Source: Alphaproteobacteria bacterium (lineage in GTDB: Bacteria; Pseudomonadota; Alphaproteobacteria; Rs-D84). From it: 64,000 bases of DNA. Below the pieces are notes generated by a model. The model was not told the DNA's origin and made no database searches. It saw only the letters and a list, made by a program, of their open reading frames with translations. The translations under genes were made by a program, and so were the position numbers. The stretch spans positions 1 through 64,000 of the forward strand of contig SUUQ01000004.1 in assembly GCA_015062445.1 (NCBI GenBank), given 5' to 3'. This document shows positions 1 to 64,000 of the stretch, in pieces; positions within the stretch are counted from its first letter, which is position 1, and each line of letters starts with the position of its first letter.

Positions 1-1
1 T

Positions 2-2851
2 GGTAGTTATGGTGCATGTGGCAATTTTGGTGCATGCGGCAGTTATGGTTCTTGTACAAACTTTGGTTCCTGTGGTAGTTATGGTTCATGCCAATACAGC
101 GGCACAGCAACCTGTCCAATCAAGACAATACATCCAATTACATATAAGGTGACACTAGATAATCAGGGGGCAACCAGTGCAGGAACAACAGCATATTGGT
201 ATCAATTTGAAACGGCTTCACCATGTTATTATTATTTGAATTCATCTTTAACAACCTGCATGGGCTCTGATGGATATACCCTAACTAAACCATCTAAAAC
301 GGGGTATACGTTTATGGGTTATTACACAGGAACAAATGGATCTGGGAAACAATATATAGATGCAAATGGACAAGGTGTTAATAATTTATATGGTGCGGTT
401 GCAGCAAACAGTACTTTATATGCATATTGGGTTCCAAATATCTACAAAGTATCACTGGATAAACAAAGTGGAACAGGTGGAACCAGTGAATACTATTATA
501 AATATCAAACTGATAGTCCGTGTTATTATTACACATCTTCATCGTTATCGTCTTGTGTAAATGGTGGTCTAGGGGCGACCATAACGCCGCCAACCAGAAC
601 TGGATATACGTTCGGGGGATATTATACAGGAACAAATGGTACAGGGACACAATATGTTGATGCTGGTGGTGGAACTATGAATAATATTTATGCAAATGTT
701 GCAGGAAATACCACACTGTATGCAAAATGGACAGCAAATTCATACACATGTTCTGCAGGTAAATATCTAAGTGGCACAACATGTTCGGATTGTGAATCTG
801 GATATTACTGTGCTGGCGGAACATGGACATATGATGGTGGCGTCCAGGGACGTGGTGCATGTCCATCCGACTTCCCATTAACAGACCCACGTGGTGGAGC
901 AACATCCAATGAAACATCTATAAATGGTTGTTGGCGCGATTGTAATGCATCCGATACACCGAATTCTACGTCACGTACCGGGTGGAAAGAATATGGTGGC
1001 AACAACACGTGTGCCGCAACCGCATGTGCCGCCGGGTATTATTTGGACAATGGTACGTGCAAGGCATGCGACAGTGGGTATACATCAGGTTCTGGTATGA
1101 CCAGTGGTCGTGCATATTGCTATAAAACCTGTGCATCAAAAACGGGGTACACTTTGACCGGTGGCGTGGACTATTACAGTGCAACAGATACGTGTTCGTA
1201 TTCGGCGAACACGTACAAGGTTACATTGGATAAACAAAGTGGAACAGGTGGAACCAATGAATACTATTATAAATATCAAACTGATAGTCCGTGTTATTAT
1301 TATACAGACTCATCTTTATCTACCTGTATGGGCAGTGATAGTTATACTTTGACCAAACCAACCCGGACTGGTTATACTTTTGGTGGATATTATACGGGAA
1401 CAAATGGAACAGGTTCCCAATATATTGATGCGAATGGTCAGGGAGTAAATAATTTATGGAGTGCGGTGGCAGCAAACAGTACTTTATATGCATATTGGGT
1501 TCCAAATATCTACAAAGTATCACTGGATAAACAAAGTGGAACAGGTGGAACCAGTGAATACTATTATAAATATCAAACTGATAGTCCGTGTTATTATTAC
1601 ACATCTTCATCGTTATCGTCTTGTGTGAATGGTGGTCTAGGGGCGACCATAACGCCGCCAACCAGAACTGGATATACGTTCGGGGGATATTATACAGGAA
1701 CAAATGGTACAGGGACACAGTATGTTGATGCTGGTGGTGGAACTATGAATAATATTTATGCAAATGTTGCAGGAAATACCACACTGTATGCAAAATGGAC
1801 TGCAAATTCATACACATGTTCTGCAGGTAAATATCTAAATGGCACAACATGTTCGGATTGTGAATCTGGATACTGGTGTCCTGGTGCTACATGGACATAT
1901 AATGGCAGTGTCCAGGGACGGCAATCGTGCTCAACCAGTACTGAAACCCGTTACCCAAACAGTGCTGCAGGGTCGGATGCGATAACAGATTGCTATAGCA
2001 ATACAAAATCACGCGCATGGTCGGGGTCACAGACCGCATGTCCAAAATCAGATGGTTGTGATGTCACGTGCAACACGTGTTCGATTGCGGCATGTGACTA
2101 TGTGGCATATTCAAACAGTGCAGGAACTGGGGATGGAACGATAAAATCGGGCTGTTCATCAAACAGCGCTGCGTGCCAGCAGACGGTTAAGAGCAGGAGC
2201 GCACAGGAAAATCATTATCTAAGTGGCACAACATGTCCATCATGCCCATCTGGTTATCCCAACAGTATTGCAGGCGCAACAGCGATAACGCAATGTTACA
2301 GCAATACGAAACAACGTGCGTGGTCGGGCGAGCAGATAGAGTGCGACACACCATCGGGATGCGAATCTGCAACATGTGAATCTTGTTCGCGTGATAAATG
2401 TAGTTATGTTGCATATTCAAACAGTGCTGGTACAGGGGATGGAACAATAAAATCGGGGTGCGAAACCAATAACGAATCGTGCAAACAAAGTGTTGCATCG
2501 GTAACGGCCAGTTCAGGCAACTATGTGTCTGGTACAACCTGCCCAGCATGCACGAACAAGCCCGACAACAGTTATTACACCGGCACTGCATCGTCCAATG
2601 CATGTCCGTGGGAATGTAATGATGGATATAATCTGACATCAGATAACCAGTGCGGTCAGTTTTGTGATTCTGGAATCACACATATCCATTTAAGCACTGG
2701 GTTAAAGGTACCGTTGTATACATCTGCCCGTACAGCCCCGGCGATTAATGTTCTGTGGAACGATACGATTTGCTATGGCAGTTTGGCAGCTGGTGCAGGC
2801 AGCGGACTGAATGTAAAATACAACGGCACCACATACCATGCGATAGACTAA
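2..2851 (+). CDS. Giant Cys-rich surface protein with InlB-type repeats, 5' truncated by window
   Basis: The frame is open from the window edge, so the start is outside; 949 residues are visible. The first visible ~35 residues are short Gly/Ser/Tyr/Cys repeats (GSYGxC, NFGxC). Four ~80-residue units of the Listeria-Bacteroides/InlB B-repeat type follow, each with GYTF-GYYTG and ending LYAxW. They alternate with Cys-rich modules (CSAGKYL, CSDCESGY) that resemble the cysteine-rich repeats of extracellular receptors. The last ~65 residues (from about 2658; contains GITHIHLSTGLK and NDTICYGSLA) are nearly identical to the end of the protein at 47332-50820. Such repeats occur in secreted or surface proteins; that this one is an adhesin is inference. 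The downstream DNA is also duplicated between the two loci. Confidence 0.85.
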   Translation, partial: GSYGACGNFGACGSYGSCTNFGSCGSYGSCQYSGTATCPIKTIHPITYKVTLDNQGATSAGTTAYWYQFETASPCYYYLNSSLTTCMGSDGYTLTKPSKTGYTFMGYYTGTNGSGKQYIDANGQGVNNLYGAVAANSTLYAYWVPNIYKVSLDKQSGTGGTSEYYYKYQTDSPCYYYTSSSLSSCVNGGLGATITPPTRTGYTFGGYYTGTNGTGTQYVDAGGGTMNNIYANVAGNTTLYAKWTANSYTCSAGKYLSGTTCSDCESGYYCAGGTWTYDGGVQGRGACPSDFPLTDPRGGATSNETSINGCWRDCNASDTPNSTSRTGWKEYGGNNTCAATACAAGYYLDNGTCKACDSGYTSGSGMTSGRAYCYKTCASKTGYTLTGGVDYYSATDTCSYSANTYKVTLDKQSGTGGTNEYYYKYQTDSPCYYYTDSSLSTCMGSDSYTLTKPTRTGYTFGGYYTGTNGTGSQYIDANGQGVNNLWSAVAANSTLYAYWVPNIYKVSLDKQSGTGGTSEYYYKYQTDSPCYYYTSSSLSSCVNGGLGATITPPTRTGYTFGGYYTGTNGTGTQYVDAGGGTMNNIYANVAGNTTLYAKWTANSYTCSAGKYLNGTTCSDCESGYWCPGATWTYNGSVQGRQSCSTSTETRYPNSAAGSDAITDCYSNTKSRAWSGSQTACPKSDGCDVTCNTCSIAACDYVAYSNSAGTGDGTIKSGCSSNSAACQQTVKSRSAQENHYLSGTTCPSCPSGYPNSIAGATAITQCYSNTKQRAWSGEQIECDTPSGCESATCESCSRDKCSYVAYSNSAGTGDGTIKSGCETNNESCKQSVASVTASSGNYVSGTTCPACTNKPDNSYYTGTASSNACPWECNDGYNLTSDNQCGQFCDSGITHIHLSTGLKVPLYTSARTAPAINVLWNDTICYGSLAAGAGSGLNVKYNGTTYHAID
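401..815 (+). repeat. Intragenic duplication, copy 1 (415 bp)
   Basis: This segment recurs almost identically at 1469-1883, an offset of 1068 bp. It encodes the end of one InlB-type repeat, a whole second one (DKQSGTGG to LYAKW) and the following Cys-rich linker. The near identity at DNA level, including silent positions, points to recent duplication or ongoing gene conversion. Confidence 0.85.
1469..1883 (+). repeat. Intragenic duplication, copy 2 (415 bp)
   Basis: Partner of 401-815, in direct orientation. Recombination between the copies would delete or add 1068 bp (356 codons) in frame, so the protein length could vary between strains. Confidence 0.85.
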
Positions 2852-2866
2852 ATCGCATGGTCTGGT

Positions 2867-2954
2867 CCATCAACTGGGCGGCTGGGTTTTGATATTGCAT
2901 TGCGTATTCCCACTTTTCCGGCGATGCATATTGGCCCAGCCCCCCAGTTGATGG
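2867..2954 (+). repeat. 88-bp hairpin element, copy 1
   Basis: Two 20-nt arms (2867-2886 and 2935-2954) are complementary at 19 of 20 positions. An inner pairing is possible between ATATTGCAT and ATGCATAT. A run of seven T follows directly, so on the plus strand this could act as a very large intrinsic terminator for the preceding Cys-rich gene. An almost identical copy lies at the same relative place after the second Cys-rich gene (50851-50937). Confidence 0.75.
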
Positions 2955-2998
2955 ATTTTTTTGAACGGCTCTTTTTTGTGGGGGTTGGGTGGCTTGCA

Positions 2999-3262
2999 AT
3001 GGATACCGGCCTGCGCCGGCATGACGGGGTTCTGGATAAAAATTATGTTTTATAAAATGTGTTAAGTGTTTTGTCATTCCGTGGCCAAGCCACGGGATGA
3101 CATGTTTTTATATTTGTTGTTTTTTTGTTTGGTGTTGAAGTAAGAAAAAGGATACACTTGGGTCCCGTGGTCCAGCCACGGGATGACATGAGAGGGCGGG
3201 GAAAAACACAATGGATACCGGCCTGCGCCGGTATGACGGTGTGTGTGAGTGACCTGATGCCG
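2999..3262. repeat. Cluster of REP-like palindromes
   Basis: Two palindrome types alternate. Type 1 has the core ATACCGGC-n-GCCGGTAT (2999-3027 with one mismatch, and 3211-3238, with a decayed partial near 3252-3262). Type 2 has the core CCGTGG-n-CCACGG followed by GATGACATG (3073-3104 and 3160-3190). Short palindromes of both kinds are widespread in intergenic DNA of alphaproteobacteria. No transposase is nearby. The order of elements is repeated at 51031-51577. The apparent reading frames over this stretch only read the repeats and are not genes. Confidence 0.7.
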
Positions 3263-3377
3263 GTATGACGGGGGTGGTATTGAGACCACCCCGGCACTGC
3301 GTGCCGTTCCCGCCAAGAGGGGAACTGTTTTCCCTGTGGGATAATGGGATTTGAATGATGTGTAACCCAATACAATT

Positions 3378-3402
3378 AAAAATCCCCCAAAACGGGGGAG
3401 TT
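3378..3402 (-). terminator. Intrinsic terminator of the small lipoprotein gene
   Basis: A CCCCC-n5-GGGGG stem on the minus strand is followed by a T run, just after the stop codon at 3411. Confidence 0.7.
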
Positions 3403-3410
3403 ATTATCTT

Positions 3411-3560
3411 TTAGCAACCGCCAGTCATATTACCGATAATCTTTGATACAGAAATATCTTTGTGCAGCAGGAAATCATATTCACAATTGCCAGATTTGTA
3501 TGAACCTGTGCAGGCGGCCAATGTCATAACAGCAAATAATGCCAAGATTACTTTTTTCAT
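3411..3560 (-). CDS. Small lipoprotein (49 aa)
   Basis: Too short for most gene finders, but well supported. An AGGAG Shine-Dalgarno lies just before the ATG, the signal peptide begins MKKVILALFAV, and the lipobox LAAC ends at Cys17. The remaining 32 residues are CTGSYKSGNCEYDF and a tail ending TGGC, with two further Cys. It resembles in size and layout the lipoprotein at 6139-6285 (start MKKVILGFF). Function unknown; it should be an envelope-anchored peptide. A terminator follows immediately. Confidence 0.75.
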   Translation of the reverse strand: MKKVILALFAVMTLAACTGSYKSGNCEYDFLLHKDISVSKIIGNMTGGC

Positions 3561-3626
3561 GTTTTCTCCTTTTGTGTTAGATAACATGCCATCTATTATA
3601 TAGGATTATTTTCACCCGTGCAACAT
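3561..3626. other. Short intergenic spacer
   Basis: This holds the Shine-Dalgarno of the small lipoprotein. Nothing else is recognised. Confidence 0.4.
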
Positions 3627-3989
3627 TTAGATTGCGTTTTTTATCCAATAAATACGAAATCCACATATGCCAATCATGTCAAACCGTGAATCGCCTGTCC
3701 ATCCAGTACGCATTATATAGGTTTCAGCCGCACGACGAAGACGTGCCGCCTGGGCAGCAGTGACAGCAGTTGAAACATTTTCAAATGATGGACGATGTTT
3801 GACCTCGACAAATATCAACAGGTTGCCACGACGGGCGATTATGTCAATCTCGGCACGGTGGGTGTGACGACCGGTCACATAACGTGATGCAACAATATGG
3901 AACCCATGCAGCCGCAAATACAGACGGGCATAAAATTCAGACACAAGGCCGGTTTTATAACTGGTTCTAGAACGCATAGGGCTTTGCAT
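3627..3989 (-). CDS. yraN: YraN family (UPF0102) endonuclease-like protein
   Basis: The core AEIDIIARRG followed by LIFVEVKHR is the signature of the YraN/UPF0102 family, which has an Rrp44/Holliday-junction-nuclease-like restriction-endonuclease fold (E-D and E-x-K residues). The molecular role of the family is poorly known. The start chosen is the ATG giving MQSPMRSRTSYKTG at 3989, which overlaps the upstream gene by 23 bp and leaves a normal family length of 120 aa. A longer frame exists upstream but is unlike the family. Confidence 0.8.
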   Translation of the reverse strand: MQSPMRSRTSYKTGLVSEFYARLYLRLHGFHIVASRYVTGRHTHRAEIDIIARRGNLLIFVEVKHRPSFENVSTAVTAAQAARLRRAAETYIMRTGWTGDSRFDMIGICGFRIYWIKNAI

Positions 3990-4746
3990 GAAAATGCTCT
4001 CGTGCAGTTTTTGTATTCTTGACCTGGTCCGTGGCATTGCGGCCATTATCAACCAAATCCAACGCACCATAATATGCAATCAGCATCGGATCGTATGAAT
4101 TTGTACTGGATATCCAACGATCTGTGCCAGAATTAGGACTGCCGTATTTATCAAGGACACTTTGCCAGAAATATAATATCTTGTTCTCGCGCTGTTTGGC
4201 AAATTTTTCGGCCGCACCTTCGATTTCGTTAACATCGTTATTATAAACAACACGCCAGACACGGTTGTCGGTCGCATTACTGGTAAAATATACAACAATC
4301 GTTTCGCCCGTGTTCTCTCGAACCAAATGCACCTGGGACACATATAATAAACCACGATTGCGAGCCAAGCTGTTTATACATTTTTCCAGTTCAGTCGGTA
4401 TAACAATACCTTGTTGACGACACTCGTAATCCAAATTATTCCGCCAGTCTGGATGAATTGTATATATTATGCCATTGTGATTGCGGGGGGCATATAAACC
4501 GTTGGTTTTGAAAAACAAGCTTTGAATATCTTCGAATGACATCCCCAGCATGATGCCAGCAATATCAAACGAGCCAACCGATGCAATGGTGGCATCGCTG
4601 TTTAATTCAACATCTTTGGGTAAAATGTCGGAATAATTGCTGTCCACAATGGCAAAGTCGTTAAAGTCAAATGTGTCAGCCAACCCACATGTGCAAAAAC
4701 ATACAGATAATATTAACAACGAAAATCTTAAAACACGTTTCAACAT
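3967..4746 (-). CDS. Secreted protein of unknown function
   Basis: 259 aa beginning MLKRVLRFSLLILSVCFC, a clear signal peptide with a plausible cleavage after CGLA. The mature part has no motif I recognise. It contains scattered Cys (DYECRQQG, EKCINSL) and is predicted periplasmic. It is the third gene after two VirB8-like genes and overlaps yraN. Operon membership suggests expression with the membrane proteins upstream; the function is not assigned. Confidence 0.7.
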   Translation of the reverse strand: MLKRVLRFSLLILSVCFCTCGLADTFDFNDFAIVDSNYSDILPKDVELNSDATIASVGSFDIAGIMLGMSFEDIQSLFFKTNGLYAPRNHNGIIYTIHPDWRNNLDYECRQQGIVIPTELEKCINSLARNRGLLYVSQVHLVRENTGETIVVYFTSNATDNRVWRVVYNNDVNEIEGAAEKFAKQRENKILYFWQSVLDKYGSPNSGTDRWISSTNSYDPMLIAYYGALDLVDNGRNATDQVKNTKTAREHFHAKPYAF

Positions 4747-4766
4747 ATGATTATATTATTAACCTT

Positions 4767-5414
4767 TTATTCCTGTAATACAATGTCAAAAACACCAAAT
4801 CGAAATACCGCCGATGGGTCACCCCCAGATTCTAGGTAGCTGGATACATAATCTGTGTCAGAACGCAGACCAGGCATATAATAGATGTCCAAATATACAA
4901 TTCCAGTTTGATGAACTGGTAAAACAGAAAAATCATTCGGTCGTTCCCAGGTTTTTAACTGATATGTTATTTTCCAATATTCACCCTGGTCGGTCTTGCT
5001 TTGAAATTCTGCATCAATAACAGATACCGTTCTGAGTACACCACGGGCCGATAATTCTTCGACCGCTGGGGCGATTTCATCCAGCCATGTCTGAAATGAT
5101 TGACGTGTCGACATATGAACCAGTGATGTTTCGCCAGATATTCGACGCTGGGTTTCTGCAGTGTCGGGTGTAACATAGAACATTTCTGTTATATATTTCG
5201 ATATCAGCATTTCACGCATCGATGCATCCCCAATGTCGGATACACTGTCGGGACGGCCAGGACGACGATTGGCATTGTCGTCGGGTTGAAAAAAATGTGG
5301 GTGCAATCGTGTCTGGGGGACCGTGTCATATATCGCACCTGTAAACAACAACATGGCAAACATTAATGCCAATAATATCAAACCTGCAAAGAATAATATT
5401 AAACGTCTCATCAA
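4767..5414 (-). CDS. Inner-membrane protein, possible VirB8/NTF2-like fold
   Basis: 215 aa. An N-terminal membrane anchor (LILFFAGLILLALMFAMLL) is followed by a periplasmic domain. The size and topology (short cytosolic tail, one membrane segment, alpha/beta periplasmic domain) and its similarity in layout to the upstream gene suggest a VirB8/IcmL-like protein. Its start overlaps the stop of the upstream gene by 4 bp (ATGA), implying translational coupling. No other type IV secretion gene is in the window. Assignment tentative. Confidence 0.5.
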   Translation of the reverse strand: MMRRLILFFAGLILLALMFAMLLFTGAIYDTVPQTRLHPHFFQPDDNANRRPGRPDSVSDIGDASMREMLISKYITEMFYVTPDTAETQRRISGETSLVHMSTRQSFQTWLDEIAPAVEELSARGVLRTVSVIDAEFQSKTDQGEYWKITYQLKTWERPNDFSVLPVHQTGIVYLDIYYMPGLRSDTDYVSSYLESGGDPSAVFRFGVFDIVLQE

Positions 5415-6109
5415 TTCATCTTGTATGCGTTAAACTGTGATACATAATACCCCAATGTTTGTGGATACGACAGTAAATCACGTGATACAGTCGCATACCC
5501 CATTACGTCAATCGGACCAGTCGTACTGGAATACACAATCGCACGAACCAACCACGATCCACCGTTCGCAGAAACCGGCCCCAGGGACGAAAACATCAAT
5601 GATGCACCATCAACCAACCAGGTTTCGCCATTTGACACACGTGTCTGATAACCAGGAACTACGTTTTCAATAAAATCGCTGTAAACATTTTCGCTGGTTA
5701 TACAATAAACAGAACAAGATTCTGTGTCGATGCCCGTCTTGTCCGATGGATTGCACTGGGTCGAACGATCGCACGATTGCCACATGGCCGTGTTTACAGA
5801 TTCACTGGACGAAATCCAAAACCAATGCTGGACAAATTTCGCCAGTACCGATTCTTGTAATGATTGCGATGTGGTTATTTCAGGCATATCACCGTGGTGA
5901 TGACCAACCACAGTCCATGCACCAGTCAACTGATTTACAGATACCAAAAATGGATGTACACGGACAGAACGTTGCGCCCACACTAAGAAACCGCAAGTCA
6001 ATATAATCAGAAAAAAGACAACCATTGTTACAACAGCAACCAGGCGGGTCGATGCAATATGTCGCCCCGCAGGAAATGTTGGTGTTTCAAATCCACCTGG
6101 ATAGTCCAA
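5411..6109 (-). CDS. VirB8-like inner-membrane protein
   Basis: 232 aa. It has a cytosolic tail (~25 aa), one membrane helix (VAVVTMVVFFLIILTCGFLV), then a periplasmic domain. The run HPFLVSVNQLTGAW resembles the start of the VirB8 domain (P-F-x-V-x-V-x-x-x-T-G). Four Cys in the middle (QSCDRSTQC and SCSVYC) could form disulfides. The start is probably the TTG at 6109, eight bases after a GGGGG Shine-Dalgarno; an ATG closer to that site is out of frame. First gene of a coupled pair with 4767-5414. Confidence 0.55.
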   Translation of the reverse strand: MDYPGGFETPTFPAGRHIASTRLVAVVTMVVFFLIILTCGFLVWAQRSVRVHPFLVSVNQLTGAWTVVGHHHGDMPEITTSQSLQESVLAKFVQHWFWISSSESVNTAMWQSCDRSTQCNPSDKTGIDTESCSVYCITSENVYSDFIENVVPGYQTRVSNGETWLVDGASLMFSSLGPVSANGGSWLVRAIVYSSTTGPIDVMGYATVSRDLLSYPQTLGYYVSQFNAYKMN

Positions 6110-6138
6110 TGTTCATCCCCCCTGCCGCAATAATTAAA

Positions 6139-6285
6139 CTAGGCCTGGTATACCATAATGCAGGCACATGGACTGAGCTTTAATTCGTTGTTGTCATATC
6201 CAACACCAACCGGTTCACGATCATAAACCTGGCCACAGCCGGCAAGTGCAATCGCAACAAAAAATCCCAAAATTACCTTCTTCAT
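6139..6285 (-). CDS. Small lipoprotein (48 aa)
   Basis: A GGGG Shine-Dalgarno precedes an ATG giving MKKVILGFFVAIALAGC, a signal peptide with lipobox LAGC (Cys17). The rest is GQVYDREPVGVG and a tail with CAC. It lies between the VirB8-like genes and bamA, all on the minus strand. Function unknown. It may be related to the other tiny lipoprotein at 3411-3560 by its first seven residues. Confidence 0.7.
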   Translation of the reverse strand: MKKVILGFFVAIALAGCGQVYDREPVGVGYDNNELKLSPCACIMVYQA

Positions 6286-6346
6286 TTTTCACCCCTTCCC
6301 TGTTGTGTATGTTAATTATAAAAAATTTCTGTGTATCTGGTCAAGA

Positions 6347-8626
6347 CTAAAACTGGGTCTCGAACGATAACAAGAATCGCTGTTCACGGTCGTATTCGTT
6401 CATCTTTAACGGCCAGCCCCACGAAAAGTTCATCGGCCCCATTGGTGTGTTCCAATATACACCAACACCCGCAGATGTGCGCCAGTTATCATCAATATCA
6501 TTTGGACGTGTTATACCATAGTATGTAAAGGTGTCTTCGGCGGCAGGTGGTTTGCCCAATACACCATAGTCAAAAAACACAAAGCCCTTAATCTGGTATT
6601 CATCGGGGATAAAGATTGGGAAATTCAACTGGGTTGAACCATTTAACTTCCACAACCCGCCCAGTGCGTATGTCTGATATGCCCAGTTGCGTGATCCAAC
6701 ACCCGCAACGTCAAATCCACGCAGGGATTCGCCGCCCAGGAAATAACGATAAACACGTGATACATAATCACCTTCCAGGGGCTGGATATAGCCAAAGTCC
6801 AACGATGAACGCAACTGCCACCGGTCAGACCAGAAGTTTACCATGCCAACAATATCGGCAGTATAACGCATATAACTTTCTGTGCCACCAAAACCAGTAT
6901 AGGCAATCCCCAAATTCGCAACAACCCCCGTATGGGTATTCTGGGCAAAGTTTGTGTCCAGATTATAATATCTGAAATTCGTCCCCAGTGTGTACAGGCG
7001 GGCCTTGGTCCAATCAGGCGATACCTGGATATCATAGTTCTGGTCAAACGCAAATGACAAGCGCACATTCTGGGTCCAATGATCGGTTAAACGCCACCCC
7101 ATGCGTCCCGCAACCGTTAAACTGTCACGGTCATAGCCAAAGCTGCCCAAACTGGAATAATTGTACATGGTATATGATACGTCAAAGCCACCCGACAGCG
7201 CACGACCAAATAAATATGGTTCGGTAAAACTGAATAATGCCTGTTTCTGATACTCGGCAATTGAACCACGAATTTGCACAATCTGACCACGCCCCATGAA
7301 ATTGTTTTCGGTAATGCCTGCATCAACCATAAATCCATTGATGTTCGACCAGCCAAATCCACCAGATAATTCACCAGTTGGTTGTTCTTCGACACGAATG
7401 TCCAGATTCATCATGTTCGAATCCGCAACACGTGTCGGAACCATTTGGACGTCTTTGAAATACCGTGTCCGCATTAGCTTTTGACGGCCCTCTTCAATTG
7501 TCTGCAATGAAAATGGGTCGCCTGAACGCATGGGCAATAAATGTTCGATAACAGAATCAAATGTGCGAACATTACCCAGGATATTTATTGTATTCAGGTA
7601 TACCCGGTTGGTCTTTTGAATCTTGAATACCAAATCAATTGTCTGGGTGTCATCGTTCTTGGTCGGGACAGGTTCGATGTTTATAAAGGCATAGCCGTGA
7701 TCGGCAACAATACTGCGAATCGCAGACATCGTTTCGTCAACCAGATCAACATTGTATGTGTCACCAGAACGCATCACAATCGCATCTGTGATTTCAGATG
7801 TGGGAATATCAGAAAATGGATTATCAACAGTTAATTTGCCAAAGTCATACTGGTCGCCTTCGTCAACAGTAAACACAACAGAATAATATTCACGGTCCGG
7901 GGTAAAGGTGCCAACAGTATCACGCACAGCAAAATCAACATAGCCATTGCGCAAATAAAACTGACGCAACATTTGACCATCATATTGGATTCTGTCTTCG
8001 TCAAATGTGTCAAACTGGGTCATAAATCGCCACCAAGCATGTTCACGAGATAAAATTTCACCACGCAATGTTCTGTCGCTGAACTGGGTGTTGCCTTCGA
8101 ATTTAATGTCAGTAATCCAGGTCGGGTGCCCTTCGGTAATTTCATAGACAATGTTTACACGGTTGTCAGACAGCTCTATCTTTTGGGGTTCAATCTTGGT
8201 ACCAAAATAGCCCTGGCGTTGATAGACCGTCAACATGCGTTGTACATCCGCACCAATGGTCGATGGATTGTATGATGAACGCTGGGTCGTTTTGATTTCT
8301 TTTTTCAAGTCATCTGTCGATACCGCATCATTGCCTTCGATGGTGACCATGTTTACAATTGGTGCCTCGGCCACATCAATCTTTAGAACATTGCCAGACA
8401 TACGGACATTGATGTGCGAAAAATAACCGCTTTCCTGTAACTTCTTGGCAATCTGGTTGGAACGGACCGTGCCAACGTTATCGCCAATCTGGACATCTGA
8501 CAATATGCGTATCGATTCAGAATCCATACGGGCATTTCCAGATACGTCAATGCGTGACACAGTCGCCGCATATGACGATGTGGCAACAAAACATGATAAT
8601 AATGTTAATAATGATACTTTCTTCAT
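6347..8626 (-). CDS. bamA: Outer membrane assembly factor BamA
   Basis: 759 aa, a normal BamA length. Signal peptide MKKVSLLTLLSCFVATSSYA; then POTRA domains over roughly residues 22-345 (VSRIDVSGNARMDSESI, MVTIEGNDAVS, ITDIKFEGNTQFS). The C-terminal Omp85 beta-barrel contains the RGFDVAGVGSR loop and ends in an aromatic outer-membrane signature (LLSFETQF). It inserts beta-barrel proteins into the outer membrane, so the organism is a true diderm. Only 2 bp separate it from rseP, and it is the last gene of the frr-uppS-cdsA-rseP-bamA run. Confidence 0.97.
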   Translation of the reverse strand: MKKVSLLTLLSCFVATSSYAATVSRIDVSGNARMDSESIRILSDVQIGDNVGTVRSNQIAKKLQESGYFSHINVRMSGNVLKIDVAEAPIVNMVTIEGNDAVSTDDLKKEIKTTQRSSYNPSTIGADVQRMLTVYQRQGYFGTKIEPQKIELSDNRVNIVYEITEGHPTWITDIKFEGNTQFSDRTLRGEILSREHAWWRFMTQFDTFDEDRIQYDGQMLRQFYLRNGYVDFAVRDTVGTFTPDREYYSVVFTVDEGDQYDFGKLTVDNPFSDIPTSEITDAIVMRSGDTYNVDLVDETMSAIRSIVADHGYAFINIEPVPTKNDDTQTIDLVFKIQKTNRVYLNTINILGNVRTFDSVIEHLLPMRSGDPFSLQTIEEGRQKLMRTRYFKDVQMVPTRVADSNMMNLDIRVEEQPTGELSGGFGWSNINGFMVDAGITENNFMGRGQIVQIRGSIAEYQKQALFSFTEPYLFGRALSGGFDVSYTMYNYSSLGSFGYDRDSLTVAGRMGWRLTDHWTQNVRLSFAFDQNYDIQVSPDWTKARLYTLGTNFRYYNLDTNFAQNTHTGVVANLGIAYTGFGGTESYMRYTADIVGMVNFWSDRWQLRSSLDFGYIQPLEGDYVSRVYRYFLGGESLRGFDVAGVGSRNWAYQTYALGGLWKLNGSTQLNFPIFIPDEYQIKGFVFFDYGVLGKPPAAEDTFTYYGITRPNDIDDNWRTSAGVGVYWNTPMGPMNFSWGWPLKMNEYDREQRFLLSFETQF

Positions 8627-8628
8627 AC

Positions 8629-9696
8629 CTATAACCCAAATACACGTGCAATATCATTCCACATGGTTAAAATAAATAAACCAAGAATCAATACCCATCC
8701 AGCCATTATCGCAATTTCCATGCCACGGCCCTGTAATTTGCGGCGGGTTATCCCTTCGATAATCAAAATCAGCAAATATCCACCATCCAACACAGGCAAA
8801 GGTAATAAATTCAATACACCCAAATTCACCGACAGCAATGCAATCAGTGATAATAATGTAAAGAACCCTGCCGCCATGGCCGCACCCGAGTACTGGGCAA
8901 TCGTGATAAATGACCCCAACTGTTTGGATGAACGTTCACCGGTTATAATCTGTTTCAACACAACAACCAATGTCTTGGATTCATAGTATGTTTTGCGGGC
9001 CCCAGAATATAGCGCACGGAATAACCCCTGGCGTTCAGGGTCAGCACGACGGGCACCGTCTGCAACCATACCCCAGCGCTGGGATGGGGCCAGTTTCACA
9101 TTTATCAGTTCATCACCACGAATAATCAAAACATCTGCATCACGGTGCGCCGCCAATTCTTTGGCCAATATCAAATCACCCCAGTTGGTTATTTTCGCAT
9201 CGTCAATGCGAACAATTGTGTCGCCTGGTTTTATGCCGGCATTAAATGCAACAGATTCCTGGATAACCTGGCCAATAACAGGCAGTTGAGAATTGGCAAC
9301 CAAGCGCGGCTGAAACATAAACAACGACGTGTAAATCAGCCAGGCCAACAAAAAGTTCATGCATACACCCGCCGCAATAATTATAAACTGCTTCCAGGCG
9401 GGGGCAGATAGATAATGACCAACCTTTTTATCCGCCGGCAAATCCGCAAACTTTTTACGATTGAACATGTCTTCCTGGCCATAGATGGAAACATAGCCAC
9501 CCAGGGGCAGACAGGCAATCTTCCACAAGGTGCCACGTTTGTCGTGCCACTTTACAATGGCGGGACCAAAACCAATCGAAAATGTGTCAACACGAACCCC
9601 CGCCCAGCGGGCCGCCAAGAAATGACCCAGTTCGTGCACAAAAACAACAATACCCAAGACAATTAATAATGCAACAATCGTTAATATAAAATGCAT
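8629..9696 (-). CDS. rseP: Site-2 protease RseP (intramembrane zinc metalloprotease)
   Basis: 355 aa. The zinc site VHELGHFLAARW is in the first membrane helix, a PDZ domain lies around residues 110-200 (GIKPGDTIVRID), and the second catalytic motif LDGG is near residue 300 with later membrane helices. It is shorter than the E. coli enzyme, with a single PDZ domain. The family cleaves anti-sigma factors and remnant signal peptides in the inner membrane. It sits directly upstream of bamA, as in most proteobacteria. Confidence 0.95.
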   Translation of the reverse strand: MHFILTIVALLIVLGIVVFVHELGHFLAARWAGVRVDTFSIGFGPAIVKWHDKRGTLWKIACLPLGGYVSIYGQEDMFNRKKFADLPADKKVGHYLSAPAWKQFIIIAAGVCMNFLLAWLIYTSLFMFQPRLVANSQLPVIGQVIQESVAFNAGIKPGDTIVRIDDAKITNWGDLILAKELAAHRDADVLIIRGDELINVKLAPSQRWGMVADGARRADPERQGLFRALYSGARKTYYESKTLVVVLKQIITGERSSKQLGSFITIAQYSGAAMAAGFFTLLSLIALLSVNLGVLNLLPLPVLDGGYLLILIIEGITRRKLQGRGMEIAIMAGWVLILGLFILTMWNDIARVFGL

Positions 9697-9726
9697 ACCC
9701 CTTACCCTTTCCTTTGAATTATAACC

Positions 9727-10371
9727 CTATAACATAATCAACCAGACCAATGGCAGTACATAAATCCAGCCATCAAATCGATCCAAAATGCCACCGTGCC
9801 CCGGCAAAATTGTACCAAAGTCTTTGATGCCCAGTTTGCGTTTTATCCAACTGGCCGTTAAATCACCGTACTGGGACAATAATGATATGCTGATTCCAAT
9901 CCACATCAGTTGTGGTTTGAATACATCTGCCCCCAACAGACCATACATGATGCCTGCAAATGTGCCGCATAATATGCCTGCAATCTGACCAGACCAGGTC
10001 TTGCCCGATGATAAACGTTCCCACATTTTATCGCCACCAATCAGACGACCAAAAAACCACGCACCAATGTCCGCAGAACAGATTATCATCAACAGTAATA
10101 CTATAATCCATTTACGCGTGCCAACGTAATCTATTGACACCAACATCAACAGCAACAACAGCATAAAATACGCAAATGACAACCAATTCTGACGCAACGA
10201 TGCCGATGGTGCGCGTAACAAACACAGAACATATTCTGCAATCATTGCAAAAACAATAACCAGTCCCAAATATCTGACCGCAGGAATACCATGATATTCA
10301 GCAAATGCCGCCAATGCAGCAATTATTGCCATTACAAATCCCATAACTATTCTTTGACCCGTGTTTGACAT
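9727..10371 (-). CDS. cdsA: Phosphatidate cytidylyltransferase CdsA
   Basis: 214 aa, shorter than the usual ~270, with several membrane helices. It makes CDP-diacylglycerol from phosphatidate and CTP. The family signature near the C-terminus is intact: SWIKRKLGIKDFG, then LPGHGGILDRFDG. The start is at MSNTGQRIVMG, 18 bp after uppS. In many relatives dxr lies between cdsA and rseP; here the 30-bp gap holds no gene. Confidence 0.92.
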   Translation of the reverse strand: MSNTGQRIVMGFVMAIIAALAAFAEYHGIPAVRYLGLVIVFAMIAEYVLCLLRAPSASLRQNWLSFAYFMLLLLLMLVSIDYVGTRKWIIVLLLMIICSADIGAWFFGRLIGGDKMWERLSSGKTWSGQIAGILCGTFAGIMYGLLGADVFKPQLMWIGISISLLSQYGDLTASWIKRKLGIKDFGTILPGHGGILDRFDGWIYVLPLVWLIML

Positions 10372-10389
10372 TGTTTTCCCCCGTCCGTG

Positions 10390-11145
10390 TTATTTATTGC
10401 CCAGATAATTGGCCTTTTTCCCACCACCAAATCGGCGATTGCGTTTGGCAAATTCATCCAATACATGCTGCCACAGTTTTTCATTCTTGACCAAATCTGG
10501 CCAGTGTTCCGGAACGAACAGCAATTCGGCATATGCCAGTTTCCATAACAAGAAATTAGATATGCGATTTTCATTGCTGGTTCGAACCATCAGGTCAATC
10601 GGCAACAAATCGCCAGTGTCCAAATATGTTTCAAATGTCGCCATGTCAACAGGTTCGCCCGCCGCAATCGCCAGGTTCACTGCATCAACAATTTCCTGCT
10701 GGCCACCATAGTTCAATGCAAATGCAACTGTGCCGCCCGTATTCTCGGCCGTTTTATCCTCTAACTCGTCACACAATTTTGCCAATTTTTCGGGCAAACG
10801 TTCACGTGAGCCAATCACACGATAACGCAGGTTCTTGTCCAGGGCATTTTTCATATTCTTGTTCAGTTCCGTATAGAACAAGTCCATAAGAAAATCAACC
10901 TCTTCGGTGGTGCGTGACCAGTTTTCCGTAGAAAACACAAAAAATGTTATGGTCGAAACACCACGCTTGAAAAACCATTCAACCAGATTTTCAAAGTTCG
11001 CAATGCCTGCCTGGTGGCCCATTAATGGCGGCAGACCACGCATTTCCGCCCAACGGCGATTGCCATCACAAATAAACGCAATGTGTTGTGGAACCTGGGT
11101 CGGTGCAGGTGTGGCAGATTGTTTTCGCTTGAATAATTTGAACAT
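10390..11145 (-). CDS. uppS: Isoprenyl transferase (undecaprenyl diphosphate synthase)
   Basis: 251 aa. It condenses isopentenyl units into the C55 lipid carrier for peptidoglycan and surface glycans. The N-terminal catalytic motif reads ICDGNRRWAEMRG (usually MDGNGRWA), and the substrate-binding motif reads RTSNENRISNFLLW (usually RTSGEQRLSNFLLW). Both are recognisable but slightly divergent. The protein starts MFKLFKRKQS, a basic extension before the fold. It lies between frr and cdsA. Confidence 0.93.
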   Translation of the reverse strand: MFKLFKRKQSATPAPTQVPQHIAFICDGNRRWAEMRGLPPLMGHQAGIANFENLVEWFFKRGVSTITFFVFSTENWSRTTEEVDFLMDLFYTELNKNMKNALDKNLRYRVIGSRERLPEKLAKLCDELEDKTAENTGGTVAFALNYGGQQEIVDAVNLAIAAGEPVDMATFETYLDTGDLLPIDLMVRTSNENRISNFLLWKLAYAELLFVPEHWPDLVKNEKLWQHVLDEFAKRNRRFGGGKKANYLGNK

Positions 11146-11175
11146 TTTTCCTTTCCTGATTTTTATGGTAAAACC

Positions 11176-11736
11176 CTAGACAGCCATGATGTCTGCTTCT
11201 TTTTCACGTGCCAGGGCATCAACCTCGGTCCCACGTTTGTCAAACACCTTTTGAATATCGTCTTCGTATTTGCGCTGATCATCTTCGGAAATTTCTTTGT
11301 CGGCAACGGCACGTTTGATTTTACCCATGGCATCTTGGCGAATATTACGCATGGAAATCTTGGCCTCTTCGGCATATTTACCGGCAACCTTGGTCAATTC
11401 ACGACGACGTTCTTCGGTCAAAGGCGGCATGTTCAGACGAATTACACCACCCGCAGTCATCGGATTTAACCCCAGACCAGAATCACGTATTGCCTTTTCA
11501 ACGGCAGGCGCATTTGTTATATCCCAAACCGTCACAGATAATGTCTGATTATCCGGTGTTGATACTGTTGCAACCTGGTTGATTGGCATTTCAGAGCCAT
11601 AAACAGGTACACGAATTGCATCCAATAAATGAACAGATGCACGACCAGTGCGTAAACCTGCATATTCTGTCTTTAGAACTTCGATTGTTTGGGCTGTTTT
11701 CTGCTCGACTTCGGACTTTAATAACGAATAATCCAT
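11176..11736 (-). CDS. frr: Ribosome recycling factor
   Basis: 186 aa; it splits post-termination ribosomes together with EF-G. It has the family motifs GLRTGRAS, the VTVWD region, and LNMPPLTEERR, with a normal length. The start chosen is the ATG giving MDYSLLKSEV at 11736, nine bases after an AGGAG site; a GTG further upstream sits too close to that site. It is the first visible gene of the operon running to bamA. The usual upstream neighbours (tsf, pyrH) are absent from this window. Confidence 0.95.
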   Translation of the reverse strand: MDYSLLKSEVEQKTAQTIEVLKTEYAGLRTGRASVHLLDAIRVPVYGSEMPINQVATVSTPDNQTLSVTVWDITNAPAVEKAIRDSGLGLNPMTAGGVIRLNMPPLTEERRRELTKVAGKYAEEAKISMRNIRQDAMGKIKRAVADKEISEDDQRKYEDDIQKVFDKRGTEVDALAREKEADIMAV

Positions 11737-12051
11737 AATAAACACTCCTTGTTATATACGCAGAGATTAGCAAATAGAAATATTATTTATCAAGTGGAAA
11801 GATAAAAAAGTTTTCCACAGTGCCCAAAATTAAGAACGCCCATGCAGGGGCTTTTTATAATGGGGCCCCGAATTTGACACAGTTCTGCCCGAAAATGTGC
11901 AGCAAGTGCCTGATTTAGGGCTGTTGTTGGATGAGGTGTTGGCGGAAATAAAAAATAATACCAGTAAGTTGTGTAACGTTCCTGATTGATTCAACGTGAC
12001 CTGTGTATAATGTCATTGACAGTCAATATAAATCTAAATAAGATTTTAAGT
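11737..12051. other. Intergenic region with a short unexplained open frame
   Basis: It contains the frr Shine-Dalgarno and a GC-rich hairpin around 11847-11869 (GGGGC...GCCCC). From 11861 to 11989 there is a stop-free frame without an obvious start. Its end reads EVLAEIKNNTSK followed by LCNVPD, which is protein-like but unidentified and may be a gene remnant. No clear promoter was found. Confidence 0.35.
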
Positions 12052-12990
12052 ATGAAGAAGTTTTTCAAAACACTTTGTCTGTTATGTCTGCTGGGATGTA
12101 ATTATGATATACCCAAAAAGACCAACCACACTGTATGCGGCGATATTTATTCCCTTGATTGGTCAAAAAAGCAGGAAGCGATTGATATATACAACGCATG
12201 TTTAGCGACCTTGGATGCAAATGATAAAAAATACACAGATTCTATGTTGTATCTGGCTTATATCTATTTGTCAGACAATGAATACCAAGACATCGAATAT
12301 GCCAATCAACTGATTCACAACGCAATGCAGATAATGGCCGCTGATTGCGATGGTGCGCATGGTACATATGATAATTTTTGTTATTTTGAATATTTCAAAA
12401 ACGAGGTTTCTTGGCCTAAATATTTCAACACTTGGGATGATGCCAAACATTTATTTCACATGACCTTGCCTTGTGTTTATATAGATATGATAAAAGAAAA
12501 TGAAAATGCGCTTGAATTGATAGAAGACTATTTCGGCAGTTCTCGTGATGCTGCTATTGCCGGTATTTGCGCCCCCTTTAATCCATACGAGATAACACAA
12601 TTAAGACGCTTTGTCCGGTCTCCTGGTTTTGACGAACTGTCAAAAATAAATCCAGAGCCACCCATTGAAGGCACAATGCGTTTCGCACTTAGCAGGTCAA
12701 ATTATCATGATATGATAGAGATGCTGACTTACCCAACTTCTTTTTTTCAAGGTAGAACACACGATGACTTATTCATAAAACTTAATTTTGAAGAAAAAAA
12801 GTTTTTTTATGCAAAAGATTTGCTATCAGAACTGGCTAAATATGACGACCTGGTTTTGATATATGATGCAATGGCAGACAATATCAAAAAATACTATATT
12901 GATGCATTACATATGTCAGAACAAGATGCGGTCAAATATGCTAAAATGACCGCATCCACCCTGATTTTGCACGAAATATTCTATCGTTAG
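12052..12990 (+). CDS. Lipoprotein of unknown function
   Basis: 312 aa. The start MKKFFKTLCLLCLLGC at 12052 gives a short signal peptide with lipobox LLGC (Cys16); the longer frame from 11986 has no signal peptide. The mature protein has several Cys and two stretches typical of alpha-helical repeats (YLAYIYLSDNEYQD; alternating acidic and aromatic residues), possibly a TPR/Sel1-like solenoid. It is noticeably more AT-rich than its neighbours and stands alone. It converges with the lysozyme gene, overlapping it by 4 bp at the stops. Confidence 0.7.
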   Translation: MKKFFKTLCLLCLLGCNYDIPKKTNHTVCGDIYSLDWSKKQEAIDIYNACLATLDANDKKYTDSMLYLAYIYLSDNEYQDIEYANQLIHNAMQIMAADCDGAHGTYDNFCYFEYFKNEVSWPKYFNTWDDAKHLFHMTLPCVYIDMIKENENALELIEDYFGSSRDAAIAGICAPFNPYEITQLRRFVRSPGFDELSKINPEPPIEGTMRFALSRSNYHDMIEMLTYPTSFFQGRTHDDLFIKLNFEEKKFFYAKDLLSELAKYDDLVLIYDAMADNIKKYYIDALHMSEQDAVKYAKMTASTLILHEIFYR

Positions 12991-14180
12991 TTTGCATTTA
13001 AAAACATTCGTTTTGTCCATTCACGACGAGCTTTTTGTACATCTTTTCTTTCAGATGCTTCCTTGGCGGCGGTTTTCCAATCTTTATTTTTGATGGCTGC
13101 AAATAACTTTGGCCAATACCGTTCAGAAAACCTGTTGTTTCCCATATTAAATTGCATATCTAACAATGCTTGCTGTACAGATATCGGCATATCTATAAAA
13201 TTCATTATTTTTTTATTTAATTCATTGTATGCAATTTCCAGTTGTTGGTTAAACTGGTTATATATTTGATTTGACGATATTTGTATGTGTGCATAATCAT
13301 ATTCTCTAAAAGTACCATTATTTATTTCTGATACCATTTTTGAATGAATATTTTGTTTTTCGGCAGTTGTTAATTCCGTACCAGTGTTTGTATTTATAAT
13401 ATCTAACTTTAAAAAATCATTTAGTTTATGTATGTTTTTGCCAATTCCAATTGTTAAATAACCTTTGGAATCTGTGTATGGACTTTTTCTGATTCCTTCG
13501 TGCGCCATCACATCATTCTTAAACTTATCAGTTAATATATTTTTCATATCACTTACCTTTTGTGTTTCTGGCTTTTGGCCTTTGTAAACTTTGCTGTCTA
13601 TTTTCTTGCCATTTTTGTCCAGCTCTATTTCTTCAATCCTACAGCGACAGTTTGGATGAACGGGACATGTTGGTATGCCTTCTTTGGTTTCATAGACCGT
13701 CCCATCATTCCCCGAACATTCATCACATGTATTTTCGCCATGTTCACTGTGCCATATCCACATTTTGGGCATAATTTTGAATTCTGGAATATTCAAATCA
13801 AAGGTTTCAAGACTACGCTTTGATACCTGACCGCCCGGCATTAAAACTTTGACTGGTATCGGTTCACCAGGAATGACGTATTCTTCAATGTTAAATTCAA
13901 AACCAATTGTTTCAAAATAATCGCCGTATGCGTCCAGGACATCTGCTTCTGCCTCGCTTTTATCGGACTCGAACTCCGTTTCTATTTCATGCTGAGCGTC
14001 ATAAAACTGTTCCAATGTCATATCGTATTCTGGGCGCATCATACGACCAGTTGCATCAAATTGTACTGTGCCGGGGTACAAGATGTTCATGTACCTTGTT
14101 GCACGTTTATAAGTTTCGCTGTTTTTATCACCGTATTCGGGCGATGAAATCAGTTCTTGTAAAAATTTTGGTGTTTGCAT
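12987..14180 (-). CDS. Phage MuF-type head protein fused to T4-type lysozyme
   Basis: 397 aa in two parts. Residues ~140-182 carry the MuF/SPP1-gp7-like signature of minor head proteins (TCDECSGNDG and HPNCRC; likely metal-binding Cys). Residues ~213-397 are a T4-type lysozyme (GH24) with E228, D237 and T243, matching the E11/D20/T26 spacing of T4 lysozyme (HEGIRKSPYTDSKGYLTIGIG spans 227-247). The chosen start, MQTPKFLQEL at 14180, has a GGAG seven bases upstream. The leader carries a strong promoter and two terminator-like hairpins. It is AT-rich, isolated from the phage cluster at 26.7-40.1 kb, and probably of phage origin. A toxin or predatory muramidase role is an alternative. Confidence 0.8.
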   Translation of the reverse strand: MQTPKFLQELISSPEYGDKNSETYKRATRYMNILYPGTVQFDATGRMMRPEYDMTLEQFYDAQHEIETEFESDKSEAEADVLDAYGDYFETIGFEFNIEEYVIPGEPIPVKVLMPGGQVSKRSLETFDLNIPEFKIMPKMWIWHSEHGENTCDECSGNDGTVYETKEGIPTCPVHPNCRCRIEEIELDKNGKKIDSKVYKGQKPETQKVSDMKNILTDKFKNDVMAHEGIRKSPYTDSKGYLTIGIGKNIHKLNDFLKLDIINTNTGTELTTAEKQNIHSKMVSEINNGTFREYDYAHIQISSNQIYNQFNQQLEIAYNELNKKIMNFIDMPISVQQALLDMQFNMGNNRFSERYWPKLFAAIKNKDWKTAAKEASERKDVQKARREWTKRMFLNAN

Positions 14181-14197
14181 AATTTTCTCCATAAAAA

Positions 14198-14240
14198 CAC
14201 CCGCATGTGCGGGCAATAAAAAAAGACGACCAATGTCGTC
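14198..14240 (-). terminator. Tandem terminator-like hairpins in the lysozyme leader
   Basis: Reading the minus strand, GACGAC-n4-GTCGTC (14225-14240) is followed by seven T, then CCCGC-n4-GCGGG (14200-14213) by a T-rich run. Both lie between the promoter at 14255-14283 and the start codon at 14180, so they would attenuate the gene unless bypassed. Confidence 0.6.
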
Positions 14241-14254
14241 CGCTGAATAGAGAC

Positions 14255-14283
14255 ATTATATCATAAAATGCATAAAAATTCAA
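14255..14283 (-). promoter_or_regulatory. Strong sigma70-type promoter for the lysozyme gene
   Basis: On the minus strand the -35 is TTGAAT (14278-14283), then 17 bp, then a perfect -10 TATAAT (14255-14260). The predicted start is near 14248, only about ten bases before the first hairpin. Confidence 0.7.
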
Positions 14284-14298
14284 CAGAAATCAAAACAC

Positions 14299-14323
14299 AA
14301 AAAAACGGTTCTTGCCCGAACCG
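14299..14323 (-). terminator. Second terminator downstream of the tRNA genes
   Basis: On the minus strand CGGTTC-n6-GAACCG is followed by seven T. It backs up the hairpin at 14333-14356. Confidence 0.6.
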
Positions 14324-14332
14324 CCCAAAATT

Positions 14333-14356
14333 AAAAATCCCGCAAACGCGGGATTT
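14333..14356 (-). terminator. Terminator of the tRNA operon
   Basis: ATCCCGC-n4-GCGGGAT with a T run on the minus strand, 6 bp after the CCA end of tRNA-His. Confidence 0.7.
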
Positions 14357-14361
14357 GTTAA

Positions 14362-14439
14362 TGGGGCGGATAACCGGACTCGAACCGGCGACATTTGGTA
14401 CCACAAACCAACGCTCTAACCAACTGAGCTATATCCGCC
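14362..14439 (-). tRNA. tRNA-His (GTG)
   Basis: Cloverleaf on the minus strand with anticodon GTG in the loop TTGTGGT (stem TTGGT/ACCAA) and T-loop TTCGAGT. The 8-bp acceptor stem includes an encoded G-1 paired with C73, and CCA is encoded. The G-1:C73 pair is the classical His identity element; some alphaproteobacteria have lost it, this one has not. Confidence 0.95.
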
Positions 14440-14469
14440 ATACTGTGGGTCATAAGACCTGAATTTTTT

Positions 14470-14545
14470 TGGTGGAGCTGATCGGACTCGAACCGACGAC
14501 CCCTTGCATGCCATGCAAGTGCTCTACCAACTGAGCTACAACCCC
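14470..14545 (-). tRNA. tRNA-Ala (GGC)
   Basis: Cloverleaf on the minus strand with anticodon GGC in the loop ATGGCAT (stem CTTGC/GCAAG), the alanine identity pair G3:U70 in the acceptor stem, and encoded CCA. It lies 30 bp upstream of tRNA-His and shares its promoter. Confidence 0.95.
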
Positions 14546-14557
14546 ATGCAGGCCTTT

Positions 14558-14586
14558 ATTTTATACCCAGGGGATTGAAATGTCAA
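14558..14586 (-). promoter_or_regulatory. Promoter of the tRNA-Ala/tRNA-His operon
   Basis: On the minus strand: TTGACA (14581-14586), 17 bp, TAAAAT (14558-14563). Transcription would start a few bases before tRNA-Ala. Confidence 0.75.
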
Positions 14587-14643
14587 CAAATATTCATAAA
14601 AAAATATATCTGTTGAATAACTGTCGTTTTTTTACTAAATTTT

Positions 14644-16707
14644 ATGGTGATGAAACGTGAATTGGTGGATTTTCTGAATACTGACCTGCAATTTATTCGG
14701 GGGGTGGGACCGGTATTGGCCGCACGGTTGGACGATGTGCTGGGCGGGCGCAGGGTGTTGGACTTTCTGATGCACAGACCGTCTTATGTTCGGGCACGGG
14801 ATATTTCTGACACTGTTTTGGATGCAACCCCAGGATGTACAATTACCATTCCACTGATTATCAAATCGCACAGGCGGGGGGCGGTGTTCCGTGGACGCAG
14901 ACGACCAACACAAATTATCTGTGCCGACAGATTGAATAACACCGTTATTATTCAGTTCTTTAATGCAAACTTCTTGGATTATTGGTTGAAAAAAATGCCG
15001 GTCGGGTCATGGCGCATGATTTCGGGAAAACTGGAAAAATCATCACGACCAACAATCAACCATCCAGACTTTATCGAAGAAATCGAAAACGCAAATAAAA
15101 TTCCAACCGCACAGGTCATCTATCCCGCAGGCGAAGGACTGACACAAAAGGTGTTTGCAAATATTCGTGACCAGGTGTTTGCAACCCTGCCCGATAAACT
15201 GCGGGGCGAAGCAGATGAGCGAATAATTGAATTCTGTGATGCGCTGTGGCATGTGCATCATGCAAAATCTGACGCAGACCTGATGCCAAATGCAACATAT
15301 ATGGCCAAGTTGGCATACTGTGAATTGTTGGCGCACCAATCTGCAATCGCAATCAGCAGAAAAAACAGGACAGATGTACGAAATCGACGTGTGCCACGGG
15401 GTAAAAAATATGAACTGATGGAACGGTTCTGGCAAAGTATCCCGTTCCAAATGACAAACGCACAACAAAATACATGCAATGATATCTTTGCCGATATGCA
15501 AAAAGATATCCCAATGATGCGACTGGTCCAGGGCGATGTAGGCAGCGGTAAAACAATTGTCGCAATGGCGGCGGCAATTAAAATGGCGGAATCCGGGGGA
15601 CAGACCGCACTGTTGGCACCAACAGATACGTTGGCACAACAACACTTTGCCAAGTTAAAGCCACTGTGTGATAAAATTGGTGTCGTTTGCGAATGTCTGA
15701 CTGGACGAGATAAAGGTGTCGCACGCCGGGAAAAACTGACGTCGCTGAAATCAGGACGGACACGGGTCGCAATCGGTACACATGCACTGTTTTCGGCAGA
15801 TGTAGAATACAAAGATTTGGGACTGGTTATCATTGATGAACAACACAGATTTGGTGTCGTGCAACGTGAAGCACTGCGGGCCAAAGGAAATAACCCTGAT
15901 TTGTTGGCACTGTCGGCAACACCAATCCCACGAACACTGTCGATGACAGTATATGGCGATATGGATGTGTCAATCATAAATGAAAAACCCGCCGGCAGAA
16001 AACCAATTATAACAACAAAAATCCCAAAATTGCGGGTCAATGAACTGATGGAGCGCATCAGACCACAGGTTAATGCCGGGGCCAAAGTGTTCTGGGTTTG
16101 CCCGCTGGTCGAAGAATCTGAAAACGATAACGCAACAACCGCCGCCGAAGAAAGATTTGAATCTGTACAACAACAGTTCCCAGGTGCCGGGTTGGTCCAC
16201 GGACAGATGGATAAAAAAGAACGTGACGCAGTTATGGAAAAATTCGCCGATGATAATTCTAGGATGCAAATACTGGTCGCAACAACTGTTATCGAGGTCG
16301 GAATCGATGTGCCACGGGCATCTATTATTGTAATCGAAAATGCAGAACGGTTCGGACTGGCTGCGTTGCATCAACTGCGGGGACGTGTCGGACGCGGCAA
16401 TACGCAATCGTATTGCGTTCTGGTGTATGGGTTCAACGTGTCCGAAGACGGATTAAAAAGACTGGATGTACTGTGCGAAACAGATGACGGATTTGTTATC
16501 GCAGAACAAGACCTGATGATGCGGGGTGTGGGTGAATTGCTGGGGACACGGCAAAGCGGATGGATGCGATATCATTTCGTAGACTGGCGCGAACATCGTG
16601 ATTTGTTCAAACTGGCCGCAAATGCCGCACGAAATAACAGTGACGATGATTCATGGGTGCGGGATTTAATGTTCATGTTCAATCGTGGGGTGGTGCTGGG
16701 TGCGTAA
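14644..16707 (+). CDS. recG: ATP-dependent DNA helicase RecG
   Basis: 687 aa. It reverses stalled forks and migrates branched DNA. An N-terminal wedge/OB domain (RGVGPVLAARLDD; LPVGSWRMISGKLE-like) is followed by a superfamily 2 helicase core: Walker A VQGDVGSGKT, motif II IIDEQHRFG (the RecG form of DExH), motif III ALSATPIPRTL, motif VI QLRGRVGRG. Length is normal. Start MVMKRELVDF; an ATG two codons later is equally possible. It overlaps the next gene by 8 bp. Confidence 0.96.
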   Translation: MVMKRELVDFLNTDLQFIRGVGPVLAARLDDVLGGRRVLDFLMHRPSYVRARDISDTVLDATPGCTITIPLIIKSHRRGAVFRGRRRPTQIICADRLNNTVIIQFFNANFLDYWLKKMPVGSWRMISGKLEKSSRPTINHPDFIEEIENANKIPTAQVIYPAGEGLTQKVFANIRDQVFATLPDKLRGEADERIIEFCDALWHVHHAKSDADLMPNATYMAKLAYCELLAHQSAIAISRKNRTDVRNRRVPRGKKYELMERFWQSIPFQMTNAQQNTCNDIFADMQKDIPMMRLVQGDVGSGKTIVAMAAAIKMAESGGQTALLAPTDTLAQQHFAKLKPLCDKIGVVCECLTGRDKGVARREKLTSLKSGRTRVAIGTHALFSADVEYKDLGLVIIDEQHRFGVVQREALRAKGNNPDLLALSATPIPRTLSMTVYGDMDVSIINEKPAGRKPIITTKIPKLRVNELMERIRPQVNAGAKVFWVCPLVEESENDNATTAAEERFESVQQQFPGAGLVHGQMDKKERDAVMEKFADDNSRMQILVATTVIEVGIDVPRASIIVIENAERFGLAALHQLRGRVGRGNTQSYCVLVYGFNVSEDGLKRLDVLCETDDGFVIAEQDLMMRGVGELLGTRQSGWMRYHFVDWREHRDLFKLAANAARNNSDDDSWVRDLMFMFNRGVVLGA

Positions 16708-17986
16708 GATATGGGCAATTTTGGTCTGTATAACGATTGCGTTGCCGGGGTATGGGGCATCGCTGATTAACGATACAGAAACAGAACGGGTGCTGAATAA
16801 ACTGATTCAACCATTGGCAAATGCCGCAAATATCCCAGATGGACGACTGAAGATTCATATCGTTGACGATAATGATTTTAATGCATTTGTCACGGGTGGT
16901 GAAAATGTCTATGTTTATACAGGGCTGCTGAAACAAATTAAAAGCCCAAATGCATTCCAGGCCGTTATCGCACATGAAATGGCACATACAATCGGGGGAC
17001 ACATGGCACAGATGGCCGACCGTATGGACGCAGAAATGAAACGCACCATGTTAATCCAGGCATTGGGGGTGGGACTGATGGTGGCGGGGGGAAATCCGTC
17101 ACTGGGGGCCGGGGTGCTGGCGGGTTCTGGCGGTGTGGCCCAGCAATCAATGCTGGCATTTACACGGGACGAAGAACGTATCGCAGATGATTTGGGGGTA
17201 AAACTGATGATTGATGCAGGGTTGAACCCAAATGGATTTGTTGATGTGCTGGAACAAATGCAGGAAATTACAGGTGCCGCAGAATCAAAAATTAATCCAA
17301 ATATGGTCAATCACCCACTGACCACAGAACGGCTGAATAATGTCCGGGAAAAGTTAAAACACCTGGATATAAAAAAATCAAAAACACAATATGATGACGA
17401 ATTCAAACTGGTACAGGCAAAACTGGTCGGGTATCTGGATGATTTGCAACGGGTGCAAGAACTGTACCCAAACGCAGATAAATCTGATGCAGGTTTGTAT
17501 GCACGGGCAATCGCAAATATGCGGGGCGGAAACCTGGACGGGGCCAAAATGGGGGTACAGACACTGATTGCACGAAATCCAAACAATCCATATTTCTATG
17601 AACTGATGGGGGATATTGAATATCAGTTTGGACACTTTGATGACAGTGTCGCAGCATATGAAAAGTCATTGGCACTGGCAGGAAATGCACCACAAATTCA
17701 AACTGCATTGGCACTGGTTTTAACCGAAAGGAACAAACCGGGTGATGATACACAGGCAATCGAACTGTGCAAACGATCAATTCTGAGTGAACCCGCACCG
17801 TTAACATACTGGGTGTTGGGGCGGGCATATGGCGAAGACGAACCCGGACGGTCTGCATGGGCGATGGCAGAATACTATAACCAGATTGGCAAAGATGACC
17901 AGGCAAAAAAATATGCCAAAATCGCACAGAAAAAACTGAAAAAAAATGACCCTGAATACATCAAGGCCGGTGATTTATTAAACTGA
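16700..17986 (+). CDS. M48 family zinc metalloprotease with C-terminal helical repeats (BepA-like)
   Basis: 428 aa from a GTG start (MRKIWAILVCITIALPG), nine bases after GGGG and overlapping recG; a GTG five codons upstream is the alternative. After the signal peptide comes the M48 site IAHEMAHTIGGH, with the third ligand probably in the DEERIADDLG region. A TPR-like region follows (YFYELMGDIEYQFGHFDDS). This is the layout of BepA/YfgC, a periplasmic protease and chaperone acting on BAM and LPS-assembly substrates, which would connect to the bamA locus nearby. Confidence 0.88.
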   Translation: MRKIWAILVCITIALPGYGASLINDTETERVLNKLIQPLANAANIPDGRLKIHIVDDNDFNAFVTGGENVYVYTGLLKQIKSPNAFQAVIAHEMAHTIGGHMAQMADRMDAEMKRTMLIQALGVGLMVAGGNPSLGAGVLAGSGGVAQQSMLAFTRDEERIADDLGVKLMIDAGLNPNGFVDVLEQMQEITGAAESKINPNMVNHPLTTERLNNVREKLKHLDIKKSKTQYDDEFKLVQAKLVGYLDDLQRVQELYPNADKSDAGLYARAIANMRGGNLDGAKMGVQTLIARNPNNPYFYELMGDIEYQFGHFDDSVAAYEKSLALAGNAPQIQTALALVLTERNKPGDDTQAIELCKRSILSEPAPLTYWVLGRAYGEDEPGRSAWAMAEYYNQIGKDDQAKKYAKIAQKKLKKNDPEYIKAGDLLN

Positions 17987-17995
17987 AAATCCACC

Positions 17996-18712
17996 CTATT
18001 CCAAAACCTGGTTCTGCAGCTCTGTTAATTTTTGACATGCTGTTTGGGCCATGGTCATCAGTTCTGTTAACTGGGACGCAGTAAATGGATGCTGTTCACC
18101 TGTGGCCTGGATTTCTATGAAATCGCCACGGCCAGATAAAACAAAATTCGAATCCAGTTCCGCTTCGCAGTCTTCGTCATAGTCCAAATCTAATACCAAT
18201 TCACCATGCCACAAGCCCGCAGATACCGCCACAACATTGTCAGATATCGGGTTTTCATGGATGCGGCCATTTGCCAACAGCCAACGAACCGCCAGTGCCA
18301 ACGCAACAAAACCACCCGTTATGCTGGCACAGCGGGTGCCACCATCACCCTGCAGCACATCACAGTCAATCGTTATCGTGTGACGCCCCAGCTTTTCCAT
18401 ATCAACAACACTGCGCAAAGAACGGCCAATCAAACGTGAAATTTCAGTTGCACGGTTGTCACGGGTCATGGCTTCGTGGCCACGGCGGGTACCATTGGCA
18501 CGGGGTAACATAGAATATTCCGCCGTTACCCAACCACCTGTTTTGTTCTGAATACGCTTCCAGGTTGGCTGATTAAACTCGACCGATGCAGTACACAATA
18601 CATGCGTGCCGCCCATCTTTATCAAACAGGACCCTTCGGCCCATTTATTAACCCCTGTTTCCATAGACACAGGACGCATCTGGTTCGATTTTCGCAATGA
18701 TGGACGCAACAT
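17996..18712 (-). CDS. rph: Ribonuclease PH
   Basis: 238 aa, full length. A phosphorolytic 3'-5' exoribonuclease that trims tRNA 3' ends. Family motifs: LRPSLRKSNQMRPV at the N-terminus, TAEYSMLPRA, and the active-site region DCDVLQGDGGTR. It is convergent with the M48 gene (10 bp between stops) and divergent from the gene at 18834. Confidence 0.95.
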   Translation of the reverse strand: MLRPSLRKSNQMRPVSMETGVNKWAEGSCLIKMGGTHVLCTASVEFNQPTWKRIQNKTGGWVTAEYSMLPRANGTRRGHEAMTRDNRATEISRLIGRSLRSVVDMEKLGRHTITIDCDVLQGDGGTRCASITGGFVALALAVRWLLANGRIHENPISDNVVAVSAGLWHGELVLDLDYDEDCEAELDSNFVLSGRGDFIEIQATGEQHPFTASQLTELMTMAQTACQKLTELQNQVLE

Positions 18713-18833
18713 TTCTATTTCCTTTGGTTATTATTTGTACCGATTATATAATGTGTAGATTTTTTTGCAATCTGTTTTGATGGTTGCTTTTTTCTGTAAA
18801 ATAATTATCATTGTTCTTGGTAAAAGGATTTTT

Positions 18834-19856
18834 ATGTCAGTACGGACAAAACGCCTGATTAAAAAAATTATCAGTTATTCAGGTATTTTCTTTTTCATCG
18901 TCGCCACAGGTATGCTGTGGTGGCAATTACGAGATTACAGCTTGTCGGATATCGCACATGCAATACTGGATATACCATTTGTGAATCTGGTGATGGCATG
19001 TGTGGCATGCCTGTTGGGATACTTGGCATTATCACTGTATGACTATTTGGCGCTGAACTATGTCGGGGGGAAGGTGTCGTGGTGGAAATGGATGCTGGCC
19101 GGGATGCTGGGGTTCGCAATCAGCAATAATGCAGGACACGCAGTCGTCAGCGGTGGCGCAATTCGATACAGATTATATACACGGTGGCGCATCCGGGGCG
19201 GCGACATATTAAAAATGCTGACTATTTCAGGTTTTACGTATTTCCTGGGGGCATCCGCAATCGTGGTTATCAGTTATTTCTTGGTGCCACACGAACTGTT
19301 CGACGGGTCCGTTGGGGCCAGTGTGGGAATAAATGCCCTGTTTATATTCTGTTTGACAACACTGTTGGTATACTTTGCTGCAACGATAATCTTCTATGGT
19401 AAAAGTATCAAAATTGGCGAAATCAAATTCCAAATTCCATCAACAAAAATGGCATTCACACAGACGATTCTGGGAATTACAGACAGTGTGCTGGCAGGAC
19501 TGGTGTTGTACTGTTGTCTGATTCCGTTCGTGCAGATTCCGTTCGTTGTGTTTATCGGACTGTTCGCAATCGCACAATCGACCGGTGTGTTCAGCCAGGT
19601 GCCAGGTGGTATCGGTGTGTTCGAAAGTGTATTCTTAATCGCCCTGCCCGACACTGTGGACAAGGCAAATATCTTTGGGGCACTGTTGGCATATCGTATA
19701 ATTTACTATGTATTCCCACTTATCGGTATGGGCGGACTGTTCGTGATTTATGAGCGGTGGCTGAGATCACGAATGAAGCGGTGGCTGAACGAAGCAAAAG
19801 AAAAAATCCCAGCAAAAATCAAAAGCATAAAATCTGAAATAAAAATCAGAAAATAA
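18834..19856 (+). CDS. MprF/UPF0104-type polytopic membrane protein
   Basis: 340 aa with about eight membrane helices and the motifs AISNNAGHAVVSGGAIRYR and QVPGGIGVFESVFL, typical of the UPF0104/YbhN family and of the flippase part of MprF. No C-terminal lysyl-transferase domain is present. It ends in a Lys-rich tail (KSIKSEIKIRK). The start at MSVRTKRLIK (18834) follows AAAGGA; the upstream extension in the same frame has no ribosome site. Likely inner-membrane lipid handling; the exact substrate is unknown. Confidence 0.85.
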   Translation: MSVRTKRLIKKIISYSGIFFFIVATGMLWWQLRDYSLSDIAHAILDIPFVNLVMACVACLLGYLALSLYDYLALNYVGGKVSWWKWMLAGMLGFAISNNAGHAVVSGGAIRYRLYTRWRIRGGDILKMLTISGFTYFLGASAIVVISYFLVPHELFDGSVGASVGINALFIFCLTTLLVYFAATIIFYGKSIKIGEIKFQIPSTKMAFTQTILGITDSVLAGLVLYCCLIPFVQIPFVVFIGLFAIAQSTGVFSQVPGGIGVFESVFLIALPDTVDKANIFGALLAYRIIYYVFPLIGMGGLFVIYERWLRSRMKRWLNEAKEKIPAKIKSIKSEIKIRK

Positions 19857-19861
19857 ATACC

Positions 19862-19891
19862 TTGATAAATCATATATTGTCATGTTAGAAT
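19862..19891 (+). promoter_or_regulatory. Candidate promoter of the RNase E/G gene
   Basis: TTGATA (19862-19867), 18 bp, TAGAAT (19886-19891). It leaves a 5' leader of about 165 nt before the start at 20063, including a CATGGG/CCCATG hairpin near 19993-20013. Long leaders of RNase E genes serve autoregulation in other bacteria; here that is only suggested. Confidence 0.45.
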
Positions 19892-20062
19892 AGCCCTTGT
19901 GCATAATATAGGGTTATAAGTAAGTGTTTGTATTATCACTGTTTTCAACAATCCGATTGGTGCTGATGATTATCGTGGCACAATCCCTTGGCATGGGCAT
20001 GGACGCCCCATGGGGACGGAATGTTGCCGTTATATGCACCCGCAAAACAAAAGGATTATTAT

Positions 20063-21856
20063 ATGTCAAAAAAAATATACGTGGATGCAGTCCACCCAGA
20101 AGAAACACGTGTTGTTGTTGTTGATACCGCAACAAATCGTGTCGCAGACTTTGACGTTGAAACCACAACAAAACCACAAATCAAAGGCAATATATATCTG
20201 GCCAAGGTTATTCGTGTGGAACCGTCGTTGCAAGCTGCGTTCGTCGATTATGGTACAGGGAAAAATGGGTTCCTGCCGTTTTCCGAAATTCATCCAGACT
20301 ATTACCAGGTCAGTGCAGAACAAAAGAAAAAGCTGCTGGAACTGGCACATGCAAATATTGTCGATGATGATGATGACCCAAATGACGAAGAAGATGAAGT
20401 CGCAGAATATGATGACCACAGTGCAGGCGAAGATAACAAAGAATTCGCAAAACGGGCACGGGAATTCAAAATTCAGGACGTTATTAAACCAAAACAAATA
20501 CTGCTGATTCAAGGTGTAAAAGAAGAACGTGGCCAGAAAGGCGCATCAATGACAACATATCTGTCATTGGCGGGACGGTTTGCTGTGCTGATGCCTAATT
20601 CACGCAAAAGAAACAGCTATGGTATTTCCAAGAAAATTTCTGACAAGGCAGAACGTGCCAGATTGCGTGAAGTGTTGCATGGACTGAAAATACCAAAGGG
20701 AATGACCGTCGTTCTGCGTACAGCGGCAATGGGGGCAACACCTGCGGATATCACGGCAGACTATGAATATCTGGTCAACCTGTGGAACGAAATTCGTAAG
20801 ACAACACTGGAATCAATCGCACCAGTGACAATTCATACCGAAGATTCACTGCTGAGACGTGTTGTACGTGACTTTGTCAGCGACAAAGATGATGTTCTGA
20901 TTATCCAGGGCGAAGAGGCATTTGATGCAGCGAAACAGTATTTCCAGCAAATGTATGGCAAGGCACCACGTAAACAACTGGTCCAATACAAAGACACGGC
21001 TGTGCCACTGATGGTCAAGGCCGGGGTCGAAAAACAGCTGGAAGGGTTGCATGGCCCATATGTGACATTGCCATCAGGTGGGTCGCTGGTTATCAACCAG
21101 ACCGAAGCAATGGTGACAATTGACGTAAACTCGTCCCGGGCAATAAAAGAAAAAGATATCGAACAGACCGCATTGAATACCAATCTGGAAGCAGCAGAAG
21201 AAATCGCACTGCAGTTGCGTCTGCGTGATTTGGCAGGTATCGTGGCGGTTGACTTTATCGATATGGAAGAAGAAAAAAATAACCGTAAACTGGAAATGAA
21301 AATGCGCGAGGTTATGAAACGTGACCGTGCACGCACCCAGGTGGCAAAAATTAATAACTTTGGGGTGCTGATGCTGTCACGACAAAGATTGCGCAGCAGC
21401 TTTATGGAATCGTCGTATGTGGCATGTCCGCACTGTATGGGGGCCGGGGTTGTGCCATCAATTCAGACAGCGGCAGTTATCCTGTTCAGACATTTACAGG
21501 AAAAACTGCTGGCGAAATCCGCACAGAAAATCATTATGACTGTGCCAACCGATGTCGCTGTTTACCTGCTGAACCATAAACGGGCAGAACTGGCCGAGAT
21601 GGAAAGTCAATTCGATACAGAAATTGTTATCGTGGGTGATGACAGCTTGATGAATATTGACCAGTACTCAATCCAACGGGTCGCACCAGAACAAAATAAA
21701 ACAGATGAACTGCTGAACGCATACGCACCGTCAACAGATGCAAAAAAGAAAAACGCACAGCATGTCGAAGCAAAAAAAACAACCGTTAATGCACAACGCA
21801 GAAAACGTAAAAAACAGCAAAAGAAAAAAACATTCTGGCAAAAGCTGGTCGGCTAG
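20063..21856 (+). CDS. rne: Ribonuclease E/G family endoribonuclease
   Basis: 597 aa. The start MSKKIYVDAVHPEET is at 20063, after AAAGGA. The S1 domain (residues ~40-190) is interrupted by a very acidic insert (VDDDDDPNDEEDEVAEYDD). The catalytic DNase I-like part has VTIDVNSSRA and GIVAVDFIDME. The zinc-link CPHC sits at residues ~456-459. The tail is short and very basic (KKQQKKK). It lacks the long scaffold of E. coli RNase E, so it is a compact E/G enzyme. It starts most mRNA decay and matures rRNA. Confidence 0.93.
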   Translation: MSKKIYVDAVHPEETRVVVVDTATNRVADFDVETTTKPQIKGNIYLAKVIRVEPSLQAAFVDYGTGKNGFLPFSEIHPDYYQVSAEQKKKLLELAHANIVDDDDDPNDEEDEVAEYDDHSAGEDNKEFAKRAREFKIQDVIKPKQILLIQGVKEERGQKGASMTTYLSLAGRFAVLMPNSRKRNSYGISKKISDKAERARLREVLHGLKIPKGMTVVLRTAAMGATPADITADYEYLVNLWNEIRKTTLESIAPVTIHTEDSLLRRVVRDFVSDKDDVLIIQGEEAFDAAKQYFQQMYGKAPRKQLVQYKDTAVPLMVKAGVEKQLEGLHGPYVTLPSGGSLVINQTEAMVTIDVNSSRAIKEKDIEQTALNTNLEAAEEIALQLRLRDLAGIVAVDFIDMEEEKNNRKLEMKMREVMKRDRARTQVAKINNFGVLMLSRQRLRSSFMESSYVACPHCMGAGVVPSIQTAAVILFRHLQEKLLAKSAQKIIMTVPTDVAVYLLNHKRAELAEMESQFDTEIVIVGDDSLMNIDQYSIQRVAPEQNKTDELLNAYAPSTDAKKKNAQHVEAKKTTVNAQRRKRKKQQKKKTFWQKLVG

Positions 21857-21860
21857 GAAG

Positions 21861-21885
21861 AAAATCCCCAAATTATGGGGATTTT
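21861..21885 (+). terminator. Terminator after RNase E/G
   Basis: AATCCCC-n7-GGGGATT followed by a T-rich run, just after the stop codon. Confidence 0.7.
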
Positions 21886-21897
21886 GTTTTTGAATAC

Positions 21898-21926
21898 TTG
21901 ACTGAATATGAATTTACTTTTATCAT
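21898..21926 (+). promoter_or_regulatory. Promoter of the glycan operon
   Basis: TTGACT (21898-21903), 17 bp, TATCAT (21921-21926). A weak AAGGA-type site precedes the first start codon at 21967. Confidence 0.6.
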
Positions 21927-21966
21927 ACCCCCTGATAGTAAGTATAATTTAAGGATTTGAATAAAT

Positions 21967-23073
21967 ATGCCAAAAGTTTCAGTGATTGTACCATGTTATA
22001 ATGTAGCGCCTTATGTTGGGGCATGCCTGGATTCCATCTTGTCACAATCTTTGCGTGATATTGAAATAATTTGCGTGAATGACAAATCACCGGACAACAC
22101 ATTAGATGTATTGACAGAATATGTACAAAAAGATAGTCGCATAAAGATTATTAATCAGCCAACAAATATGGGGGTGGCAGTTGCACGCAACACAGCCATG
22201 GATATGGCAACGGGCGACTTTATTTCATTCATAGATGCGGATGACATGTTGCCTGATGAAGATGTTCTGGCGGATATGTATAATGCAGCGATAAAACATG
22301 ACGTGAAAATCTGTGGTGGGTCTGTTATCATGTGGAACCCAAACACAGATACAGAGGAATCAAATGGCACTGCTTTGACCAGGTTCTCTGCGGATGGCAT
22401 AGTAAGATATGCAGATTGGGCCAATGATTACGGTTTTACACGCTTTATATATGACAGAAAATGGCTGATTGAAAACAAAATTTATTTCCCAAAATATATT
22501 CGCCAGGAAGACCCAGTGTTCTTTGTTCGTGCAATGTGTCTAGCGGGTAAATTCTATGCGTTAAAACGCCCAACATACAAATATCGCATATCATATAAAT
22601 CCATAAACTGGACCAATCAAACAATCAAGGATGTTTTTTGTGGTCTGCGTGATTGTCTGAATATTGCGCGCGAATATAAGATGCACGATTTATATCTAAA
22701 CGTAGCAGCACACACAAACCACTTTATTGCAGGCATTCGCGCCATTGACAGAAAAACAGCAATCCGTGAAATATGCGATGTAATTGAAATGCTGGCGGAT
22801 TATGCACCGAATGATTTTGTGCCTGATAAGTTCTTTTTAGATATTGTAAAGTTCCACAGATATCATGTGTATGATAAGTATGCACATGAAATGATTGCCA
22901 GCAAGCGTATCTATCTGTTTGATCTGATACCAATTTGTCGTATTAAAACCACCAGATTATTTACGTATGTGCAACTGTTAGACCTTGTGCCATTGTTACG
23001 TATCCGTCGTGACAGTCGTGCGACACGATATTATTTATTCAACCTGATTCCATTACTAAAAATCAAGGGGTAA
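21967..23073 (+). CDS. Family 2 glycosyltransferase
   Basis: 368 aa. A GT-A fold begins at residue 4 (VSVIVPCYNVAPYVGACLDS), with the DxD-type metal/nucleotide site in FIDADDM and a further motif in RQEDPVFFV. The C-terminal ~100 residues are basic and probably membrane- or acceptor-associated. It transfers a sugar from a nucleotide donor to a surface glycan; donor and acceptor cannot be told. It is the first of three tightly linked genes, 3 bp before the next. Confidence 0.9.
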   Translation: MPKVSVIVPCYNVAPYVGACLDSILSQSLRDIEIICVNDKSPDNTLDVLTEYVQKDSRIKIINQPTNMGVAVARNTAMDMATGDFISFIDADDMLPDEDVLADMYNAAIKHDVKICGGSVIMWNPNTDTEESNGTALTRFSADGIVRYADWANDYGFTRFIYDRKWLIENKIYFPKYIRQEDPVFFVRAMCLAGKFYALKRPTYKYRISYKSINWTNQTIKDVFCGLRDCLNIAREYKMHDLYLNVAAHTNHFIAGIRAIDRKTAIREICDVIEMLADYAPNDFVPDKFFLDIVKFHRYHVYDKYAHEMIASKRIYLFDLIPICRIKTTRLFTYVQLLDLVPLLRIRRDSRATRYYLFNLIPLLKIKG

Positions 23074-23076
23074 TGC

Positions 23077-25029
23077 ATGCCAAAAATATCGGTTATTGTT
23101 CCTATTTATAATGTAGAAAAATATATATCCACGTGTCTGGAATCTTTGTTAAAGCAGACATTATCAGATATTGAAATTATTTGTGTTGATGATTGTGGCA
23201 CAGATGAATCAATGCGAATTGTAAAAAAAATCGCTAAAACAGATAAACGAATCAAAATCATTCACAATGAACAAAATAGTGGCCTGTCTGAAAGTCGCAA
23301 TAACGGAATGAAGTGTGCAACTGCACCATATATTATGTTCTGCGATTCCGATGACTGGTTTGCGCCAGATATGTGCGAAAAAATGTACAACGCAATCACA
23401 TGCGACAATGCAGACCTGGCAATCTGTGGTACAGAGGTAATTTATGAAGCAGACCACGACCGTAAATCCAGTGATGACAGATACTTTGCAATCCAACATG
23501 GTGGCACCATTGATTTAACCCAGGATATACAAAATAAATATTCTGTTTGTGCATGGAACAAGATTTATAAGCGGGAAATTATCAATAAATATAACGTGTT
23601 ATTTCCACGTGGATTAAAATATGAAGATAATTATTTCTATAATGCGTATTGCCTGTGGGTAGAAAAGGTTGCATTCGTTGGTGATAAATTATACAAGTAC
23701 CGCAGACGTGCAGGTTCAATTATGAATAATACATATGGAAACAAGGTGTTGAACCTTGATACCATTAAGATTGCAATCGCATGGTTTAAGTACGCAACAG
23801 AATACAATAAATTAAATGCAAAAAAGAACTGGTTTTGGGGCAAGTTCTTTTATGAATTAGTGTGCAATTCATTGGATTATTCCAGCAAGGACAATCACAA
23901 AAAATGCTATGAAATGGCACAAAAGTTTATCCAGGAAAATCTGGATATCATAATACTAGACAATCGTGCAAGACGAAATATCGCACAGATTATGCACCGC
24001 ACAATAAAGCCACGACGTATGCTGGGTGGACTGATAAAAATCCAAACAACACCAGATGAAACATTCCTGCGTGTGTTTGGGATTAAGGTTGTCAGGGCAA
24101 AATATGACACGTATAAGACAAAGTATTATCTGATGGGGATGCGTGTGTTTCATAAATCACCAACTGCAAAAATTGATATTCCCGAATTGATAAACAAACC
24201 AGATTTTGACGATACAAATCTGTTGAGAGAATTAAAAAAACTGGGACGGTTTACATACATTCCAAATCCAGGAAATATCGGTGATATGCTGATTGCGTCC
24301 GCAACATACGACTTTTTTGACCGCAACGGATTGAAATATCAGCCATTTAACAAACATAAAAAAATACGCAAAAATATTGTTTATGGCGGTGGTGGAATCT
24401 GGACAGCTGATTACGAAAAAGATTGGTGCAAGTTTCTGCCTTGGTTCCAAAAGGCAGAGCGTGTTGTGATTCTGCCTGGCTCTTTTAACAACTGCCAAAA
24501 ATTGATAGATATATTGGATGAAAGATTTGTGGTATTCTGTCGTGAAAAACGCAGTTATGATTATTTGCAGCAAGCAAATACAAAGGCAAAGATTTTGCTG
24601 GACCATGATATGGCGTTTAGGTTGAAACAGATGCCAAAGCATATGTGTATCACCGGCAAGGGTGCAACAGTATTAAAATCTGTTTCATTTCAATCTATTC
24701 CACAAACTGCATTTTTTATGCGTGTTGATCGTGAAAGTGCAGGAAAATATAAAACTGATCTGGACGTGTCAGATATTACATATGGGATGCATTATGACAA
24801 ACGTGATTGGATTGATTTCTGTACAGGTTTAATGTTGGCGGTGGTGAATCGGGCGGATGTTGTTGTAACGGACCGACTGCACGTTGCAATTGCGGGGCTG
24901 TTAACAGGCAAAGAAGTTTACATGTTGGACAATACATATGGAAAACTGTCCGCGGTATATGAACATTCAATGAAACAATTTACAAATGTGCATTTCTGTA
25001 CCGAAATGCCTGAATTTGAACCAAAGTAA
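23077..25029 (+). CDS. Glycosyltransferase 2 fused to polysaccharide pyruvyl transferase
   Basis: 650 aa with two enzymes. Residues 1-~330 are a GT2 domain (ISVIVPIYNVEKYISTCLES; DSDDW). Residues ~385-650 are a polysaccharide pyruvyl transferase (CsaB-like) domain: PGNIGDMLIASAT, YGGGGIW, VTDRLHVAIAGLL. Pyruvyl transferases add ketal pyruvate to sugars, giving them negative charge. The fusion suggests that one sugar is added and then pyruvylated. The stop codon overlaps the start of the next gene by 1 bp. Confidence 0.88.
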   Translation: MPKISVIVPIYNVEKYISTCLESLLKQTLSDIEIICVDDCGTDESMRIVKKIAKTDKRIKIIHNEQNSGLSESRNNGMKCATAPYIMFCDSDDWFAPDMCEKMYNAITCDNADLAICGTEVIYEADHDRKSSDDRYFAIQHGGTIDLTQDIQNKYSVCAWNKIYKREIINKYNVLFPRGLKYEDNYFYNAYCLWVEKVAFVGDKLYKYRRRAGSIMNNTYGNKVLNLDTIKIAIAWFKYATEYNKLNAKKNWFWGKFFYELVCNSLDYSSKDNHKKCYEMAQKFIQENLDIIILDNRARRNIAQIMHRTIKPRRMLGGLIKIQTTPDETFLRVFGIKVVRAKYDTYKTKYYLMGMRVFHKSPTAKIDIPELINKPDFDDTNLLRELKKLGRFTYIPNPGNIGDMLIASATYDFFDRNGLKYQPFNKHKKIRKNIVYGGGGIWTADYEKDWCKFLPWFQKAERVVILPGSFNNCQKLIDILDERFVVFCREKRSYDYLQQANTKAKILLDHDMAFRLKQMPKHMCITGKGATVLKSVSFQSIPQTAFFMRVDRESAGKYKTDLDVSDITYGMHYDKRDWIDFCTGLMLAVVNRADVVVTDRLHVAIAGLLTGKEVYMLDNTYGKLSAVYEHSMKQFTNVHFCTEMPEFEPK

Positions 25030-26648
25030 TGATTTTAGTTTACCACCACATCGCCAGACACAAATCAAACGATGAAAACACCGTATCTGTTGACACATTC
25101 AGGCAACATATTCAATACTTGATAGAAAATAAATATGTTGCGGTTAACATGCTGGACTATGACCCAGATGATGAAAAACAGATAGTGTTGACATTTGATG
25201 ATGGATATAAAGATGTCTTGAATGCGTTGCCGATATTAAAAAGGTATAATCTGCCGTTTCATGTGTTTGTTATCGGTGATTGGATTGGTAAAGATTGGGC
25301 AATAAATGAAACAGATATCGCAAAAATCATTAAATCAGGCGGATTTATTGAATGGCATACAAAAACTCACCCAGACCTGATGCAGTGTAATGCAAAACAA
25401 CTGATACAAGAAATGCAGGTGCCAAACGAATTAAAGAAATTGGCACCCAATCATTTTAACTGCGTGGCATACCCGTACTGGAAACACAACAAGGATGTTA
25501 TTGAATGTGCAAAAAAGTATTTTAAAATGGCACGAAGTGGTAATGGGAATGGAATAAAAAATAATAAGTTCGCAATGGAGGCAAAAAAGATAACCGAAAG
25601 CACAACATTTGATGATAAAATCGTAAAATATGTAGAAATGGCTGTACCAACGTGGCCATGTAATTTTAGATGTCAGTACTGTTATGTAGGCCAACACTGT
25701 ACTGATGCAGAGCGTGCCAGAGTGCAAAAATTTGAATACACACCTGAACAAATGGCAAACGCACTGTCCAAGAAACGACTGGGTGGAACCGCCATTATGA
25801 ATTTTTGTGCGAATGGGGAAACATTGATTCTGCCACAAAATGTAGAACATATTAAGGCAATACTGGGGGCGGGACATTTTGTTATGGTGGTAACGAATAT
25901 GACGCAAACCAAGGTGTTAAAAGACCTTTGTGAACTGCCCGATGAATGGAGAGAAAGATTATTCTTGAAATGTTCATTTCATTGGATGGAATTAAAGCGA
26001 TTGGGATTGCTGGAACAATTTGCAGACAATGTAAACATGTGTTGGAATGCGGGAATCAGTTTTACAGTAGAAATTACACCACATGATGAACTGGTGCCTG
26101 AGATTGATGAAATAAAACGGTTTTCTATGGAACGCTTTGGTGCGTTGCCGCATATTACCGTTGCACGTGATGAAAATAATCAGTTTGAACGTTTGACCAA
26201 GTATTCTGTTGATAAATACAATAAAATTTGGGAACAATTTGATTCGGATTTATTCCAATTTAAAAGTCAAATGTGGGGTAAAAAGATACATGATTTTTGC
26301 TATGTTGGCGATTGGGGGTATTCTGTAAATATTGCGGATGGCAATATATTCAGATGTTCGTCCTGTGGTCATATCGGGAATGTGTTCCAAGATAAAAAAT
26401 TGCCACATAAACCCGCATGCAATAAATGTCCATTCTTACACTGTTATAACGCACATGGATGGATAGGGCTGGGTGGAATGTTGCCAAACGTGGAATCACC
26501 AACATATGCACAAATGCGCGACCGCGTACGCACAGACGGCACACATTGGATACACCCACGCATGCGTCATGTTTTTGAAGGCAAGATATCTGATAACAAT
26601 TTAAAGTATTCTAGAATCAAAAAATTTTTAGCAAAATTGCTACGATAA
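25029..26648 (+). CDS. Polysaccharide deacetylase fused to a radical SAM enzyme
   Basis: 539 aa. Residues 1-~170 are a NodB/CE4-type deacetylase: LTFDDGY (D57/D58), HTKTHP (H110, H114, zinc ligands), AYPYW. From ~200 a radical SAM domain begins: CNFRCQYC with C211, C215 and C218 binding the 4Fe-4S cluster. A C-terminal Cys group (C443, C446, C464, C467, C472) resembles SPASM/Twitch auxiliary clusters. A link to surface glycans is inferred from the two glycosyltransferase genes upstream in the same operon. The substrate of the radical step is unknown. I know of no standard family with this combination. Confidence 0.88.
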   Translation: MILVYHHIARHKSNDENTVSVDTFRQHIQYLIENKYVAVNMLDYDPDDEKQIVLTFDDGYKDVLNALPILKRYNLPFHVFVIGDWIGKDWAINETDIAKIIKSGGFIEWHTKTHPDLMQCNAKQLIQEMQVPNELKKLAPNHFNCVAYPYWKHNKDVIECAKKYFKMARSGNGNGIKNNKFAMEAKKITESTTFDDKIVKYVEMAVPTWPCNFRCQYCYVGQHCTDAERARVQKFEYTPEQMANALSKKRLGGTAIMNFCANGETLILPQNVEHIKAILGAGHFVMVVTNMTQTKVLKDLCELPDEWRERLFLKCSFHWMELKRLGLLEQFADNVNMCWNAGISFTVEITPHDELVPEIDEIKRFSMERFGALPHITVARDENNQFERLTKYSVDKYNKIWEQFDSDLFQFKSQMWGKKIHDFCYVGDWGYSVNIADGNIFRCSSCGHIGNVFQDKKLPHKPACNKCPFLHCYNAHGWIGLGGMLPNVESPTYAQMRDRVRTDGTHWIHPRMRHVFEGKISDNNLKYSRIKKFLAKLLR

Positions 26649-26676
26649 AAGAACTGGGCAGATGCCCAGTTCTTTT
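26647..26676. terminator. Bidirectional terminator between glycan operon and phage cluster
   Basis: AGAACTGGGC-n4-GCCCAGTTCT, with A runs on the left and T runs on the right, so it can end both the plus-strand operon and the minus-strand phage operon. Confidence 0.85.
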
Positions 26677-27133
26677 ATTCGGCAAAGCCACAAACCATCC
26701 AATAGCCTGATGGGGCAGCACTGGTTGCGGTATTTGCATAAGCAAAACCCGTTACGGTTCGGTCTTTGTATCTAAAATTTTCATATGTACCACTAGCGTT
26801 GCTAACAGTAATTGTGTACATGGTATCACACATTGTTATCGGGAAGGTTATGGTTGCGGCCAGTTTGCCACCCATTTCAACCCATCCGCTGCGATATCTA
26901 CGATACCATGTATGATTGTTATCGGCGGTGGCCTGTTGCCAGGCAATAACATAATCTGCCCCAGACATATCGGTAACCGCATCTGCACGTGCCAATGCAG
27001 TGCCACCAGGTGTCTGACCGTCGTGTACACGAAGTGTGTTGTTCGTGGTGTCAACCGTTACCTCGCCAACGGCACCTGTAAAGTTTTCGTGTTCGGCGGC
27101 CGTTCCACGCCGAAGTTGTATTTGTCGTGACAT
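26675..27133 (-). CDS. Phage tail fibre / receptor-binding protein with Mtd-like N-terminus
   Basis: 152 aa. The first ~50 residues (MSRQIQLRRGTAAEHENF; GEVTVDTTNNTLRVHDG) match the N-terminal domain found on phage major tropism determinants and many tail fibres. The rest (~100 aa) would be the receptor-binding head: aromatic and Thr/Asn-rich, no enzymatic motif. It is the last gene of the minus-strand structural cluster. Confidence 0.75.
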   Translation of the reverse strand: MSRQIQLRRGTAAEHENFTGAVGEVTVDTTNNTLRVHDGQTPGGTALARADAVTDMSGADYVIAWQQATADNNHTWYRRYRSGWVEMGGKLAATITFPITMCDTMYTITVSNASGTYENFRYKDRTVTGFAYANTATSAAPSGYWMVCGFAE

Positions 27134-27161
27134 AAGAATATATTCCTTTGGTTATAAATAG

Positions 27162-27398
27162 TTATTTGATAACTGCCCCCTTAATCAGGGTCAGGTCTTC
27201 TTTGATATCGTCAATCTTGATTTGTATCTGGCCGATACCTGTTTCCAATATCGTTGTCCGATTTTCCAGCGATGTTATGCGGGTGTCAAAGGTTGCGTGC
27301 TCGGCAACAGATAAATCTTGGCGGGCCGCCCAATAGACCAGCCCACCAATGAAAACAATCAAAAACCAACTGTTACGAAGAAAATCCAGGATGTTCAT
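27162..27398 (-). CDS. Small phage membrane protein (holin/spanin-like)
   Basis: 78 aa. One membrane helix at residues ~10-26 (SWFLIVFIGGLVYWAA) is followed by a coiled coil (ITSLENRTTILETGIGQIQIKIDD). This is the pattern of many phage-encoded holins or i-spanins, but there is no diagnostic motif. It overlaps the next upstream gene by 4 bp. Confidence 0.6.
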   Translation of the reverse strand: MNILDFLRNSWFLIVFIGGLVYWAARQDLSVAEHATFDTRITSLENRTTILETGIGQIQIKIDDIKEDLTLIKGAVIK

Positions 27399-27598
27399 GA
27401 CTTGTCCCCCCTGCCCCGTGAAATCAGTGATTCTATCTGACGAACCAGGGCACGTTGGGATTCAAGCCAGCGCAACTCGTTATCTGTGGCATTCGGCCCC
27501 AGGGTGCGACCAACCGTTATTTTCCGCAAGTACTCTAATACCTGCCCACCCGATGGTGTGCCAAAACAACGGGCAAAATTCTGTTCAATTTCTGTCAC
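27395..27598 (-). CDS. Small phage protein, Bbp19-like
   Basis: 67 aa. The pattern CFGTPSGGQVLEYLRK ... WLESQRALVRQIESLI resembles the small Bbp19-type protein encoded after the portal gene in podoviruses. It is coupled to the portal gene by a 4-bp overlap. Exact role unknown. Confidence 0.55.
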   Translation of the reverse strand: MTEIEQNFARCFGTPSGGQVLEYLRKITVGRTLGPNATDNELRWLESQRALVRQIESLISRGRGDKS

Positions 27599-28836
27599 AG
27601 CGCATCACCCCCCAGTATACTTTCCATGGCCGTCATCTGGGCAATCGGGGCAATGTATTTTAATTCTGCATCGCTGTTTAACTGGATTGGTGCTATCCGT
27701 CCACGGCGTGCCAATATCTGTAATCCACGGTCGCATAACGGACGGATAAACTCGTGCAATAAACGTCCATAGGTCGCCCCCAAAATTCGCATCATGTCTG
27801 CATTGCGGGCCATGATTTCAGTGGCGGTCATTTCCTTTTCAGACAGCAATCCCAATCGGTCCGCCAACATGGCATGACGGATGCGTTCACGTAAATCTTT
27901 CAGTATCAGCTGGGATACGTCAAAGTTGGCAGCACTGGTCAATGGGGTCAGACCTGTTGAACCAACTGCCTTGGGGATAATGGCCCCCGGGGTCAGGTTG
28001 ATATTGTTCAGGTTAATCACACCATCATCGTCTGCCTGCCAAATGCCGGTGACCGCAATAGTCGCGTTTTTCAAAACCAGTTCAACAACCTTGTTCGCGG
28101 TCTTGATATCTGGTAAAGCACGCAGTACTGGTCCGCGTCCATATATCTCGCCAGATGCCAATGACCAACGAAAGATTATGTACGGATTTGTTTCAAATGT
28201 GCCACGGGACACAATGTTGTTTTCAATCTCACCACCAACATCCAGCCAGGCCGTAAATTCAGTGTCAACCAAGCTTTGTACCAGCCGTAGCGGGGTTTGT
28301 GAATCATGCTGAATCGCATCACGAACCGTGGCAGGTGGTGTCCAGGTCGGAAAACGTGCCATCACTTCGCAGGCGGTCATCGTGGTTGTGTGAAATACTG
28401 CGTTCGGTAAAATCGCAATGTCAGTCATGGGAATCGCAGTAAATGTAAAGGCAGATGATGAACCAAGGGGGGCCTCGGCCATAAATAGGCATGCGGTCCC
28501 ATTTATCACCAGATCCATATAACACTGGTGTATCGTGGTGTAGAAATTAGAATCGTTCAAATTAGCACGCAAAACAGCGGTCGCAATATCTGCGTTCTGA
28601 GACATTTCGCTTTCGCCCACCAATTGCAGCCACAATGATTCTGGCGGTGTCAGCAATGTATAAATTGATGCCGCCAGATTGTCCGCTGCGTCAGATGCGG
28701 TGGCATCGTACAAGGTGGCCATGTCTGAATCTGTATCGGGCATGGTGTAACGACGGGCTGATTCCCACCGGGCAACCCATGGGGCACGCAGTTCCAAGGC
28801 ACGATTGTACATGGTTTGAAGATTGTTGTGTTGCAT
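27595..28836 (-). CDS. Phage portal (head-tail connector) protein
   Basis: 413 aa from the ATG at 28836, which has a strong AGGAGT site; the longer open frame upstream runs into the terminase fragment. The N-terminus (NRALELRAPWVARWESARRYTMPD-like) and the run FETNPYIIFRW ... GEIYGRGPVLRALPDIK are typical of the T7/P22-like head-to-tail connecting protein family. The portal forms the dodecameric DNA channel. It directly follows the terminase nuclease fragment, as in podoviral gene order. It is a little shorter than typical portals (~500-550 aa). Confidence 0.85.
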   Translation of the reverse strand: MQHNNLQTMYNRALELRAPWVARWESARRYTMPDTDSDMATLYDATASDAADNLAASIYTLLTPPESLWLQLVGESEMSQNADIATAVLRANLNDSNFYTTIHQCYMDLVINGTACLFMAEAPLGSSSAFTFTAIPMTDIAILPNAVFHTTTMTACEVMARFPTWTPPATVRDAIQHDSQTPLRLVQSLVDTEFTAWLDVGGEIENNIVSRGTFETNPYIIFRWSLASGEIYGRGPVLRALPDIKTANKVVELVLKNATIAVTGIWQADDDGVINLNNINLTPGAIIPKAVGSTGLTPLTSAANFDVSQLILKDLRERIRHAMLADRLGLLSEKEMTATEIMARNADMMRILGATYGRLLHEFIRPLCDRGLQILARRGRIAPIQLNSDAELKYIAPIAQMTAMESILGGDAL

Positions 28837-28870
28837 AAAAAGACTCCTTTGGATAAAAAAGTTTTGGTTG

Positions 28871-29740
28871 TTAAACTGTAAATTCAGTGTTTGCAGAAAA
28901 TGTCCGGTTGCCGCCCGACGTTGGACGAATAACTGTTGGGGGCTGGGCAATCGCACCGGCAACTGCGTCCAGACCGTCATCATGAATCCCAGAGACACCA
29001 ATCGGTGACCATCCCAACATTTCTGATAAAAATGGGGTCTGGCGAATGCGCATGTGCGCATGCAGACGACCAGTCGATAAAACAGGTTCAATCGCAGATA
29101 ATATACGGTCGGATTTCGATTTGCTGTTCTGGATTTTTGTTATGCGTATCGAAAAACCACGGGACATGGCACAGTTGCGCATAATATCAGGCAGACCGCC
29201 CCCAATGCCGTTGGTCTCAATGACAATGTTATGCAGATTGCGCCGCGACATAAATTCCAGCACCTGGTCACACTGATTGGATAACGGGTATTGTTCTGTG
29301 TCGGATACAGTCATGTACAATATGTCATGAATAAAAATATGACGTGTCTGGTCATCACGATACAGCAATACACAGGCACTGCTGTCACGATTGCGACGAC
29401 CAGATGATGGATCCCAATATAATACACAGCCCGTTATACTGTGCCCCCCAAGTCGTGCCATGTGCATATCAATTTCATCGTCATAAAATATTAAACCGCC
29501 AGGGTCCAGACGAGTGCGCTGGGGCGGAATAAATTCCAACAGCATTTGTGATGAAAAATGCCGATGACCAACAATTTCGCGTATCTGTTCAATCCGTGAC
29601 AGTGGAAATAACTGGGGCCAGGCAGGTGTGCCGTCCGCACTAACTATCGGAATTTTCAAGACTTTGTACCCAGACAAAAAAGGCATTGAAAAAGCATTTT
29701 TTTCATATACTATGGGCATTGAAGAAAAGGATTGCGACAT
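28871..29740 (-). pseudogene. Terminase large subunit, C-terminal (nuclease) half, detached
   Basis: The real homology starts near residue 24 (SGYKVLKIP); the first ~23 codons read the inserted DNA. It contains PAWPQLFP, an RNase H-like nuclease core with acidic residues in YWDPSSGRRNRDSS, IVIETNGIGG and HDDGLDAVAG, and ends 34 bp before the portal start. The ATPase half lies 3.4 kb away at 33050-33670 and ends at the matching point (IYQTG). Possible starts inside the insert (for example 29686) lack a good ribosome site. It may be dead, or may work as a split protein. Confidence 0.8.
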
Positions 29741-31304
29741 GGATTTTACCCCTAAGACTTTACCAACAAATTTAGAAGCAGAACAGGCCGTGTTGGCCGC
29801 CGTGCTGATGAAAAACCGGGCATTGGAACAGGTGGGCGAATTCTTGAATGCAAAGCACTTTTCGCACCCCGCACACCAGGAAATTTATAAACTGGCGGAA
29901 CGACAGTTCGCCGCAGGCATTCCGTTCGATATTATTACGGCAAAAAACTATCTGGACCAGCAAGGTGTGCTGGAATCCGTGGGCGGTGTCGAATATCTTA
30001 GCCGACTGGCCAGCGCAGGAACAACAGTCGTAAATGTCGAACAATATGGACGTATCGTTTATGAAAACGCAATGCGACGCGATTTAATCGCATTGGGACA
30101 AGAAATCACAGACCAGGCATTTATCGAAGACCTGGATAATCCTGTGTCACGACAAATCGAAATCGCAGAACAAAAACTGTTCGATATGGCAACAACAGGT
30201 ACGTCTGAACGTGAAATCACGTCAATTTCAACGGCACTGGCCGCCGCAATGAGCGAAGCGGAAATCGCATACAAGGCAGATGGACAATTGTCTGGGTTGA
30301 CAACCGGACTGAACGCACTGGACACATCAATCAGTGGACTGCACCATTCGGACCTGATTATTATCGCCGGACGACCTGCGATGGGAAAAACAACACTGGC
30401 AATGAATATCGCATTTAATGCGGCAAATGCAATCGCACATGGACGTGCCAATAAAAACTATAAAGGGGCAGTCGTATTCTTTAGTTTGGAAATGTCCGCA
30501 TCCCAGTTGGCGGCACGTGTGCTGTCATCGCAATCCAGGGTCAAGGCATCTTCAATGCGTGAAGGTACACTGACAGACGAAGACTTTCTGAAAATGTCCC
30601 AATATTCTGCTGCAATTGGTCAGGTGCCACTGTTTATCGATGATACACCGGGGATGTCTGTGCCAATGATGCGTACACGTACACGAAGACTGGCACGCAA
30701 ACACGGTGGTATTGCATTAATCGTTATCGACTATCTGCAGCTGATGACATCGCCAGGTGGAAAACACAGCGATAATCGTGTGCAGGAAATTTCTGAAATT
30801 ACCCGTGGACTGAAAATGCTGGCCAAGGAACTGGATGTGCCGGTTATCGCCCTGTCCCAGTTGTCACGTAGTGTGGAATCACGTGATGATAAACGACCGA
30901 TGCTGTCCGATTTGCGTGAATCTGGATCAATCGAACAAGATGCTGACATCGTTATGTTTACGTATCGTGAAGAATACTATCTGCAAAATCGTGACCCAAA
31001 TGAACGAATCTCGAATAATACAAATGATAAAATGCATGATTCGTGGCAGTCCAGAATGGATAAAGCACGCGGCAAGGCAGATATTATTATCGGAAAAAAC
31101 CGCCATGGACGACCAGAAACCGTCAGAACGGCATTCTTTGGTGATTTCAGCTTGTTCGATAACCTGGAAGAATTCGAGGCACGTGGTGAAAATGAGTTCG
31201 CACAACCCGCACCAACAATTTCAGCAGCCAGCATGGTAAATGATGCAGATGCAATGCCAACCGCAATCGATGCAGATGCAATTCCAGACGATATGCCATT
31301 GTAA
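29739..31304 (+). CDS. dnaB: Replicative DNA helicase DnaB
   Basis: 521 aa. Start MDFTPKTLPTNLEAEQ at 29739, eight bases after AAGGA. An N-terminal collar domain is followed by a RecA-like core: Walker A AGRPAMGKTT, Walker B VIDYLQLM, the arginine-finger region (RESGSIEQDADIV) and IIGKNRHGRPETV. Full length without an intein. The sequence looks like a host chromosomal DnaB rather than a phage one (inference). It may be the cell's only copy, although it sits inside a phage gene. A poor promoter-like pair (TTGAAA and TATACT with only 14 bp) lies upstream. Confidence 0.95.
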   Translation: MDFTPKTLPTNLEAEQAVLAAVLMKNRALEQVGEFLNAKHFSHPAHQEIYKLAERQFAAGIPFDIITAKNYLDQQGVLESVGGVEYLSRLASAGTTVVNVEQYGRIVYENAMRRDLIALGQEITDQAFIEDLDNPVSRQIEIAEQKLFDMATTGTSEREITSISTALAAAMSEAEIAYKADGQLSGLTTGLNALDTSISGLHHSDLIIIAGRPAMGKTTLAMNIAFNAANAIAHGRANKNYKGAVVFFSLEMSASQLAARVLSSQSRVKASSMREGTLTDEDFLKMSQYSAAIGQVPLFIDDTPGMSVPMMRTRTRRLARKHGGIALIVIDYLQLMTSPGGKHSDNRVQEISEITRGLKMLAKELDVPVIALSQLSRSVESRDDKRPMLSDLRESGSIEQDADIVMFTYREEYYLQNRDPNERISNNTNDKMHDSWQSRMDKARGKADIIIGKNRHGRPETVRTAFFGDFSLFDNLEEFEARGENEFAQPAPTISAASMVNDADAMPTAIDADAIPDDMPL

Positions 31305-31320
31305 TGCAATTATTTTGCTT

Positions 31321-31375
31321 GCACCTGAATTAAAAATTGACTATTATTTTGTCAAGAAATAATTAGTTCAGGAGT
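31321..31375 (+). promoter_or_regulatory. Promoter and putative operator of the double-HTH regulator
   Basis: TTGACT (31337-31342), 17 bp, TAATTA (31360-31365). The promoter is bracketed by imperfect inverted repeats, TGCACCTGAA on the left and TTCAGGAGTGCA on the right. The right half overlaps the Shine-Dalgarno AGGAG. This is a good candidate for autoregulation by the regulator it precedes. Confidence 0.55.
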
Positions 31376-31380
31376 GCATT

Positions 31381-32388
31381 ATGGCCCAAGAAGAAATTAT
31401 CTTTCCAAATAATATACGCAATATCCGCCTGGCCAAGGGGATGAAAATGACAGATTTGGCACGGCGGTCGGATTTATCACTGTCGGCAATTTCAAAAATC
31501 GAAAAAGGTGTCCGCAGATTAAATCAGAAACAATTGCTGAATATCTGCAATATTTTGGGCTGTAAATTGTCAGATATTTTCATCAAAGAATCTGATAATG
31601 TCGCACGTCAATGGCAATCAGAAATTAAACGCAGACTGAATGATAACGAAAACAGTGGGTTAAAGGTTTTTGGCAGTGGACTGCGTAAAATCAGACAACA
31701 GTCTGGCAAAACAATCGCACAGGCCGCAAAAGATGCGGGTATGACACTGTCTGTTTATCATAAAATCGAAGTCGGTCAACGTGAAATATACAAAACTGAA
31801 ATCGAACCGTTGGCACAGTCGTTTGCACTGAAAACAAACGAACTGTTTGATAAAATTGCCAATCTGTATAAGTCAGGTGAACTGAACAAGCATATCAGCA
31901 AAGTAAAGGAACGGGTCAAGTCTGTGCTGGTGCCGGGAAATCCACTGTCGGGCATCGATATGCAGGGCAGTTTGTATGGGGCAAAGTTGTATGACAGTGC
32001 ACGCAGAAAACTGGTGCCGGTGTTCGGAACACCGTCTGGCAAGTCAATCGCATTTACAAAGTCTGACAAGACAATGATTATCGCACCAATGATGCTGGAA
32101 GGACGCAAGGGTATATATGCCGTTATCCCAAATTCTAGGCGGTTGGGTGGTTTCATCCCAGAAAAATCGTACGTCTTTGCAGATGCATTGACCCCTGCAA
32201 AACCAGGCGATTTGGCGGTATGTATATTTGAAGATTTTGATACAATGGATTCTGATAAGTCTGTTAATGCACATATTGCACTCGTTAAACAAGATGCCAA
32301 AGGAAATGTTTGGGCACATGTCGCAGGACCAGAAGAAAAAATTATGCCAAAAACAATGCACAAGGTTGTTATGGTCGTAATGGAATAA
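31381..32388 (+). CDS. Double-HTH regulator with S24-like domain lacking the catalytic serine
   Basis: 335 aa. HTH 1 at residues ~9-63 (IRNIRLAKGMKMTDLARRSDLSLSAISKIE) and HTH 2 at ~101-155 (LRKIRQQSGKTIAQAAKDAGMT). The C-terminal half aligns with the S24/LexA-type domain of alphaproteobacterial phage-type repressors (PVFGTPSG ... YAVIP ... PAKPGD ... IALVK). The place of the GDSMEP motif reads SRRLGG, so the expected Ser is replaced while the Lys is kept; self-cleavage is unlikely. It is probably a dimeric repressor or sensor. Neighbour to dnaB and an unknown gene, all co-oriented. Confidence 0.8.
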   Translation: MAQEEIIFPNNIRNIRLAKGMKMTDLARRSDLSLSAISKIEKGVRRLNQKQLLNICNILGCKLSDIFIKESDNVARQWQSEIKRRLNDNENSGLKVFGSGLRKIRQQSGKTIAQAAKDAGMTLSVYHKIEVGQREIYKTEIEPLAQSFALKTNELFDKIANLYKSGELNKHISKVKERVKSVLVPGNPLSGIDMQGSLYGAKLYDSARRKLVPVFGTPSGKSIAFTKSDKTMIIAPMMLEGRKGIYAVIPNSRRLGGFIPEKSYVFADALTPAKPGDLAVCIFEDFDTMDSDKSVNAHIALVKQDAKGNVWAHVAGPEEKIMPKTMHKVVMVVME

Positions 32389-32424
32389 TTCCAATGCACT
32401 AACACATGCCAGGAGAGAGCAATC

Positions 32425-33066
32425 ATGAATACAAAATCCAGTGTAACCGCATTAAAGTTGGTCAATCTGTATCGCCAGGAACATGTTATCATTGGTGGCT
32501 GGGCGGCGGTGAACGCAGTGCTGGTCAACGAAGCAACTGATGACGTAATCAACGAATTGCAAAACCTGCCAACAGGAAAAATGCTGATACGACATATCGA
32601 AAATTTACGCAGTGGCAAAACACCAATGGATTCAATTGAACCAGAACTGATGCCGTACGGCGGACAAATGCAAGATGCATCAATGCCGTCTGTTGAACTG
32701 ACTGATAATCAGTGGCAGGAACTGGAATACGGATTCGAAAACTTTACCCCAGATCAGGCGGGACTGAAAATGTTTACATCACTGGGGGTGGTGCAGCAGT
32801 TTGGCCCAGAATGGATTACAGCAATCCGTGACGCAATCGCACAAAAACCATATCTGATGGACAGGTGGAACGTCATTAATCAGACATACAATGCATACAA
32901 ACTGTGGGATACCGCAAACGAAATAATCGCAAATCCAATTTCTGAACGAGAACGGGCCCAGGTGCAGGCAGACATGCCAGAATACGAAACATATTTACCA
33001 ATGTTTGGCGAAACAGGAATGCAACTGCTAGAAAAACTGCGCACCGTTATCAGCAGCTTGAACTGA
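32425..33066 (+). CDS. Protein of unknown function next to the regulator
   Basis: 213 aa with a strong AGGAGAG site. Soluble, helical, acidic, no signal peptide and no motif I recognise. The N-terminus (VTALKLVNLYRQEHVIIGGWAAVNAV) and a C-terminal helical stretch (SERERAQVQADMPEYETYLP) are the most distinctive parts. Its last codons overlap the end of the terminase ATPase fragment on the other strand. It could be a partner of the double-HTH regulator (inference from position only). Confidence 0.7.
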   Translation: MNTKSSVTALKLVNLYRQEHVIIGGWAAVNAVLVNEATDDVINELQNLPTGKMLIRHIENLRSGKTPMDSIEPELMPYGGQMQDASMPSVELTDNQWQELEYGFENFTPDQAGLKMFTSLGVVQQFGPEWITAIRDAIAQKPYLMDRWNVINQTYNAYKLWDTANEIIANPISERERAQVQADMPEYETYLPMFGETGMQLLEKLRTVISSLN

Positions 33067-33670
33067 TTCCAGGGGAACCTGTTTGGTATATCGTGTCATG
33101 GGTATGCGGTGTGCCAATGTAAATCATTGCACCAGTTGGCGATAAAATAAAATCCAATTCACGTAATCTGTCACGTAGGTTTTCACGCTTTTGCGGGGTG
33201 TTTGAAGTGTTAGGAACTTCGACATCGTCGCAAATAATCAGGTCTGCACGCATACCGGTGATATTACCGTGAATTCCCTGGCATATTACAGATGGTTCAC
33301 GAATGCCAATCGGACGGTTCACAGTGATGCGCCCCATCGCCCATTCTTTCTTGCTGGACGGTATCAGGGACGAACACCAGGGATGATTTTCCAAGATATG
33401 CCGAATGTGTGATACCATACGTGTCGACAACCCTGATTCCGCAGACAGAATCAATATGCGGGTTTGGGGATGCATATATAATACACATGCTGCAAAAATC
33501 CCAACAACTGTCGATTTGCCTGAATGACGAAATGCCATCAGTAATCCACGATGTGGCGCATCGCACAGCACACTGTACAGAAATTCCAATATCTGTTTGT
33601 GATGACTGGGGGTCTGCAATCCCAATGTGCGATTCCATTCGTCCAAAAATTCATAAAATACCGTAATCAT
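33050..33670 (-). pseudogene. Terminase large subunit, N-terminal (ATPase) half, detached
   Basis: 206 aa. The packaging ATPase core: Walker A-like AFRHSGKST, an adenine-binding/coupling region (ILILSAESGLSTRMV), Walker B LIICDDVEV, motif III IYIGTPHTHDTIY. The frame then ends with eight unrelated codons (SPGISSSC). A complete TerL would continue into the nuclease found at 28871-29670. It starts at the ATG of 33670, overlapping the tail-fibre gene by 20 bp. It keeps an intact frame and may still make a free ATPase domain. Confidence 0.85.
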
Positions 33671-34202
33671 CACGATTTTCGTTCGGTGCAGGTTCTGTTA
33701 TGTGCCCGTAATCATTTATTAATTTTGGCAATGCATTTTCCAATACACTGACCAAATTGCGATATAACCCCAACACCGCACCACCAGATAATTTGTCACT
33801 GATGACAGAATGAGTATAATCAATCAGCGATTTTATATTGTCGTGGCGATTGGCCCATTCAGATAAATCAATGTTCACAGAATGTAAATCTTGGAATGCA
33901 GACAACAGAAAATTAAAGTCTGAATTCAAATCTTCGGGGTCAATCTGGGCGGTGGGCTGGTAATCAATCGTACGGGATAATGATATTTGACGAAAGATGT
34001 CTATTCTGGTATCCGCAACAGGCGCAATATCAAAAACAATATTGCCACCAGAAAAGTCTGCATTTGGCATAACAGAATAATTAATACCAGAAGTATTTGT
34101 ACTGTCATTTATCGCAACATGAATGTCCGCTGTTTGAAAAAACGGAAAGCGAAATGCAAACTCGGTCGTGGTGCCGTCTGCAATATAAGTTATTTTATAC
34201 AT
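33651..34202 (-). CDS. Phage tail fibre protein, T7 gp17-like N-terminal domain
   Basis: 183 aa. The start YKITYIADGTTTEFAFRFPF, with IDIFRQISLSRTIDY, is the typical attachment domain by which T7-type tail fibres bind the tail. The rest is a short helical extension (HDNIKSLIDYTHSV); there is no receptor-binding head, so another protein, perhaps the Mtd-like one at 26675-27133, may supply specificity. Confidence 0.8.
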   Translation of the reverse strand: MYKITYIADGTTTEFAFRFPFFQTADIHVAINDSTNTSGINYSVMPNADFSGGNIVFDIAPVADTRIDIFRQISLSRTIDYQPTAQIDPEDLNSDFNFLLSAFQDLHSVNIDLSEWANRHDNIKSLIDYTHSVISDKLSGGAVLGLYRNLVSVLENALPKLINDYGHITEPAPNENRDDYGIL

Positions 34203-34226
34203 TGTTTAATCCCCCTGCCCTTGTGT

Positions 34227-34574
34227 CTAGCCAACTAAATCGTCAAATCTGGACAAGATTGAACGTAATAAGTTGGGACGTTTTGCCTTGGTTTGTTTTA
34301 ATTTCTTTAGATTATTTCGCTCTTTTTCTGAATACGGTGCCGCAGTTTCAGATTTTAACCGCCGCAGAACCGTGCCTGCGGTAATGCCAGATGCAGATGC
34401 ACCAGATGCACCATACTTGGCACGTTGGGTTGCCAAAACTTTCTTTATCAGGTTGGTCTTTTCTGCACGATCTGCAGCCATTTGTGCCAAAATTTCTTGA
34501 CGTTGGTTCTTGGATTCTTTCTTGGCATCTTTGTAATCCAATATTTCTGTTACGTCAGATACAAGTTGTCCCAT
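34227..34574 (-). CDS. Phage virion-associated protein of unknown role
   Basis: 115 aa, very basic and helical (DAKKESKNQRQEILAQMAADRAEKTNLIKK), with a Gly/Ala/Ser-rich hinge (YGASGASASGITAGT) and a Lys/Arg-rich end. It lies between tail-tube and tail-fibre genes, where internal virion or ejection proteins are usually encoded. No function is assigned. Confidence 0.6.
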   Translation of the reverse strand: MGQLVSDVTEILDYKDAKKESKNQRQEILAQMAADRAEKTNLIKKVLATQRAKYGASGASASGITAGTVLRRLKSETAAPYSEKERNNLKKLKQTKAKRPNLLRSILSRFDDLVG

Positions 34575-34598
34575 TTGTTTTTTCCTTTGTTTTTGTTG

Positions 34599-36314
34599 TT
34601 ATACTGTGTACCATCCGTGCAGCGAAATTGATAACACTGTCACAGGGTACGATTCAGATCCATGCACGGTCCAGGCCGGCCGGATGCAATCGTGCATCGT
34701 TCCCAAAATATTTAACGACACATCACCACAATAGCCACGACTGCCCGGGGCAAACGCAGAATCGGGCAAACTGATATGCTGGCCATTTATATGCAATGAC
34801 TGGGTGTCCAAAATACGGGCAGAAATCTTGCGTATCTTGATGCGGCGGGCATTATGCCCAGACGCACGCAGTGGCAATCCAGATGCTGTGTATGAAAAAC
34901 TGTATTGGCCCGCATCATTCAGGCAACCTGAATCAAAACATTCCAGATACACACTGCCACTGCGCAGAACAGCGACATAGGTACAGCCATTGCATACTGT
35001 TACAGATAAAAATTGTCCACTGGTTCGGTACGTGCCCCACGCAGATATTCCCAATGCAGAATTGTGATTCAGCACAGACATTGTACCATCTGAACGAACA
35101 ATGTATAACTGACGCATGTGGTCGTTGTATGCAATATCAATCGGGGACCCCATTAAATGCTTGGCCATAACAGATAAATCTGTGGCATTATAGTTTTCCC
35201 CCAATTCATCCAGCCCCAATTGCCGAATATCACGACCACTGGATGATATGAATATGGTGGAACCTTCCATCTTTTGCGGTGGCAGATATCGGGCAGTGTA
35301 TGAACCAACCGATGTGTGCTGTTTTATATCTACCGATGATGGGGTTAATGGTTTGCTGGATATCGCCCATTCGCCTGTGTTGGTTAATATCTGCAGGTTA
35401 TCACTGCTGACGACAGTGCATATCTGTTGACGTTGTTGCGACAACAATGATATAAAAATCGCTTCGTCATCCAATCCAGTGCCACTGTTGAAATTATTAT
35501 GACGACCAACCTGGGACAGCCAAATGCCCGCCGGCCAATCACGAGAACCACCAAAAACCAGGCGATCTTGGTGAAAGGTTATACTGCGGGGCCAACCACG
35601 ACGGGTGCCAAATGCGGCCTCGGTCCAATTTGTAACAGGGGCACTGGGCAATGTGTATGAGCCGTTAGTGTACGCAACAACCTGGGTCGGCGATATGTAT
35701 TCAACAACTGTCCACTGGCGATCCAGTAAAAACAAACGACCGCGGACATTGTCTGGGGTCCAAAAATCACAACCCGTGGTAAAGGTTGCATAATTGTTGC
35801 CGGATGCGTGGGTCGTCACTGTAATCGATATTTCAGATGCATCGTCAAATCGCACAAACGGTATATTTACCGTCATGTCCGAGTCATTGCGGGAAAATGA
35901 AAAATCTGAAATCTGAAATTGATTATCATGCCCGGTTAATGTTTGGGGACAGTAATCTGGATGTACAAATATCATCGTCCCAAAACGCTGGGCATACTGC
36001 AATGCAGATACTGCATCGTATGGCCATGGGGTTATCAGGTCTTTAATCAGTGTGCCACCATGGTATATGTCCATGTGGTGGTCAGTCAGGGCCAGTATAT
36101 ATTCTGTGTCATCAGATACAGAAAACGGTATCAGGCGGGCCGGTCCAACCAATTCGTCCAATGACCGCAGCCCATGACGACGACACAGGCCACCACCAGA
36201 TATAACATCCATATTTTCCAGTCGGGACAGCCCATAAATATTATCATTTGCATAGAATTCAGGCGAAACTTCACCGTGTGCAAATGATGTTTGTGTCTTG
36301 ATAAATTCTGTCAT
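34599..36314 (-). CDS. Phage tail tubular protein B-like
   Basis: 571 aa from the ATG at 36314 (MTEFIKTQTSFAHGEVSPEF); the extra frame upstream overlaps the previous gene and is not homologous. The opening FAHGEVSPEFYANDNIYG ... LENMDVISGGGLCRRHG and GWPRSITFHQDRLVFGGSRD are typical of the podoviral tail-tube/stabilisation protein (T7 gp12 family). It forms the nozzle of the short tail, next to the gp11-like protein. Confidence 0.8.
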   Translation of the reverse strand: MTEFIKTQTSFAHGEVSPEFYANDNIYGLSRLENMDVISGGGLCRRHGLRSLDELVGPARLIPFSVSDDTEYILALTDHHMDIYHGGTLIKDLITPWPYDAVSALQYAQRFGTMIFVHPDYCPQTLTGHDNQFQISDFSFSRNDSDMTVNIPFVRFDDASEISITVTTHASGNNYATFTTGCDFWTPDNVRGRLFLLDRQWTVVEYISPTQVVAYTNGSYTLPSAPVTNWTEAAFGTRRGWPRSITFHQDRLVFGGSRDWPAGIWLSQVGRHNNFNSGTGLDDEAIFISLLSQQRQQICTVVSSDNLQILTNTGEWAISSKPLTPSSVDIKQHTSVGSYTARYLPPQKMEGSTIFISSSGRDIRQLGLDELGENYNATDLSVMAKHLMGSPIDIAYNDHMRQLYIVRSDGTMSVLNHNSALGISAWGTYRTSGQFLSVTVCNGCTYVAVLRSGSVYLECFDSGCLNDAGQYSFSYTASGLPLRASGHNARRIKIRKISARILDTQSLHINGQHISLPDSAFAPGSRGYCGDVSLNILGTMHDCIRPAWTVHGSESYPVTVLSISLHGWYTV

Positions 36315-36333
36315 TTTTTGTCCTGTGCAAATG

Positions 36334-36852
36334 TTAAAAACGTGTGCTGATAAGTGAAAAATCTGAAATTGATGGATGTGTGGATGTGCTGCTATCCAGA
36401 TATTTTGCCGTTTGCAATTCTGTTTCATACAGCGCAACCAACATTCTGAATACTGTTTGATCGCCCATCAGTGGAATACAAAATTCCATCGCCAATCGTG
36501 TTACAGCCAATGATACAAAATAACTGGGGAAATCTTCGGGCGATGTTCGACGCAGAACAACAATTGTCACTGCATCAGAATCTGAAATTACACGGTTGCC
36601 AATAATGCGACCATCACATTCCAATACACGCAACACGTCAGACGGTATTAAAAAGTCACCGTCTGCATTCTGAACCAACTCAATTTTTGATGTGGCAAAA
36701 CGCCATGGATGCATTGTGATTAATGCATCAATAACCGTATCAAACAATGTACGTGATAACTTGGCAGATGCACTGTCATCTGTTAATGACTGGATGGGCG
36801 ATTCCCCCAGTTTTAATAATGCCATAGAACATAAATCTATCTTGGTAAGCAT
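36334..36852 (-). CDS. Phage tail tubular protein A-like (gp11 / head-tail adaptor)
   Basis: 172 aa. The start MLTKIDLCSMALLKLGESPI with ALITMHPWRFATSKIEL is typical of the family that includes T7 gp11 and P22 gp4-like adaptors (LxxALxxLG ... HPW-FA). It is expected to link the portal to the tail nozzle. A 20-bp gap separates it from the gp12-like gene. Confidence 0.75.
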   Translation of the reverse strand: MLTKIDLCSMALLKLGESPIQSLTDDSASAKLSRTLFDTVIDALITMHPWRFATSKIELVQNADGDFLIPSDVLRVLECDGRIIGNRVISDSDAVTIVVLRRTSPEDFPSYFVSLAVTRLAMEFCIPLMGDQTVFRMLVALYETELQTAKYLDSSTSTHPSISDFSLISTRF

Positions 36853-36952
36853 TTTAATTCCCCCTGATATAGTTTTTATAAATATTTGAAAAAAATGGGC
36901 TGATCAGTTGCCAGCCCATCATTGTGTGTGAACAATATCCGATAATTCACCC

Positions 36953-37186
36953 CTAGGCCAATGCAACGGTTGTTACATTCAGGTCTGTGATGTTTATCTT
37001 TTTAATCGCAGTGTTGTCAGATGCGTTAATGATAATAATATCACCAATATTCATCAATGTTTTTACACTGTTAAAATATCCGTTCGCAGCAACCGTAGAC
37101 ATCGTTTCAGATGAACTGGAATAATGCCACAGGGTAAAGCCATTTGCATACGCAATTACAGATAAGTTTTTATTCTGAAAAGCCAT
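36953..37186 (-). CDS. Small conserved phage protein (77 aa)
   Basis: The sequence NKNLSVIAYANGFTLWHYSS followed by GYFNSVKTLMNIGDIIIINA is a pattern I associate with small proteins next to podoviral capsid genes. It is predicted to be mostly beta and could be a head decoration or fibre protein. Function inferred from position only. Confidence 0.6.
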   Translation of the reverse strand: MAFQNKNLSVIAYANGFTLWHYSSSSETMSTVAANGYFNSVKTLMNIGDIIIINASDNTAIKKINITDLNVTTVALA

Positions 37187-37228
37187 TTATGTTTTCCTTT
37201 TGGTTATGGTTGTTTGGTGATATATAAC

Positions 37229-38056
37229 TTATGCAGTCGTAGTGTCCGAGCACTTAACACGAACAATGCCCGTACCATCAATCAAGACAGCCCCTTGGGA
37301 CATGCTGTTGCTGATAAAGTGGGCGGCACGTTCCCCATGCCATGTGATGTCTGTTTTAACATCTTGACCACAGGCATGACCAATGCTGGATGCGTGATAA
37401 ATAAAGCAATCACGATTTGTGTTTGTACATGGCAGGCCATTATACAATACCCATGTTATGCCCAACCATTTGCGGGCAATGCCACCATTTAACAATGGCG
37501 CAGAATCACCAACATAGTCAGCAGATACAAATTCATCCATCGACAACAGTTCATTCCACTGATGTACGCCAACAACTGCAAAACGACGACCATCATCGGG
37601 AACATCATTTGTATTCAAAACTTCAACTGCCGATAAAATCAAATCCTTGGTCAGACCAGTTGAATAATCGCCAACTGTCGCAGTTGCAGTATTCATTGCA
37701 GACACAATTAATTCGTCTGTCTTGCGCCCCAGGGCATACGCACCTGCAGATGCAACAACACGACGTTCATCAATGTTTGTCTTTAATTCATCCAATGCAT
37801 CAACCCAATCCCCCGCATAGTAGTCTTGCAACATACATTCAACAGGTTCATGATTCAAATTCATAACCGGGACAATGCCGTGACGTGATTTTGTGCTGGC
37901 AGTGCCACGGCCAACCTTTTGAAATGTGGTCGATGCACCAATTACACCAGATTTACTGCGAACTGTTGAACGCAGTTTTGTGCCCATCTGCTGGTATGCC
38001 AAATGAACATCCGCTTCGAATTGTTTCACAAATACATTATCTATGGAAACAGACAT
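37229..38056 (-). CDS. Phage major capsid protein
   Basis: 275 aa. Pattern of podovirus-type HK97-fold capsids: FEADVHLAYQQMGTKLRSTVR, then FQKVGRGTAS, DELKTNIDERRVVASAGAYALGRKTDE and VVGVHQWNELL. It has no protease domain, and a separate scaffold gene lies upstream, as in T7-like phages. A good AAAAGGA-type site precedes the ATG. Confidence 0.85.
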   Translation of the reverse strand: MSVSIDNVFVKQFEADVHLAYQQMGTKLRSTVRSKSGVIGASTTFQKVGRGTASTKSRHGIVPVMNLNHEPVECMLQDYYAGDWVDALDELKTNIDERRVVASAGAYALGRKTDELIVSAMNTATATVGDYSTGLTKDLILSAVEVLNTNDVPDDGRRFAVVGVHQWNELLSMDEFVSADYVGDSAPLLNGGIARKWLGITWVLYNGLPCTNTNRDCFIYHASSIGHACGQDVKTDITWHGERAAHFISNSMSQGAVLIDGTGIVRVKCSDTTTA

Positions 38057-38249
38057 ACAATAATCCTTTTGGTTAAAATAAAAAAACAGGTAATGCGTTT
38101 TCGCATCATTTCAAATTTTGCGTTCTGGTTATGCATGATTGCGCCATAAAACAAAAATGTGCCGGGTTCACAATATGCGAATTGTCCGATAAAGATAAAA
38201 AAATATCAGTCAGACTGTGCACGATTATCTGACTGATACTTATTTAACA
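38057..38249. other. Gap upstream of the capsid gene
   Basis: It holds the capsid ribosome site and no convincing gene on either strand. A promoter for capsid expression could lie here, since a terminator precedes it, but no strong -35/-10 pair stands out. Confidence 0.35.
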
Positions 38250-38281
38250 AAAACCCCCGCATTTGCGGGGAAGTTTTTAAT
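38250..38281 (-). terminator. Terminator between the histone-like gene and the capsid gene
   Basis: CCCCGCA-n2-TGCGGGG on the minus strand, followed by a T-rich run (and preceded by one on the plus strand, so possibly bidirectional). Confidence 0.7.
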
Positions 38282-38758
38282 TTATTTTTTCTTGCAAACT
38301 TTCTTTGCAACTGCTTTCTTTGCAGCTGGTTTTTTTGCAGCTGGTTTTTTAACTGCAACTTTTTTTACAGCAACTGCTTTCTTCGCAACTGGTTTTTTTG
38401 CCGCAACTTTTTTTACAGCAACTGCTTTCTTCGCAACTGGTTTTTTTGCCGCAACTTTTTTTACAGCAACTGCTTTCTTTGCAGCTGGTTTTTTTGCCGC
38501 AACTTTTTTTACAGCAACTGCTTTCTTTGCAGCTGGTTTTTTTGCCGCAACTTTTTTTACAGCAACTGCTTTCTTGGCAGCTGGTTTTTTTGCTGCAACT
38601 TTTTTTACAGCAACTGCTTTCTTTGCAGCTGGCTTTTTTGCTTCAACTTTTTTTACAGCGACTGCTTTCTTCGCTGCTGGCTTTTTTGCTGCTGGTTTTT
38701 TTACTTCTACTTTTTTTGCAGCTTCTTTTTTGCGTGGTCTTAAAAATGGAAATGCCAT
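38282..38758 (-). CDS. Histone H1-like Lys/Ala/Pro-rich DNA-binding protein
   Basis: 158 aa with an AGGAGAG site. After MAFPFLRPRKKEAAKK the protein is built of about seven 16-residue repeats (KKAVAVKKVAAKKPAA) encoded by a 48-bp tandem repeat at ~38340-38700. Such H1-like tails compact DNA in several bacteria. It sits between the scaffold and capsid genes of the phage cluster, an unusual place, so it may condense DNA in the particle or be a host nucleoid protein that has entered the cluster. The opposite strand also reads open (Phe/Ala/Thr-rich) but has no coding features. Confidence 0.85.
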   Translation of the reverse strand: MAFPFLRPRKKEAAKKVEVKKPAAKKPAAKKAVAVKKVEAKKPAAKKAVAVKKVAAKKPAAKKAVAVKKVAAKKPAAKKAVAVKKVAAKKPAAKKAVAVKKVAAKKPVAKKAVAVKKVAAKKPVAKKAVAVKKVAVKKPAAKKPAAKKAVAKKVCKKK

Positions 38759-38859
38759 TCATCTCTCCTTTACATGTTTTGTTTGGACAGAACAAATCCG
38801 TTTTGTTCTTGTCATCTATTTTATCTGAAATGCAAATCATAGTAAAGAAGAAAGTGAAT

Positions 38860-39525
38860 TTATTTTGCCCCTGAATACAATTTTTTAAATCCATTTTCTA
38901 TTTTGCGTATGTATTCTGCATCATTATCACGCCAATATTTTGGATCACGCATCATGTGACGCAATTGTGAATCTGTTAAATTTTCTGATGCAGAATTTTC
39001 TGTGTGAACATTGGGTTCCATTGATTGCATCATTTTATAAATGCTTTGGATTCCCTGGGGTGTAGTGCATAATTCTTCAAACGCATCACGTGGTAAAAAC
39101 TTTTCACCGAATGAATTTATTGCATGCAATGCGGTATTCATTTTTTCTGTGCCACCAAAGAAATTTTGCAACTGATTAATCGCACTGCTTTCATTTTGTG
39201 TTGCATATATTTCAGATACAACTGGTGATAAAAATTCGTTGGCAATTTTATAGATTTCAGAAACCTGATTACTGGTTAGACCTATGTCAAAAAATTTCTG
39301 ACGCAGATTTTCATCATCATATAATTCATCTGTTGGATATTCAGATGCAGATGATGGAACACCAATCGCACGATTGAATTTTTCACGAACACTGTCATCA
39401 GATTTTTCTGTTGGAACAGTTATCATGCCACCAATCTTTTTTTCCAGTTCTGTATATGAATGCATCAATGCTTCTGTATTTAATGTGCCGTCTTGGTTCA
39501 TAAATTTTTCTGGGATGTTATCCAT
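38860..39525 (-). CDS. Phage scaffolding (capsid assembly) protein
   Basis: 221 aa from the ATG at 39525 (MDNIPEKFMNQDGTLN), after AAAGGAAA. Acidic and helical, with the C-terminal motif MRDPKYWRDNDAEYIRKIE ... GFKKLY typical of podoviral scaffold proteins that bind the capsid. It precedes the capsid gene with only the histone-like gene between. Confidence 0.75.
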   Translation of the reverse strand: MDNIPEKFMNQDGTLNTEALMHSYTELEKKIGGMITVPTEKSDDSVREKFNRAIGVPSSASEYPTDELYDDENLRQKFFDIGLTSNQVSEIYKIANEFLSPVVSEIYATQNESSAINQLQNFFGGTEKMNTALHAINSFGEKFLPRDAFEELCTTPQGIQSIYKMMQSMEPNVHTENSASENLTDSQLRHMMRDPKYWRDNDAEYIRKIENGFKKLYSGAK

Positions 39526-39718
39526 TTTCTTTTCCTTTGGTTTCATTTGATCGGCGTAAAAAATATATTCCCGCCAGTGTAAATATCGTTTGCAACATTC
39601 CAAATACATCTGTATCACCAATTAGGTATGCACCAATCGCTGATAGTATACCGGTTGCAGTTATTATGTACGTGCGATACCCCGACAGGTATCCACCATG
39701 TATAAACTTTCTTATCAT
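39518..39718 (-). CDS. Holin-like small membrane protein
   Basis: 66 aa from the ATG at 39718 (MIRKFIHGGYLSGYRTYI), with two membrane helices (TATGILSAIGAYLIG; FGMLQTIFTLAGIYFL) and a charged tail (RRSNETKGKENG). It is encoded directly after the hydrolase and overlaps the scaffold start by 8 bp. Holin is the likely role, though not proven by a motif. Confidence 0.65.
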   Translation of the reverse strand: MIRKFIHGGYLSGYRTYIITATGILSAIGAYLIGDTDVFGMLQTIFTLAGIYFLRRSNETKGKENG

Positions 39719-39734
39719 TTCTTGTGGTCCTGAA

Positions 39735-40145
39735 TTACAGGTAGAACAATATGCCATCAATGTCCGCAATGTATCCACGGGCAATCGCCCAATCAGGCAA
39801 TATGTTTGCATGATGGTACATTGTCGCACCATTACAACAATCAGGCAGTAAACCCGATAACATTCGCTGGGCGGTTCGCAGACACATCTGATATTGACGT
39901 GATGATGCGGGCACGGTTAAACGTCCATGGTGTGGCGAAGCTGTATCCAATACATCGAATATCGTTTTATCACGAATTATTGAAGATACAGATCGATTTG
40001 TCTTGGCTGACAGATTTTTAATCATCGATGTCATCGCTTCGACCAGTGACAACGATGTCGCACCAGTCTGGGCAAAAACAACACGTGCAATCTGATATGC
40101 CAATGATGCAGATGCATCTGGATTCTGTATTAATGTCAACTGCAT
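39735..40145 (-). CDS. SleB-type cell wall hydrolase (endolysin-like)
   Basis: 136 aa. Start at MQLTLIQNPDASAS (40145), after GGGGGG. The end, CNGATMYHHANILPDWAIARG, matches the SleB/Hydrolase_2 family (NGAxxYH ... P-W). It would open peptidoglycan, either as lysin or during entry. It is the first gene of the minus-strand phage cluster and lies next to the holin-like gene. Confidence 0.75.
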   Translation of the reverse strand: MQLTLIQNPDASASLAYQIARVVFAQTGATSLSLVEAMTSMIKNLSAKTNRSVSSIIRDKTIFDVLDTASPHHGRLTVPASSRQYQMCLRTAQRMLSGLLPDCCNGATMYHHANILPDWAIARGYIADIDGILFYL

Positions 40146-40165
40146 TATTCCCCCCGATGTGATAA

Positions 40166-40224
40166 ATAAAAAAACCACGTGGAATACACGTGGGTAAAAA
40201 AAATGCCACAACATCTGTTGTGGA
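40166..40224 (-). terminator. Two terminators isolating the phage cluster from birA
   Basis: On the minus strand CCACAACA-n4-TGTTGTGG (40205-40223) is followed by eight T, then CCACGTG-n5-CACGTGG (40175-40192) by seven T. Read-through from birA into the phage operon is therefore doubly blocked, and the phage genes need their own promoter. Confidence 0.75.
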
Positions 40225-40311
40225 TAATATCTTTGCCTTTATGCGTTGTATTGTATCATAATTTCGATTAAAAGTCAAGATATTTTTTGCGCAAATAAAA
40301 TATTGCACCAA

Positions 40312-40992
40312 TCAGATGCCAATTTCATCCCCCCAAACCAGCAAATATCGTGTGTCACGACGCAATACCAATGCACCGTTTTCATTAATACCAACCAGTA
40401 TCGCAGGTTCGCCCTGGTACCGAACAGGGCGATTTAAACATGCCGCCAATTCCAGCCACCGTTCCCGCACTGTTCGAAAATCAGAATGCCGCCATGTGTC
40501 AATATTTCGCAACAAACGTGACAGCAATTCGTTCAATGGGGTTTGTGAATACACATCCATCTTGGTCGTTTCGTATCTGTCAACGGTTGGATTTGAATTT
40601 ACATTAATACCAATACCAACAATTACGAATGGGCCTGAATACTCGATTAAAATGCCCGCAATCTTTTTATTATCAACCAGGATATCATTTGGCCACTTAA
40701 TCTGTGGGTGCATGCCAAATGATGCAATCGTTTCTGCAACCGCCACCGCAATCGCATAGGACAATCGACCATCACGTTCAGGACATGAAAATATAAAACT
40801 GATGTACAAATTTCCGTGGTGCGATACCCAGGTGCGGCGAAAACGACCCCGACCTGCACTTTGTGCCGCCGCCAAAATCACCGTCGAATCTGATGCATGC
40901 CCAGACGCAATCAATTCATGGGCATGGTCCTGGGTGCTGGGGATTTTGTCAAAAGATATTAATTTATATTTTGCCAAGACGGTATACCCCAT
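40312..40992 (-). CDS. birA: Biotin--[acetyl-CoA-carboxylase] ligase
   Basis: 226 aa. Start MGYTVLAKYKLISFDKIPST at 40992. The catalytic GRGRFRRTW (biotinyl-AMP loop) and KWPNDILVDNKKIAGILIE are intact; the C-terminal SH3-like domain is present. There is no N-terminal DNA-binding domain, so it is an enzyme-only BirA. It overlaps the upstream HTH gene by 29 bp; together they might divide the tasks of a bifunctional BirA (speculative). Confidence 0.93.
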   Translation of the reverse strand: MGYTVLAKYKLISFDKIPSTQDHAHELIASGHASDSTVILAAAQSAGRGRFRRTWVSHHGNLYISFIFSCPERDGRLSYAIAVAVAETIASFGMHPQIKWPNDILVDNKKIAGILIEYSGPFVIVGIGINVNSNPTVDRYETTKMDVYSQTPLNELLSRLLRNIDTWRHSDFRTVRERWLELAACLNRPVRYQGEPAILVGINENGALVLRRDTRYLLVWGDEIGI

Positions 40993-41419
40993 TTTGATTT
41001 TTGATAAATTCACGTCCAAATAATTTACGCAACTGATAAATCGCAGTATCAATACTGTGTGTTGCAACATCTGGGGCATACCCCAATGCATGACGCAAAT
41101 CGCCAGATGTTAAACCACCTGATTTATGTAACAACACAACAATTCGCCCCTGGATGTGCGGCAATGACACAGGATGACCAAATATTTGGTGCAGTTGGCG
41201 ACCAATATCTGATGCGTTCAGAATTTCAGACTTTAATTCCAAAGGAGTTATCGGAGGTTCAATGCCCAATTCATCAAAATTTACAGCCGCAGTTTCTGTG
41301 CAATCGGCAATCGTTGCATTTAATTCAGATAAAATTCGACACCATATGGGGTCAGAACAATATATACTGATTCCACTGAACATATTTCCAGGGTAAACAA
41401 TCAATAATAATTTGTCCAT
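40964..41419 (-). CDS. Winged-helix DNA-binding protein
   Basis: 151 aa from MDKLLLIVYPGNMF (41419). The C-terminal ~65 residues look like a winged helix of the OmpR type (GRIVVLLHKSGGLTSGDLRH ... THSIDTAIYQLRKLFG ... NGVYRLGKI). The N-terminal part lacks a clear receiver phosphorylation site, so it is not a standard response regulator. It overlaps birA by 29 bp. Confidence 0.7.
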   Translation of the reverse strand: MDKLLLIVYPGNMFSGISIYCSDPIWCRILSELNATIADCTETAAVNFDELGIEPPITPLELKSEILNASDIGRQLHQIFGHPVSLPHIQGRIVVLLHKSGGLTSGDLRHALGYAPDVATHSIDTAIYQLRKLFGREFIKNQNGVYRLGKI

Positions 41420-41451
41420 AAAAAACCACAATATCATGCGACATTGTGGTT
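41420..41451 (-). terminator. Terminator of the solo HTH gene
   Basis: AAACCACAAT-n8-ATTGTGGTTT with six further T on the minus strand, between the HTH gene at 41476-41721 and the winged-helix gene. Confidence 0.75.
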
Positions 41452-41475
41452 TATGGGGTGTCGAAATCCAGAAAT

Positions 41476-41721
41476 TTAATCGCGTTCAGGTGCAGGTGTA
41501 TCAATAAACTTGGTAAAGTCTTGAATTTTTGCACCTGTGGACGATAAAATCTTGGAAATACTGTTGGTTGACGGCCATCTTGGTTGGCCTTCTTTGGACC
41601 AACGTTTGCTTTTGTTAAACGTTGTCGGGTCCAATCCGCTGCACTTTGCCAGACCAGAACAAGACATACCGTGTTCAGTCGCAAAGCGCTCAATCGCACG
41701 CCAGACATCATCATGTGTCAT
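41476..41721 (-). CDS. HTH domain of an S24-type repressor without the peptidase part
   Basis: 81 aa from the ATG at 41721, with a GGGAGAG site. HDDVWRAIERFATEHGMSCSGLAKCSGLDPTTFNKSKR and RWPSTNSISKIL have the features of the N-terminal DNA-binding half of alphaproteobacterial S24 repressors. The protein stops about ten residues later (PAPERD), so the C-terminal peptidase/dimerisation half is absent. It may be a natural short regulator, since a terminator and its own promoter and operator frame it. Confidence 0.8.
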   Translation of the reverse strand: MTHDDVWRAIERFATEHGMSCSGLAKCSGLDPTTFNKSKRWSKEGQPRWPSTNSISKILSSTGAKIQDFTKFIDTPAPERD

Positions 41722-41752
41722 TTTTTCTCTCCCTCGGTTTTTATTCACATAA

Positions 41753-41815
41753 ACTAGAACATATTCTTTCTGTCTAGTATGTCTTGATTTTATTCCAGGA
41801 AACCTGCGAATACAA
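41753..41815 (-). promoter_or_regulatory. Promoter and dyad operator of the solo HTH gene
   Basis: On the minus strand TTGTAT (41810-41815), 17 bp, TAAAAT (41787-41792). The inverted repeat ACTAGA-n14-TCTAGT (41753-41778) lies exactly at the predicted transcription start. Good candidate for autorepression. Confidence 0.6.
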
Positions 41816-41901
41816 TAAGTGCCATTTCCTAGGAAAATCGTGATAAATGTGGTGGTCATATAAAAAAATCACAAATACAAAAATTTTTTTTGACAAAAGA
41901 C

Positions 41902-41930
41902 TTGACAAATCATTTTTTGTATACTATATT
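41902..41930 (+). promoter_or_regulatory. Promoter of the candidate small RNA
   Basis: TTGACA (41902-41907), 17 bp, TATATT (41925-41930), a near-consensus sigma70 promoter in an otherwise gene-free stretch. Confidence 0.7.
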
Positions 41931-41936
41931 CGAATC

Positions 41937-42131
41937 GTCGAAGGGACAAAACCCGATGACCAGATGTAAAAATCTGAATGGGAACCAGAGGTTCAGACTC
42001 CCTCCTACATTCTCTCTCCTCTGGACTCTGGCTCCCGCCCCTTTTTGTAGTTTAGAGTGTCCAATTTCTTTTTCTCCTTTCCTTCCTTTCGGGACACTCG
42101 GAAATACCGCCGGAAACGGCGGTGTTTTTCT
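41937..42131 (+). ncRNA. Candidate ~195-nt structured small RNA with pyrimidine-rich loops
   Basis: Three stems follow the promoter. Stem 1: GGGA-a-CCAGAG-g-TTCAGA (41980-41997) pairs with TCTGGACTCTGG-c-TCCC (42020-42036), with a 22-nt pyrimidine-rich loop. Stem 2: GAGTGTCC (42055-42062) with GGACACTC (42092-42099), with a 29-nt pyrimidine-rich loop. Stem 3: ACCGCCG-GAAA-CGGCGGT (42106-42123) plus T5 is an intrinsic terminator. Both loops hold CTCC-type anti-Shine-Dalgarno motifs, as in some known regulatory RNAs of alphaproteobacteria and Firmicutes. No match to 6S, SRP, RNase P or tmRNA was seen. The overlapping reading frame has no ribosome site. Confidence 0.6.
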
Positions 42132-42145
42132 TGGCAGATTTCAAG

Positions 42146-44344
42146 TTACATGAAATTAATCGGATTCACGTCAATTTTAACTCGGGTATTGGCGGGCTGT
42201 TTAACACGTGATAGCCACTTCGACACAATCGGCTGCAGCGATGCATTCGCCCCGCCCGCAACCAAAAAACGCATACGATACCAATTGCGTATCTGATAAA
42301 TCTGGGCGGCAATCGGTCCCATTATCTTGCCACCCGTTAAATTCGGGGCAGCAGCCGCCAAATCTGCGCAATATTTTTGCAGAACTGATTCACGTTGCCC
42401 TTCGACAATTACTGCAATTAACTGGCCATAAGGGGGCATTTGGGCCGCACGACGTCCCGCCATATCGGCGACCATAAAACTGTCACGGTCAGATGCACAT
42501 ATCGCTGTCAGAACAGGATGATCGGGCTGATATGTCTGTAACAGCACCTGACCAGGATGGGCACCACGACCCGCACGACCGGCAACCTGGAACAACTGTT
42601 GAAATGTGTGTTCGGCCGCACGAAAGTCTGTGCCAAACAGCCCCATATCACTGTCCACCACACCAACCAATGTCAAATTTGGAAAATGATGGCCTTTGGC
42701 CAAAATTTGCGTACCAATCACTATGTCCAAATCGCCAGATTCCATTTTATCAACCAGACGTTCCAGCGACTGACGTGATGTTATTATGTCACTGGATACC
42801 AGGGCTGTTTTCGCAGCAGGAAAACGAACATTAACCTCTTGCTGAATCTGTTCCAGACCAACACCACGCATGGAAACATCTGTCCCGCAATCTGGGCATA
42901 CTGTATTTAATGGGGCTGTGCGACCACACATGTGACACAACAGTTTGCCCAACCTTTTATGGTACGTCATGCCAACACTGCAATCTGGACACGTTGCCGT
43001 CCAGCCGCACTTTTTACACTGAACAATCGGGGCAAAGCCACGACGATTTATAAACAACATTACCTGGTGACCAGATGACAGGGTTTGACCAATCGCATCA
43101 CATAACGGGGGCGACAGATGACCTGGGAATTCACTGTTGTTGAACGTATAAGAATCTGGACGATTTTCACGCAAATCAATCGTCTTGATTTCTGGCAGTT
43201 GCGCCCCGCCAAAACGTGATGTTAACTGCAACCGCCGATATTTACCCAGATTCACATTTTCCAACGTTTCTGCCGCAGGGGTCGCAGATGCCAAAACAAC
43301 TGGAATCCGTGCAATCGATGCGCGTAAAATCGCCATGTCTCGGGCATGATAGTTGCCCATGTCTTCTTGCTTGTAGGATGTGTCATGTTCTTCGTCAATT
43401 ACAATCAGCCCCAAATCCTGCCATGGTAAAAACAATGCACTGCGTGTGCCAACAACCATACGAATTTTGCCATTTAACACACCATGCCATATTTCACGGC
43501 GGCGGGCCGCAGTTAAATTACTGTGCCAAACAACCGGCGGCGCACCAAAACGGGATGCAAAACGGTGCATAAACTGGGCCGTTAATGCAATTTCAGGCAT
43601 CATCAGCAATACAGACCGCCCCGAACTGTATGCACGCCAGGCAGAATCAAAATATACCTGGGTTTTGCCACTGCCCGTGATACCGTCCAGCAGGTGTACA
43701 CTGAAACCGCCATGTGATATCGCATCCCCAATTGTGTCCGCCGCAACCTGTTGACCAGTGTTCAAGATAATGTCGCCAGAATCGCTGTATTGACTGCCGT
43801 CAAATTCACGATGGACAGGAATGTCCCCAGATGGCAACAGTGTTTCATTCTGAATCATTGAACGGACAACCGCAGAACTGACGTGGGCAATATTTTGAAT
43901 GTCTGATGCTGTCATGGGCTCGTTATCGTTTGATGCAAACGCATCTGATACCGCCAAACGATTGGATGTCATGCGGGCATTCGTGTCAAAATTAAATCGA
44001 AACAGTGGCTGGGTACGTGGTGGCATAAAAGCATCAGGTATATTAACAATCAAACGCAAAATCATCCCGGGTGGAATCAGTGTCCATGATGCCATGCGTG
44101 AAATCCACTGTAAATCAGGCACAGATAAACGTGCATTGTATACAGCAGATATGTTCTTAATCTTGTTTTCGGGCAAGCCGCTGTCCCCAATGCCCCAGAT
44201 AATGCCGACACACGGTCGATTCATAACATGCACACCAACAAATGTACCGATTTCAGCGGCCGACGTCAGGCGATAGTCATAACCGCCATTGGGAATATTG
44301 GATACAAGTACTTTTACAACTGTGCCAGGTTCAAACATGACCAT
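42146..44344 (-). CDS. priA: Primosomal protein N' (PriA helicase)
   Basis: 732 aa from MVMFEPGTVVKVLV (44344). It restarts collapsed replication forks. A 3'-end-binding N-terminal domain is followed by a helicase core: Walker A GITGSGKTQVY, DEEHDTSYKQ. The two-zinc strand-separating domain (CKKCGWTATCPDC, LCHMCGR, VCPDCG) and motif VI region (QVAGRAGRG) are present. Complete and of normal length. It is divergent from the kinase-like gene. Confidence 0.95.
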   Translation of the reverse strand: MVMFEPGTVVKVLVSNIPNGGYDYRLTSAAEIGTFVGVHVMNRPCVGIIWGIGDSGLPENKIKNISAVYNARLSVPDLQWISRMASWTLIPPGMILRLIVNIPDAFMPPRTQPLFRFNFDTNARMTSNRLAVSDAFASNDNEPMTASDIQNIAHVSSAVVRSMIQNETLLPSGDIPVHREFDGSQYSDSGDIILNTGQQVAADTIGDAISHGGFSVHLLDGITGSGKTQVYFDSAWRAYSSGRSVLLMMPEIALTAQFMHRFASRFGAPPVVWHSNLTAARRREIWHGVLNGKIRMVVGTRSALFLPWQDLGLIVIDEEHDTSYKQEDMGNYHARDMAILRASIARIPVVLASATPAAETLENVNLGKYRRLQLTSRFGGAQLPEIKTIDLRENRPDSYTFNNSEFPGHLSPPLCDAIGQTLSSGHQVMLFINRRGFAPIVQCKKCGWTATCPDCSVGMTYHKRLGKLLCHMCGRTAPLNTVCPDCGTDVSMRGVGLEQIQQEVNVRFPAAKTALVSSDIITSRQSLERLVDKMESGDLDIVIGTQILAKGHHFPNLTLVGVVDSDMGLFGTDFRAAEHTFQQLFQVAGRAGRGAHPGQVLLQTYQPDHPVLTAICASDRDSFMVADMAGRRAAQMPPYGQLIAVIVEGQRESVLQKYCADLAAAAPNLTGGKIMGPIAAQIYQIRNWYRMRFLVAGGANASLQPIVSKWLSRVKQPANTRVKIDVNPINFM

Positions 44345-44406
44345 AATGTACTTGTTTTTTTCGTTTTTTTCAATATCATTATTCTGGATAAACACGGGGA
44401 TTTTAT

Positions 44407-45147
44407 ATGTGGAAATTTTTCTTTGAGTTTTGTTATGCAATATCGTATCTGATACCAATCAAAAAAGTGCGCAACTGGTTCAGACGTGAAAAACTGTTCG
44501 ACTATAAAAACAAACTGAACGCAATAAAGGATGCGTGCCCCAATATGAACTGGAGTAAAATGCGTCTGGCCAAGGGTGGTGGCAGTTTGGCATTTATCGT
44601 TGATGACACTGTGTTCAAGGTGCGCAAATTTCACCTGACAGATAAATGCCAGGAAAAATTCGAACGTGAAAAACGTATCACAGATGCAATTGCACCGGTT
44701 CTGCCAATCGCTGTGCCGCATATCGAATTGATTTGGGCGGGCGATTATTTGTTCTATAAAACAGTGTTTATCCCAGGGCGAGTCCTGATGGATTTACCGT
44801 TAAAGAAAATTCTGAAACACCGTGAAAAAATTGGAAAACAAATTGGCGATGTTATATGCGTGCTGTTTAATACCAAATTTCCAGAATTAAACGATTTGCG
44901 ACCAACAGATGCAGATAAAAATGACTGTGGATTGACACATGGCGATATGTGCAGCAATATTATCGTTAACCCAGACACCATGGACGTTGTGGGAATTATT
45001 GACTGGGAATATGCTGGATTTACATCGTTGAAACGGGAATTCTTTGGTATATTCCGTGTCCGCAGAAAAATGCGTAAAACGGATATTGCACCAATCGCAA
45101 TGTGGACATACTTTGAAAAATGTGTTCTGAATAAAAAAACTAGATAA
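44407..45147 (+). CDS. Phosphotransferase / kinase-like protein (APH fold)
   Basis: 246 aa. Hallmarks of the aminoglycoside phosphotransferase-like kinases are present: LTHGDMCSNIIV (catalytic HGDxxxxN), IIDWEYAG (metal-binding D), and an N-lobe with KGGGSLAFIVDD and FKVRKF. The N-terminus is hydrophobic/basic (MWKFFFEFCYAISYLIPIKK), a membrane-peripheral pattern seen in kinases that modify lipopolysaccharide sugars. The substrate cannot be told. It converges with miaA, overlapping it by 8 bp at the ends. Confidence 0.8.
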   Translation: MWKFFFEFCYAISYLIPIKKVRNWFRREKLFDYKNKLNAIKDACPNMNWSKMRLAKGGGSLAFIVDDTVFKVRKFHLTDKCQEKFEREKRITDAIAPVLPIAVPHIELIWAGDYLFYKTVFIPGRVLMDLPLKKILKHREKIGKQIGDVICVLFNTKFPELNDLRPTDADKNDCGLTHGDMCSNIIVNPDTMDVVGIIDWEYAGFTSLKREFFGIFRVRRKMRKTDIAPIAMWTYFEKCVLNKKTR

Positions 45148-46024
45148 TTATATCAATATCCGAATCAGATGGGACGTGATTAATTATCACATCTGGATTA
45201 TACTGGGTACGAAACCAGGTTCGCTGCCGTTTGGCATACTGGGCGGTTTTGGTTATCCAGTTTTCAACACATTCAGATTCACTGATTTCACCACGAATAA
45301 AACGACACAACTGGGATGCCCCAATCGCACGACGTTCATCCCAACCAGATTCAATTATACGTTTGGCTTCGTCAGTGGCACCACCAGACAGCATCATTGG
45401 TACACGGGCTGCAATGCGTTTACGCAGGATGTCTGTGTCGGGACAGACCAAAATACGTGTTGCGTGTGGAATCACCGCACCAGTTCGTGGCAGCCCCTGG
45501 AATTCAGATATATGATGACCGGTTTGCAGAAAAACTTCCAATGCACGGGCAATACGCTGGGGGTCGGTAAACGGAAAATCAGCCGGCAATAAACGGCGGG
45601 CAGATTCAATATCGTCTTGCACCATTTGACGGGCACGGATGCGATTTTCATCAGATATATCAGGCATGGGTGATACACCATTTACCAGTGCATTTATATA
45701 ATATCCTGTACCGCCAACAAATATCGGGGTGCGGCCAGATGCCAGTGCCGCATCATATTCACGACGGGCCATGCCCAGATAGTCAACAACAGATATTTGC
45801 TCAGATAATGGCAATATGGAAAACAGACGATATGGCACACCATCAATTTCATCTGATACGGTGCGATTTGCAAATGGACTGGCGGCGATATTTTCAATGC
45901 CTGAATAGATTTGTACACTGTCGCAATTTATTATCGTGCCATTTATACGCAATGCCAGACGATGGGCAAAATCAGATTTGCCCGATGCAGTTGGCCCTGT
46001 GATAATGTACGCAGTCTGTGTCAT
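45140..46024 (-). CDS. miaA: tRNA dimethylallyltransferase
   Basis: 294 aa. It adds the dimethylallyl group to A37 of tRNAs reading UNN codons. P-loop GPTASGKSDFAHRLA, DSVQIYSG, FVGGTGYYINAL and QLCRFIRGE are all present; the normal length supports a complete gene. Confidence 0.95.
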   Translation of the reverse strand: MTQTAYIITGPTASGKSDFAHRLALRINGTIINCDSVQIYSGIENIAASPFANRTVSDEIDGVPYRLFSILPLSEQISVVDYLGMARREYDAALASGRTPIFVGGTGYYINALVNGVSPMPDISDENRIRARQMVQDDIESARRLLPADFPFTDPQRIARALEVFLQTGHHISEFQGLPRTGAVIPHATRILVCPDTDILRKRIAARVPMMLSGGATDEAKRIIESGWDERRAIGASQLCRFIRGEISESECVENWITKTAQYAKRQRTWFRTQYNPDVIINHVPSDSDIDIII

Positions 46025-46137
46025 GTGTGTAATTATACCTGGTGATTTTTCGTTGTAAATAAAATATTGTAAAAATCAAATCAATGGTGCTAAGATACCA
46101 AATGTCTGATTAAGAATAAAAGAAAGGAATATATAAT

Positions 46138-47139
46138 ATGTCAAAAGTAAGAGTTGCAATTAACGGTTTCGGTCGTATTGGTCGCCTGGTTCTGCGGGCG
46201 GCACTGGAATCAGGACGTGATGATATTGAATTTGTTGCAGTAAATGACTTGGCACCGGCCGAACAAAACGCATATTTGTTAAAGTATGATTCTGTGCATG
46301 GAAATCTGCCGATGGATGTACAACTGGATGGTGAATATATCATCGCAGGAAATCAAAAGATTAAATGTCTGTCTGAACGCGACCCCGCAAAATTACCATG
46401 GGGCGAAATGAATATCGATATTGTTATGGAATGCACAGGTATATTTACCGCCGCAGACAAGGCACGTGTTCACCTGGATGCAGGTGCAAAACGTGTACTG
46501 GTTTCGGCACCGTCGACGGGGGCAGATAAAACAATCGTATACGGTGTTAACCAAGATACACTGACCCCAGATGACCTGATTGTGTCAAACGCATCATGCA
46601 CAACAAACTGTCTGGCACCAGTGGTTCAGGTTCTGAATAACACATTCGGTGTTGTATCGGGCTGGATGACAACTGTGCATGCATATACCGGTGACCAGCA
46701 ATTATTGGATAAAAATCACAAAGATTTTCGACGTGCACGTGCAGCAAACCTGTCCATGATTCCAACCAGCACAGGTGCCGCCAAGGCAATTGGACTGGTA
46801 CTGCCGGAATTGGCGGGTAAATTGGACGGCATGGCAATTCGCGTACCAACACCAGATGTATCGGTGGTTGAATTGGTCGCAAATCTGGAACGCAATGCCA
46901 CCGTTGATGAAATCAACAGTGCAATGCGTGCCGCACAGTCAAAAACATTTGGATATAACGATTTGCCGTTGGTGTCAATTGACTTTACCCACGATGCACA
47001 CAGTTCAATCTTTGATGCCGGCCAGACCAAGGTTCTGGGGGACAAATTAGTTCATGTAACCGCATGGTACGATAACGAGTGGGGCTTTTCAAACCGCATG
47101 TGTGACACCGCCGTTGCAATGGGAAAACTGATAAAATAA
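46138..47139 (+). CDS. gap: Glyceraldehyde-3-phosphate dehydrogenase
   Basis: 333 aa. Rossmann start VRVAINGFGRIGR, catalytic Cys in SNASCTTNCLAP, catalytic His in the TVHAYTGDQ region, and C-terminal WYDNEWGFSNRM. It performs the NAD-dependent oxidation step of glycolysis. AAAGGA lies upstream, and a strong terminator follows. No other glycolytic gene is in the window. Confidence 0.97.
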   Translation: MSKVRVAINGFGRIGRLVLRAALESGRDDIEFVAVNDLAPAEQNAYLLKYDSVHGNLPMDVQLDGEYIIAGNQKIKCLSERDPAKLPWGEMNIDIVMECTGIFTAADKARVHLDAGAKRVLVSAPSTGADKTIVYGVNQDTLTPDDLIVSNASCTTNCLAPVVQVLNNTFGVVSGWMTTVHAYTGDQQLLDKNHKDFRRARAANLSMIPTSTGAAKAIGLVLPELAGKLDGMAIRVPTPDVSVVELVANLERNATVDEINSAMRAAQSKTFGYNDLPLVSIDFTHDAHSSIFDAGQTKVLGDKLVHVTAWYDNEWGFSNRMCDTAVAMGKLIK

Positions 47140-47142
47140 AAA

Positions 47143-47167
47143 CATCCCCCGTTTGGGGGATTTTTTG
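47143..47167 (+). terminator. Terminator after gap
   Basis: ATCCCCC-n4-GGGGGAT followed by T6. Confidence 0.8.
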
Positions 47168-47193
47168 TATTGCAGATGTGATGTAAAAAACAC

Positions 47194-47353
47194 TTGCATA
47201 AAATACGCGGAAAGTACTAGTATGTATGGTATAGAAAGGAAAAACGACTGCCGAATCTAAACGGTGGTTTTTTTTCGGCATGTTTTGAAATAAATTTTTC
47301 CCACTTTTCCGCAACATTTTGTCTCTCCATTATGTTGTTTTTTAACCACCGTT
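47194..47353 (+). promoter_or_regulatory. Promoter and structured leader of the second Cys-rich gene
   Basis: TTGCAT (47194-47199), 18 bp, TAGTAT (47218-47223). The leader can form TGCCGAA/TTCGGCA (47249-47280). In addition AAACGGTGGTT (47259-47269) is perfectly complementary to AACCACCGTTT in codons 5-8 (47344-47354), a pairing that encloses the start codon. No clear Shine-Dalgarno is seen before the ATG. Confidence 0.5.
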
Positions 47354-50300
47354 TGTTTACGACACTGCAGGTGGTTCTGGTTGCGTTTTCGTTCTTGGTA
47401 CCGGCAATAATATCAACACCGGCATCCGCATTAGTTGGCGCATCCTGTCTGCGCGACAGCCAATGTTCAACTGATGAATATTGTGACGTATTTAATACAG
47501 GCACATGCCAACGCGACTCTGCAATATCAGACTGTATTGGATGCACATCTGATATTGATTGTGCACATGGTAAAACATGTAATACGAAAACAGGATGTTG
47601 TACAGATGGCACTTTATTACCAGACCCCGGTTTATGTGATTGTGCATCGGTTGGATACGATGGTTTTTGTTCAGGTACCGATTACAGTACATGTTATAAC
47701 AGTTGTTCATCATACCAATCGGGTGGATATACGTATACCCCCAATGCCAGCCAGGTAAATTACCCCAGCAGTTGTTCATATTCTGCAACATGTAATGAAG
47801 CATGTACATCGGTCGCAAATCGCGAAACACGCAGCGGGACAGAATCGTGTACCCCTTCGTGCAGCATTTCAAATGGTACATGTTCAGTCAGCGGTGCAAC
47901 CCGTCCATTTACCGATACTTGTGCCAGCAATTATACCAGTGGTGGTTGTAAATCGGCGGGCGAGTCATGTTCGGGATGTAATTCATGGACACGCACCAGT
48001 ACTGGCACCTGTTCTGGCGGAACATTCAGCATTACATGCAATGCCAACTATTATAAATCTGCTGATTCATGTGTGGCATGCTCGTCCGTTTCATATACCG
48101 ACAGTGGTTCACAATCCTGCAGCATCACAAACGGTGCCGGGTCTCAAACCTATTCACGCACTTGTTACCGCAGCACCAGTTCAGCGGGCTCTACGTCTTC
48201 ATCGGCATGTTCCGGCACATCCAGTTGCGGCAGCTATTCATATGGTACATGCAACGTAACATCATGTACAACCGACTACTATGCATCATCATCAACCGCA
48301 TGTACACATGTTGGTACCGGATACTATTCCGCAAATGGCTCAACAGGTCGCACTGCATGTACGAACAAGCCCGCAAATTCATACTATACCGGTTCCGGCG
48401 GCGGTTCAAATTCGTGTGGCTGGGCATGTAATGCAAACTATTATAAATCCGGTTCATCATGCGCGGCATGTTCAGGGGTGTCTTATACCGACAGTGGCAA
48501 TACGTCTTGTTCCATAACAAACGGAACAGGGTCACAAACATATTCACGTACGTGCTATCGCAGTACCAGTTCAGCTGGCTCTACATCTTCATCGGCATGT
48601 TCCGGCACATCCAGTTGCGGCAGCTATTCATATGGTACATGCACCGTAACATCATGTACAACCGACTACTATGCATCATCATCAACCGCATGTACACCTG
48701 TTGGCACTGGGTACTATTCCGCAAATGGCTCAACAGGTCGCACTGCATGTACGAACAAGCCCGCAAACTCGTACTATACCGGCTCGGGCGGCGGTTCAAA
48801 TTCGTGTGGCTGGGCATGTAACAGCGGTTATCACAACGAAGGAGGCACCTGCGTATCAAATACCAAGGCATGTTCGGGCAACCTGTCGGGGGCACAGTAT
48901 GGCAACATAACCTGGAACGGTTCTGCATGGGTTTATACCGGCTGCTATAAAGACTGTGCCGAAGGCGGCATTTACCAGGGCTATAGTTATTATACTGGCT
49001 CGGCATGGGGAACATGTAAACCAATCAGTTCATCCAGCGGCTGTCACTGGGGATACTATAATAATAATGGTCAGTCATGTGTCGCATGCCCTGCGGGTGA
49101 ATGGTGCTATAATTCACGGTATACATGTCCTGCGGGATATTTCTGTCCAGGCGGCACGTATGACCCATCGTATTCAGGTTATGGCGACACATATAAATGT
49201 CCAGCGGGATACTATTGCCCAGCAGGCAGTTCTGGATATACTGTATGTCCAACAGGAACGTACTCGACCGGTGGTGCCGCCAGTTGTTCAACATGTCCCG
49301 ATGTCACAACATATAAACGTGCCACAATCCCAGCAGAATACTATGCGACATCATGGTCCCAATCACAACCATCGTGGCTGGGAAACGGATGGTCCAGCAT
49401 TACAGCATGTGAATCATTTAACAGTTATACATCCAGTCGTGGACTGCTGTATGATTATACTTTCTATAATCCATCAACAGGACGATATGATACACAAGGT
49501 ACTACGATATGGTATCAAGTAAATCCTGGATATTATCTGAAAACACCCAACAGTTGCGGTTCTTATGCATATTACGCAGAGAGTGCAGTATGTCCCACAG
49601 GGTATTATTGTCCAGGCAAGACGTATGTCGAATGTAATTCCAGTAATGCGTCCACTGTACACACGACATACTTTGGATTGAATTCATGCCCATCAGGTTA
49701 TCCAAACAGCGGTGCTGGTTCTGATGCAGCCAGCGATTGTTATACGTCATGTACAAAAGCATGTACACAACAGTCATGCCCATCAAATGCGACCTGTACA
49801 CATGGTTCTACTTCAACAACCGGTACCCAGTACTATGGTGGTTCGTGTAGTGCATCCGCATCGACATGTCCAATCACCGTGACATGTAATGCAGGGTATT
49901 ATTTATCAAACGGCACATGCGTTCAGTGCGAATCCGGATACTATTGTCCCGGGGATAATAATCGTACATCATGCCCCAGTGGATACCCAAACAGTTCTGC
50001 GGGTGCCACCAGCATTAATTCATGCTATACAAACATAACACGTGGCTGTACACAGAATAATGGTTCTACACCATCGGGGTGTGCATCTGTAACGGCATGG
50101 AACGCATGTTCATGTACAGGGGATACGTACATAAAATACTATAACGGCACCACATCAGGTACCACATCAAATGAAACATGTATCAAAGAACCAAAAACCG
50201 TCACCGCCAGTGCAAATTACTATGTGTCTGGTACGACATGCCCAGCATGTCCAACGGCATATCCATCATCAGATGGTGGCAATATTGGCGAAGGCAGTTG

Positions 50301-50820
50301 CTATGTTACCAAGACGAGCACTGGTTCCCAATTGGCATGCAGCAAACCTGCCAACAGTGCGACATATGCCTGTGGCACGTGTACACCGGGAACATGCGAC
50401 TGGCGTGATTACAAGTCTGCGACCGATACATCATGCACACCAGATGATTGTACAAAACCAGTGTCCAGTGTGTCATGCAATACAGGGTATTATAAAGATG
50501 GTGTGATGTGTCCAGCATGCACGAACAAACCTGACAACAGTTATTACACCGGCACCGCATCGTCCAATGCGTGTCCGTGGGAATGCGATGATGGATATTC
50601 TGTAACAGATGCAGGGACATGTGAATCATTCTGTACATCGGGGATTACGCATATCCATTTAAGTACAGGGTTAAAGATACCGCTATATCGCAGTGCACGC
50701 ACCAGTCCGGCGATTAATGTTCTGTGGAACGATACGATTTGCTATGGCAGTCTGGCGGTTGGCGCAGGCAGCGGTCTGAACGTAAAATACAACGGCACAG
50801 TATATCATGCGGTTGAATAG
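47332..50820 (+). CDS. Giant secreted Cys-rich repeat protein
   Basis: 1162 aa. A signal peptide (MLFFNHRLFTTLQVVLVAF to about residue 35) is followed by a long series of Cys-rich modules (CPSGYPNSGAG; CPAGYYCPAG; ACTNKPANSYYTG), i.e. small disulfide-rich knots like those of ephrin-receptor or TNFR-type repeats. No transmembrane anchor is seen. The final ~65 residues (SGITHIHLSTGLK ... NDTICYGSLAVG) are shared with the protein ending at 2851, so they may be a sorting or anchoring domain. Two 390-bp tandem copies lie inside. An exposed, strain-variable adhesin or shield is the likely role (inference). Confidence 0.85.
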   Translation: MLFFNHRLFTTLQVVLVAFSFLVPAIISTPASALVGASCLRDSQCSTDEYCDVFNTGTCQRDSAISDCIGCTSDIDCAHGKTCNTKTGCCTDGTLLPDPGLCDCASVGYDGFCSGTDYSTCYNSCSSYQSGGYTYTPNASQVNYPSSCSYSATCNEACTSVANRETRSGTESCTPSCSISNGTCSVSGATRPFTDTCASNYTSGGCKSAGESCSGCNSWTRTSTGTCSGGTFSITCNANYYKSADSCVACSSVSYTDSGSQSCSITNGAGSQTYSRTCYRSTSSAGSTSSSACSGTSSCGSYSYGTCNVTSCTTDYYASSSTACTHVGTGYYSANGSTGRTACTNKPANSYYTGSGGGSNSCGWACNANYYKSGSSCAACSGVSYTDSGNTSCSITNGTGSQTYSRTCYRSTSSAGSTSSSACSGTSSCGSYSYGTCTVTSCTTDYYASSSTACTPVGTGYYSANGSTGRTACTNKPANSYYTGSGGGSNSCGWACNSGYHNEGGTCVSNTKACSGNLSGAQYGNITWNGSAWVYTGCYKDCAEGGIYQGYSYYTGSAWGTCKPISSSSGCHWGYYNNNGQSCVACPAGEWCYNSRYTCPAGYFCPGGTYDPSYSGYGDTYKCPAGYYCPAGSSGYTVCPTGTYSTGGAASCSTCPDVTTYKRATIPAEYYATSWSQSQPSWLGNGWSSITACESFNSYTSSRGLLYDYTFYNPSTGRYDTQGTTIWYQVNPGYYLKTPNSCGSYAYYAESAVCPTGYYCPGKTYVECNSSNASTVHTTYFGLNSCPSGYPNSGAGSDAASDCYTSCTKACTQQSCPSNATCTHGSTSTTGTQYYGGSCSASASTCPITVTCNAGYYLSNGTCVQCESGYYCPGDNNRTSCPSGYPNSSAGATSINSCYTNITRGCTQNNGSTPSGCASVTAWNACSCTGDTYIKYYNGTTSGTTSNETCIKEPKTVTASANYYVSGTTCPACPTAYPSSDGGNIGEGSCYVTKTSTGSQLACSKPANSATYACGTCTPGTCDWRDYKSATDTSCTPDDCTKPVSSVSCNTGYYKDGVMCPACTNKPDNSYYTGTASSNACPWECDDGYSVTDAGTCESFCTSGITHIHLSTGLKIPLYRSARTSPAINVLWNDTICYGSLAVGAGSGLNVKYNGTVYHAVE
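48041..48820 (+). repeat. Two tandem 390-bp coding repeats
   Basis: Copies at 48041-48430 and 48431-48820, in frame (130 residues each, starting NANYYKS), differing at only scattered positions. The unit contains CYRSTSSAGSTSSSACSG and ACTNKPANSYYTG. Copy number could change by slippage or recombination. Confidence 0.85.
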
Positions 50821-50850
50821 CCGCATGGGTGTCTACCCCGGGAGCAAGTT

Positions 50851-50937
50851 CCATCAACTGGGTGGCTGGGTTTTGATATTGCATTGCGTATTCCCACTTT
50901 CCGACGATGCATATTGGCCCAGCCCCCCAGTTGATGG
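50851..50937 (+). repeat. 88-bp hairpin element, copy 2
   Basis: It has the same long arms (50851-50870 and 50918-50937) and nearly the same loop as the copy at 2867-2954, and is followed by T8. It lies 30 bp after the stop codon of the Cys-rich gene. Confidence 0.75.
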
Positions 50938-50998
50938 ATTTTTTTTGCGTTGGATGGCAAGGTGCTTTTTGCCCCCGCCGAGAGGGGAATTTTTTGCA

Positions 50999-51577
50999 CG
51001 GCTCTTTTTAGTGGGGGTGGGTGGCTTGCAATGGATACCGGCCTGCGCCGGTATGACGAGGGGTGGGGATTGTCTGTATTCCCGGTTTATGTGTAATGTT
51101 TGTCATTGGCGATGAATAGGGATTGTGGTTGCTGGGGACCAGCACTGCGTCACCCCGACGAAGGTCGGGGTCCATTGTGGCCTGGGGGGGGCTTTTGTGT
51201 TTTGTATTGTTCCCGGTAGGGACTTTGTCATTCTTGCGCAGGCAGGAACAGGGACCTAGAAATTTTGAATACATATATTGCAATGGATACCGGCCTGCGC
51301 AGGCATGACGGGGTTCTGGATAAAAATTATGTTTCACAAAATGTGTTAAGTGTTTTGTCATTCCGTGGCTGGACCACGGAACCCAGGTAATGGCATCATT
51401 GTTTTATGAGATTTGAACAAAAATATTATTATGTGTATATTATGGCCAGTTCTAGAAACAGGATGACATGGGGGGGGGAAAAAGGTATACACCTGGGTCC
51501 CGTGGTCAAGCCACGGGATGACATGAGGGGGCGGGGAAAAAAAACACAATGGATACCGGCCTGCGCCGGTATGACGG
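50999..51577. repeat. REP-like palindromes and duplicated 3' flank
   Basis: Type 1 palindromes at 51031-51058, 51283-51310 (imperfect) and 51549-51576; type 2 at 51357-51386 (imperfect) and 51492-51525. Related but different palindromes lie near 51147-51176 (CCCCGACnnAGGTCGGGG) and 51228-51255. Blocks 50999-51060, 51309-51368 and 51490-51577 match 2968-3030, 3022-3083 and 3154-3240. Apparent reading frames here are products of the repeats. No gene is seen from 50821 to 51657. Confidence 0.7.
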
Positions 51578-51657
51578 GGGTGTGAGGGGCTTGGCGCCAG
51601 TATGGTGCCTGGGACAACCAAGTGATGAACTTTTTTGTGTCTGAGAGAAACGGTGTT

Positions 51658-52308
51658 TCAGTTTTGAAAATATGGATTATGTTTGTGCAGCCAATCAATA
51701 CTGGTCGCCATGCCATGACCGTGTACAACTTCGGTGTGTCCCGGCAAATTCATACCACGAATATTCGAGATAGATTGAAACAGCATCTTAGAATCGCCAC
51801 CAGGCAAATCATAGCGCCCAATGCTGTCCTGGAACAGGGTATCGCCAATCAACAACATGGATTCGTCAGGAAAATAGTACGCAACACCCCCAGGTGTATG
51901 GCCGGGCGCCTCGATAACATCCATAAATAACCCAGGCAATATTTCATGGCGCATGATTCCCAGTTCACGTGGTCGAACATCGTCAATACTGATTTTCGGC
52001 AGCCCAAAGTATTCCAGCAAATCATTGCCCCAACCAACCAATCTGAAATCACCACTGTGCAGATACCACGGAACACCATATTTCCGTGCCAATGCGGGCG
52101 CCGCCGCAATATGATCTGGGTGACCGTGGGTTGCATAAACCGAACGCAACCGCAGACCACGTTCATCTAAAATGCGCGACCAGTCATCTGCCCTGCCCCA
52201 CGGGTCAAAAATTACACATTCATCACCAACAGTCACAAGCACCGACTGGGTATTCTGAGGCGGCATTTGAATCAGTTCAAATTTACTGTTTTTTAGTTTT
52301 TGTTGCAT
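51658..52308 (-). CDS. Metallo-beta-lactamase-fold hydrolase (glyoxalase II-like)
   Basis: 216 aa from MQQKLKNSKFELIQ (52308), overlapping ftsH by 26 bp. Metal site THGHPDHI (HxHxDH), then EAPGHTPGG, LLIGDTLF and VVHGHG supply the other ligands. It is a class of small cytosolic thioesterases and glyoxalase II-like enzymes; the substrate is not certain. It lies downstream of ftsH in an overlapping tilS-ftsH-hydrolase run. Confidence 0.85.
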   Translation of the reverse strand: MQQKLKNSKFELIQMPPQNTQSVLVTVGDECVIFDPWGRADDWSRILDERGLRLRSVYATHGHPDHIAAAPALARKYGVPWYLHSGDFRLVGWGNDLLEYFGLPKISIDDVRPRELGIMRHEILPGLFMDVIEAPGHTPGGVAYYFPDESMLLIGDTLFQDSIGRYDLPGGDSKMLFQSISNIRGMNLPGHTEVVHGHGMATSIDWLHKHNPYFQN

Positions 52309-54202
52309 TTTTGCGACCTGGTTTTTTCTGTTTGGTATGGGTGCCTGTGCCAAAAACAATTTCACGAATTTCTGTACCCGTCAATGTTTCACGGTTCAGT
52401 AATTCATTTGCCAATTTTTCAACAATCTGTTTGTTCTTGGTTAAATGTTTTGTTGCATCGGCATGTGCCGCATCCAGCCAGGCACGAATTTCAGAATCAA
52501 CCAGTTCAGCCGTCTTTTCAGACGCATTTTCCAGCGCACCACGTGTACCGAATGTGCCAACCTGATTTATCGCAGGCAGGCCAACCTTTTTAGACAGACC
52601 GGCCGTTGTAATGGAATAACGTGCCAGACGGGTCGCCATGGCAATATCACTTTCCGCACCAGTCGTGATTTTGTCGGCACCAAAGAATATTTCTTCGGCA
52701 CAACGACCCGCCATCGCAATGGACAGGTTGGCACGAACCTCGGCCAGGGTCATGGAAACCTTGTCATCAATTGGCAGATGCTGGACCATGCCCAGGGCAC
52801 GACCACGGGGGATAATGGTTGCCTTGTGCACAGGGTCGGCAATGTCTTCGTACATCATGCTGACAAAGGCATGACCGGCTTCGTGATAGGCGGTTAACTT
52901 TATGTCTTCGGGACGCATCTTGCGTACTTTGCGTGGGCCCATAATTATCTTGTCACGGGCCTCTTCAATGTCATCGGGGGTGATTTCACTGCGGCCATTG
53001 CGGACGGCATGCAGGGCGGCTTCGTTTAACAGATTTTCCAGGTCGGCACCAGAAAAACCGGTTGTGCCACGGGCAATATCCTGCAGATTGACGGTGTCGC
53101 CAACCTTGACCTTTTTTGCGTACAGGTCCAATATTTCACGGCGACCGGCCATGTCGGGTAATTCAATGTAAACCTGGCGATCAAAGCGACCAGGACGCAA
53201 CAGTGCCGCATCCAGCATGTCAACACGATTGGTCGCACCAATCACAATTATGCCTGTGTCATTCGCAAAACCATCCATTTCAATTAACAACTGGTTCAAT
53301 GTCTGTTCACGATCTTGGTCGTTGTACGAGTGTGTGGAACGTTTTTGACCAATCGCATCAATTTCATCAATAAACAGTATACACGGAGCATTGCGTTTCG
53401 CCATTTCAAAGATTTCTTTTATCTTGGCAACACCCAGCCCAACAATTATCCCAGAAAAATCCGAACCAGATGCCGCAAAAAATGGAACATTCGCTTCGCC
53501 GGCAATTGCACGTGCCAACAATGTTTTGCCGGTTCCGGGCTGGCCAGACAATAATACACCACGTGGTACACGAGCGCCCAATGATTTATATTTGTCTTTG
53601 TTTTTCAAGAAATCTACAATTTCTGATAATTCCTGCTTTTCTGACTCAATGCCGGCAACGTCTGCAAATGTGGTCTTGGGTTTGCCAGTGGCAATCTTGG
53701 TCGGATTTTGTGCCATTAAACTGCGACCGATGCCGCCCGCACCACCACGGCGAAATCCACGCACAATCCAGAATATAAACAACAGTGTTAATGCCAGTGG
53801 CGCAAATGTTGCAACACTTTCCAGCCAGCCACGTGATGTGTCAATGGTTATCGATGCACCAGATTGTGCCAATTTTTCCAGCATTTCTGGGTCGTATGTT
53901 ATCGTGGCATTATACCTGGTGCCGTCCGATAATGTACCAGATGCATCGTTGCCGTTAATCGTCATTGTCTGAATGTCGCCAGAACGACGCAATACATCTG
54001 AAAAAGATAACTCAATCGGTTTGGCACTGTTCACATTGACCGAACCAGGCATGTTCATCCGCCCTGTGCCAGATATAACGTTCGCAATCAGTGCAAAAAA
54101 CAATGCACCAAATATTATTAAAAACCAATTCGAACTATCACGTTTAACCGAATTAGAGTTATTATTTCTTTTGCTGTCTTTGAAGTCTTTTAATTTTTTC
54201 AT
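52283..54202 (-). CDS. ftsH: ATP-dependent zinc metalloprotease FtsH
   Basis: 639 aa from MKKLKDFKDSKRN (54202), with an AGGAAG site. A first membrane helix (WFLIIFGALFFALIANVI), a periplasmic domain, a second helix around residues ~125-145, AAA module (GQPGTGKTLLARA, FIDEIDAIGQ, second-region-of-homology R), and zinc protease HEAGHAF. It degrades membrane and regulatory proteins. The start overlaps the end of tilS by 41 bp, so translation may be coupled. Confidence 0.96.
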   Translation of the reverse strand: MKKLKDFKDSKRNNNSNSVKRDSSNWFLIIFGALFFALIANVISGTGRMNMPGSVNVNSAKPIELSFSDVLRRSGDIQTMTINGNDASGTLSDGTRYNATITYDPEMLEKLAQSGASITIDTSRGWLESVATFAPLALTLLFIFWIVRGFRRGGAGGIGRSLMAQNPTKIATGKPKTTFADVAGIESEKQELSEIVDFLKNKDKYKSLGARVPRGVLLSGQPGTGKTLLARAIAGEANVPFFAASGSDFSGIIVGLGVAKIKEIFEMAKRNAPCILFIDEIDAIGQKRSTHSYNDQDREQTLNQLLIEMDGFANDTGIIVIGATNRVDMLDAALLRPGRFDRQVYIELPDMAGRREILDLYAKKVKVGDTVNLQDIARGTTGFSGADLENLLNEAALHAVRNGRSEITPDDIEEARDKIIMGPRKVRKMRPEDIKLTAYHEAGHAFVSMMYEDIADPVHKATIIPRGRALGMVQHLPIDDKVSMTLAEVRANLSIAMAGRCAEEIFFGADKITTGAESDIAMATRLARYSITTAGLSKKVGLPAINQVGTFGTRGALENASEKTAELVDSEIRAWLDAAHADATKHLTKNKQIVEKLANELLNRETLTGTEIREIVFGTGTHTKQKKPGRKNATKTKKQ

Positions 54203-55154
54203 TTTTCTTCCTGATACTTGTTTTTGCACCTTCGGGAACAATTAAAATCTGGTTCTTGAAACGCCGAATTGTGCAGTGTCCCAATGTAAACTGACAATCT
54301 TTGCGCAAATTACTTAGTGCGAAATTTAACGAATTCAAGCGCGGCTGATAGTCGTCCCCCCCAATAATTTGAATCAGTGTGCCGAGACACTTTAGCCCAA
54401 TGTGGGGCGGTACGTCAAATAGAAAAGAATCTGAAAATAATGCATAGCCATCATACAGCACATCAGATACACGGGCAGACACGTCTGATTCCAGCGAATC
54501 ACGGGTATGCCCCAGATTTTTAATCGCCAATAAAATGCGTGAATCGCTGATACCCAGTTTTTCATCCAGTAAATGACGATTCTGACGAATTTTAACACGG
54601 GTGTACCTGTCGTCATAATTCATTTCATCTTTGAAATACCTGATGTTATGTTGGTCGCAGTACGAAATCAATTCATGTCGAAACACGTCCAACAGTGGAC
54701 GAACAATCTGAATGCCGTCACGATACGACACAGAACGCATCGCAGACAAACCAATAACCCCACTGCCACGGGCCAGGTTCATCAGAAATGTTTCAATCTG
54801 ATCATCGGCCTGGTGCGCAACCAGCAATGTTTCAATACCGGTTTTATGACAAAAATCTGTCATGAACTTGTATCGGGCAGTGCGGGCGGCGGCCTCTAGC
54901 CCTGTGGTCGGCTTGTCATCGGTCCAATCAAACACATAACATGGAACGTTCAATTTTTTACACAATTGTGAGACATATGTGGCCTCGGTATCGGCAACAG
55001 GACGCAATTTATGATTCACGTGCAATGCAACAATGTCCATTCCCAATTCTGCCAACCAATGCAACAGGCATACGGAATCAACACCACCACTGACCGCAAC
55101 GGCCAATCGATGCCCGGAATATTTTTGAATAAATTTGACAAAATTCGGATTCAT
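54162..55154 (-). CDS. tilS: tRNA(Ile) lysidine synthetase
   Basis: 330 aa. PP-loop AVSGGVDSVCLLHW, then HHA-like VAHQADDQIETFLMNL and RPLLDVFRHEL. It makes lysidine at C34 of the Ile CAU tRNA, essential for reading AUA. A short C-terminal domain is followed by a very basic tail (RKKNEKIKRLQRQQKK) that lies within the overlap with ftsH. Confidence 0.95.
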   Translation of the reverse strand: MNPNFVKFIQKYSGHRLAVAVSGGVDSVCLLHWLAELGMDIVALHVNHKLRPVADTEATYVSQLCKKLNVPCYVFDWTDDKPTTGLEAAARTARYKFMTDFCHKTGIETLLVAHQADDQIETFLMNLARGSGVIGLSAMRSVSYRDGIQIVRPLLDVFRHELISYCDQHNIRYFKDEMNYDDRYTRVKIRQNRHLLDEKLGISDSRILLAIKNLGHTRDSLESDVSARVSDVLYDGYALFSDSFLFDVPPHIGLKCLGTLIQIIGGDDYQPRLNSLNFALSNLRKDCQFTLGHCTIRRFKNQILIVPEGAKTSIRKKNEKIKRLQRQQKK

Positions 55155-55169
55155 TGCTAGGGTATTGTA

Positions 55170-55178
55170 TGCTATAAT
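55170..55178 (+). promoter_or_regulatory. Extended -10 promoter of the LOG gene
   Basis: TGcTATAAT, a full extended -10 element, 29 bp before the start codon at 55207; no good -35 is visible. Confidence 0.5.
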
Positions 55179-55206
55179 TCAAAAAAATAAAGGAAAAAGA
55201 AATACA

Positions 55207-55758
55207 ATGTCAGGAAAATTAAAATCAGTGGCAGTTTATTGTGGCCATCAATTCGGTAATAACCCACAGTTTGAAAAAGACGCACGGGCCGTTGGGGAAA
55301 TGCTGGCAAAAAATGGTATTCAGATGGTGTTTGGGGGCGGCGATGTTGGACTGATGGGGGCGGTGGCAAATGCAGCCCTGGAAAATGGCGGCACAGTTAT
55401 TGGTGTTTCAACAGACGACGTTATCGCACGTCAGGAACCCGCACACCAGGGAATACAGGTACATGTCGTAGACGGTGTTAATGAACGCAAACAATGCATG
55501 TTCGAAATGTCAGATGCATTTATCATTATGCCGGGTGGAATCGGTACACTGAACGAATTGACCGATATCATGACAATGCAACAAATTGGCGAAACAAAAA
55601 AACCATTGTTCTTTTTTGACACAACCGATTTCTGGGATCCGTTGGCAAAACTAATTCATTTTATGTGGGAATGTGGTTTTATCGAAAACTTTGAAGACTA
55701 TGTAACGAACGTTGCACAATCAATCGATGAATTAAAAGAACAATTGTTAAAGTTCTAG
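55207..55758 (+). CDS. LOG family protein (TIGR00730; nucleotide 5'-monophosphate phosphoribohydrolase)
   Basis: 183 aa from MSGKLKSVAVYCGH (55207), after AAAGGA. A Rossmann-like fold with FGGGDVGLMG and the PGGIGTLNEL signature (PGGxGTxxE). The family cleaves the base-sugar bond of nucleotide monophosphates and is often misnamed lysine decarboxylase. It converges with the DUF167 gene, overlapping at the stop codons by 4 bp. Confidence 0.9.
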   Translation: MSGKLKSVAVYCGHQFGNNPQFEKDARAVGEMLAKNGIQMVFGGGDVGLMGAVANAALENGGTVIGVSTDDVIARQEPAHQGIQVHVVDGVNERKQCMFEMSDAFIIMPGGIGTLNELTDIMTMQQIGETKKPLFFFDTTDFWDPLAKLIHFMWECGFIENFEDYVTNVAQSIDELKEQLLKF

Positions 55759-55970
55759 AATTCAAATACCTTGTCACGTGATGTGGCACCACGTATCAAT
55801 TTTATGCTGGTCTTGGGAACATTATAATGTTCGGCCAGCATTTTTATTACATCATTCGTTGCCCGGCCATCAGTGGGGGCAGTTGTTGTGTGAACACGCA
55901 CCGTACCATCGGGTTGAACATCAACCCGATTGAACTTGGCACGGGGGATAACACGGACAGTAATTCTCAT
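55755..55970 (-). CDS. DUF167 / YggU family protein
   Basis: 71 aa. The pattern VRVIPRAKFNRV ... VHTTTAPTDGRATNDVI ... IRGATSRDKVF is the UPF0235/DUF167 family, whose function is unknown. It is coupled to the HIT gene upstream by a 4-bp overlap (ATGA). Confidence 0.9.
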   Translation of the reverse strand: MRITVRVIPRAKFNRVDVQPDGTVRVHTTTAPTDGRATNDVIKMLAEHYNVPKTSIKLIRGATSRDKVFEF

Positions 55971-56350
55971 GCGTGAAATTCCGCAACTAAATCACGAAAG
56001 GCACCAGTCTTGTCCCCGGATACCAGGTGCAGATGAAAATGAAATACAGACTGTTTAACAAATGGTGCATCAGCACCCGCATTGGCCAAACAATTGAAAT
56101 TGCAATCTATGCCCAGCTTTTCAGCAGTGTGGGCAAAACATTCCCAAAAACCAGTCTGTTCCGCAGCCGTGGCATTTTGGGCAAAGTCCAAAATATTCTG
56201 GTACGGCCCCTTGGGAATAACCAGAACATGGGTCGAAAACATCGGATTTATGTCATGAAATGCCATGGCATATTCGTTCTCATAGACCTTGTTCGTTGGA
56301 ATTTCACCACGTATCATTTTCGCAAATACATTGTTTTTGTCATATTTCAT
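55967..56350 (-). CDS. HIT family nucleotide-binding protein (HINT-like)
   Basis: 127 aa from MKYDKNNVFAKMIRGEIP (56350), after GGGGAA. Ends with the histidine triad HFHLHLVSG; the N-terminal CIFC-type segment is replaced by NVFAKM. It hydrolyses purine nucleoside phosphoramidates in known members. Co-transcribed with the DUF167 gene. Confidence 0.92.
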   Translation of the reverse strand: MKYDKNNVFAKMIRGEIPTNKVYENEYAMAFHDINPMFSTHVLVIPKGPYQNILDFAQNATAAEQTGFWECFAHTAEKLGIDCNFNCLANAGADAPFVKQSVFHFHLHLVSGDKTGAFRDLVAEFHA

Positions 56351-56393
56351 TTCATTCCCCTTGTTTTTCATGGATACCATATTAAAATATGGA

Positions 56394-56424
56394 CTTGAAA
56401 TCAACAGATTTTAGACTATATCAG
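56394..56424 (+). promoter_or_regulatory. RpoH-type heat-shock promoter of groESL
   Basis: CTTG (56394-56397), 17 bp, then ACTATATCAG (56415-56424). It fits the alphaproteobacterial RpoH consensus (CTTG - about 17 - CyTATnTnnG) at all but one base. No CIRCE repeat is present, so RpoH rather than HrcA control is suggested. Confidence 0.5.
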
Positions 56425-56453
56425 TCGTACATGGTTTACAAAGGAGTCTATTT

Positions 56454-56741
56454 ATGTTCAAACCACTGCATAATTATGTTCTGCTGGAAAGAATCGAAGA
56501 AGAAAATAAAACAGCCGGCGGAATTCTTATACCAGATAATGCAAAAGAAAAACCATCACGGGGACGTGTCATTGCAACAGGTGACGGCGCATTCAACGGT
56601 GATGATAAAATACCGATGACCGTCAAAACAGACGATGTTGTACTGTTCGCAAAATGGGCACCGTCTGCAAACGAAGTCAAACTGGACGGAAAAGAATATG
56701 TTTTAATCAAAGAAACTGATATTTTGGGAATTATTGAATAA
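56454..56741 (+). CDS. groS: Co-chaperonin GroES
   Basis: 95 aa, normal length. [23 protein letters not shown] matches the family start; the mobile loop ([17 protein letters not shown]) and VVLFAKWAP follow. It caps the GroEL ring. A clear AAAGGAG site precedes the ATG; groL follows after 14 bp. Confidence 0.97.
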
Positions 56742-56755
56742 AAAGGAATACAATC

Positions 56756-58375
56756 ATGGCAAAAGATATTGTTTTTGATACAGATAAAATGGCGGCTGGG
56801 GTCGATAAACTGGCCAATGCCGTCAAAATCACAATGGGCCCCAAGGGACGCACAGTCGTTATCGAAAAATCATACGGGGCACCAGTCGCAACAAAAGACG
56901 GTGTCACAGTCGCCAAGGCAGTGTCACTGGCCGACCCACAGGAAAATGTTGGGGCACACATGGTTCAGGAAGTCGCAAAAAAAGCCGGCGATGATGCAGG
57001 TGATGGTACAACAACTGCAACTGTGTTGGCACAAAAATTAATCCGTGAGGGACGCCGTGTTATCGCTGCAGGCATGAATCCAATGGACGTCAAGCGTGGT
57101 ATCGATATGGCAACAGCTGCGGTTATCGCAGATATCGAAAAACATGCACGCCCTGTGCAAGGCAGCGCAGAAATCGCACAGGTCGCAACAATTTCTGCAA
57201 ATGGCGATGCGGATATCGGTGAAAAAATCGCAAACGCAATGGAACGGGTCGGTCAAGAAGGTGTTATCACAGTCGAAGAAGCAAAAGGACTGGATACAGA
57301 AATAGATGTGGTTGAAGGTATGCAATTCGACCAAGGATTTATGTCACCATACTTTGTCACAAACAGCGAAAAAATGCTGGCAGAACTGGATGGGGCACAA
57401 ATTCTGGTTTCAGAAAAGAAAATCACAGGGTTGCAGGCACTGCTGCCGATTCTGGAACCCGTTGCACAATCGGGAAAGCCACTGTTAATCATCGCAGAAG
57501 ACGTCGAATCCGAAGCATTGGCAACGTTGGTACTGAACCGTCTGCGTGGCGGGTTAAAGGTCTGTGCAGTCAAGGCACCTGGATTTGGTGACAGACGTAA
57601 AGAAATGCTGAAAGATATCGCAATCTTGACGGGGGCAACCGTTGTATCAGATGATATGGGAATGACATTTGAAAATATCAGCCCCGCTGTTCTGGGCAGT
57701 GCAAAAAAAGTTGTTGTGTCCAAAGATTCAACACTGATGGCACATGGCGCAGGCGATAAAAATGCAATTGCAGCCCGTGCAGATGAAATTCGTGCATCAA
57801 TCGCAAATGCAACCAGTGATTATGACCGTGAAAAGCTGTCAGAAAGATTGGCAAAGCTGGTCGGTGGGGTCGCTGTTATCAAAGTAGGCGGTATGACCGA
57901 AGTCGAAGTAAAAGAAAAGAAAGATCGTGTCGATGATGCGTTGGCGGCAACACGGGCTGCAGTTGCAGAAGGTATTGTCGCAGGTGGCGGTATCGCACTG
58001 GTACGGGCTGTGGCGGCACTGGGCAATGTTCAGGGCGCAAATCCAGACCAAAATGTCGGTATCGATATCGTACGCCGTGCAATAATCGCACCATGTGCAC
58101 AAATCGCCGAAAACGCAGGTGTGTCCGGCGAAATCGTTGTGGGCAAGGTTATGGATGCACACGATTATAATTTCGGATACAACGCACAAACCGGTGAATA
58201 TGTCGATATGATGGCTGCAGGTATTATTGACCCGGCCAAGGTGGTAAAGACTGCAATCCAGGCCGCCGCATCCACCGCAGGTGTTATGCTGACCACGGGT
58301 GCAGTTATGACAGAAATCCCAGAAGAAAAAGCACCAGCCGCACCAATGGGGGGCGGCATGCCAGGAATGATGTAA
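56756..58375 (+). CDS. groL: Chaperonin GroEL
   Basis: 539 aa. ATP-binding [12 protein letters not shown], hinge and apical regions intact, and the typical C-terminal Gly/Met-rich tail (MGGGMPGMM). A complete single copy, co-transcribed with groS and closed by a terminator. Confidence 0.98.
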
Positions 58376-58386
58376 GCAAAAAAACA

Positions 58387-58412
58387 AAATCCCCCAAATC
58401 GGGGGATTTTTT
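58387..58412 (+). terminator. Terminator after groL
   Basis: ATCCCCC-n5-GGGGGAT followed by T6. Confidence 0.8.
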
Positions 58413-58593
58413 AATCCAATGACGAACAGGTAGACGAAATAAACATTATTCGCTGATAAATAGTCAGCGAAATACGACCATTAATTATTTTATGGTATTC
58501 CGCCTGGGATGTTATGGCCAAGATATCACACATTTTGAATACGGGTATATTTTGCTCTAACCTGATTTTTTCGATTTTTTGACCAACTGACAT
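58411..58593 (-). CDS. Mini HTH (XRE-like) protein, 60 aa
   Basis: MSVGQKIEKIRLEQNIPVFK begins a helix-turn-helix (MCDILAITSQAEYHKIINGR ... LTIYQRIM) with the Glu/Tyr/Lys-Ile-x-x-Gly pattern of XRE proteins. A GGGGG site lies eight bases before the ATG. The protein ends with hydrophobic residues and no C-terminal domain. It is preceded by a highly structured leader with a terminator-like stem, and converges with groL. Confidence 0.7.
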   Translation of the reverse strand: MSVGQKIEKIRLEQNIPVFKMCDILAITSQAEYHKIINGRISLTIYQRIMFISSTCSSLD

Positions 58594-58607
58594 AAGATAC
58601 CCCCATA

Positions 58608-58790
58608 TAAAAAATTAAAACCGCATTTGAAAACAAAAGCGGTTGGAGGTTAACAACTATTCAAGAAAGATAGCACTGTTTATTTAGATATATCACAGTC
58701 CTCCAACCATTTATGATTGGAGATTATTTGCGTCAATCAGACGTTCTTGAATAGGTTGTTATGCCTATGCACCAAAATGCTTTCAATGCA
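58608..58790 (-). ncRNA. Structured leader / candidate attenuator RNA upstream of the mini HTH gene
   Basis: Minus-strand transcript with a 16-bp stem P1 (58744-58760 with 58652-58667, one bulge) enclosing three hairpins: 58731-58743 (CGTC/GACG), 58701-58722 (9 bp, TAAA loop) and 58675-58699 (ACTGT/ACAGT). After P1, 58641-58649 can pair perfectly (9 bp) with 58700-58708, but the same bases belong to hairpin 2 and to the 5' arm of a terminator-like stem (58619-58624 with 58639-58644, then T-rich). The two states exclude each other, as in riboswitches or attenuators. The ligand is unknown. It may also act as a free small RNA of about 180 nt. Confidence 0.55.
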
Positions 58791-58796
58791 CTGTTA

Positions 58797-58825
58797 ATTA
58801 TACTGGCATGATATAAAATGTTCAA
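58797..58825 (-). promoter_or_regulatory. Promoter of the structured leader
   Basis: On the minus strand TTGAAC (58820-58825), 17 bp, perfect TATAAT (58797-58802). Confidence 0.7.
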
Positions 58826-58858
58826 CAATAAAATCAAAAGTCGCCCCCGCATAAGCAC

Positions 58859-58886
58859 TTGACATTTTTTATTTTTGTGCTATATT
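58859..58886 (+). promoter_or_regulatory. Promoter of the unknown gene at 58918
   Basis: TTGACA (58859-58864), 16 bp, TATATT (58881-58886), close to consensus. It is divergent from the leader promoter, whose -35 is 34 bp away. Confidence 0.7.
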
Positions 58887-58917
58887 GAGAACATACGATT
58901 ACCAAAGGACAATTAAA

Positions 58918-59433
58918 ATGACACAAAGAATTTCTATGGCGGAAATGTACGATATTGCAGCCGCCTTTATCACAGACAAAGATACAAAGGTTCAGGTTTT
59001 GGCAGATCAAGACCGTATAGAGTACACATTTACCAAGCATAAATTGGCAGACTATCCATATTGCTTGGTCATATCAATTGAACGTGGGGCACCACAAAAA
59101 TGCCGCCCGTATCTGTCGAAACGTGATGACGGCAATTATGATGTTGTTACCCGTGATAACAAACCTGGACACGTTTATCTGAAACGTGGAACAGGCGCAA
59201 CCGGGTATGCGGGTAATCGTGTACTGGTAACGGCCCAGACACGTAAAAATGTTGGTCGTGCGTTTGATAAAACACAACGTGATATCGTCAAGGCATTTAC
59301 ACGTTTTTGTTCACCTTCGTTCTTTAACGTGCATGATTTAGCAAGCAAACGTGCATCAGGACAACTGGCGACAAAAGATAACGATAGACTATTGTTTTCT
59401 GTTATTTATCGATTAAAAGAAAAAATACGATAA
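58918..59433 (+). CDS. Unknown protein with a strong promoter
   Basis: 171 aa from the ATG at 58918, after AAAGGA. Soluble, basic at the C-terminus, no signal peptide, no motif I recognise. The middle (KPGHVYLKRGTGATGYAGNRVLVTAQTRK) is Gly/Lys/Thr-rich and could bind nucleic acid, but this is a guess. It has its own near-consensus promoter and terminator, suggesting a single, well-expressed gene. Confidence 0.7.
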   Translation: MTQRISMAEMYDIAAAFITDKDTKVQVLADQDRIEYTFTKHKLADYPYCLVISIERGAPQKCRPYLSKRDDGNYDVVTRDNKPGHVYLKRGTGATGYAGNRVLVTAQTRKNVGRAFDKTQRDIVKAFTRFCSPSFFNVHDLASKRASGQLATKDNDRLLFSVIYRLKEKIR

Positions 59434-59473
59434 ATCATTATTTATACTGGATGGAAAAATATGTCCAGAAAAC

Positions 59474-59502
59474 AAAAAAATCCCCTGGTTGGGGATTTTT
59501 TT
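59474..59502. terminator. Bidirectional terminator
   Basis: AAAAATCCCC-n5-GGGGATTTTT, between the unknown gene and the end of comM on the other strand. Confidence 0.8.
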
Positions 59503-61021
59503 ATAACTTTACACCATATTTGCCACGGTTTATGGGGCGGTATGACAGGGCCTCGGTCAAATCGGACATTTCAATATTGTCTGAACCACGTAAATCGGCA
59601 ATCGTACGTGCCAAACGTCGAATACGATTATATCCACGGGCAGACATACCCATTTTTTCCGCAGCAGCATTCAAAAAGCCAGTTAATTCGGGTGATAATG
59701 CGGCATACTGTTCCAGGTCAGGACCGTCCAGCATGGCATTAACCCGCCCCTGGCGCTGAATCTGTCTGTCACGAGCAGCCACAACACGGGCACGAATTTC
59801 GGCACTGGTTTCACGTGGGGTGGAATCTGTGGTCATTTCCCAGGGCTTTACCGCATCAACATCAACATGCAAATCAATTCTGTCCAATAATGGCCCAGAA
59901 ATCTTGTTCTGATATGCTTCGGCACAGCGGGGCGCCCGTGAACACGACATTGCTGCATTGCCCAGGTGACCACATGGACATGGATTCATGGCGGCAATTA
60001 ACTGAAAACGGGCAGGATATGTCGCATTGCGGCGGGCCCGTGAAATTAAAATGCGACCCGATTCCATCGGCTGGCGTAATATCTCGAGTGTGGCACGATT
60101 AAATTCGGGCAACTCGTCCAAAAACAGCACACCGTTGTGGGCCAATGATATTTCCCCAGGACGGGCATCGGATCCACCACCCGCCAAGGCAACCGGACTG
60201 GATGTATGGTGAACACTGCGAAATGGACGTGATGATACCAGTCCCCCTGCCCCAAGACAGCCGGCAATCGAATAAATGGTCGATGTTTCCAATATCTCGG
60301 GTGCGGTCATTTCAGGCATTATCGTTGGCAGACGTGATGCCAGCATGGTCTTGCCCGACCCGGGTGGCCCAACCATCAACATCGCATGACCGCCCGCCGC
60401 AGCAATTTCCAAGGCACGCTTGGCCGCAGACTGCCCATGAACGTCCGACATATCCAGATTTGTGTTCAATGTGGTATCAGGTGAACTTAATTCGGGAACA
60501 GGTAAAATTTGCGTTCCTTTGAAATGATTTATCAACTGGACCACATGAAATGGGGCAACAATGTTCGTGTGCCCAGCCCAGCGGGCCTGGATTCCCTGGT
60601 CCCCGGGACAGATTATCCCCAGATTATGCGCATTTGCCCAAACAGATGCAGGCAGTACGGCATCAGTCTTGACAATGGCACCATTTAGGCCGACTTCGCC
60701 CAGGATAACATACCGTTCCAATTCTGATTCTGGCAGCACACCAATCGCACACAAAATGCCACAAAGTATCGGCAGGTCAAAATGTGAACCACTTTTTTCC
60801 ACGTCCGCAGGTGACAGATTTACCGTTAAACGTTTGGGCGGCAATGATAAATTTAACGCAGATAATACATTGCGTATCCGTTCTGCAGATTCTTTGACAG
60901 CACGGTCCGCCAAACCGATGATATTAAATTCAGGACGTGCCAATCCAGCAGATAACTGAACCTGGACATCAATCGGTGTGGCATCCATGCCATTAAATAT
61001 AATTGACTGTAATGATATCAT
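59501..61021 (-). CDS. comM: ComM/YifB family AAA+ ATPase (Mg-chelatase-like)
   Basis: 506 aa. Start MISLQSIIFNGMDATPI (61021). N-terminal Lon-like domain with FNIIGLADRAVKESAERIR, AAA+ core with Walker A GPPGSGKTMLA, Walker B FLDELPEF, and a Cys cluster CPCGHLG ... CSRAPRC. In Vibrio ComM drives branch migration in natural transformation; in many bacteria its role is unproven. Full length. Divergent from lepB. Confidence 0.92.
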   Translation of the reverse strand: MISLQSIIFNGMDATPIDVQVQLSAGLARPEFNIIGLADRAVKESAERIRNVLSALNLSLPPKRLTVNLSPADVEKSGSHFDLPILCGILCAIGVLPESELERYVILGEVGLNGAIVKTDAVLPASVWANAHNLGIICPGDQGIQARWAGHTNIVAPFHVVQLINHFKGTQILPVPELSSPDTTLNTNLDMSDVHGQSAAKRALEIAAAGGHAMLMVGPPGSGKTMLASRLPTIMPEMTAPEILETSTIYSIAGCLGAGGLVSSRPFRSVHHTSSPVALAGGGSDARPGEISLAHNGVLFLDELPEFNRATLEILRQPMESGRILISRARRNATYPARFQLIAAMNPCPCGHLGNAAMSCSRAPRCAEAYQNKISGPLLDRIDLHVDVDAVKPWEMTTDSTPRETSAEIRARVVAARDRQIQRQGRVNAMLDGPDLEQYAALSPELTGFLNAAAEKMGMSARGYNRIRRLARTIADLRGSDNIEMSDLTEALSYRPINRGKYGVKL

Positions 61022-61030
61022 GTCGGTTAT

Positions 61031-61065
61031 ATTATAACTTGAATTAAATTTCTGCAAGTTATAAT
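61031..61065. promoter_or_regulatory. Palindromic divergent promoter between comM and lepB
   Basis: ATTATAACTTG (61031-61041) and CAAGTTATAAT (61055-61065) are perfect inverted repeats (11 bp, 13-bp spacer). Each arm carries a perfect TATAAT for one direction and the -35-like TTG of the other, with short 15-bp spacers. Polymerases facing both ways would compete for the same DNA. Confidence 0.6.
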
Positions 61066-61094
61066 ATGTACACGATAAACAAAGGATTCTATAT

Positions 61095-61973
61095 ATGCCT
61101 GCAAAAAATAAAAATGCCGCACGTGAATGGTTTAATACGATTTTCTATGGTGCACTGATTGCGATTGTGTTTCGCAGTTTCCTGTTGGAACCGTTTAATA
61201 TTCCATCAGGTTCAATGATTCCAACACTGCATGTCGGGGACCATATCTTTGTAGAGAAATGGGCATATGGATATTCCAGATACTCGTTCCCGTTCGGATC
61301 GTGGAAACTGTGGAATGGTCGTTTCTGGGCAACAGAACCAAACGTTGGTGATGTCATCGTTTTCAGAAACCCTGAAAATGAATCACAGGACTATGTTAAA
61401 CGTCTGATTGGAAAACCAGGCGACAAAATCCAGATGATTAATGGACGGCTGCACATCAATGATGTGCAGGTACCACGTGAAAATCCACGACCATATGTGG
61501 TCGCAATGCTGCCAAAGTCTATGCGGGGGGTCGGATATTATAAAGACAATATGTCAATCAAAGGTAATAAAATCTGGGTCGATAATAAACCTGCAGAATT
61601 TAACTATACAATCGAATATAAACCTGATGATTTCTGCCATATGTATAATGGGGCATGTGGGGTCTTTAACGTGACGGAATACACAGAAACACTGCCAAAC
61701 GGAAAACAGCACAGCATCATCGAGTTTACAGATGACGCACCGTTCGACAATACAGATGTGTTTGTGGTGCCTGAAAATCACTTCTTTTTCATGGGTGATA
61801 ATCGTGATAACAGTGGCGACAGTCGGGGCAGTATCAGATATGTGCCACGTGATAATGTCTTGGGGCAAGTCTGGTTCGTGTGGTATTCGCATAACTACTA
61901 TGCACCGATGCTGGCACTGTGGTCATGGGGCAATAAAATGCGTTGGGACAGATTTGGAATGGGTATAGATTAA
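61095..61973 (+). CDS. lepB: Signal peptidase I
   Basis: 292 aa. One N-terminal membrane helix (FYGALIAIVFRSFLL), catalytic Ser in IPSGSMIPTL, catalytic Lys in YVKRLIGKPGD, and the box FFMGDNRDNSGDSR. An insert (~60 aa) between the two catalytic regions is normal for diderm enzymes. It cleaves signal peptides such as those of the Cys-rich proteins. It is followed by rnc after 1 bp. Confidence 0.96.
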   Translation: MPAKNKNAAREWFNTIFYGALIAIVFRSFLLEPFNIPSGSMIPTLHVGDHIFVEKWAYGYSRYSFPFGSWKLWNGRFWATEPNVGDVIVFRNPENESQDYVKRLIGKPGDKIQMINGRLHINDVQVPRENPRPYVVAMLPKSMRGVGYYKDNMSIKGNKIWVDNKPAEFNYTIEYKPDDFCHMYNGACGVFNVTEYTETLPNGKQHSIIEFTDDAPFDNTDVFVVPENHFFFMGDNRDNSGDSRGSIRYVPRDNVLGQVWFVWYSHNYYAPMLALWSWGNKMRWDRFGMGID

Positions 61974-61974
61974 A

Positions 61975-62607
61975 ATGAAAATACTGAATTATGAATTTAA
62001 TGACAAAAGCTTGCTGGATTTAGCACTGACACAAAGCGGTGCAGATGCGCAGCATAATAATGAAAGACTGGAATTTATCGGGGATAGAGTACTGGGGTTG
62101 AGTGTGGCGGCGCTGCTGTATGAAATGTACCCAAATGAATCCGAAGGCGAACTGGCACGGCGACATGCAATGCTGGTGTCGACAGATACACTGGGGAAAG
62201 TCGGAAAAGAAATCGGACTGGAAAAACAGATAAAACATGGACATATGACTGCAGGACGCACAAAGCATATACTGGCCAACGCAATGGAGGCCATATTTGG
62301 CGCAATATTTCTGGATGCAGGATTCAATACCGCACGTGATATCATCATCAATATGTGGAAAAATTTGGCAGCGCAAGATGCAGTTGCACCAAAAGATCCA
62401 AAAACTGCACTGCAGGAACTGGTGCAACAGTCAGATTCAGGAAAATTGCCAGTGTATGAATATTTAACCCCCAGCGGAGCATCACACAACCCAACGTTCA
62501 GTGTACGTGTGTCCGCAATGGGAAAATCTGCAATGGGGGTCGGGACATCTAAAAAAGCCGCCAGTATCGCAGCTGCAGAAGAATTGTTGAAAATCCTTGC
62601 AATTTAG
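61975..62607 (+). CDS. rnc: Ribonuclease III
   Basis: 210 aa. NNERLEFIGDRVLGL signature, a second acidic site (ANAMEAIFGAIFLD), and a C-terminal double-stranded RNA-binding domain (PKTALQELVQQ ... KKAASIAAAEELL). It matures rRNA and cuts double-stranded RNA. Coupled to lepB, as in most proteobacteria. Confidence 0.96.
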   Translation: MKILNYEFNDKSLLDLALTQSGADAQHNNERLEFIGDRVLGLSVAALLYEMYPNESEGELARRHAMLVSTDTLGKVGKEIGLEKQIKHGHMTAGRTKHILANAMEAIFGAIFLDAGFNTARDIIINMWKNLAAQDAVAPKDPKTALQELVQQSDSGKLPVYEYLTPSGASHNPTFSVRVSAMGKSAMGVGTSKKAASIAAAEELLKILAI

Positions 62608-62655
62608 GGATTTGAAAACTAAAATCATCATACAATAAAAATAAAAGGAAAAAAT

Positions 62656-62988
62656 ATGTTTTCGATCTTGTTAGTTTTTTTAATTATTGACGCAGTATTA
62701 ATGATCGGATTAATCCTGTTGCAAAAGTCCGAAGGTTCGGGTATGTCGGGCTCGTCAGCGGCATCAATGTTTGGTGGTGCGTTAAGCGGGGCGGCGGCTG
62801 GAAACTTTCTGACACGGGCAACAGCATGGTTGGCAACGATATTCTTTGTTCTGTGTGCAGCATTGGCATTTGTTGCATCAAAAATGAATGTCGAGGCACA
62901 GCAAAGTGATTTGCGTACAGAAATTATTATGCAAGAAAATGCCGCACCGGCAGCAGACATACCGGCAGATGCGCCCAAGGCAGAATAA
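62656..62988 (+). CDS. secG: Preprotein translocase subunit SecG
   Basis: 110 aa. Two membrane helices (ILLVFLIIDAVLMIGLILLQ; WLATIFFVLCAALAFVA) flank the conserved QKSEGSGM and FGGALSG segment, followed by an acidic/Ala-rich tail. Forms the SecYEG channel accessory. It has its own AAAGGA site and is closed by a terminator. Confidence 0.93.
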   Translation: MFSILLVFLIIDAVLMIGLILLQKSEGSGMSGSSAASMFGGALSGAAAGNFLTRATAWLATIFFVLCAALAFVASKMNVEAQQSDLRTEIIMQENAAPAADIPADAPKAE

Positions 62989-62997
62989 GTTCAGTGT

Positions 62998-63030
62998 AAA
63001 AAATCCCGCAACCTGCGGGATTTTTTTTAT
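62998..63030 (+). terminator. Terminator after secG
   Basis: AAATCCCGCA-n2-TGCGGGATTT followed by a T run, ending exactly where the opposite-strand GNAT gene stops. Confidence 0.8.
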
Positions 63031-63764
63031 CTGTGGTTCGTTTGCTGTGTTTTTATTTGATGTGCTGTAAACTGAGTTAATGCACGCGATAAATATTTTG
63101 CAATGTATGACGAATCCGCATAGACAGATTTATCATCTGGGCCGGCAACACCAGTAATCATGCCATCTGATGCACGATATACGTACGTGGGTAAATGGTG
63201 CTGGGTTATGTTTGCAGAATCAAATCGACCATGGTGACGCCGGGATATAGATGCACAATGGATGGACGTAGATGCATTTGTCCAAAATAATGGAGATACC
63301 TGAGCGCCGTTGTAAAGACTGATGTCTTTGACCAAATAATTGTCATGGGTTGGCGATGTATAACCAATACACTTGTAAAATGGGGTTGCAGAATATAACG
63401 CAACCAATTCAATCATGTCAGCGTCAAATGCACACGCATTTTCCATCGCAGACATCAATCTGCGCCCCAACCCCATATGCTGATATTCCGGCAATACATA
63501 CAAGTGTCGCATACTGATAACGCGGTCTTCACAATCGCCATGAATACTGGCAATCATTTTCGTGTCATCATATGCAGCAAATGCAAAATTCTTGATGTTG
63601 GTCTGCCAGGCGTTCGCATAGTCTGTATATGCCTGGGAAATATCCAAGGGCGACATCACGACACCATAATTATGCTTCATAGTTGCAACACGTATACGCA
63701 ACATGTTGTCCCAGACGCCTGGGGCCGACTGATCGAATATTGGAAGAATCTGGATATCTGTCAT
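63027..63764 (-). CDS. GNAT family N-acetyltransferase
   Basis: 245 aa from MTDIQILPIFDQSAPG (63764). The acetyl-CoA-binding motif is EYQHMGLGRRLMS, with ISMRHLYVLP as the preceding strand and YSATPFYKCIGY as motif B, all typical of GNAT enzymes. The last ~90 residues form an extra domain without recognisable motif. Substrate unknown. Confidence 0.85.
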   Translation of the reverse strand: MTDIQILPIFDQSAPGVWDNMLRIRVATMKHNYGVVMSPLDISQAYTDYANAWQTNIKNFAFAAYDDTKMIASIHGDCEDRVISMRHLYVLPEYQHMGLGRRLMSAMENACAFDADMIELVALYSATPFYKCIGYTSPTHDNYLVKDISLYNGAQVSPLFWTNASTSIHCASISRRHHGRFDSANITQHHLPTYVYRASDGMITGVAGPDDKSVYADSSYIAKYLSRALTQFTAHQIKTQQTNHR

Positions 63765-63804
63765 GTTTGTACATATAATACAAATATTATATTTTGTCAA
63801 TAGC

Positions 63805-63999
63805 TTAAAATACTATTTTTATTGTCGGGAATGCGGTGTGGGTTGCGTCTGATTCAACAATGATGTTTTCAGGTGATACCCAACGATATGACAAATGATT
63901 TGGTACAACACGATCCATGCCAGCAATATAGTGCAACTGGGGGACGTCTGGCAGATGTTCCAAGTCCAACGAACGGGTCAATGGACGGTCGCCAAAATG
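63805..63999 (-). CDS. Alpha/beta hydrolase-like protein, C-terminal part, cut by window
   Basis: 65 codons are visible before the stop at 63805; the start lies outside. The run YIAGMDRVVPNHL followed by ESDATHTAFPTI fits the catalytic Asp (GxxDxVVP) and His (THTAF) of the alpha/beta hydrolase fold. Length and substrate cannot be judged. Confidence 0.55.
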   Translation of the reverse strand, partial: HFGDRPLTRSLDLEHLPDVPQLHYIAGMDRVVPNHLSYRWVSPENIIVESDATHTAFPTIKIVF

Positions 64000-64000
64000 T

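Follow-up and report, generated by a model that had tools for sequence, protein, structure and literature searches.

NfeR1 (alpha-r14) of Rhizobiales is a 123-nt RNA that carries ultraconserved, unpaired anti-Shine-Dalgarno (anti-SD) motifs on variable stems; it is Hfq-independent and silences mRNAs by covering their initiation region (PMC10746234). In Listeria, LhrC uses redundant CU-rich loop sites to bind the SD region of its targets, and the chaperone is dispensable (PMC4132741). Phages and prophages also encode sRNAs, among them ipeX, DicF, AgvB and svsR, which rewire host post-transcriptional control and sometimes affect envelope proteins (PMC12197685, PMC12803456). Here, we describe a predicted RNA from Rs-D84, the order of uncultured, genome-reduced gut Alphaproteobacteria to which Enterousia belongs (PMC12306168). 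We consider it probable, from sequence analysis, that this RNA is an Hfq-independent, trans-acting sRNA of the Rs-D84/Candidatus Enterousia family that masks ribosome-binding sites (RBSs), and that copies of its loop in phages are mimics.

The window, which is the whole 64,000-nucleotide stretch of DNA analyzed here, is part of a 1.05-Mb genome; it also encodes a lysine/alanine-repeat (KKPAAKKAVA) protein resembling histone H1 (38282-38758, reverse strand). Among the named relatives with the same sRNA locus are MAGs assigned to Candidatus Enterousia, from the guts of ruminants, horses and other animals; other relatives carry only Rickettsiales or Alphaproteobacteria as a name. An Hfq-dependent class of sRNA calls for Hfq in the organism, and Hfq (PF17209) was absent from all six genomes tested (G000 and five relatives), with positive controls. 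E. coli-type ProQ and Hfq were also not found by phmmer in G000 and G003.

The sRNA gene is placed between the 3′ end of priA, which is convergent, and a divergent gene for an 81-aa helix-turn-helix (HTH) protein. An earlier note on this DNA had described a near-consensus promoter, a pair of long hairpins whose loops measure 22 and 29 nt, and a terminator capped by GAAA, in a region without a plausible ORF; all of these elements were recovered. On the forward strand, a TTGACA −35 box (41902-41907) and a TATATT −10 box (41925-41930) are separated by a 17-nt spacer and match 11 of 12 consensus positions. The −35 box is near-invariant in an alignment of 33 copies, and relatives have a conserved TGTATTAYATT at the −10 element. 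A second TTGACA (41890-41895), in tandem with the −35 box and conserved in the same 33-genome alignment, is a possible operator or second −35. Promoter, terminator and conservation together delimit a predicted transcript of about 193 nt (41937-42129, with an inferred start site), which would begin with a weakly supported short hairpin (41937-41960; GTC/GAC and GGG/CCC). Hairpin 1 (41980-42036) pairs 41980-41997 with 42020-42036 around a loop of exactly 22 nt (41998-42019), CTCCCTCCTACATTCTCTCTCC, also written CUCCCUCCUACAUUCUCUCUCC. Hairpin 2 (42055-42099) pairs 42055-42062 with 42092-42099 and presents a loop of exactly 29 nt (42063-42091) with the conserved core UUUCUUUUUCUCCUUUCCUUCCUUUC. 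The intrinsic terminator, ACCGCCG-GAAA-CGGCGGT (42106-42123), is followed by T5 within a T-run that extends to 42129. G is absent from loop 1 and from the 26-nt core of loop 2, and the loops are predicted to be unstructured for this reason. The region folds with a z-score of −4.9 (41902-42131) or −3.6 (41938-42131), and no shuffled sequence folded as well. These features are those of an sRNA locus that appears to have its own promoter and terminator.

A protein-coding reading was rejected, given that the overlapping ORFs have no Pfam match, that indels among homologues are not multiples of three and that no ORF is conserved. The same observations weigh against a small protein gene, and a cis-acting leader or attenuator of a neighboring gene fares no better: two phage copies described below (L347 and L058) do lie directly 5′ of ORFs, but the host copy ends in a terminator of its own and faces the 3′ end of priA, and its downstream neighbor varies among relatives. 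We regard this explanation, in either form, as very improbable.

We then asked how the locus is conserved. When the locus was used as a plain DNA query, with no constraint on the loops, 32 of the 34 other genomes of its genus, Candidatus Enterousia, matched strongly, and beyond the genus nothing matched convincingly. Among the 33 copies that were aligned, loop 1 never varies and loop 2 hardly does, with 32 identical rows and one copy with a 1-nt length change, whereas the linkers and stems vary. Across three stems, 98.1% of cells are paired compared to 93.0% in shuffles, and there are 42 two-sided changes compared to 8.4, a value reached by none of 500 shuffles. This signal was lost when the pairing partners were slid. 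Hairpin 2 has compensatory changes at four of its eight pairs, and the terminator stem has changed on both sides in relatives. For the 5′ hairpin, 95% of cells are paired and three pairs have two-sided changes, but a control slid by +3 scores higher for covariation. The earlier note had named conservation of a protein rather than of RNA stems as the pattern that would speak against an sRNA. We saw no coding signature; the loops are far better conserved than the stems, and the stems covary. Conserved, unpaired pyrimidine loops on variable, covarying stems are the arrangement predicted for an anti-SD-loop sRNA.

Searching with the loop-1 22-mer and allowing up to two mismatches, we found it in 167 of 201 Rs-D84 genomes. 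These 167 belong to a single family (f1) and to 12 genera; among the matches listed, all had no mismatch even though two were allowed. Other genera have entirely different stem and linker sequences, yet they keep loop 1 and the loop-2 core, the latter with length variants. Because this set was recovered with the exact loop-1 pattern, its loop-1 identity is largely by construction; the loop-2 core was not selected for. A covariance model identified two diverged relatives outside the family (G038 and G036), which keep the core AUUCUCUCUCC or UUUUCUCUCUCC. Samples from the class and phylum outside the order gave nothing above a reversed-pattern control. As a rule, each genome has a single chromosomal copy; most of the apparent second copies in some genomes seem to be duplicates at contig ends or the product of mixed bins, save for a phage-like fragment. 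In G036, which belongs to another family of the order, a chromosomal hairpin near a ruvB-like gene (L348) has the variant loop TTCCCTCCTTATTTTCTCTCTCC on an unrelated stem and may be a diverged orthologue of the sRNA.

The divergent gene (41479-41721, reverse strand) encodes a Cro/C1-type HTH protein with a weak match to HTH_26, and its linkage to the sRNA is genus-wide and is also seen in the family. It was found in divergent orientation at most sRNA loci (145 sources, in which about 30 genomes appear twice, gave 115 matches), and GGAGAGAGAA is often present in its RBS. The 81-aa protein is a candidate regulator of the sRNA, a candidate target or both: it would probably control the tandem-TTGACA promoter, and its gene may itself be repressed by the RNA. 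HTH autoregulation as a strictly conserved target was rejected, the complement to the loop being only 4-11 nt and not conserved.

The reverse complement of loop 1 reads GGAGAGAGA-AUG-UAGGAGGGAG, which corresponds to an SD sequence, spacer and start codon. Complements of 10-11 nt are located mostly at translation starts in G000 and G003, and the genes include those for malate/lactate dehydrogenase-like proteins (both species), signal-peptide proteins and, in G003, an HTH paralogue/orthologue. No complement longer than 11 nt was found beyond the RNA's own locus in these two genomes. The G003 search spanned both contigs, rRNA included; in G000, 72 kb of contig C5 read as N and any targets there lie outside the view. 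Long invariant loops could imply a single invariant partner, such as a purine-rich sRNA or a stable RNA, in which case the gene would be a sponge or be sponged. The 11-nt ceiling argues against such a partner in both genomes and led us to reject rRNA or another stable RNA in G003; we judge pairing with another RNA of this kind improbable.

Complementarity to mRNAs was examined over 1946 translation initiation regions (TIRs) from three genomes, of which one is partial. Loop 1 was matched over at least 10 nt at 15 genes, compared to 1.5 in dinucleotide shuffles (P < 0.001) and 2.5 in mononucleotide shuffles (P = 0.011); these and the following P values are indicative only, since several tests were made on related data with gene calls from a simple script. 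The enrichment is due to the 3′ half of the loop (13 genes versus 0.6), and the 5′ half shows none at these RBSs, though it is equally invariant in hosts. Loop 2 is modestly enriched in the same regions (68 genes versus 32 in shuffles, P of about 0.04), and complements of at least 9 nt are found in both species for 26 of 633 ortholog pairs compared to 7.6 in shuffles (P = 0.013). The top pairs include what we take to be EF-Tu, enolase, HU, thioredoxin and DnaA. Exact complementarity at single genes, the HTH gene included, is not strictly conserved between species, and in one genome the duplex energy of loop 1 was no better than that of shuffles (50/60). Together, these results bear out the anti-SD-like reading of the earlier note in that predicted complementarity to TIRs is above chance for both loops across the three genomes.

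In the mechanism that we propose, two hairpins would display long pyrimidine loops. Loop 1, chiefly through its 3′ half ACAUUCUCUCUCC, would pair with translation starts resembling GGAGAGAGA-AUG, and loop 2 with strong SD sequences of the AAAGGAGAAA type. The CUCCUUU of loop 2 resembles the 3′ tail of 16S rRNA; the 16S 3′ end was not found in the G000 assembly. Pairing would mask the RBS and start codon and reduce translation of a set of mRNAs, which would include several for predicted exported proteins. Further points count against an anti-SD sRNA: a G-free loop containing CUCC resembles an anti-SD sequence by composition, and the invariance of all 22 nt exceeds what SD pairing alone would need. 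The earlier note had proposed a regulatory RNA acting on many mRNAs. This reading is supported by loop conservation, covariation, RBS enrichment, the lack of an Rfam family and the non-coding character of the locus, with transcription and an action on many mRNAs as its predicted parts.

The exact loop-1 pattern is also present in IMG/VR contigs. Three of these (L149, L152 and L153) contain the host HTH gene, which marks them as host-type loci, and they are probably either bacterial sequences misclassified as viral or the flanks of prophages. A 36-kb contig (L154) has genes for a tail protein and a Holliday junction resolvase; its RNA has a TTGACA-17-TATAAT promoter and an 11-bp hairpin bearing loop 1, then a T-run. 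A second contig of 31 kb (L151) encodes an Erf-like annealing protein, ParB/methyltransferase and PAPS reductase, and shares its metagenome number with L152, one of the host-type contigs. The third, L150, is a 231-kb contig called phage on its IMG/VR classification and size only, with no PHROG match in the stretch seen. It carries two tandem RNAs (4030-4660, reverse strand) with near-consensus or consensus promoters. The first, RNA-A, combines the two types of loop (TTTCTCCTTTCCTTCCTTTC and CCCTTTCCTACATTCTCTCTCC), set on new stems and in reversed order, with loop 2 first, and the second has the exact loop 1. Two further copies have phage-like surroundings. In a genome from another family of the order, the L347 hairpin follows a host-like tandem TTGACA, and a gene for the large subunit of terminase lies directly 3′ of the hairpin. 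L058, a small contig that encodes HNH endonucleases, was binned with an Enterousia MAG, and its loop copy is just 5′ of an ORF. Phage carriers of the same loop or a clear variant are the tail-protein phage, the Erf phage, the 231-kb phage and, probably, these two. Three of the phage RNAs have consensus or near-consensus promoters. INPHARED phages gave only a chance-level match, and short-pattern viral matches in which no proper stem enclosed the loop (L243-L255) were set aside as chance.

The stems of the phage copies have no evident sequence likeness to each other or to the host. Since only the loop is kept in phages, the loop is likely to be the functional part and the stem its presenter, and the same loop on unrelated stems suggests mimicry of the host sRNA. 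A DNA-level site common to host and phages, for attachment, recombination or packaging, could also lie in a hairpin by chance, and short host-phage identity flanked by inverted repeats is typical of att sites. However, the identity stops at the loop, the stems differ and covary, the carriers are unrelated phages, one phage carries the loop twice, and loop 2 as well, under separate promoters, and no insertion into the loop was found among the host loci examined. We give a DNA site very little credence. Under the mimicry reading, phages of Rs-D84 bacteria would use the loop, mounted on unrelated stems, to mimic the sRNA and enter its network, and they could thereby lower envelope proteins, excluding other phages, or redirect host translation. 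We see an even chance that the full proposal is correct: that unrelated phages, one of 231 kb, have fitted the host's exact targeting loop onto stems of their own, express it, several from strong promoters, and redirect host translation in an Hfq-free bacterium, with a clade-specific sRNA network as the common target of mimicry.

The main rival is a protein that reads loop 1, because the 5′ half never varies among hosts and yet shows no enrichment at RBSs. Here, loop 1 would be the site for a sequence-specific RNA-binding protein, the host RNA a scaffold or regulator, and the phage copies would titrate the protein. Invariance of all 22 unpaired bases, the use of the same loop on any stem in phages and one phage RNA that is little beyond a loop-1 hairpin and its own terminator would all fit such a site. 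The RBS enrichment of the 3′ half argues against it, as do L150 RNA-A, L347 and L348, in which the 5′ half of the loop is altered but the SD/AUG-complementary 3′ part is kept. We know of no candidate protein, and we consider this explanation unlikely, though the least so of the alternatives. For the RBS-masking sRNA, what the sequences show is the gene anatomy, loop invariance, covariation, genus-wide HTH linkage, absence of Hfq in six genomes, RBS enrichment and phage copies; its transcription, pairing in vivo and repression, the role of the HTH protein, and the phages' host range and benefit are inferred.

The locus matches no Rfam family at the gathering score, which answers a question raised by the earlier note. 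A lax search gave sub-threshold resemblances only, BjrC1505 being the sole alphaproteobacterial sRNA family among them at 15 bits. BjrC1505 and RNAI are of similar size and have pyrimidine-rich hairpins, but their 15 and 22 bits fall short of the respective gathering scores, 50 and 47 (E-values of 1.7 and 0.045 on a small stretch), and membership was rejected. 6S RNA was also rejected, with no RF00013 match in the genome or at the sRNA locus. The Rs-D84 sRNA family merits an Rfam entry of its own. It is a probable global RNA regulator for a genome-reduced, Hfq-less, uncultured gut lineage and a very clean example of conserved loops on stems that are free to change. In phages the loop alone is kept, which amounts to a natural experiment on which part of an sRNA matters. 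Phage takeover of host translation control through a copied targeting loop becomes testable, and the loop may tag phage contigs to the Rs-D84 host family.

Compared to known phage sRNAs, the proposed mimicry is of a different kind: AgvB imitates the targets that a host sRNA acts on, whereas phages of Rs-D84 appear to copy the targeting loop itself, in several unrelated phages and on unrelated stems. We found no known phage sRNA that copies a host sRNA loop in the literature searched, the coverage of which is incomplete. LhrC and the UCCC-loop sRNAs RsaE and FsrA resemble the Rs-D84 RNA in directing CU-rich loops at SD regions. LhrC, however, is from a different phylum, has short CUCCC...UUUU motifs and occurs in five copies per genome, whereas the Rs-D84 RNA usually has one copy and much longer invariant loops. 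Membership in alpha-r14 was rejected both on the motif and on hairpin number. The alpha-r14 RNAs have three hairpins with an identical 9-nt CCUCCUCCC, which is absent from both Rs-D84 loops; the Rs-D84 RNA has two long-loop hairpins whose loops differ, one being of 22 nt and the other having a 26-nt core, plus a terminator and the weakly supported 5′ hairpin. What it has in common with NfeR1/alpha-r14 is the overall design, both being small alphaproteobacterial RNAs with several hairpins, anti-SD loops and variable stems.

Follow-up and report, generated by a model that had tools for sequence, protein, structure and literature searches.

A leader with two exclusive RNA folds, probably an on/off switch related to sRNA-Xcc1, precedes a small HTH gene in an alphaproteobacterium

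The leader in front of a 60-aa HTH-like ORF in the stretch of 64,000 nucleotides analysed here (the window) is probably a real RNA on/off switch. Its sequence and those of its relatives point to a 5' attenuator of the HTH gene, which would be kin of the small RNA sRNA-Xcc1 (RF02221) and would follow the antisense plan of the phage C4 and P4 CI RNAs. In the best reading of the data, a C4/CI-like antisense leader became an attenuator acting in cis and spread to many copies, each with a "barcode" of its own.

Architecture of the leader

Both the leader and the ORF are on the minus strand of the window, and the leader is read downward from 58825. The promoter TTGAAC-17-TATAAT proposed in the preliminary description was found there as a sigma-70-type promoter (58797-58825; TTGAAC 58825-58820, TATAAT 58802-58797) with 10 of the 12 consensus positions matched, and transcription would start near 58790. 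The approximately 185 nt between promoter and gene hold a 16-bp stem, the three hairpins inside it, a U-rich terminator and a 9-bp segment that has two possible partners. The folding energy of the minus strand between 58790 and 58600 was -60.7 kcal/mol (z = -6.4), and none of 200 shuffled sequences folded as well. The plus strand folds too (z = -4.1), since the element is palindromic, but the promoter, the terminator and the gene are all on the minus strand and the plus-strand reading was rejected.

The 16-bp stem enclosing three hairpins, which had been described before, was recovered in the minus-strand fold: positions 58760-58755 and 58753-58744 pair with 58667-58652, around hairpins at 58743-58731, 58723-58700 and 58699-58675. 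These are P2 (CGUC/GACG, 58731-58743), predicted from the fold; P3 (UCUCCAAU/GGUUGGAGG, 58700-58723), a putative anti-antiterminator indicated by the fold, the swap control and covariation; and P4 (58675-58699), the loop of which carries the conserved GAUAUAUCUAAAUAA, with two-sided changes in 5 of 5 pairs. The predicted 5' hairpin P0 (58768-58790) showed two-sided changes in 7 of its 8 pairs. The 5' strand of the P1/P1b stem (58744-58765), called here the address a1/b1, was assigned from the fold and from complementarity within copies, and the 3' strand (58652-58667), the antisense segment, from the fold, the swap controls and covariation. An alternative 5' hairpin, A1 (AUAGG-loop-CCUAU, 58751-58768), excludes P1.

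The 9-mer at 58708-58700 (GGUUGGAGG) has two alternative partners: 58649-58641 (CCUCCAACC) and the 5' arm of the hairpin to which it belongs. Complementarity across copies defines these strands as AT5 (58700-58708, first bases GGU) and AT3 (58641-58649), the two sides of a predicted antiterminator. AT3 also pairs with the base of P1; a second competitor for the pairing of the 9-bp segment is the basal portion of the 16-bp stem. The final bases of AT3 are shared with the terminator stem (58644-58619, followed by the U-rich tail); the "terminator arm" named earlier as one partner of the segment is the start of this stem. The predicted intrinsic terminator as a whole (AACCGC..GCGGUU with its U-rich tail) spans 58606-58644. 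It is followed, as the preliminary description had it, by the start codon: a Shine-Dalgarno sequence (GGGGG, 58600-58604) and the ATG of the 60-aa ORF (58411-58593), which has its own terminator downstream (58410-58386) and no Pfam match on its own. Homologues of this ORF with leaders were found in the genus, and they mostly retain the leader where both could be seen. On the other strand, a strong divergent promoter (TTGACA-16-TATATT, 58859-58886, plus strand) precedes an ORF (58918-59433, plus strand) for a 171-aa protein without significant Pfam match.

Covariation in two exclusive folds

In the OFF fold the P1/P1b stem, hairpin P3 and the terminator are formed, and the ON fold consists of the 9-bp antiterminator and hairpin P5 (CUAU/AUAG, 58657-58673), the loop of which is the 3' strand of P1b. 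Homologous leaders, from which the preliminary description had suggested building a covariance model, show covariation for both folds. In an alignment of 104 copies that was fitted to the OFF fold, 97.2% of the cells were paired and 26 of the 34 pairs showed two-sided changes, against 38-52% for slid partners; several helper alignments were model-fitted as well. In the swapped-partner controls, where partners were exchanged between copies and where P1b and AT5/AT3 were not in the model, the z values were 24.5 for P1, 28.7 for P1b, 14.5 for AT5/AT3, 16.4 for P3 and 11.9 for the terminator. AT5 and AT3 were complementary at 9 of 9 positions in almost every copy, a pairing kept up by numerous compensatory changes (such as GGCUGGAGG/CCUCCAGCC, GGCAGGAGG/CCUCCUGCC, GGUUGGAGU/ACUCCAACC), and in an alignment composed mainly of other orders 22 of 23 rows had all nine pairs. 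In case of P5, CUAU/AUAG occurred 100 times, CAAU/AUUG 57 times and crossed combinations four times; A1 also covaries (A/G versus U/C association, Fisher p = 4e-12 over copies). These tests on the two folds ignore phylogeny, and their p-values are therefore optimistic. Given this covariation in relatives, the two exclusive partners of the 9-bp segment are not a matter of chance.

P5 shares strands with P1b, A1 with P1 and AT with P3, and AT and the terminator have bases in common; together they form one coherent switch. The MFE favours the OFF fold over the ON fold by about 10 kcal/mol (5.9 before the 3' arm of the terminator is made), therefore the ON fold would need kinetics or some factor. 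In a rival reading, an RNA-binding protein would recognise P4, or the GGAG of AT5, and decide the fold for all copies at once. Across orders no part is as conserved as P4, its loop consensus GAWWAUNNNNRAAUAA being conserved and unpaired, while the address P1b varies freely, and with so many copies in each genome the leaders resemble a single regulon. However, P4 is present in both folds, and we consider a protein-bound attenuator a possible but rather doubtful alternative to the antisense leader.

The idea that every address is unique in its genome held only partly. The own partner was the best one within the genome in 12 of 24 cases in G103, in 7 of 9 in the window's genome (G000) and in 6 of 6 in G171, G091 and G019. 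The mostly private addresses favour individual control, but they could also be the result of drift. Leader-peptide attenuation was discarded, as the candidate start codons in P0 or P4 (GUG) were not conserved between copies on inspection by eye.

Distribution of the element and the genes behind it

A BLAST search with the leader gave several matches in its own genome and matches in nearly every relative. With the covariance model from the homologous leaders (R1) the element was found in 131 of 141 genomes of the same genus (94 of the 97 good ones) and in 174 of 190 genomes of the order, in 18 of its 22 genera. The window's genome has 9 copies at E < 1e-5, the single-contig genome G103 about 26 at the same threshold, and G171 has the highest count, 56 at E <= 0.001; many of these copies are paralogues, so the counts are not independent. 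A second covariance model, R2, used for the wider Alphaproteobacteria, detected the element in 34 of 385 sampled genomes, many of them outside the window's order, and in a phylum-wide scan R2 gave matches in Alphaproteobacteria only. An exact-pattern scan of viral contigs did not find the window-type element, and its present-day carriage by phages is unsupported.

A mobile or repetitive DNA element that spread before many genes without a regulatory role would also give many copies per genome, and tandem copies do occur in the window's genome (G000 C14:39030 and 39536). The compensatory changes in two exclusive folds and the fixed spacing to the gene, however, need selection; the covariation refutes an inert repeat, and this explanation is hardly credible.

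The spacing is tight on both sides of the leader. The TATAAT ends 0-1 nt from the start of the RNA model, with TTG 23 nt upstream of the model start, and 167 of 204 copies are followed by an ORF of 45 aa or more with an SD before it; the start of this ORF, called by a simple rule, lies at a median of 25 nt (IQR 22-28) after the U tract. Such positions do not suit a free-standing sRNA that acts in trans, stops at the terminator and leaves the downstream gene a bystander; nor did the window show a further promoter-like site in the interval from the terminator to the ATG. The strong promoter and terminator, and the isolation of sRNA-Xcc1 as an 88-nt stable RNA (PMC2996969), speak for a free-standing RNA, which we nevertheless hold to be very unlikely.

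The products encoded behind the leaders include small HTH proteins, short helical proteins, OMP_b-brl/Opacity barrels, lipoprotein-like proteins and Stealth proteins, and many of them begin like signal peptides, as judged by eye. In G103, eight paralogous exported proteins (MKKHLIIAGII..AVTKCV..; L086, L087, L093, L097, L101, L105, L109 and L111) have a leader copy each. The control of a mini HTH gene proposed in the preliminary description agrees with the position of the leader in the window, but it is not HTH-specific, since most copies precede other genes.

The set of genes also bears on whether the RNA is a metabolite-binding riboswitch, in which the choice between the folds would be made by a small molecule bound to P4 and the junction. 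The conserved unpaired P4 loop and the terminator/antiterminator expression platform are what such a sensor would show, and the leader resembles riboswitches of this type in its exclusive helices, in the coupling to a terminator and in P3 as anti-antiterminator; it differs from them in its hypervariable address region. The genes (HTH regulators, unrelated exported and outer-membrane proteins, phage antirepressors, SymE) have no common pathway, the P4 loop is absent in at least one copy (L145), and the counterpart of the conserved 3' domain elsewhere is an antisense-type sRNA. The most variable part is the self-complementary address P1b, which fits an antisense-type RNA; a riboswitch is unsupported, and we regard it as unlikely. 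The attenuator-like leader of the preliminary description is strongly borne out by covariation in both folds and by a promoter and a start codon at constant distances in about 200 copies, while its sensing RNA finds no ligand logic in the genes.

Relationship to sRNA-Xcc1

The earlier statement that the leader matches no known RNA class holds for the window copy, which gave chance matches only in the Rfam search proposed at the time, had no RF02221 match even at E <= 10 and did not reach the gathering score of 53 bits. It does not hold for divergent relatives, which match RF02221 (sRNA-Xcc1). The 19 same-genus copies searched against Rfam likewise gave chance matches only. The best RF02221 score in the window's genome was 36.5 bits, at another copy, and three of the six sub-threshold RF02221 matches of that genome coincide with R1 copies; the other three (C10:66592, C9:189797 and C12:63051), missed by R1, are probably further divergent copies.

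In the divergent copies RF02221 covers exactly the 3' half, on the same strand, with 56.2 bits at L264 (cut-off 53), 51.7 at L265 and 45.4 at L257; L262, L252, L256 and L266 match as well. L264 has two divergent element copies back to back, at 4-210 (minus strand) and 301-497 (plus strand), both matching RF02221. A single R2 search finds both the window copy (E = 2e-33) and L264 (E = 1e-12), and since L264 exceeds the RF02221 cut-off, the homology of the window copy to sRNA-Xcc1 is a transitive one; by the cut-off the window copy is no member of RF02221.

The structures agree with this kinship. The structure line of the RF02221 covariance model is the ON fold: sRNA-Xcc1 has a 9-bp stem around two hairpins, the first with an AAUA/GAAUAA internal loop, as AT, P4 and P5 of the window. 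The same 5' half (A1, P1, P1b) lies upstream of the phylum-wide RF02221 loci; in 25 of them inspected, the upstream region mostly had the A1 hairpin and the a1/b1 address. Downstream, a second copy of the address covers the SD of the next gene (for example L278 with TCACACAGAGG, L284, L289 and L291), and the swapped controls gave z = 4.0 for the upstream and 5.5 for the downstream address. The window type differs in two respects: an intrinsic terminator with a U-rich tail follows AT3 in 199 of its 204 copies and in 0 of 25 RF02221 loci, and it has no target at the RBS (z = 0.7).

A T-run of at least five was present between the a1/b1 address and the sRNA in 18 of the 25 RF02221 loci (L274-L298), often behind a hairpin, and in 9 of 194 window-type copies; by analogy with P4 immunity it is possibly an upstream terminator. 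Among the genes behind the RF02221 loci are those for Bro-N, P22_AR_N, KilA-N, Phage_pRha and SymE_toxin. sRNA-Xcc1 has been described as a trans-acting integron-cassette sRNA (PMC2996969, PMC12444791), and a 2025 study places it, in integron cassettes of Xanthomonas, upstream of symE (PMC12444791). Among the papers searched, none was found that links it with antirepressors, and in plasmids the RF02221 consensus found weak partial matches only.

Comparison with phage antisense RNAs

The C4 RNA of phages P1 and P7 (Rfam c4, c4-2) is a leader upstream of an antirepressor gene, with its 5' end at a GG motif and with antisense segments a' and b' (PMC5320573). The RF02221 loci show this layout, whereas the window copy has no downstream a2/b2 target, and the element itself did not match Rfam c4. 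In P4 CI (seqA-CI-seqC) premature termination is controlled by a processed leader RNA, through the pairing of its antisense segment with a copy upstream (PMC4825925); the downstream seqC used by P4 is absent from the window type, and a strong intrinsic terminator follows the window-type RNA. The antisense segments are complementary to the upstream leader copy with z = 42.4 in the window's class (n = 194) and 11.0 in other orders. A second target downstream at the RBS was not found in the window's class (z = 0.7, against 5.5 in the RF02221 loci), therefore the C4 mechanism is not transferable unchanged.

GGW is the reported RNase P cut site of C4 RNA (PMC5320573). The GGU of AT5 resembles it, which would be compatible with RNase P processing to a stable RNA of 70-90 nt, a trait of C4/CI antisense RNAs, and no more. 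Near the sRNA-Xcc1 locus before a P22_AR_N gene in L282, a sub-threshold c4-2 RNA (RF02944, 34.8 bits) was seen at 2890-2958, so that two antisense systems stand near each other there.

Proposed mechanism and implications

In the proposed antisense-type attenuator, RNA polymerase would start at the leader's own promoter. In the OFF state the 5' address (the 5' strands of P1/P1b) would pair in cis with the antisense segment, P3 would form, and the terminator would be left free and stop transcription; actual termination at this site is predicted from the sequence. In the ON state the 3' domain would fold alone, as the 9-bp AT helix around P4 plus P5, so that the terminator stem would be broken and the HTH gene transcribed. 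By analogy with sRNA-Xcc1 and C4, the 3' domain may be processed at the GG of AT5 and may then target the leader in trans. Candidate triggers are another 3' domain supplied in trans, a protein bound to P4, or a ligand.

We put forward one extension as a speculation that is more likely wrong than right. Each genome would hold dozens of phage-immunity-derived leaders, each with a private P1b address; the processed 3' domain of a leader would, acting in trans, bind the address in the nascent transcript of that same leader and free the cis 3' domain to antiterminate, giving a separately addressed, self-reinforcing switch for each surface-protein or HTH gene.

The leader and sRNA-Xcc1, an RNA of a plant pathogen with the layout of phage-immunity antisense RNAs, descend by their sequence kinship from the same stock. 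The sRNA-Xcc1 loci can be re-read accordingly: instead of orphan sRNAs, they seem to be antisense leaders of the C4 type that belong to phage antirepressor and symE genes. The element can be defined as an RNA class by its two covarying folds. It reaches 56 copies in a genome of about 1 Mb and apparently provides a main layer of control over genes for exported proteins in uncultured Alphaproteobacteria with small genomes.
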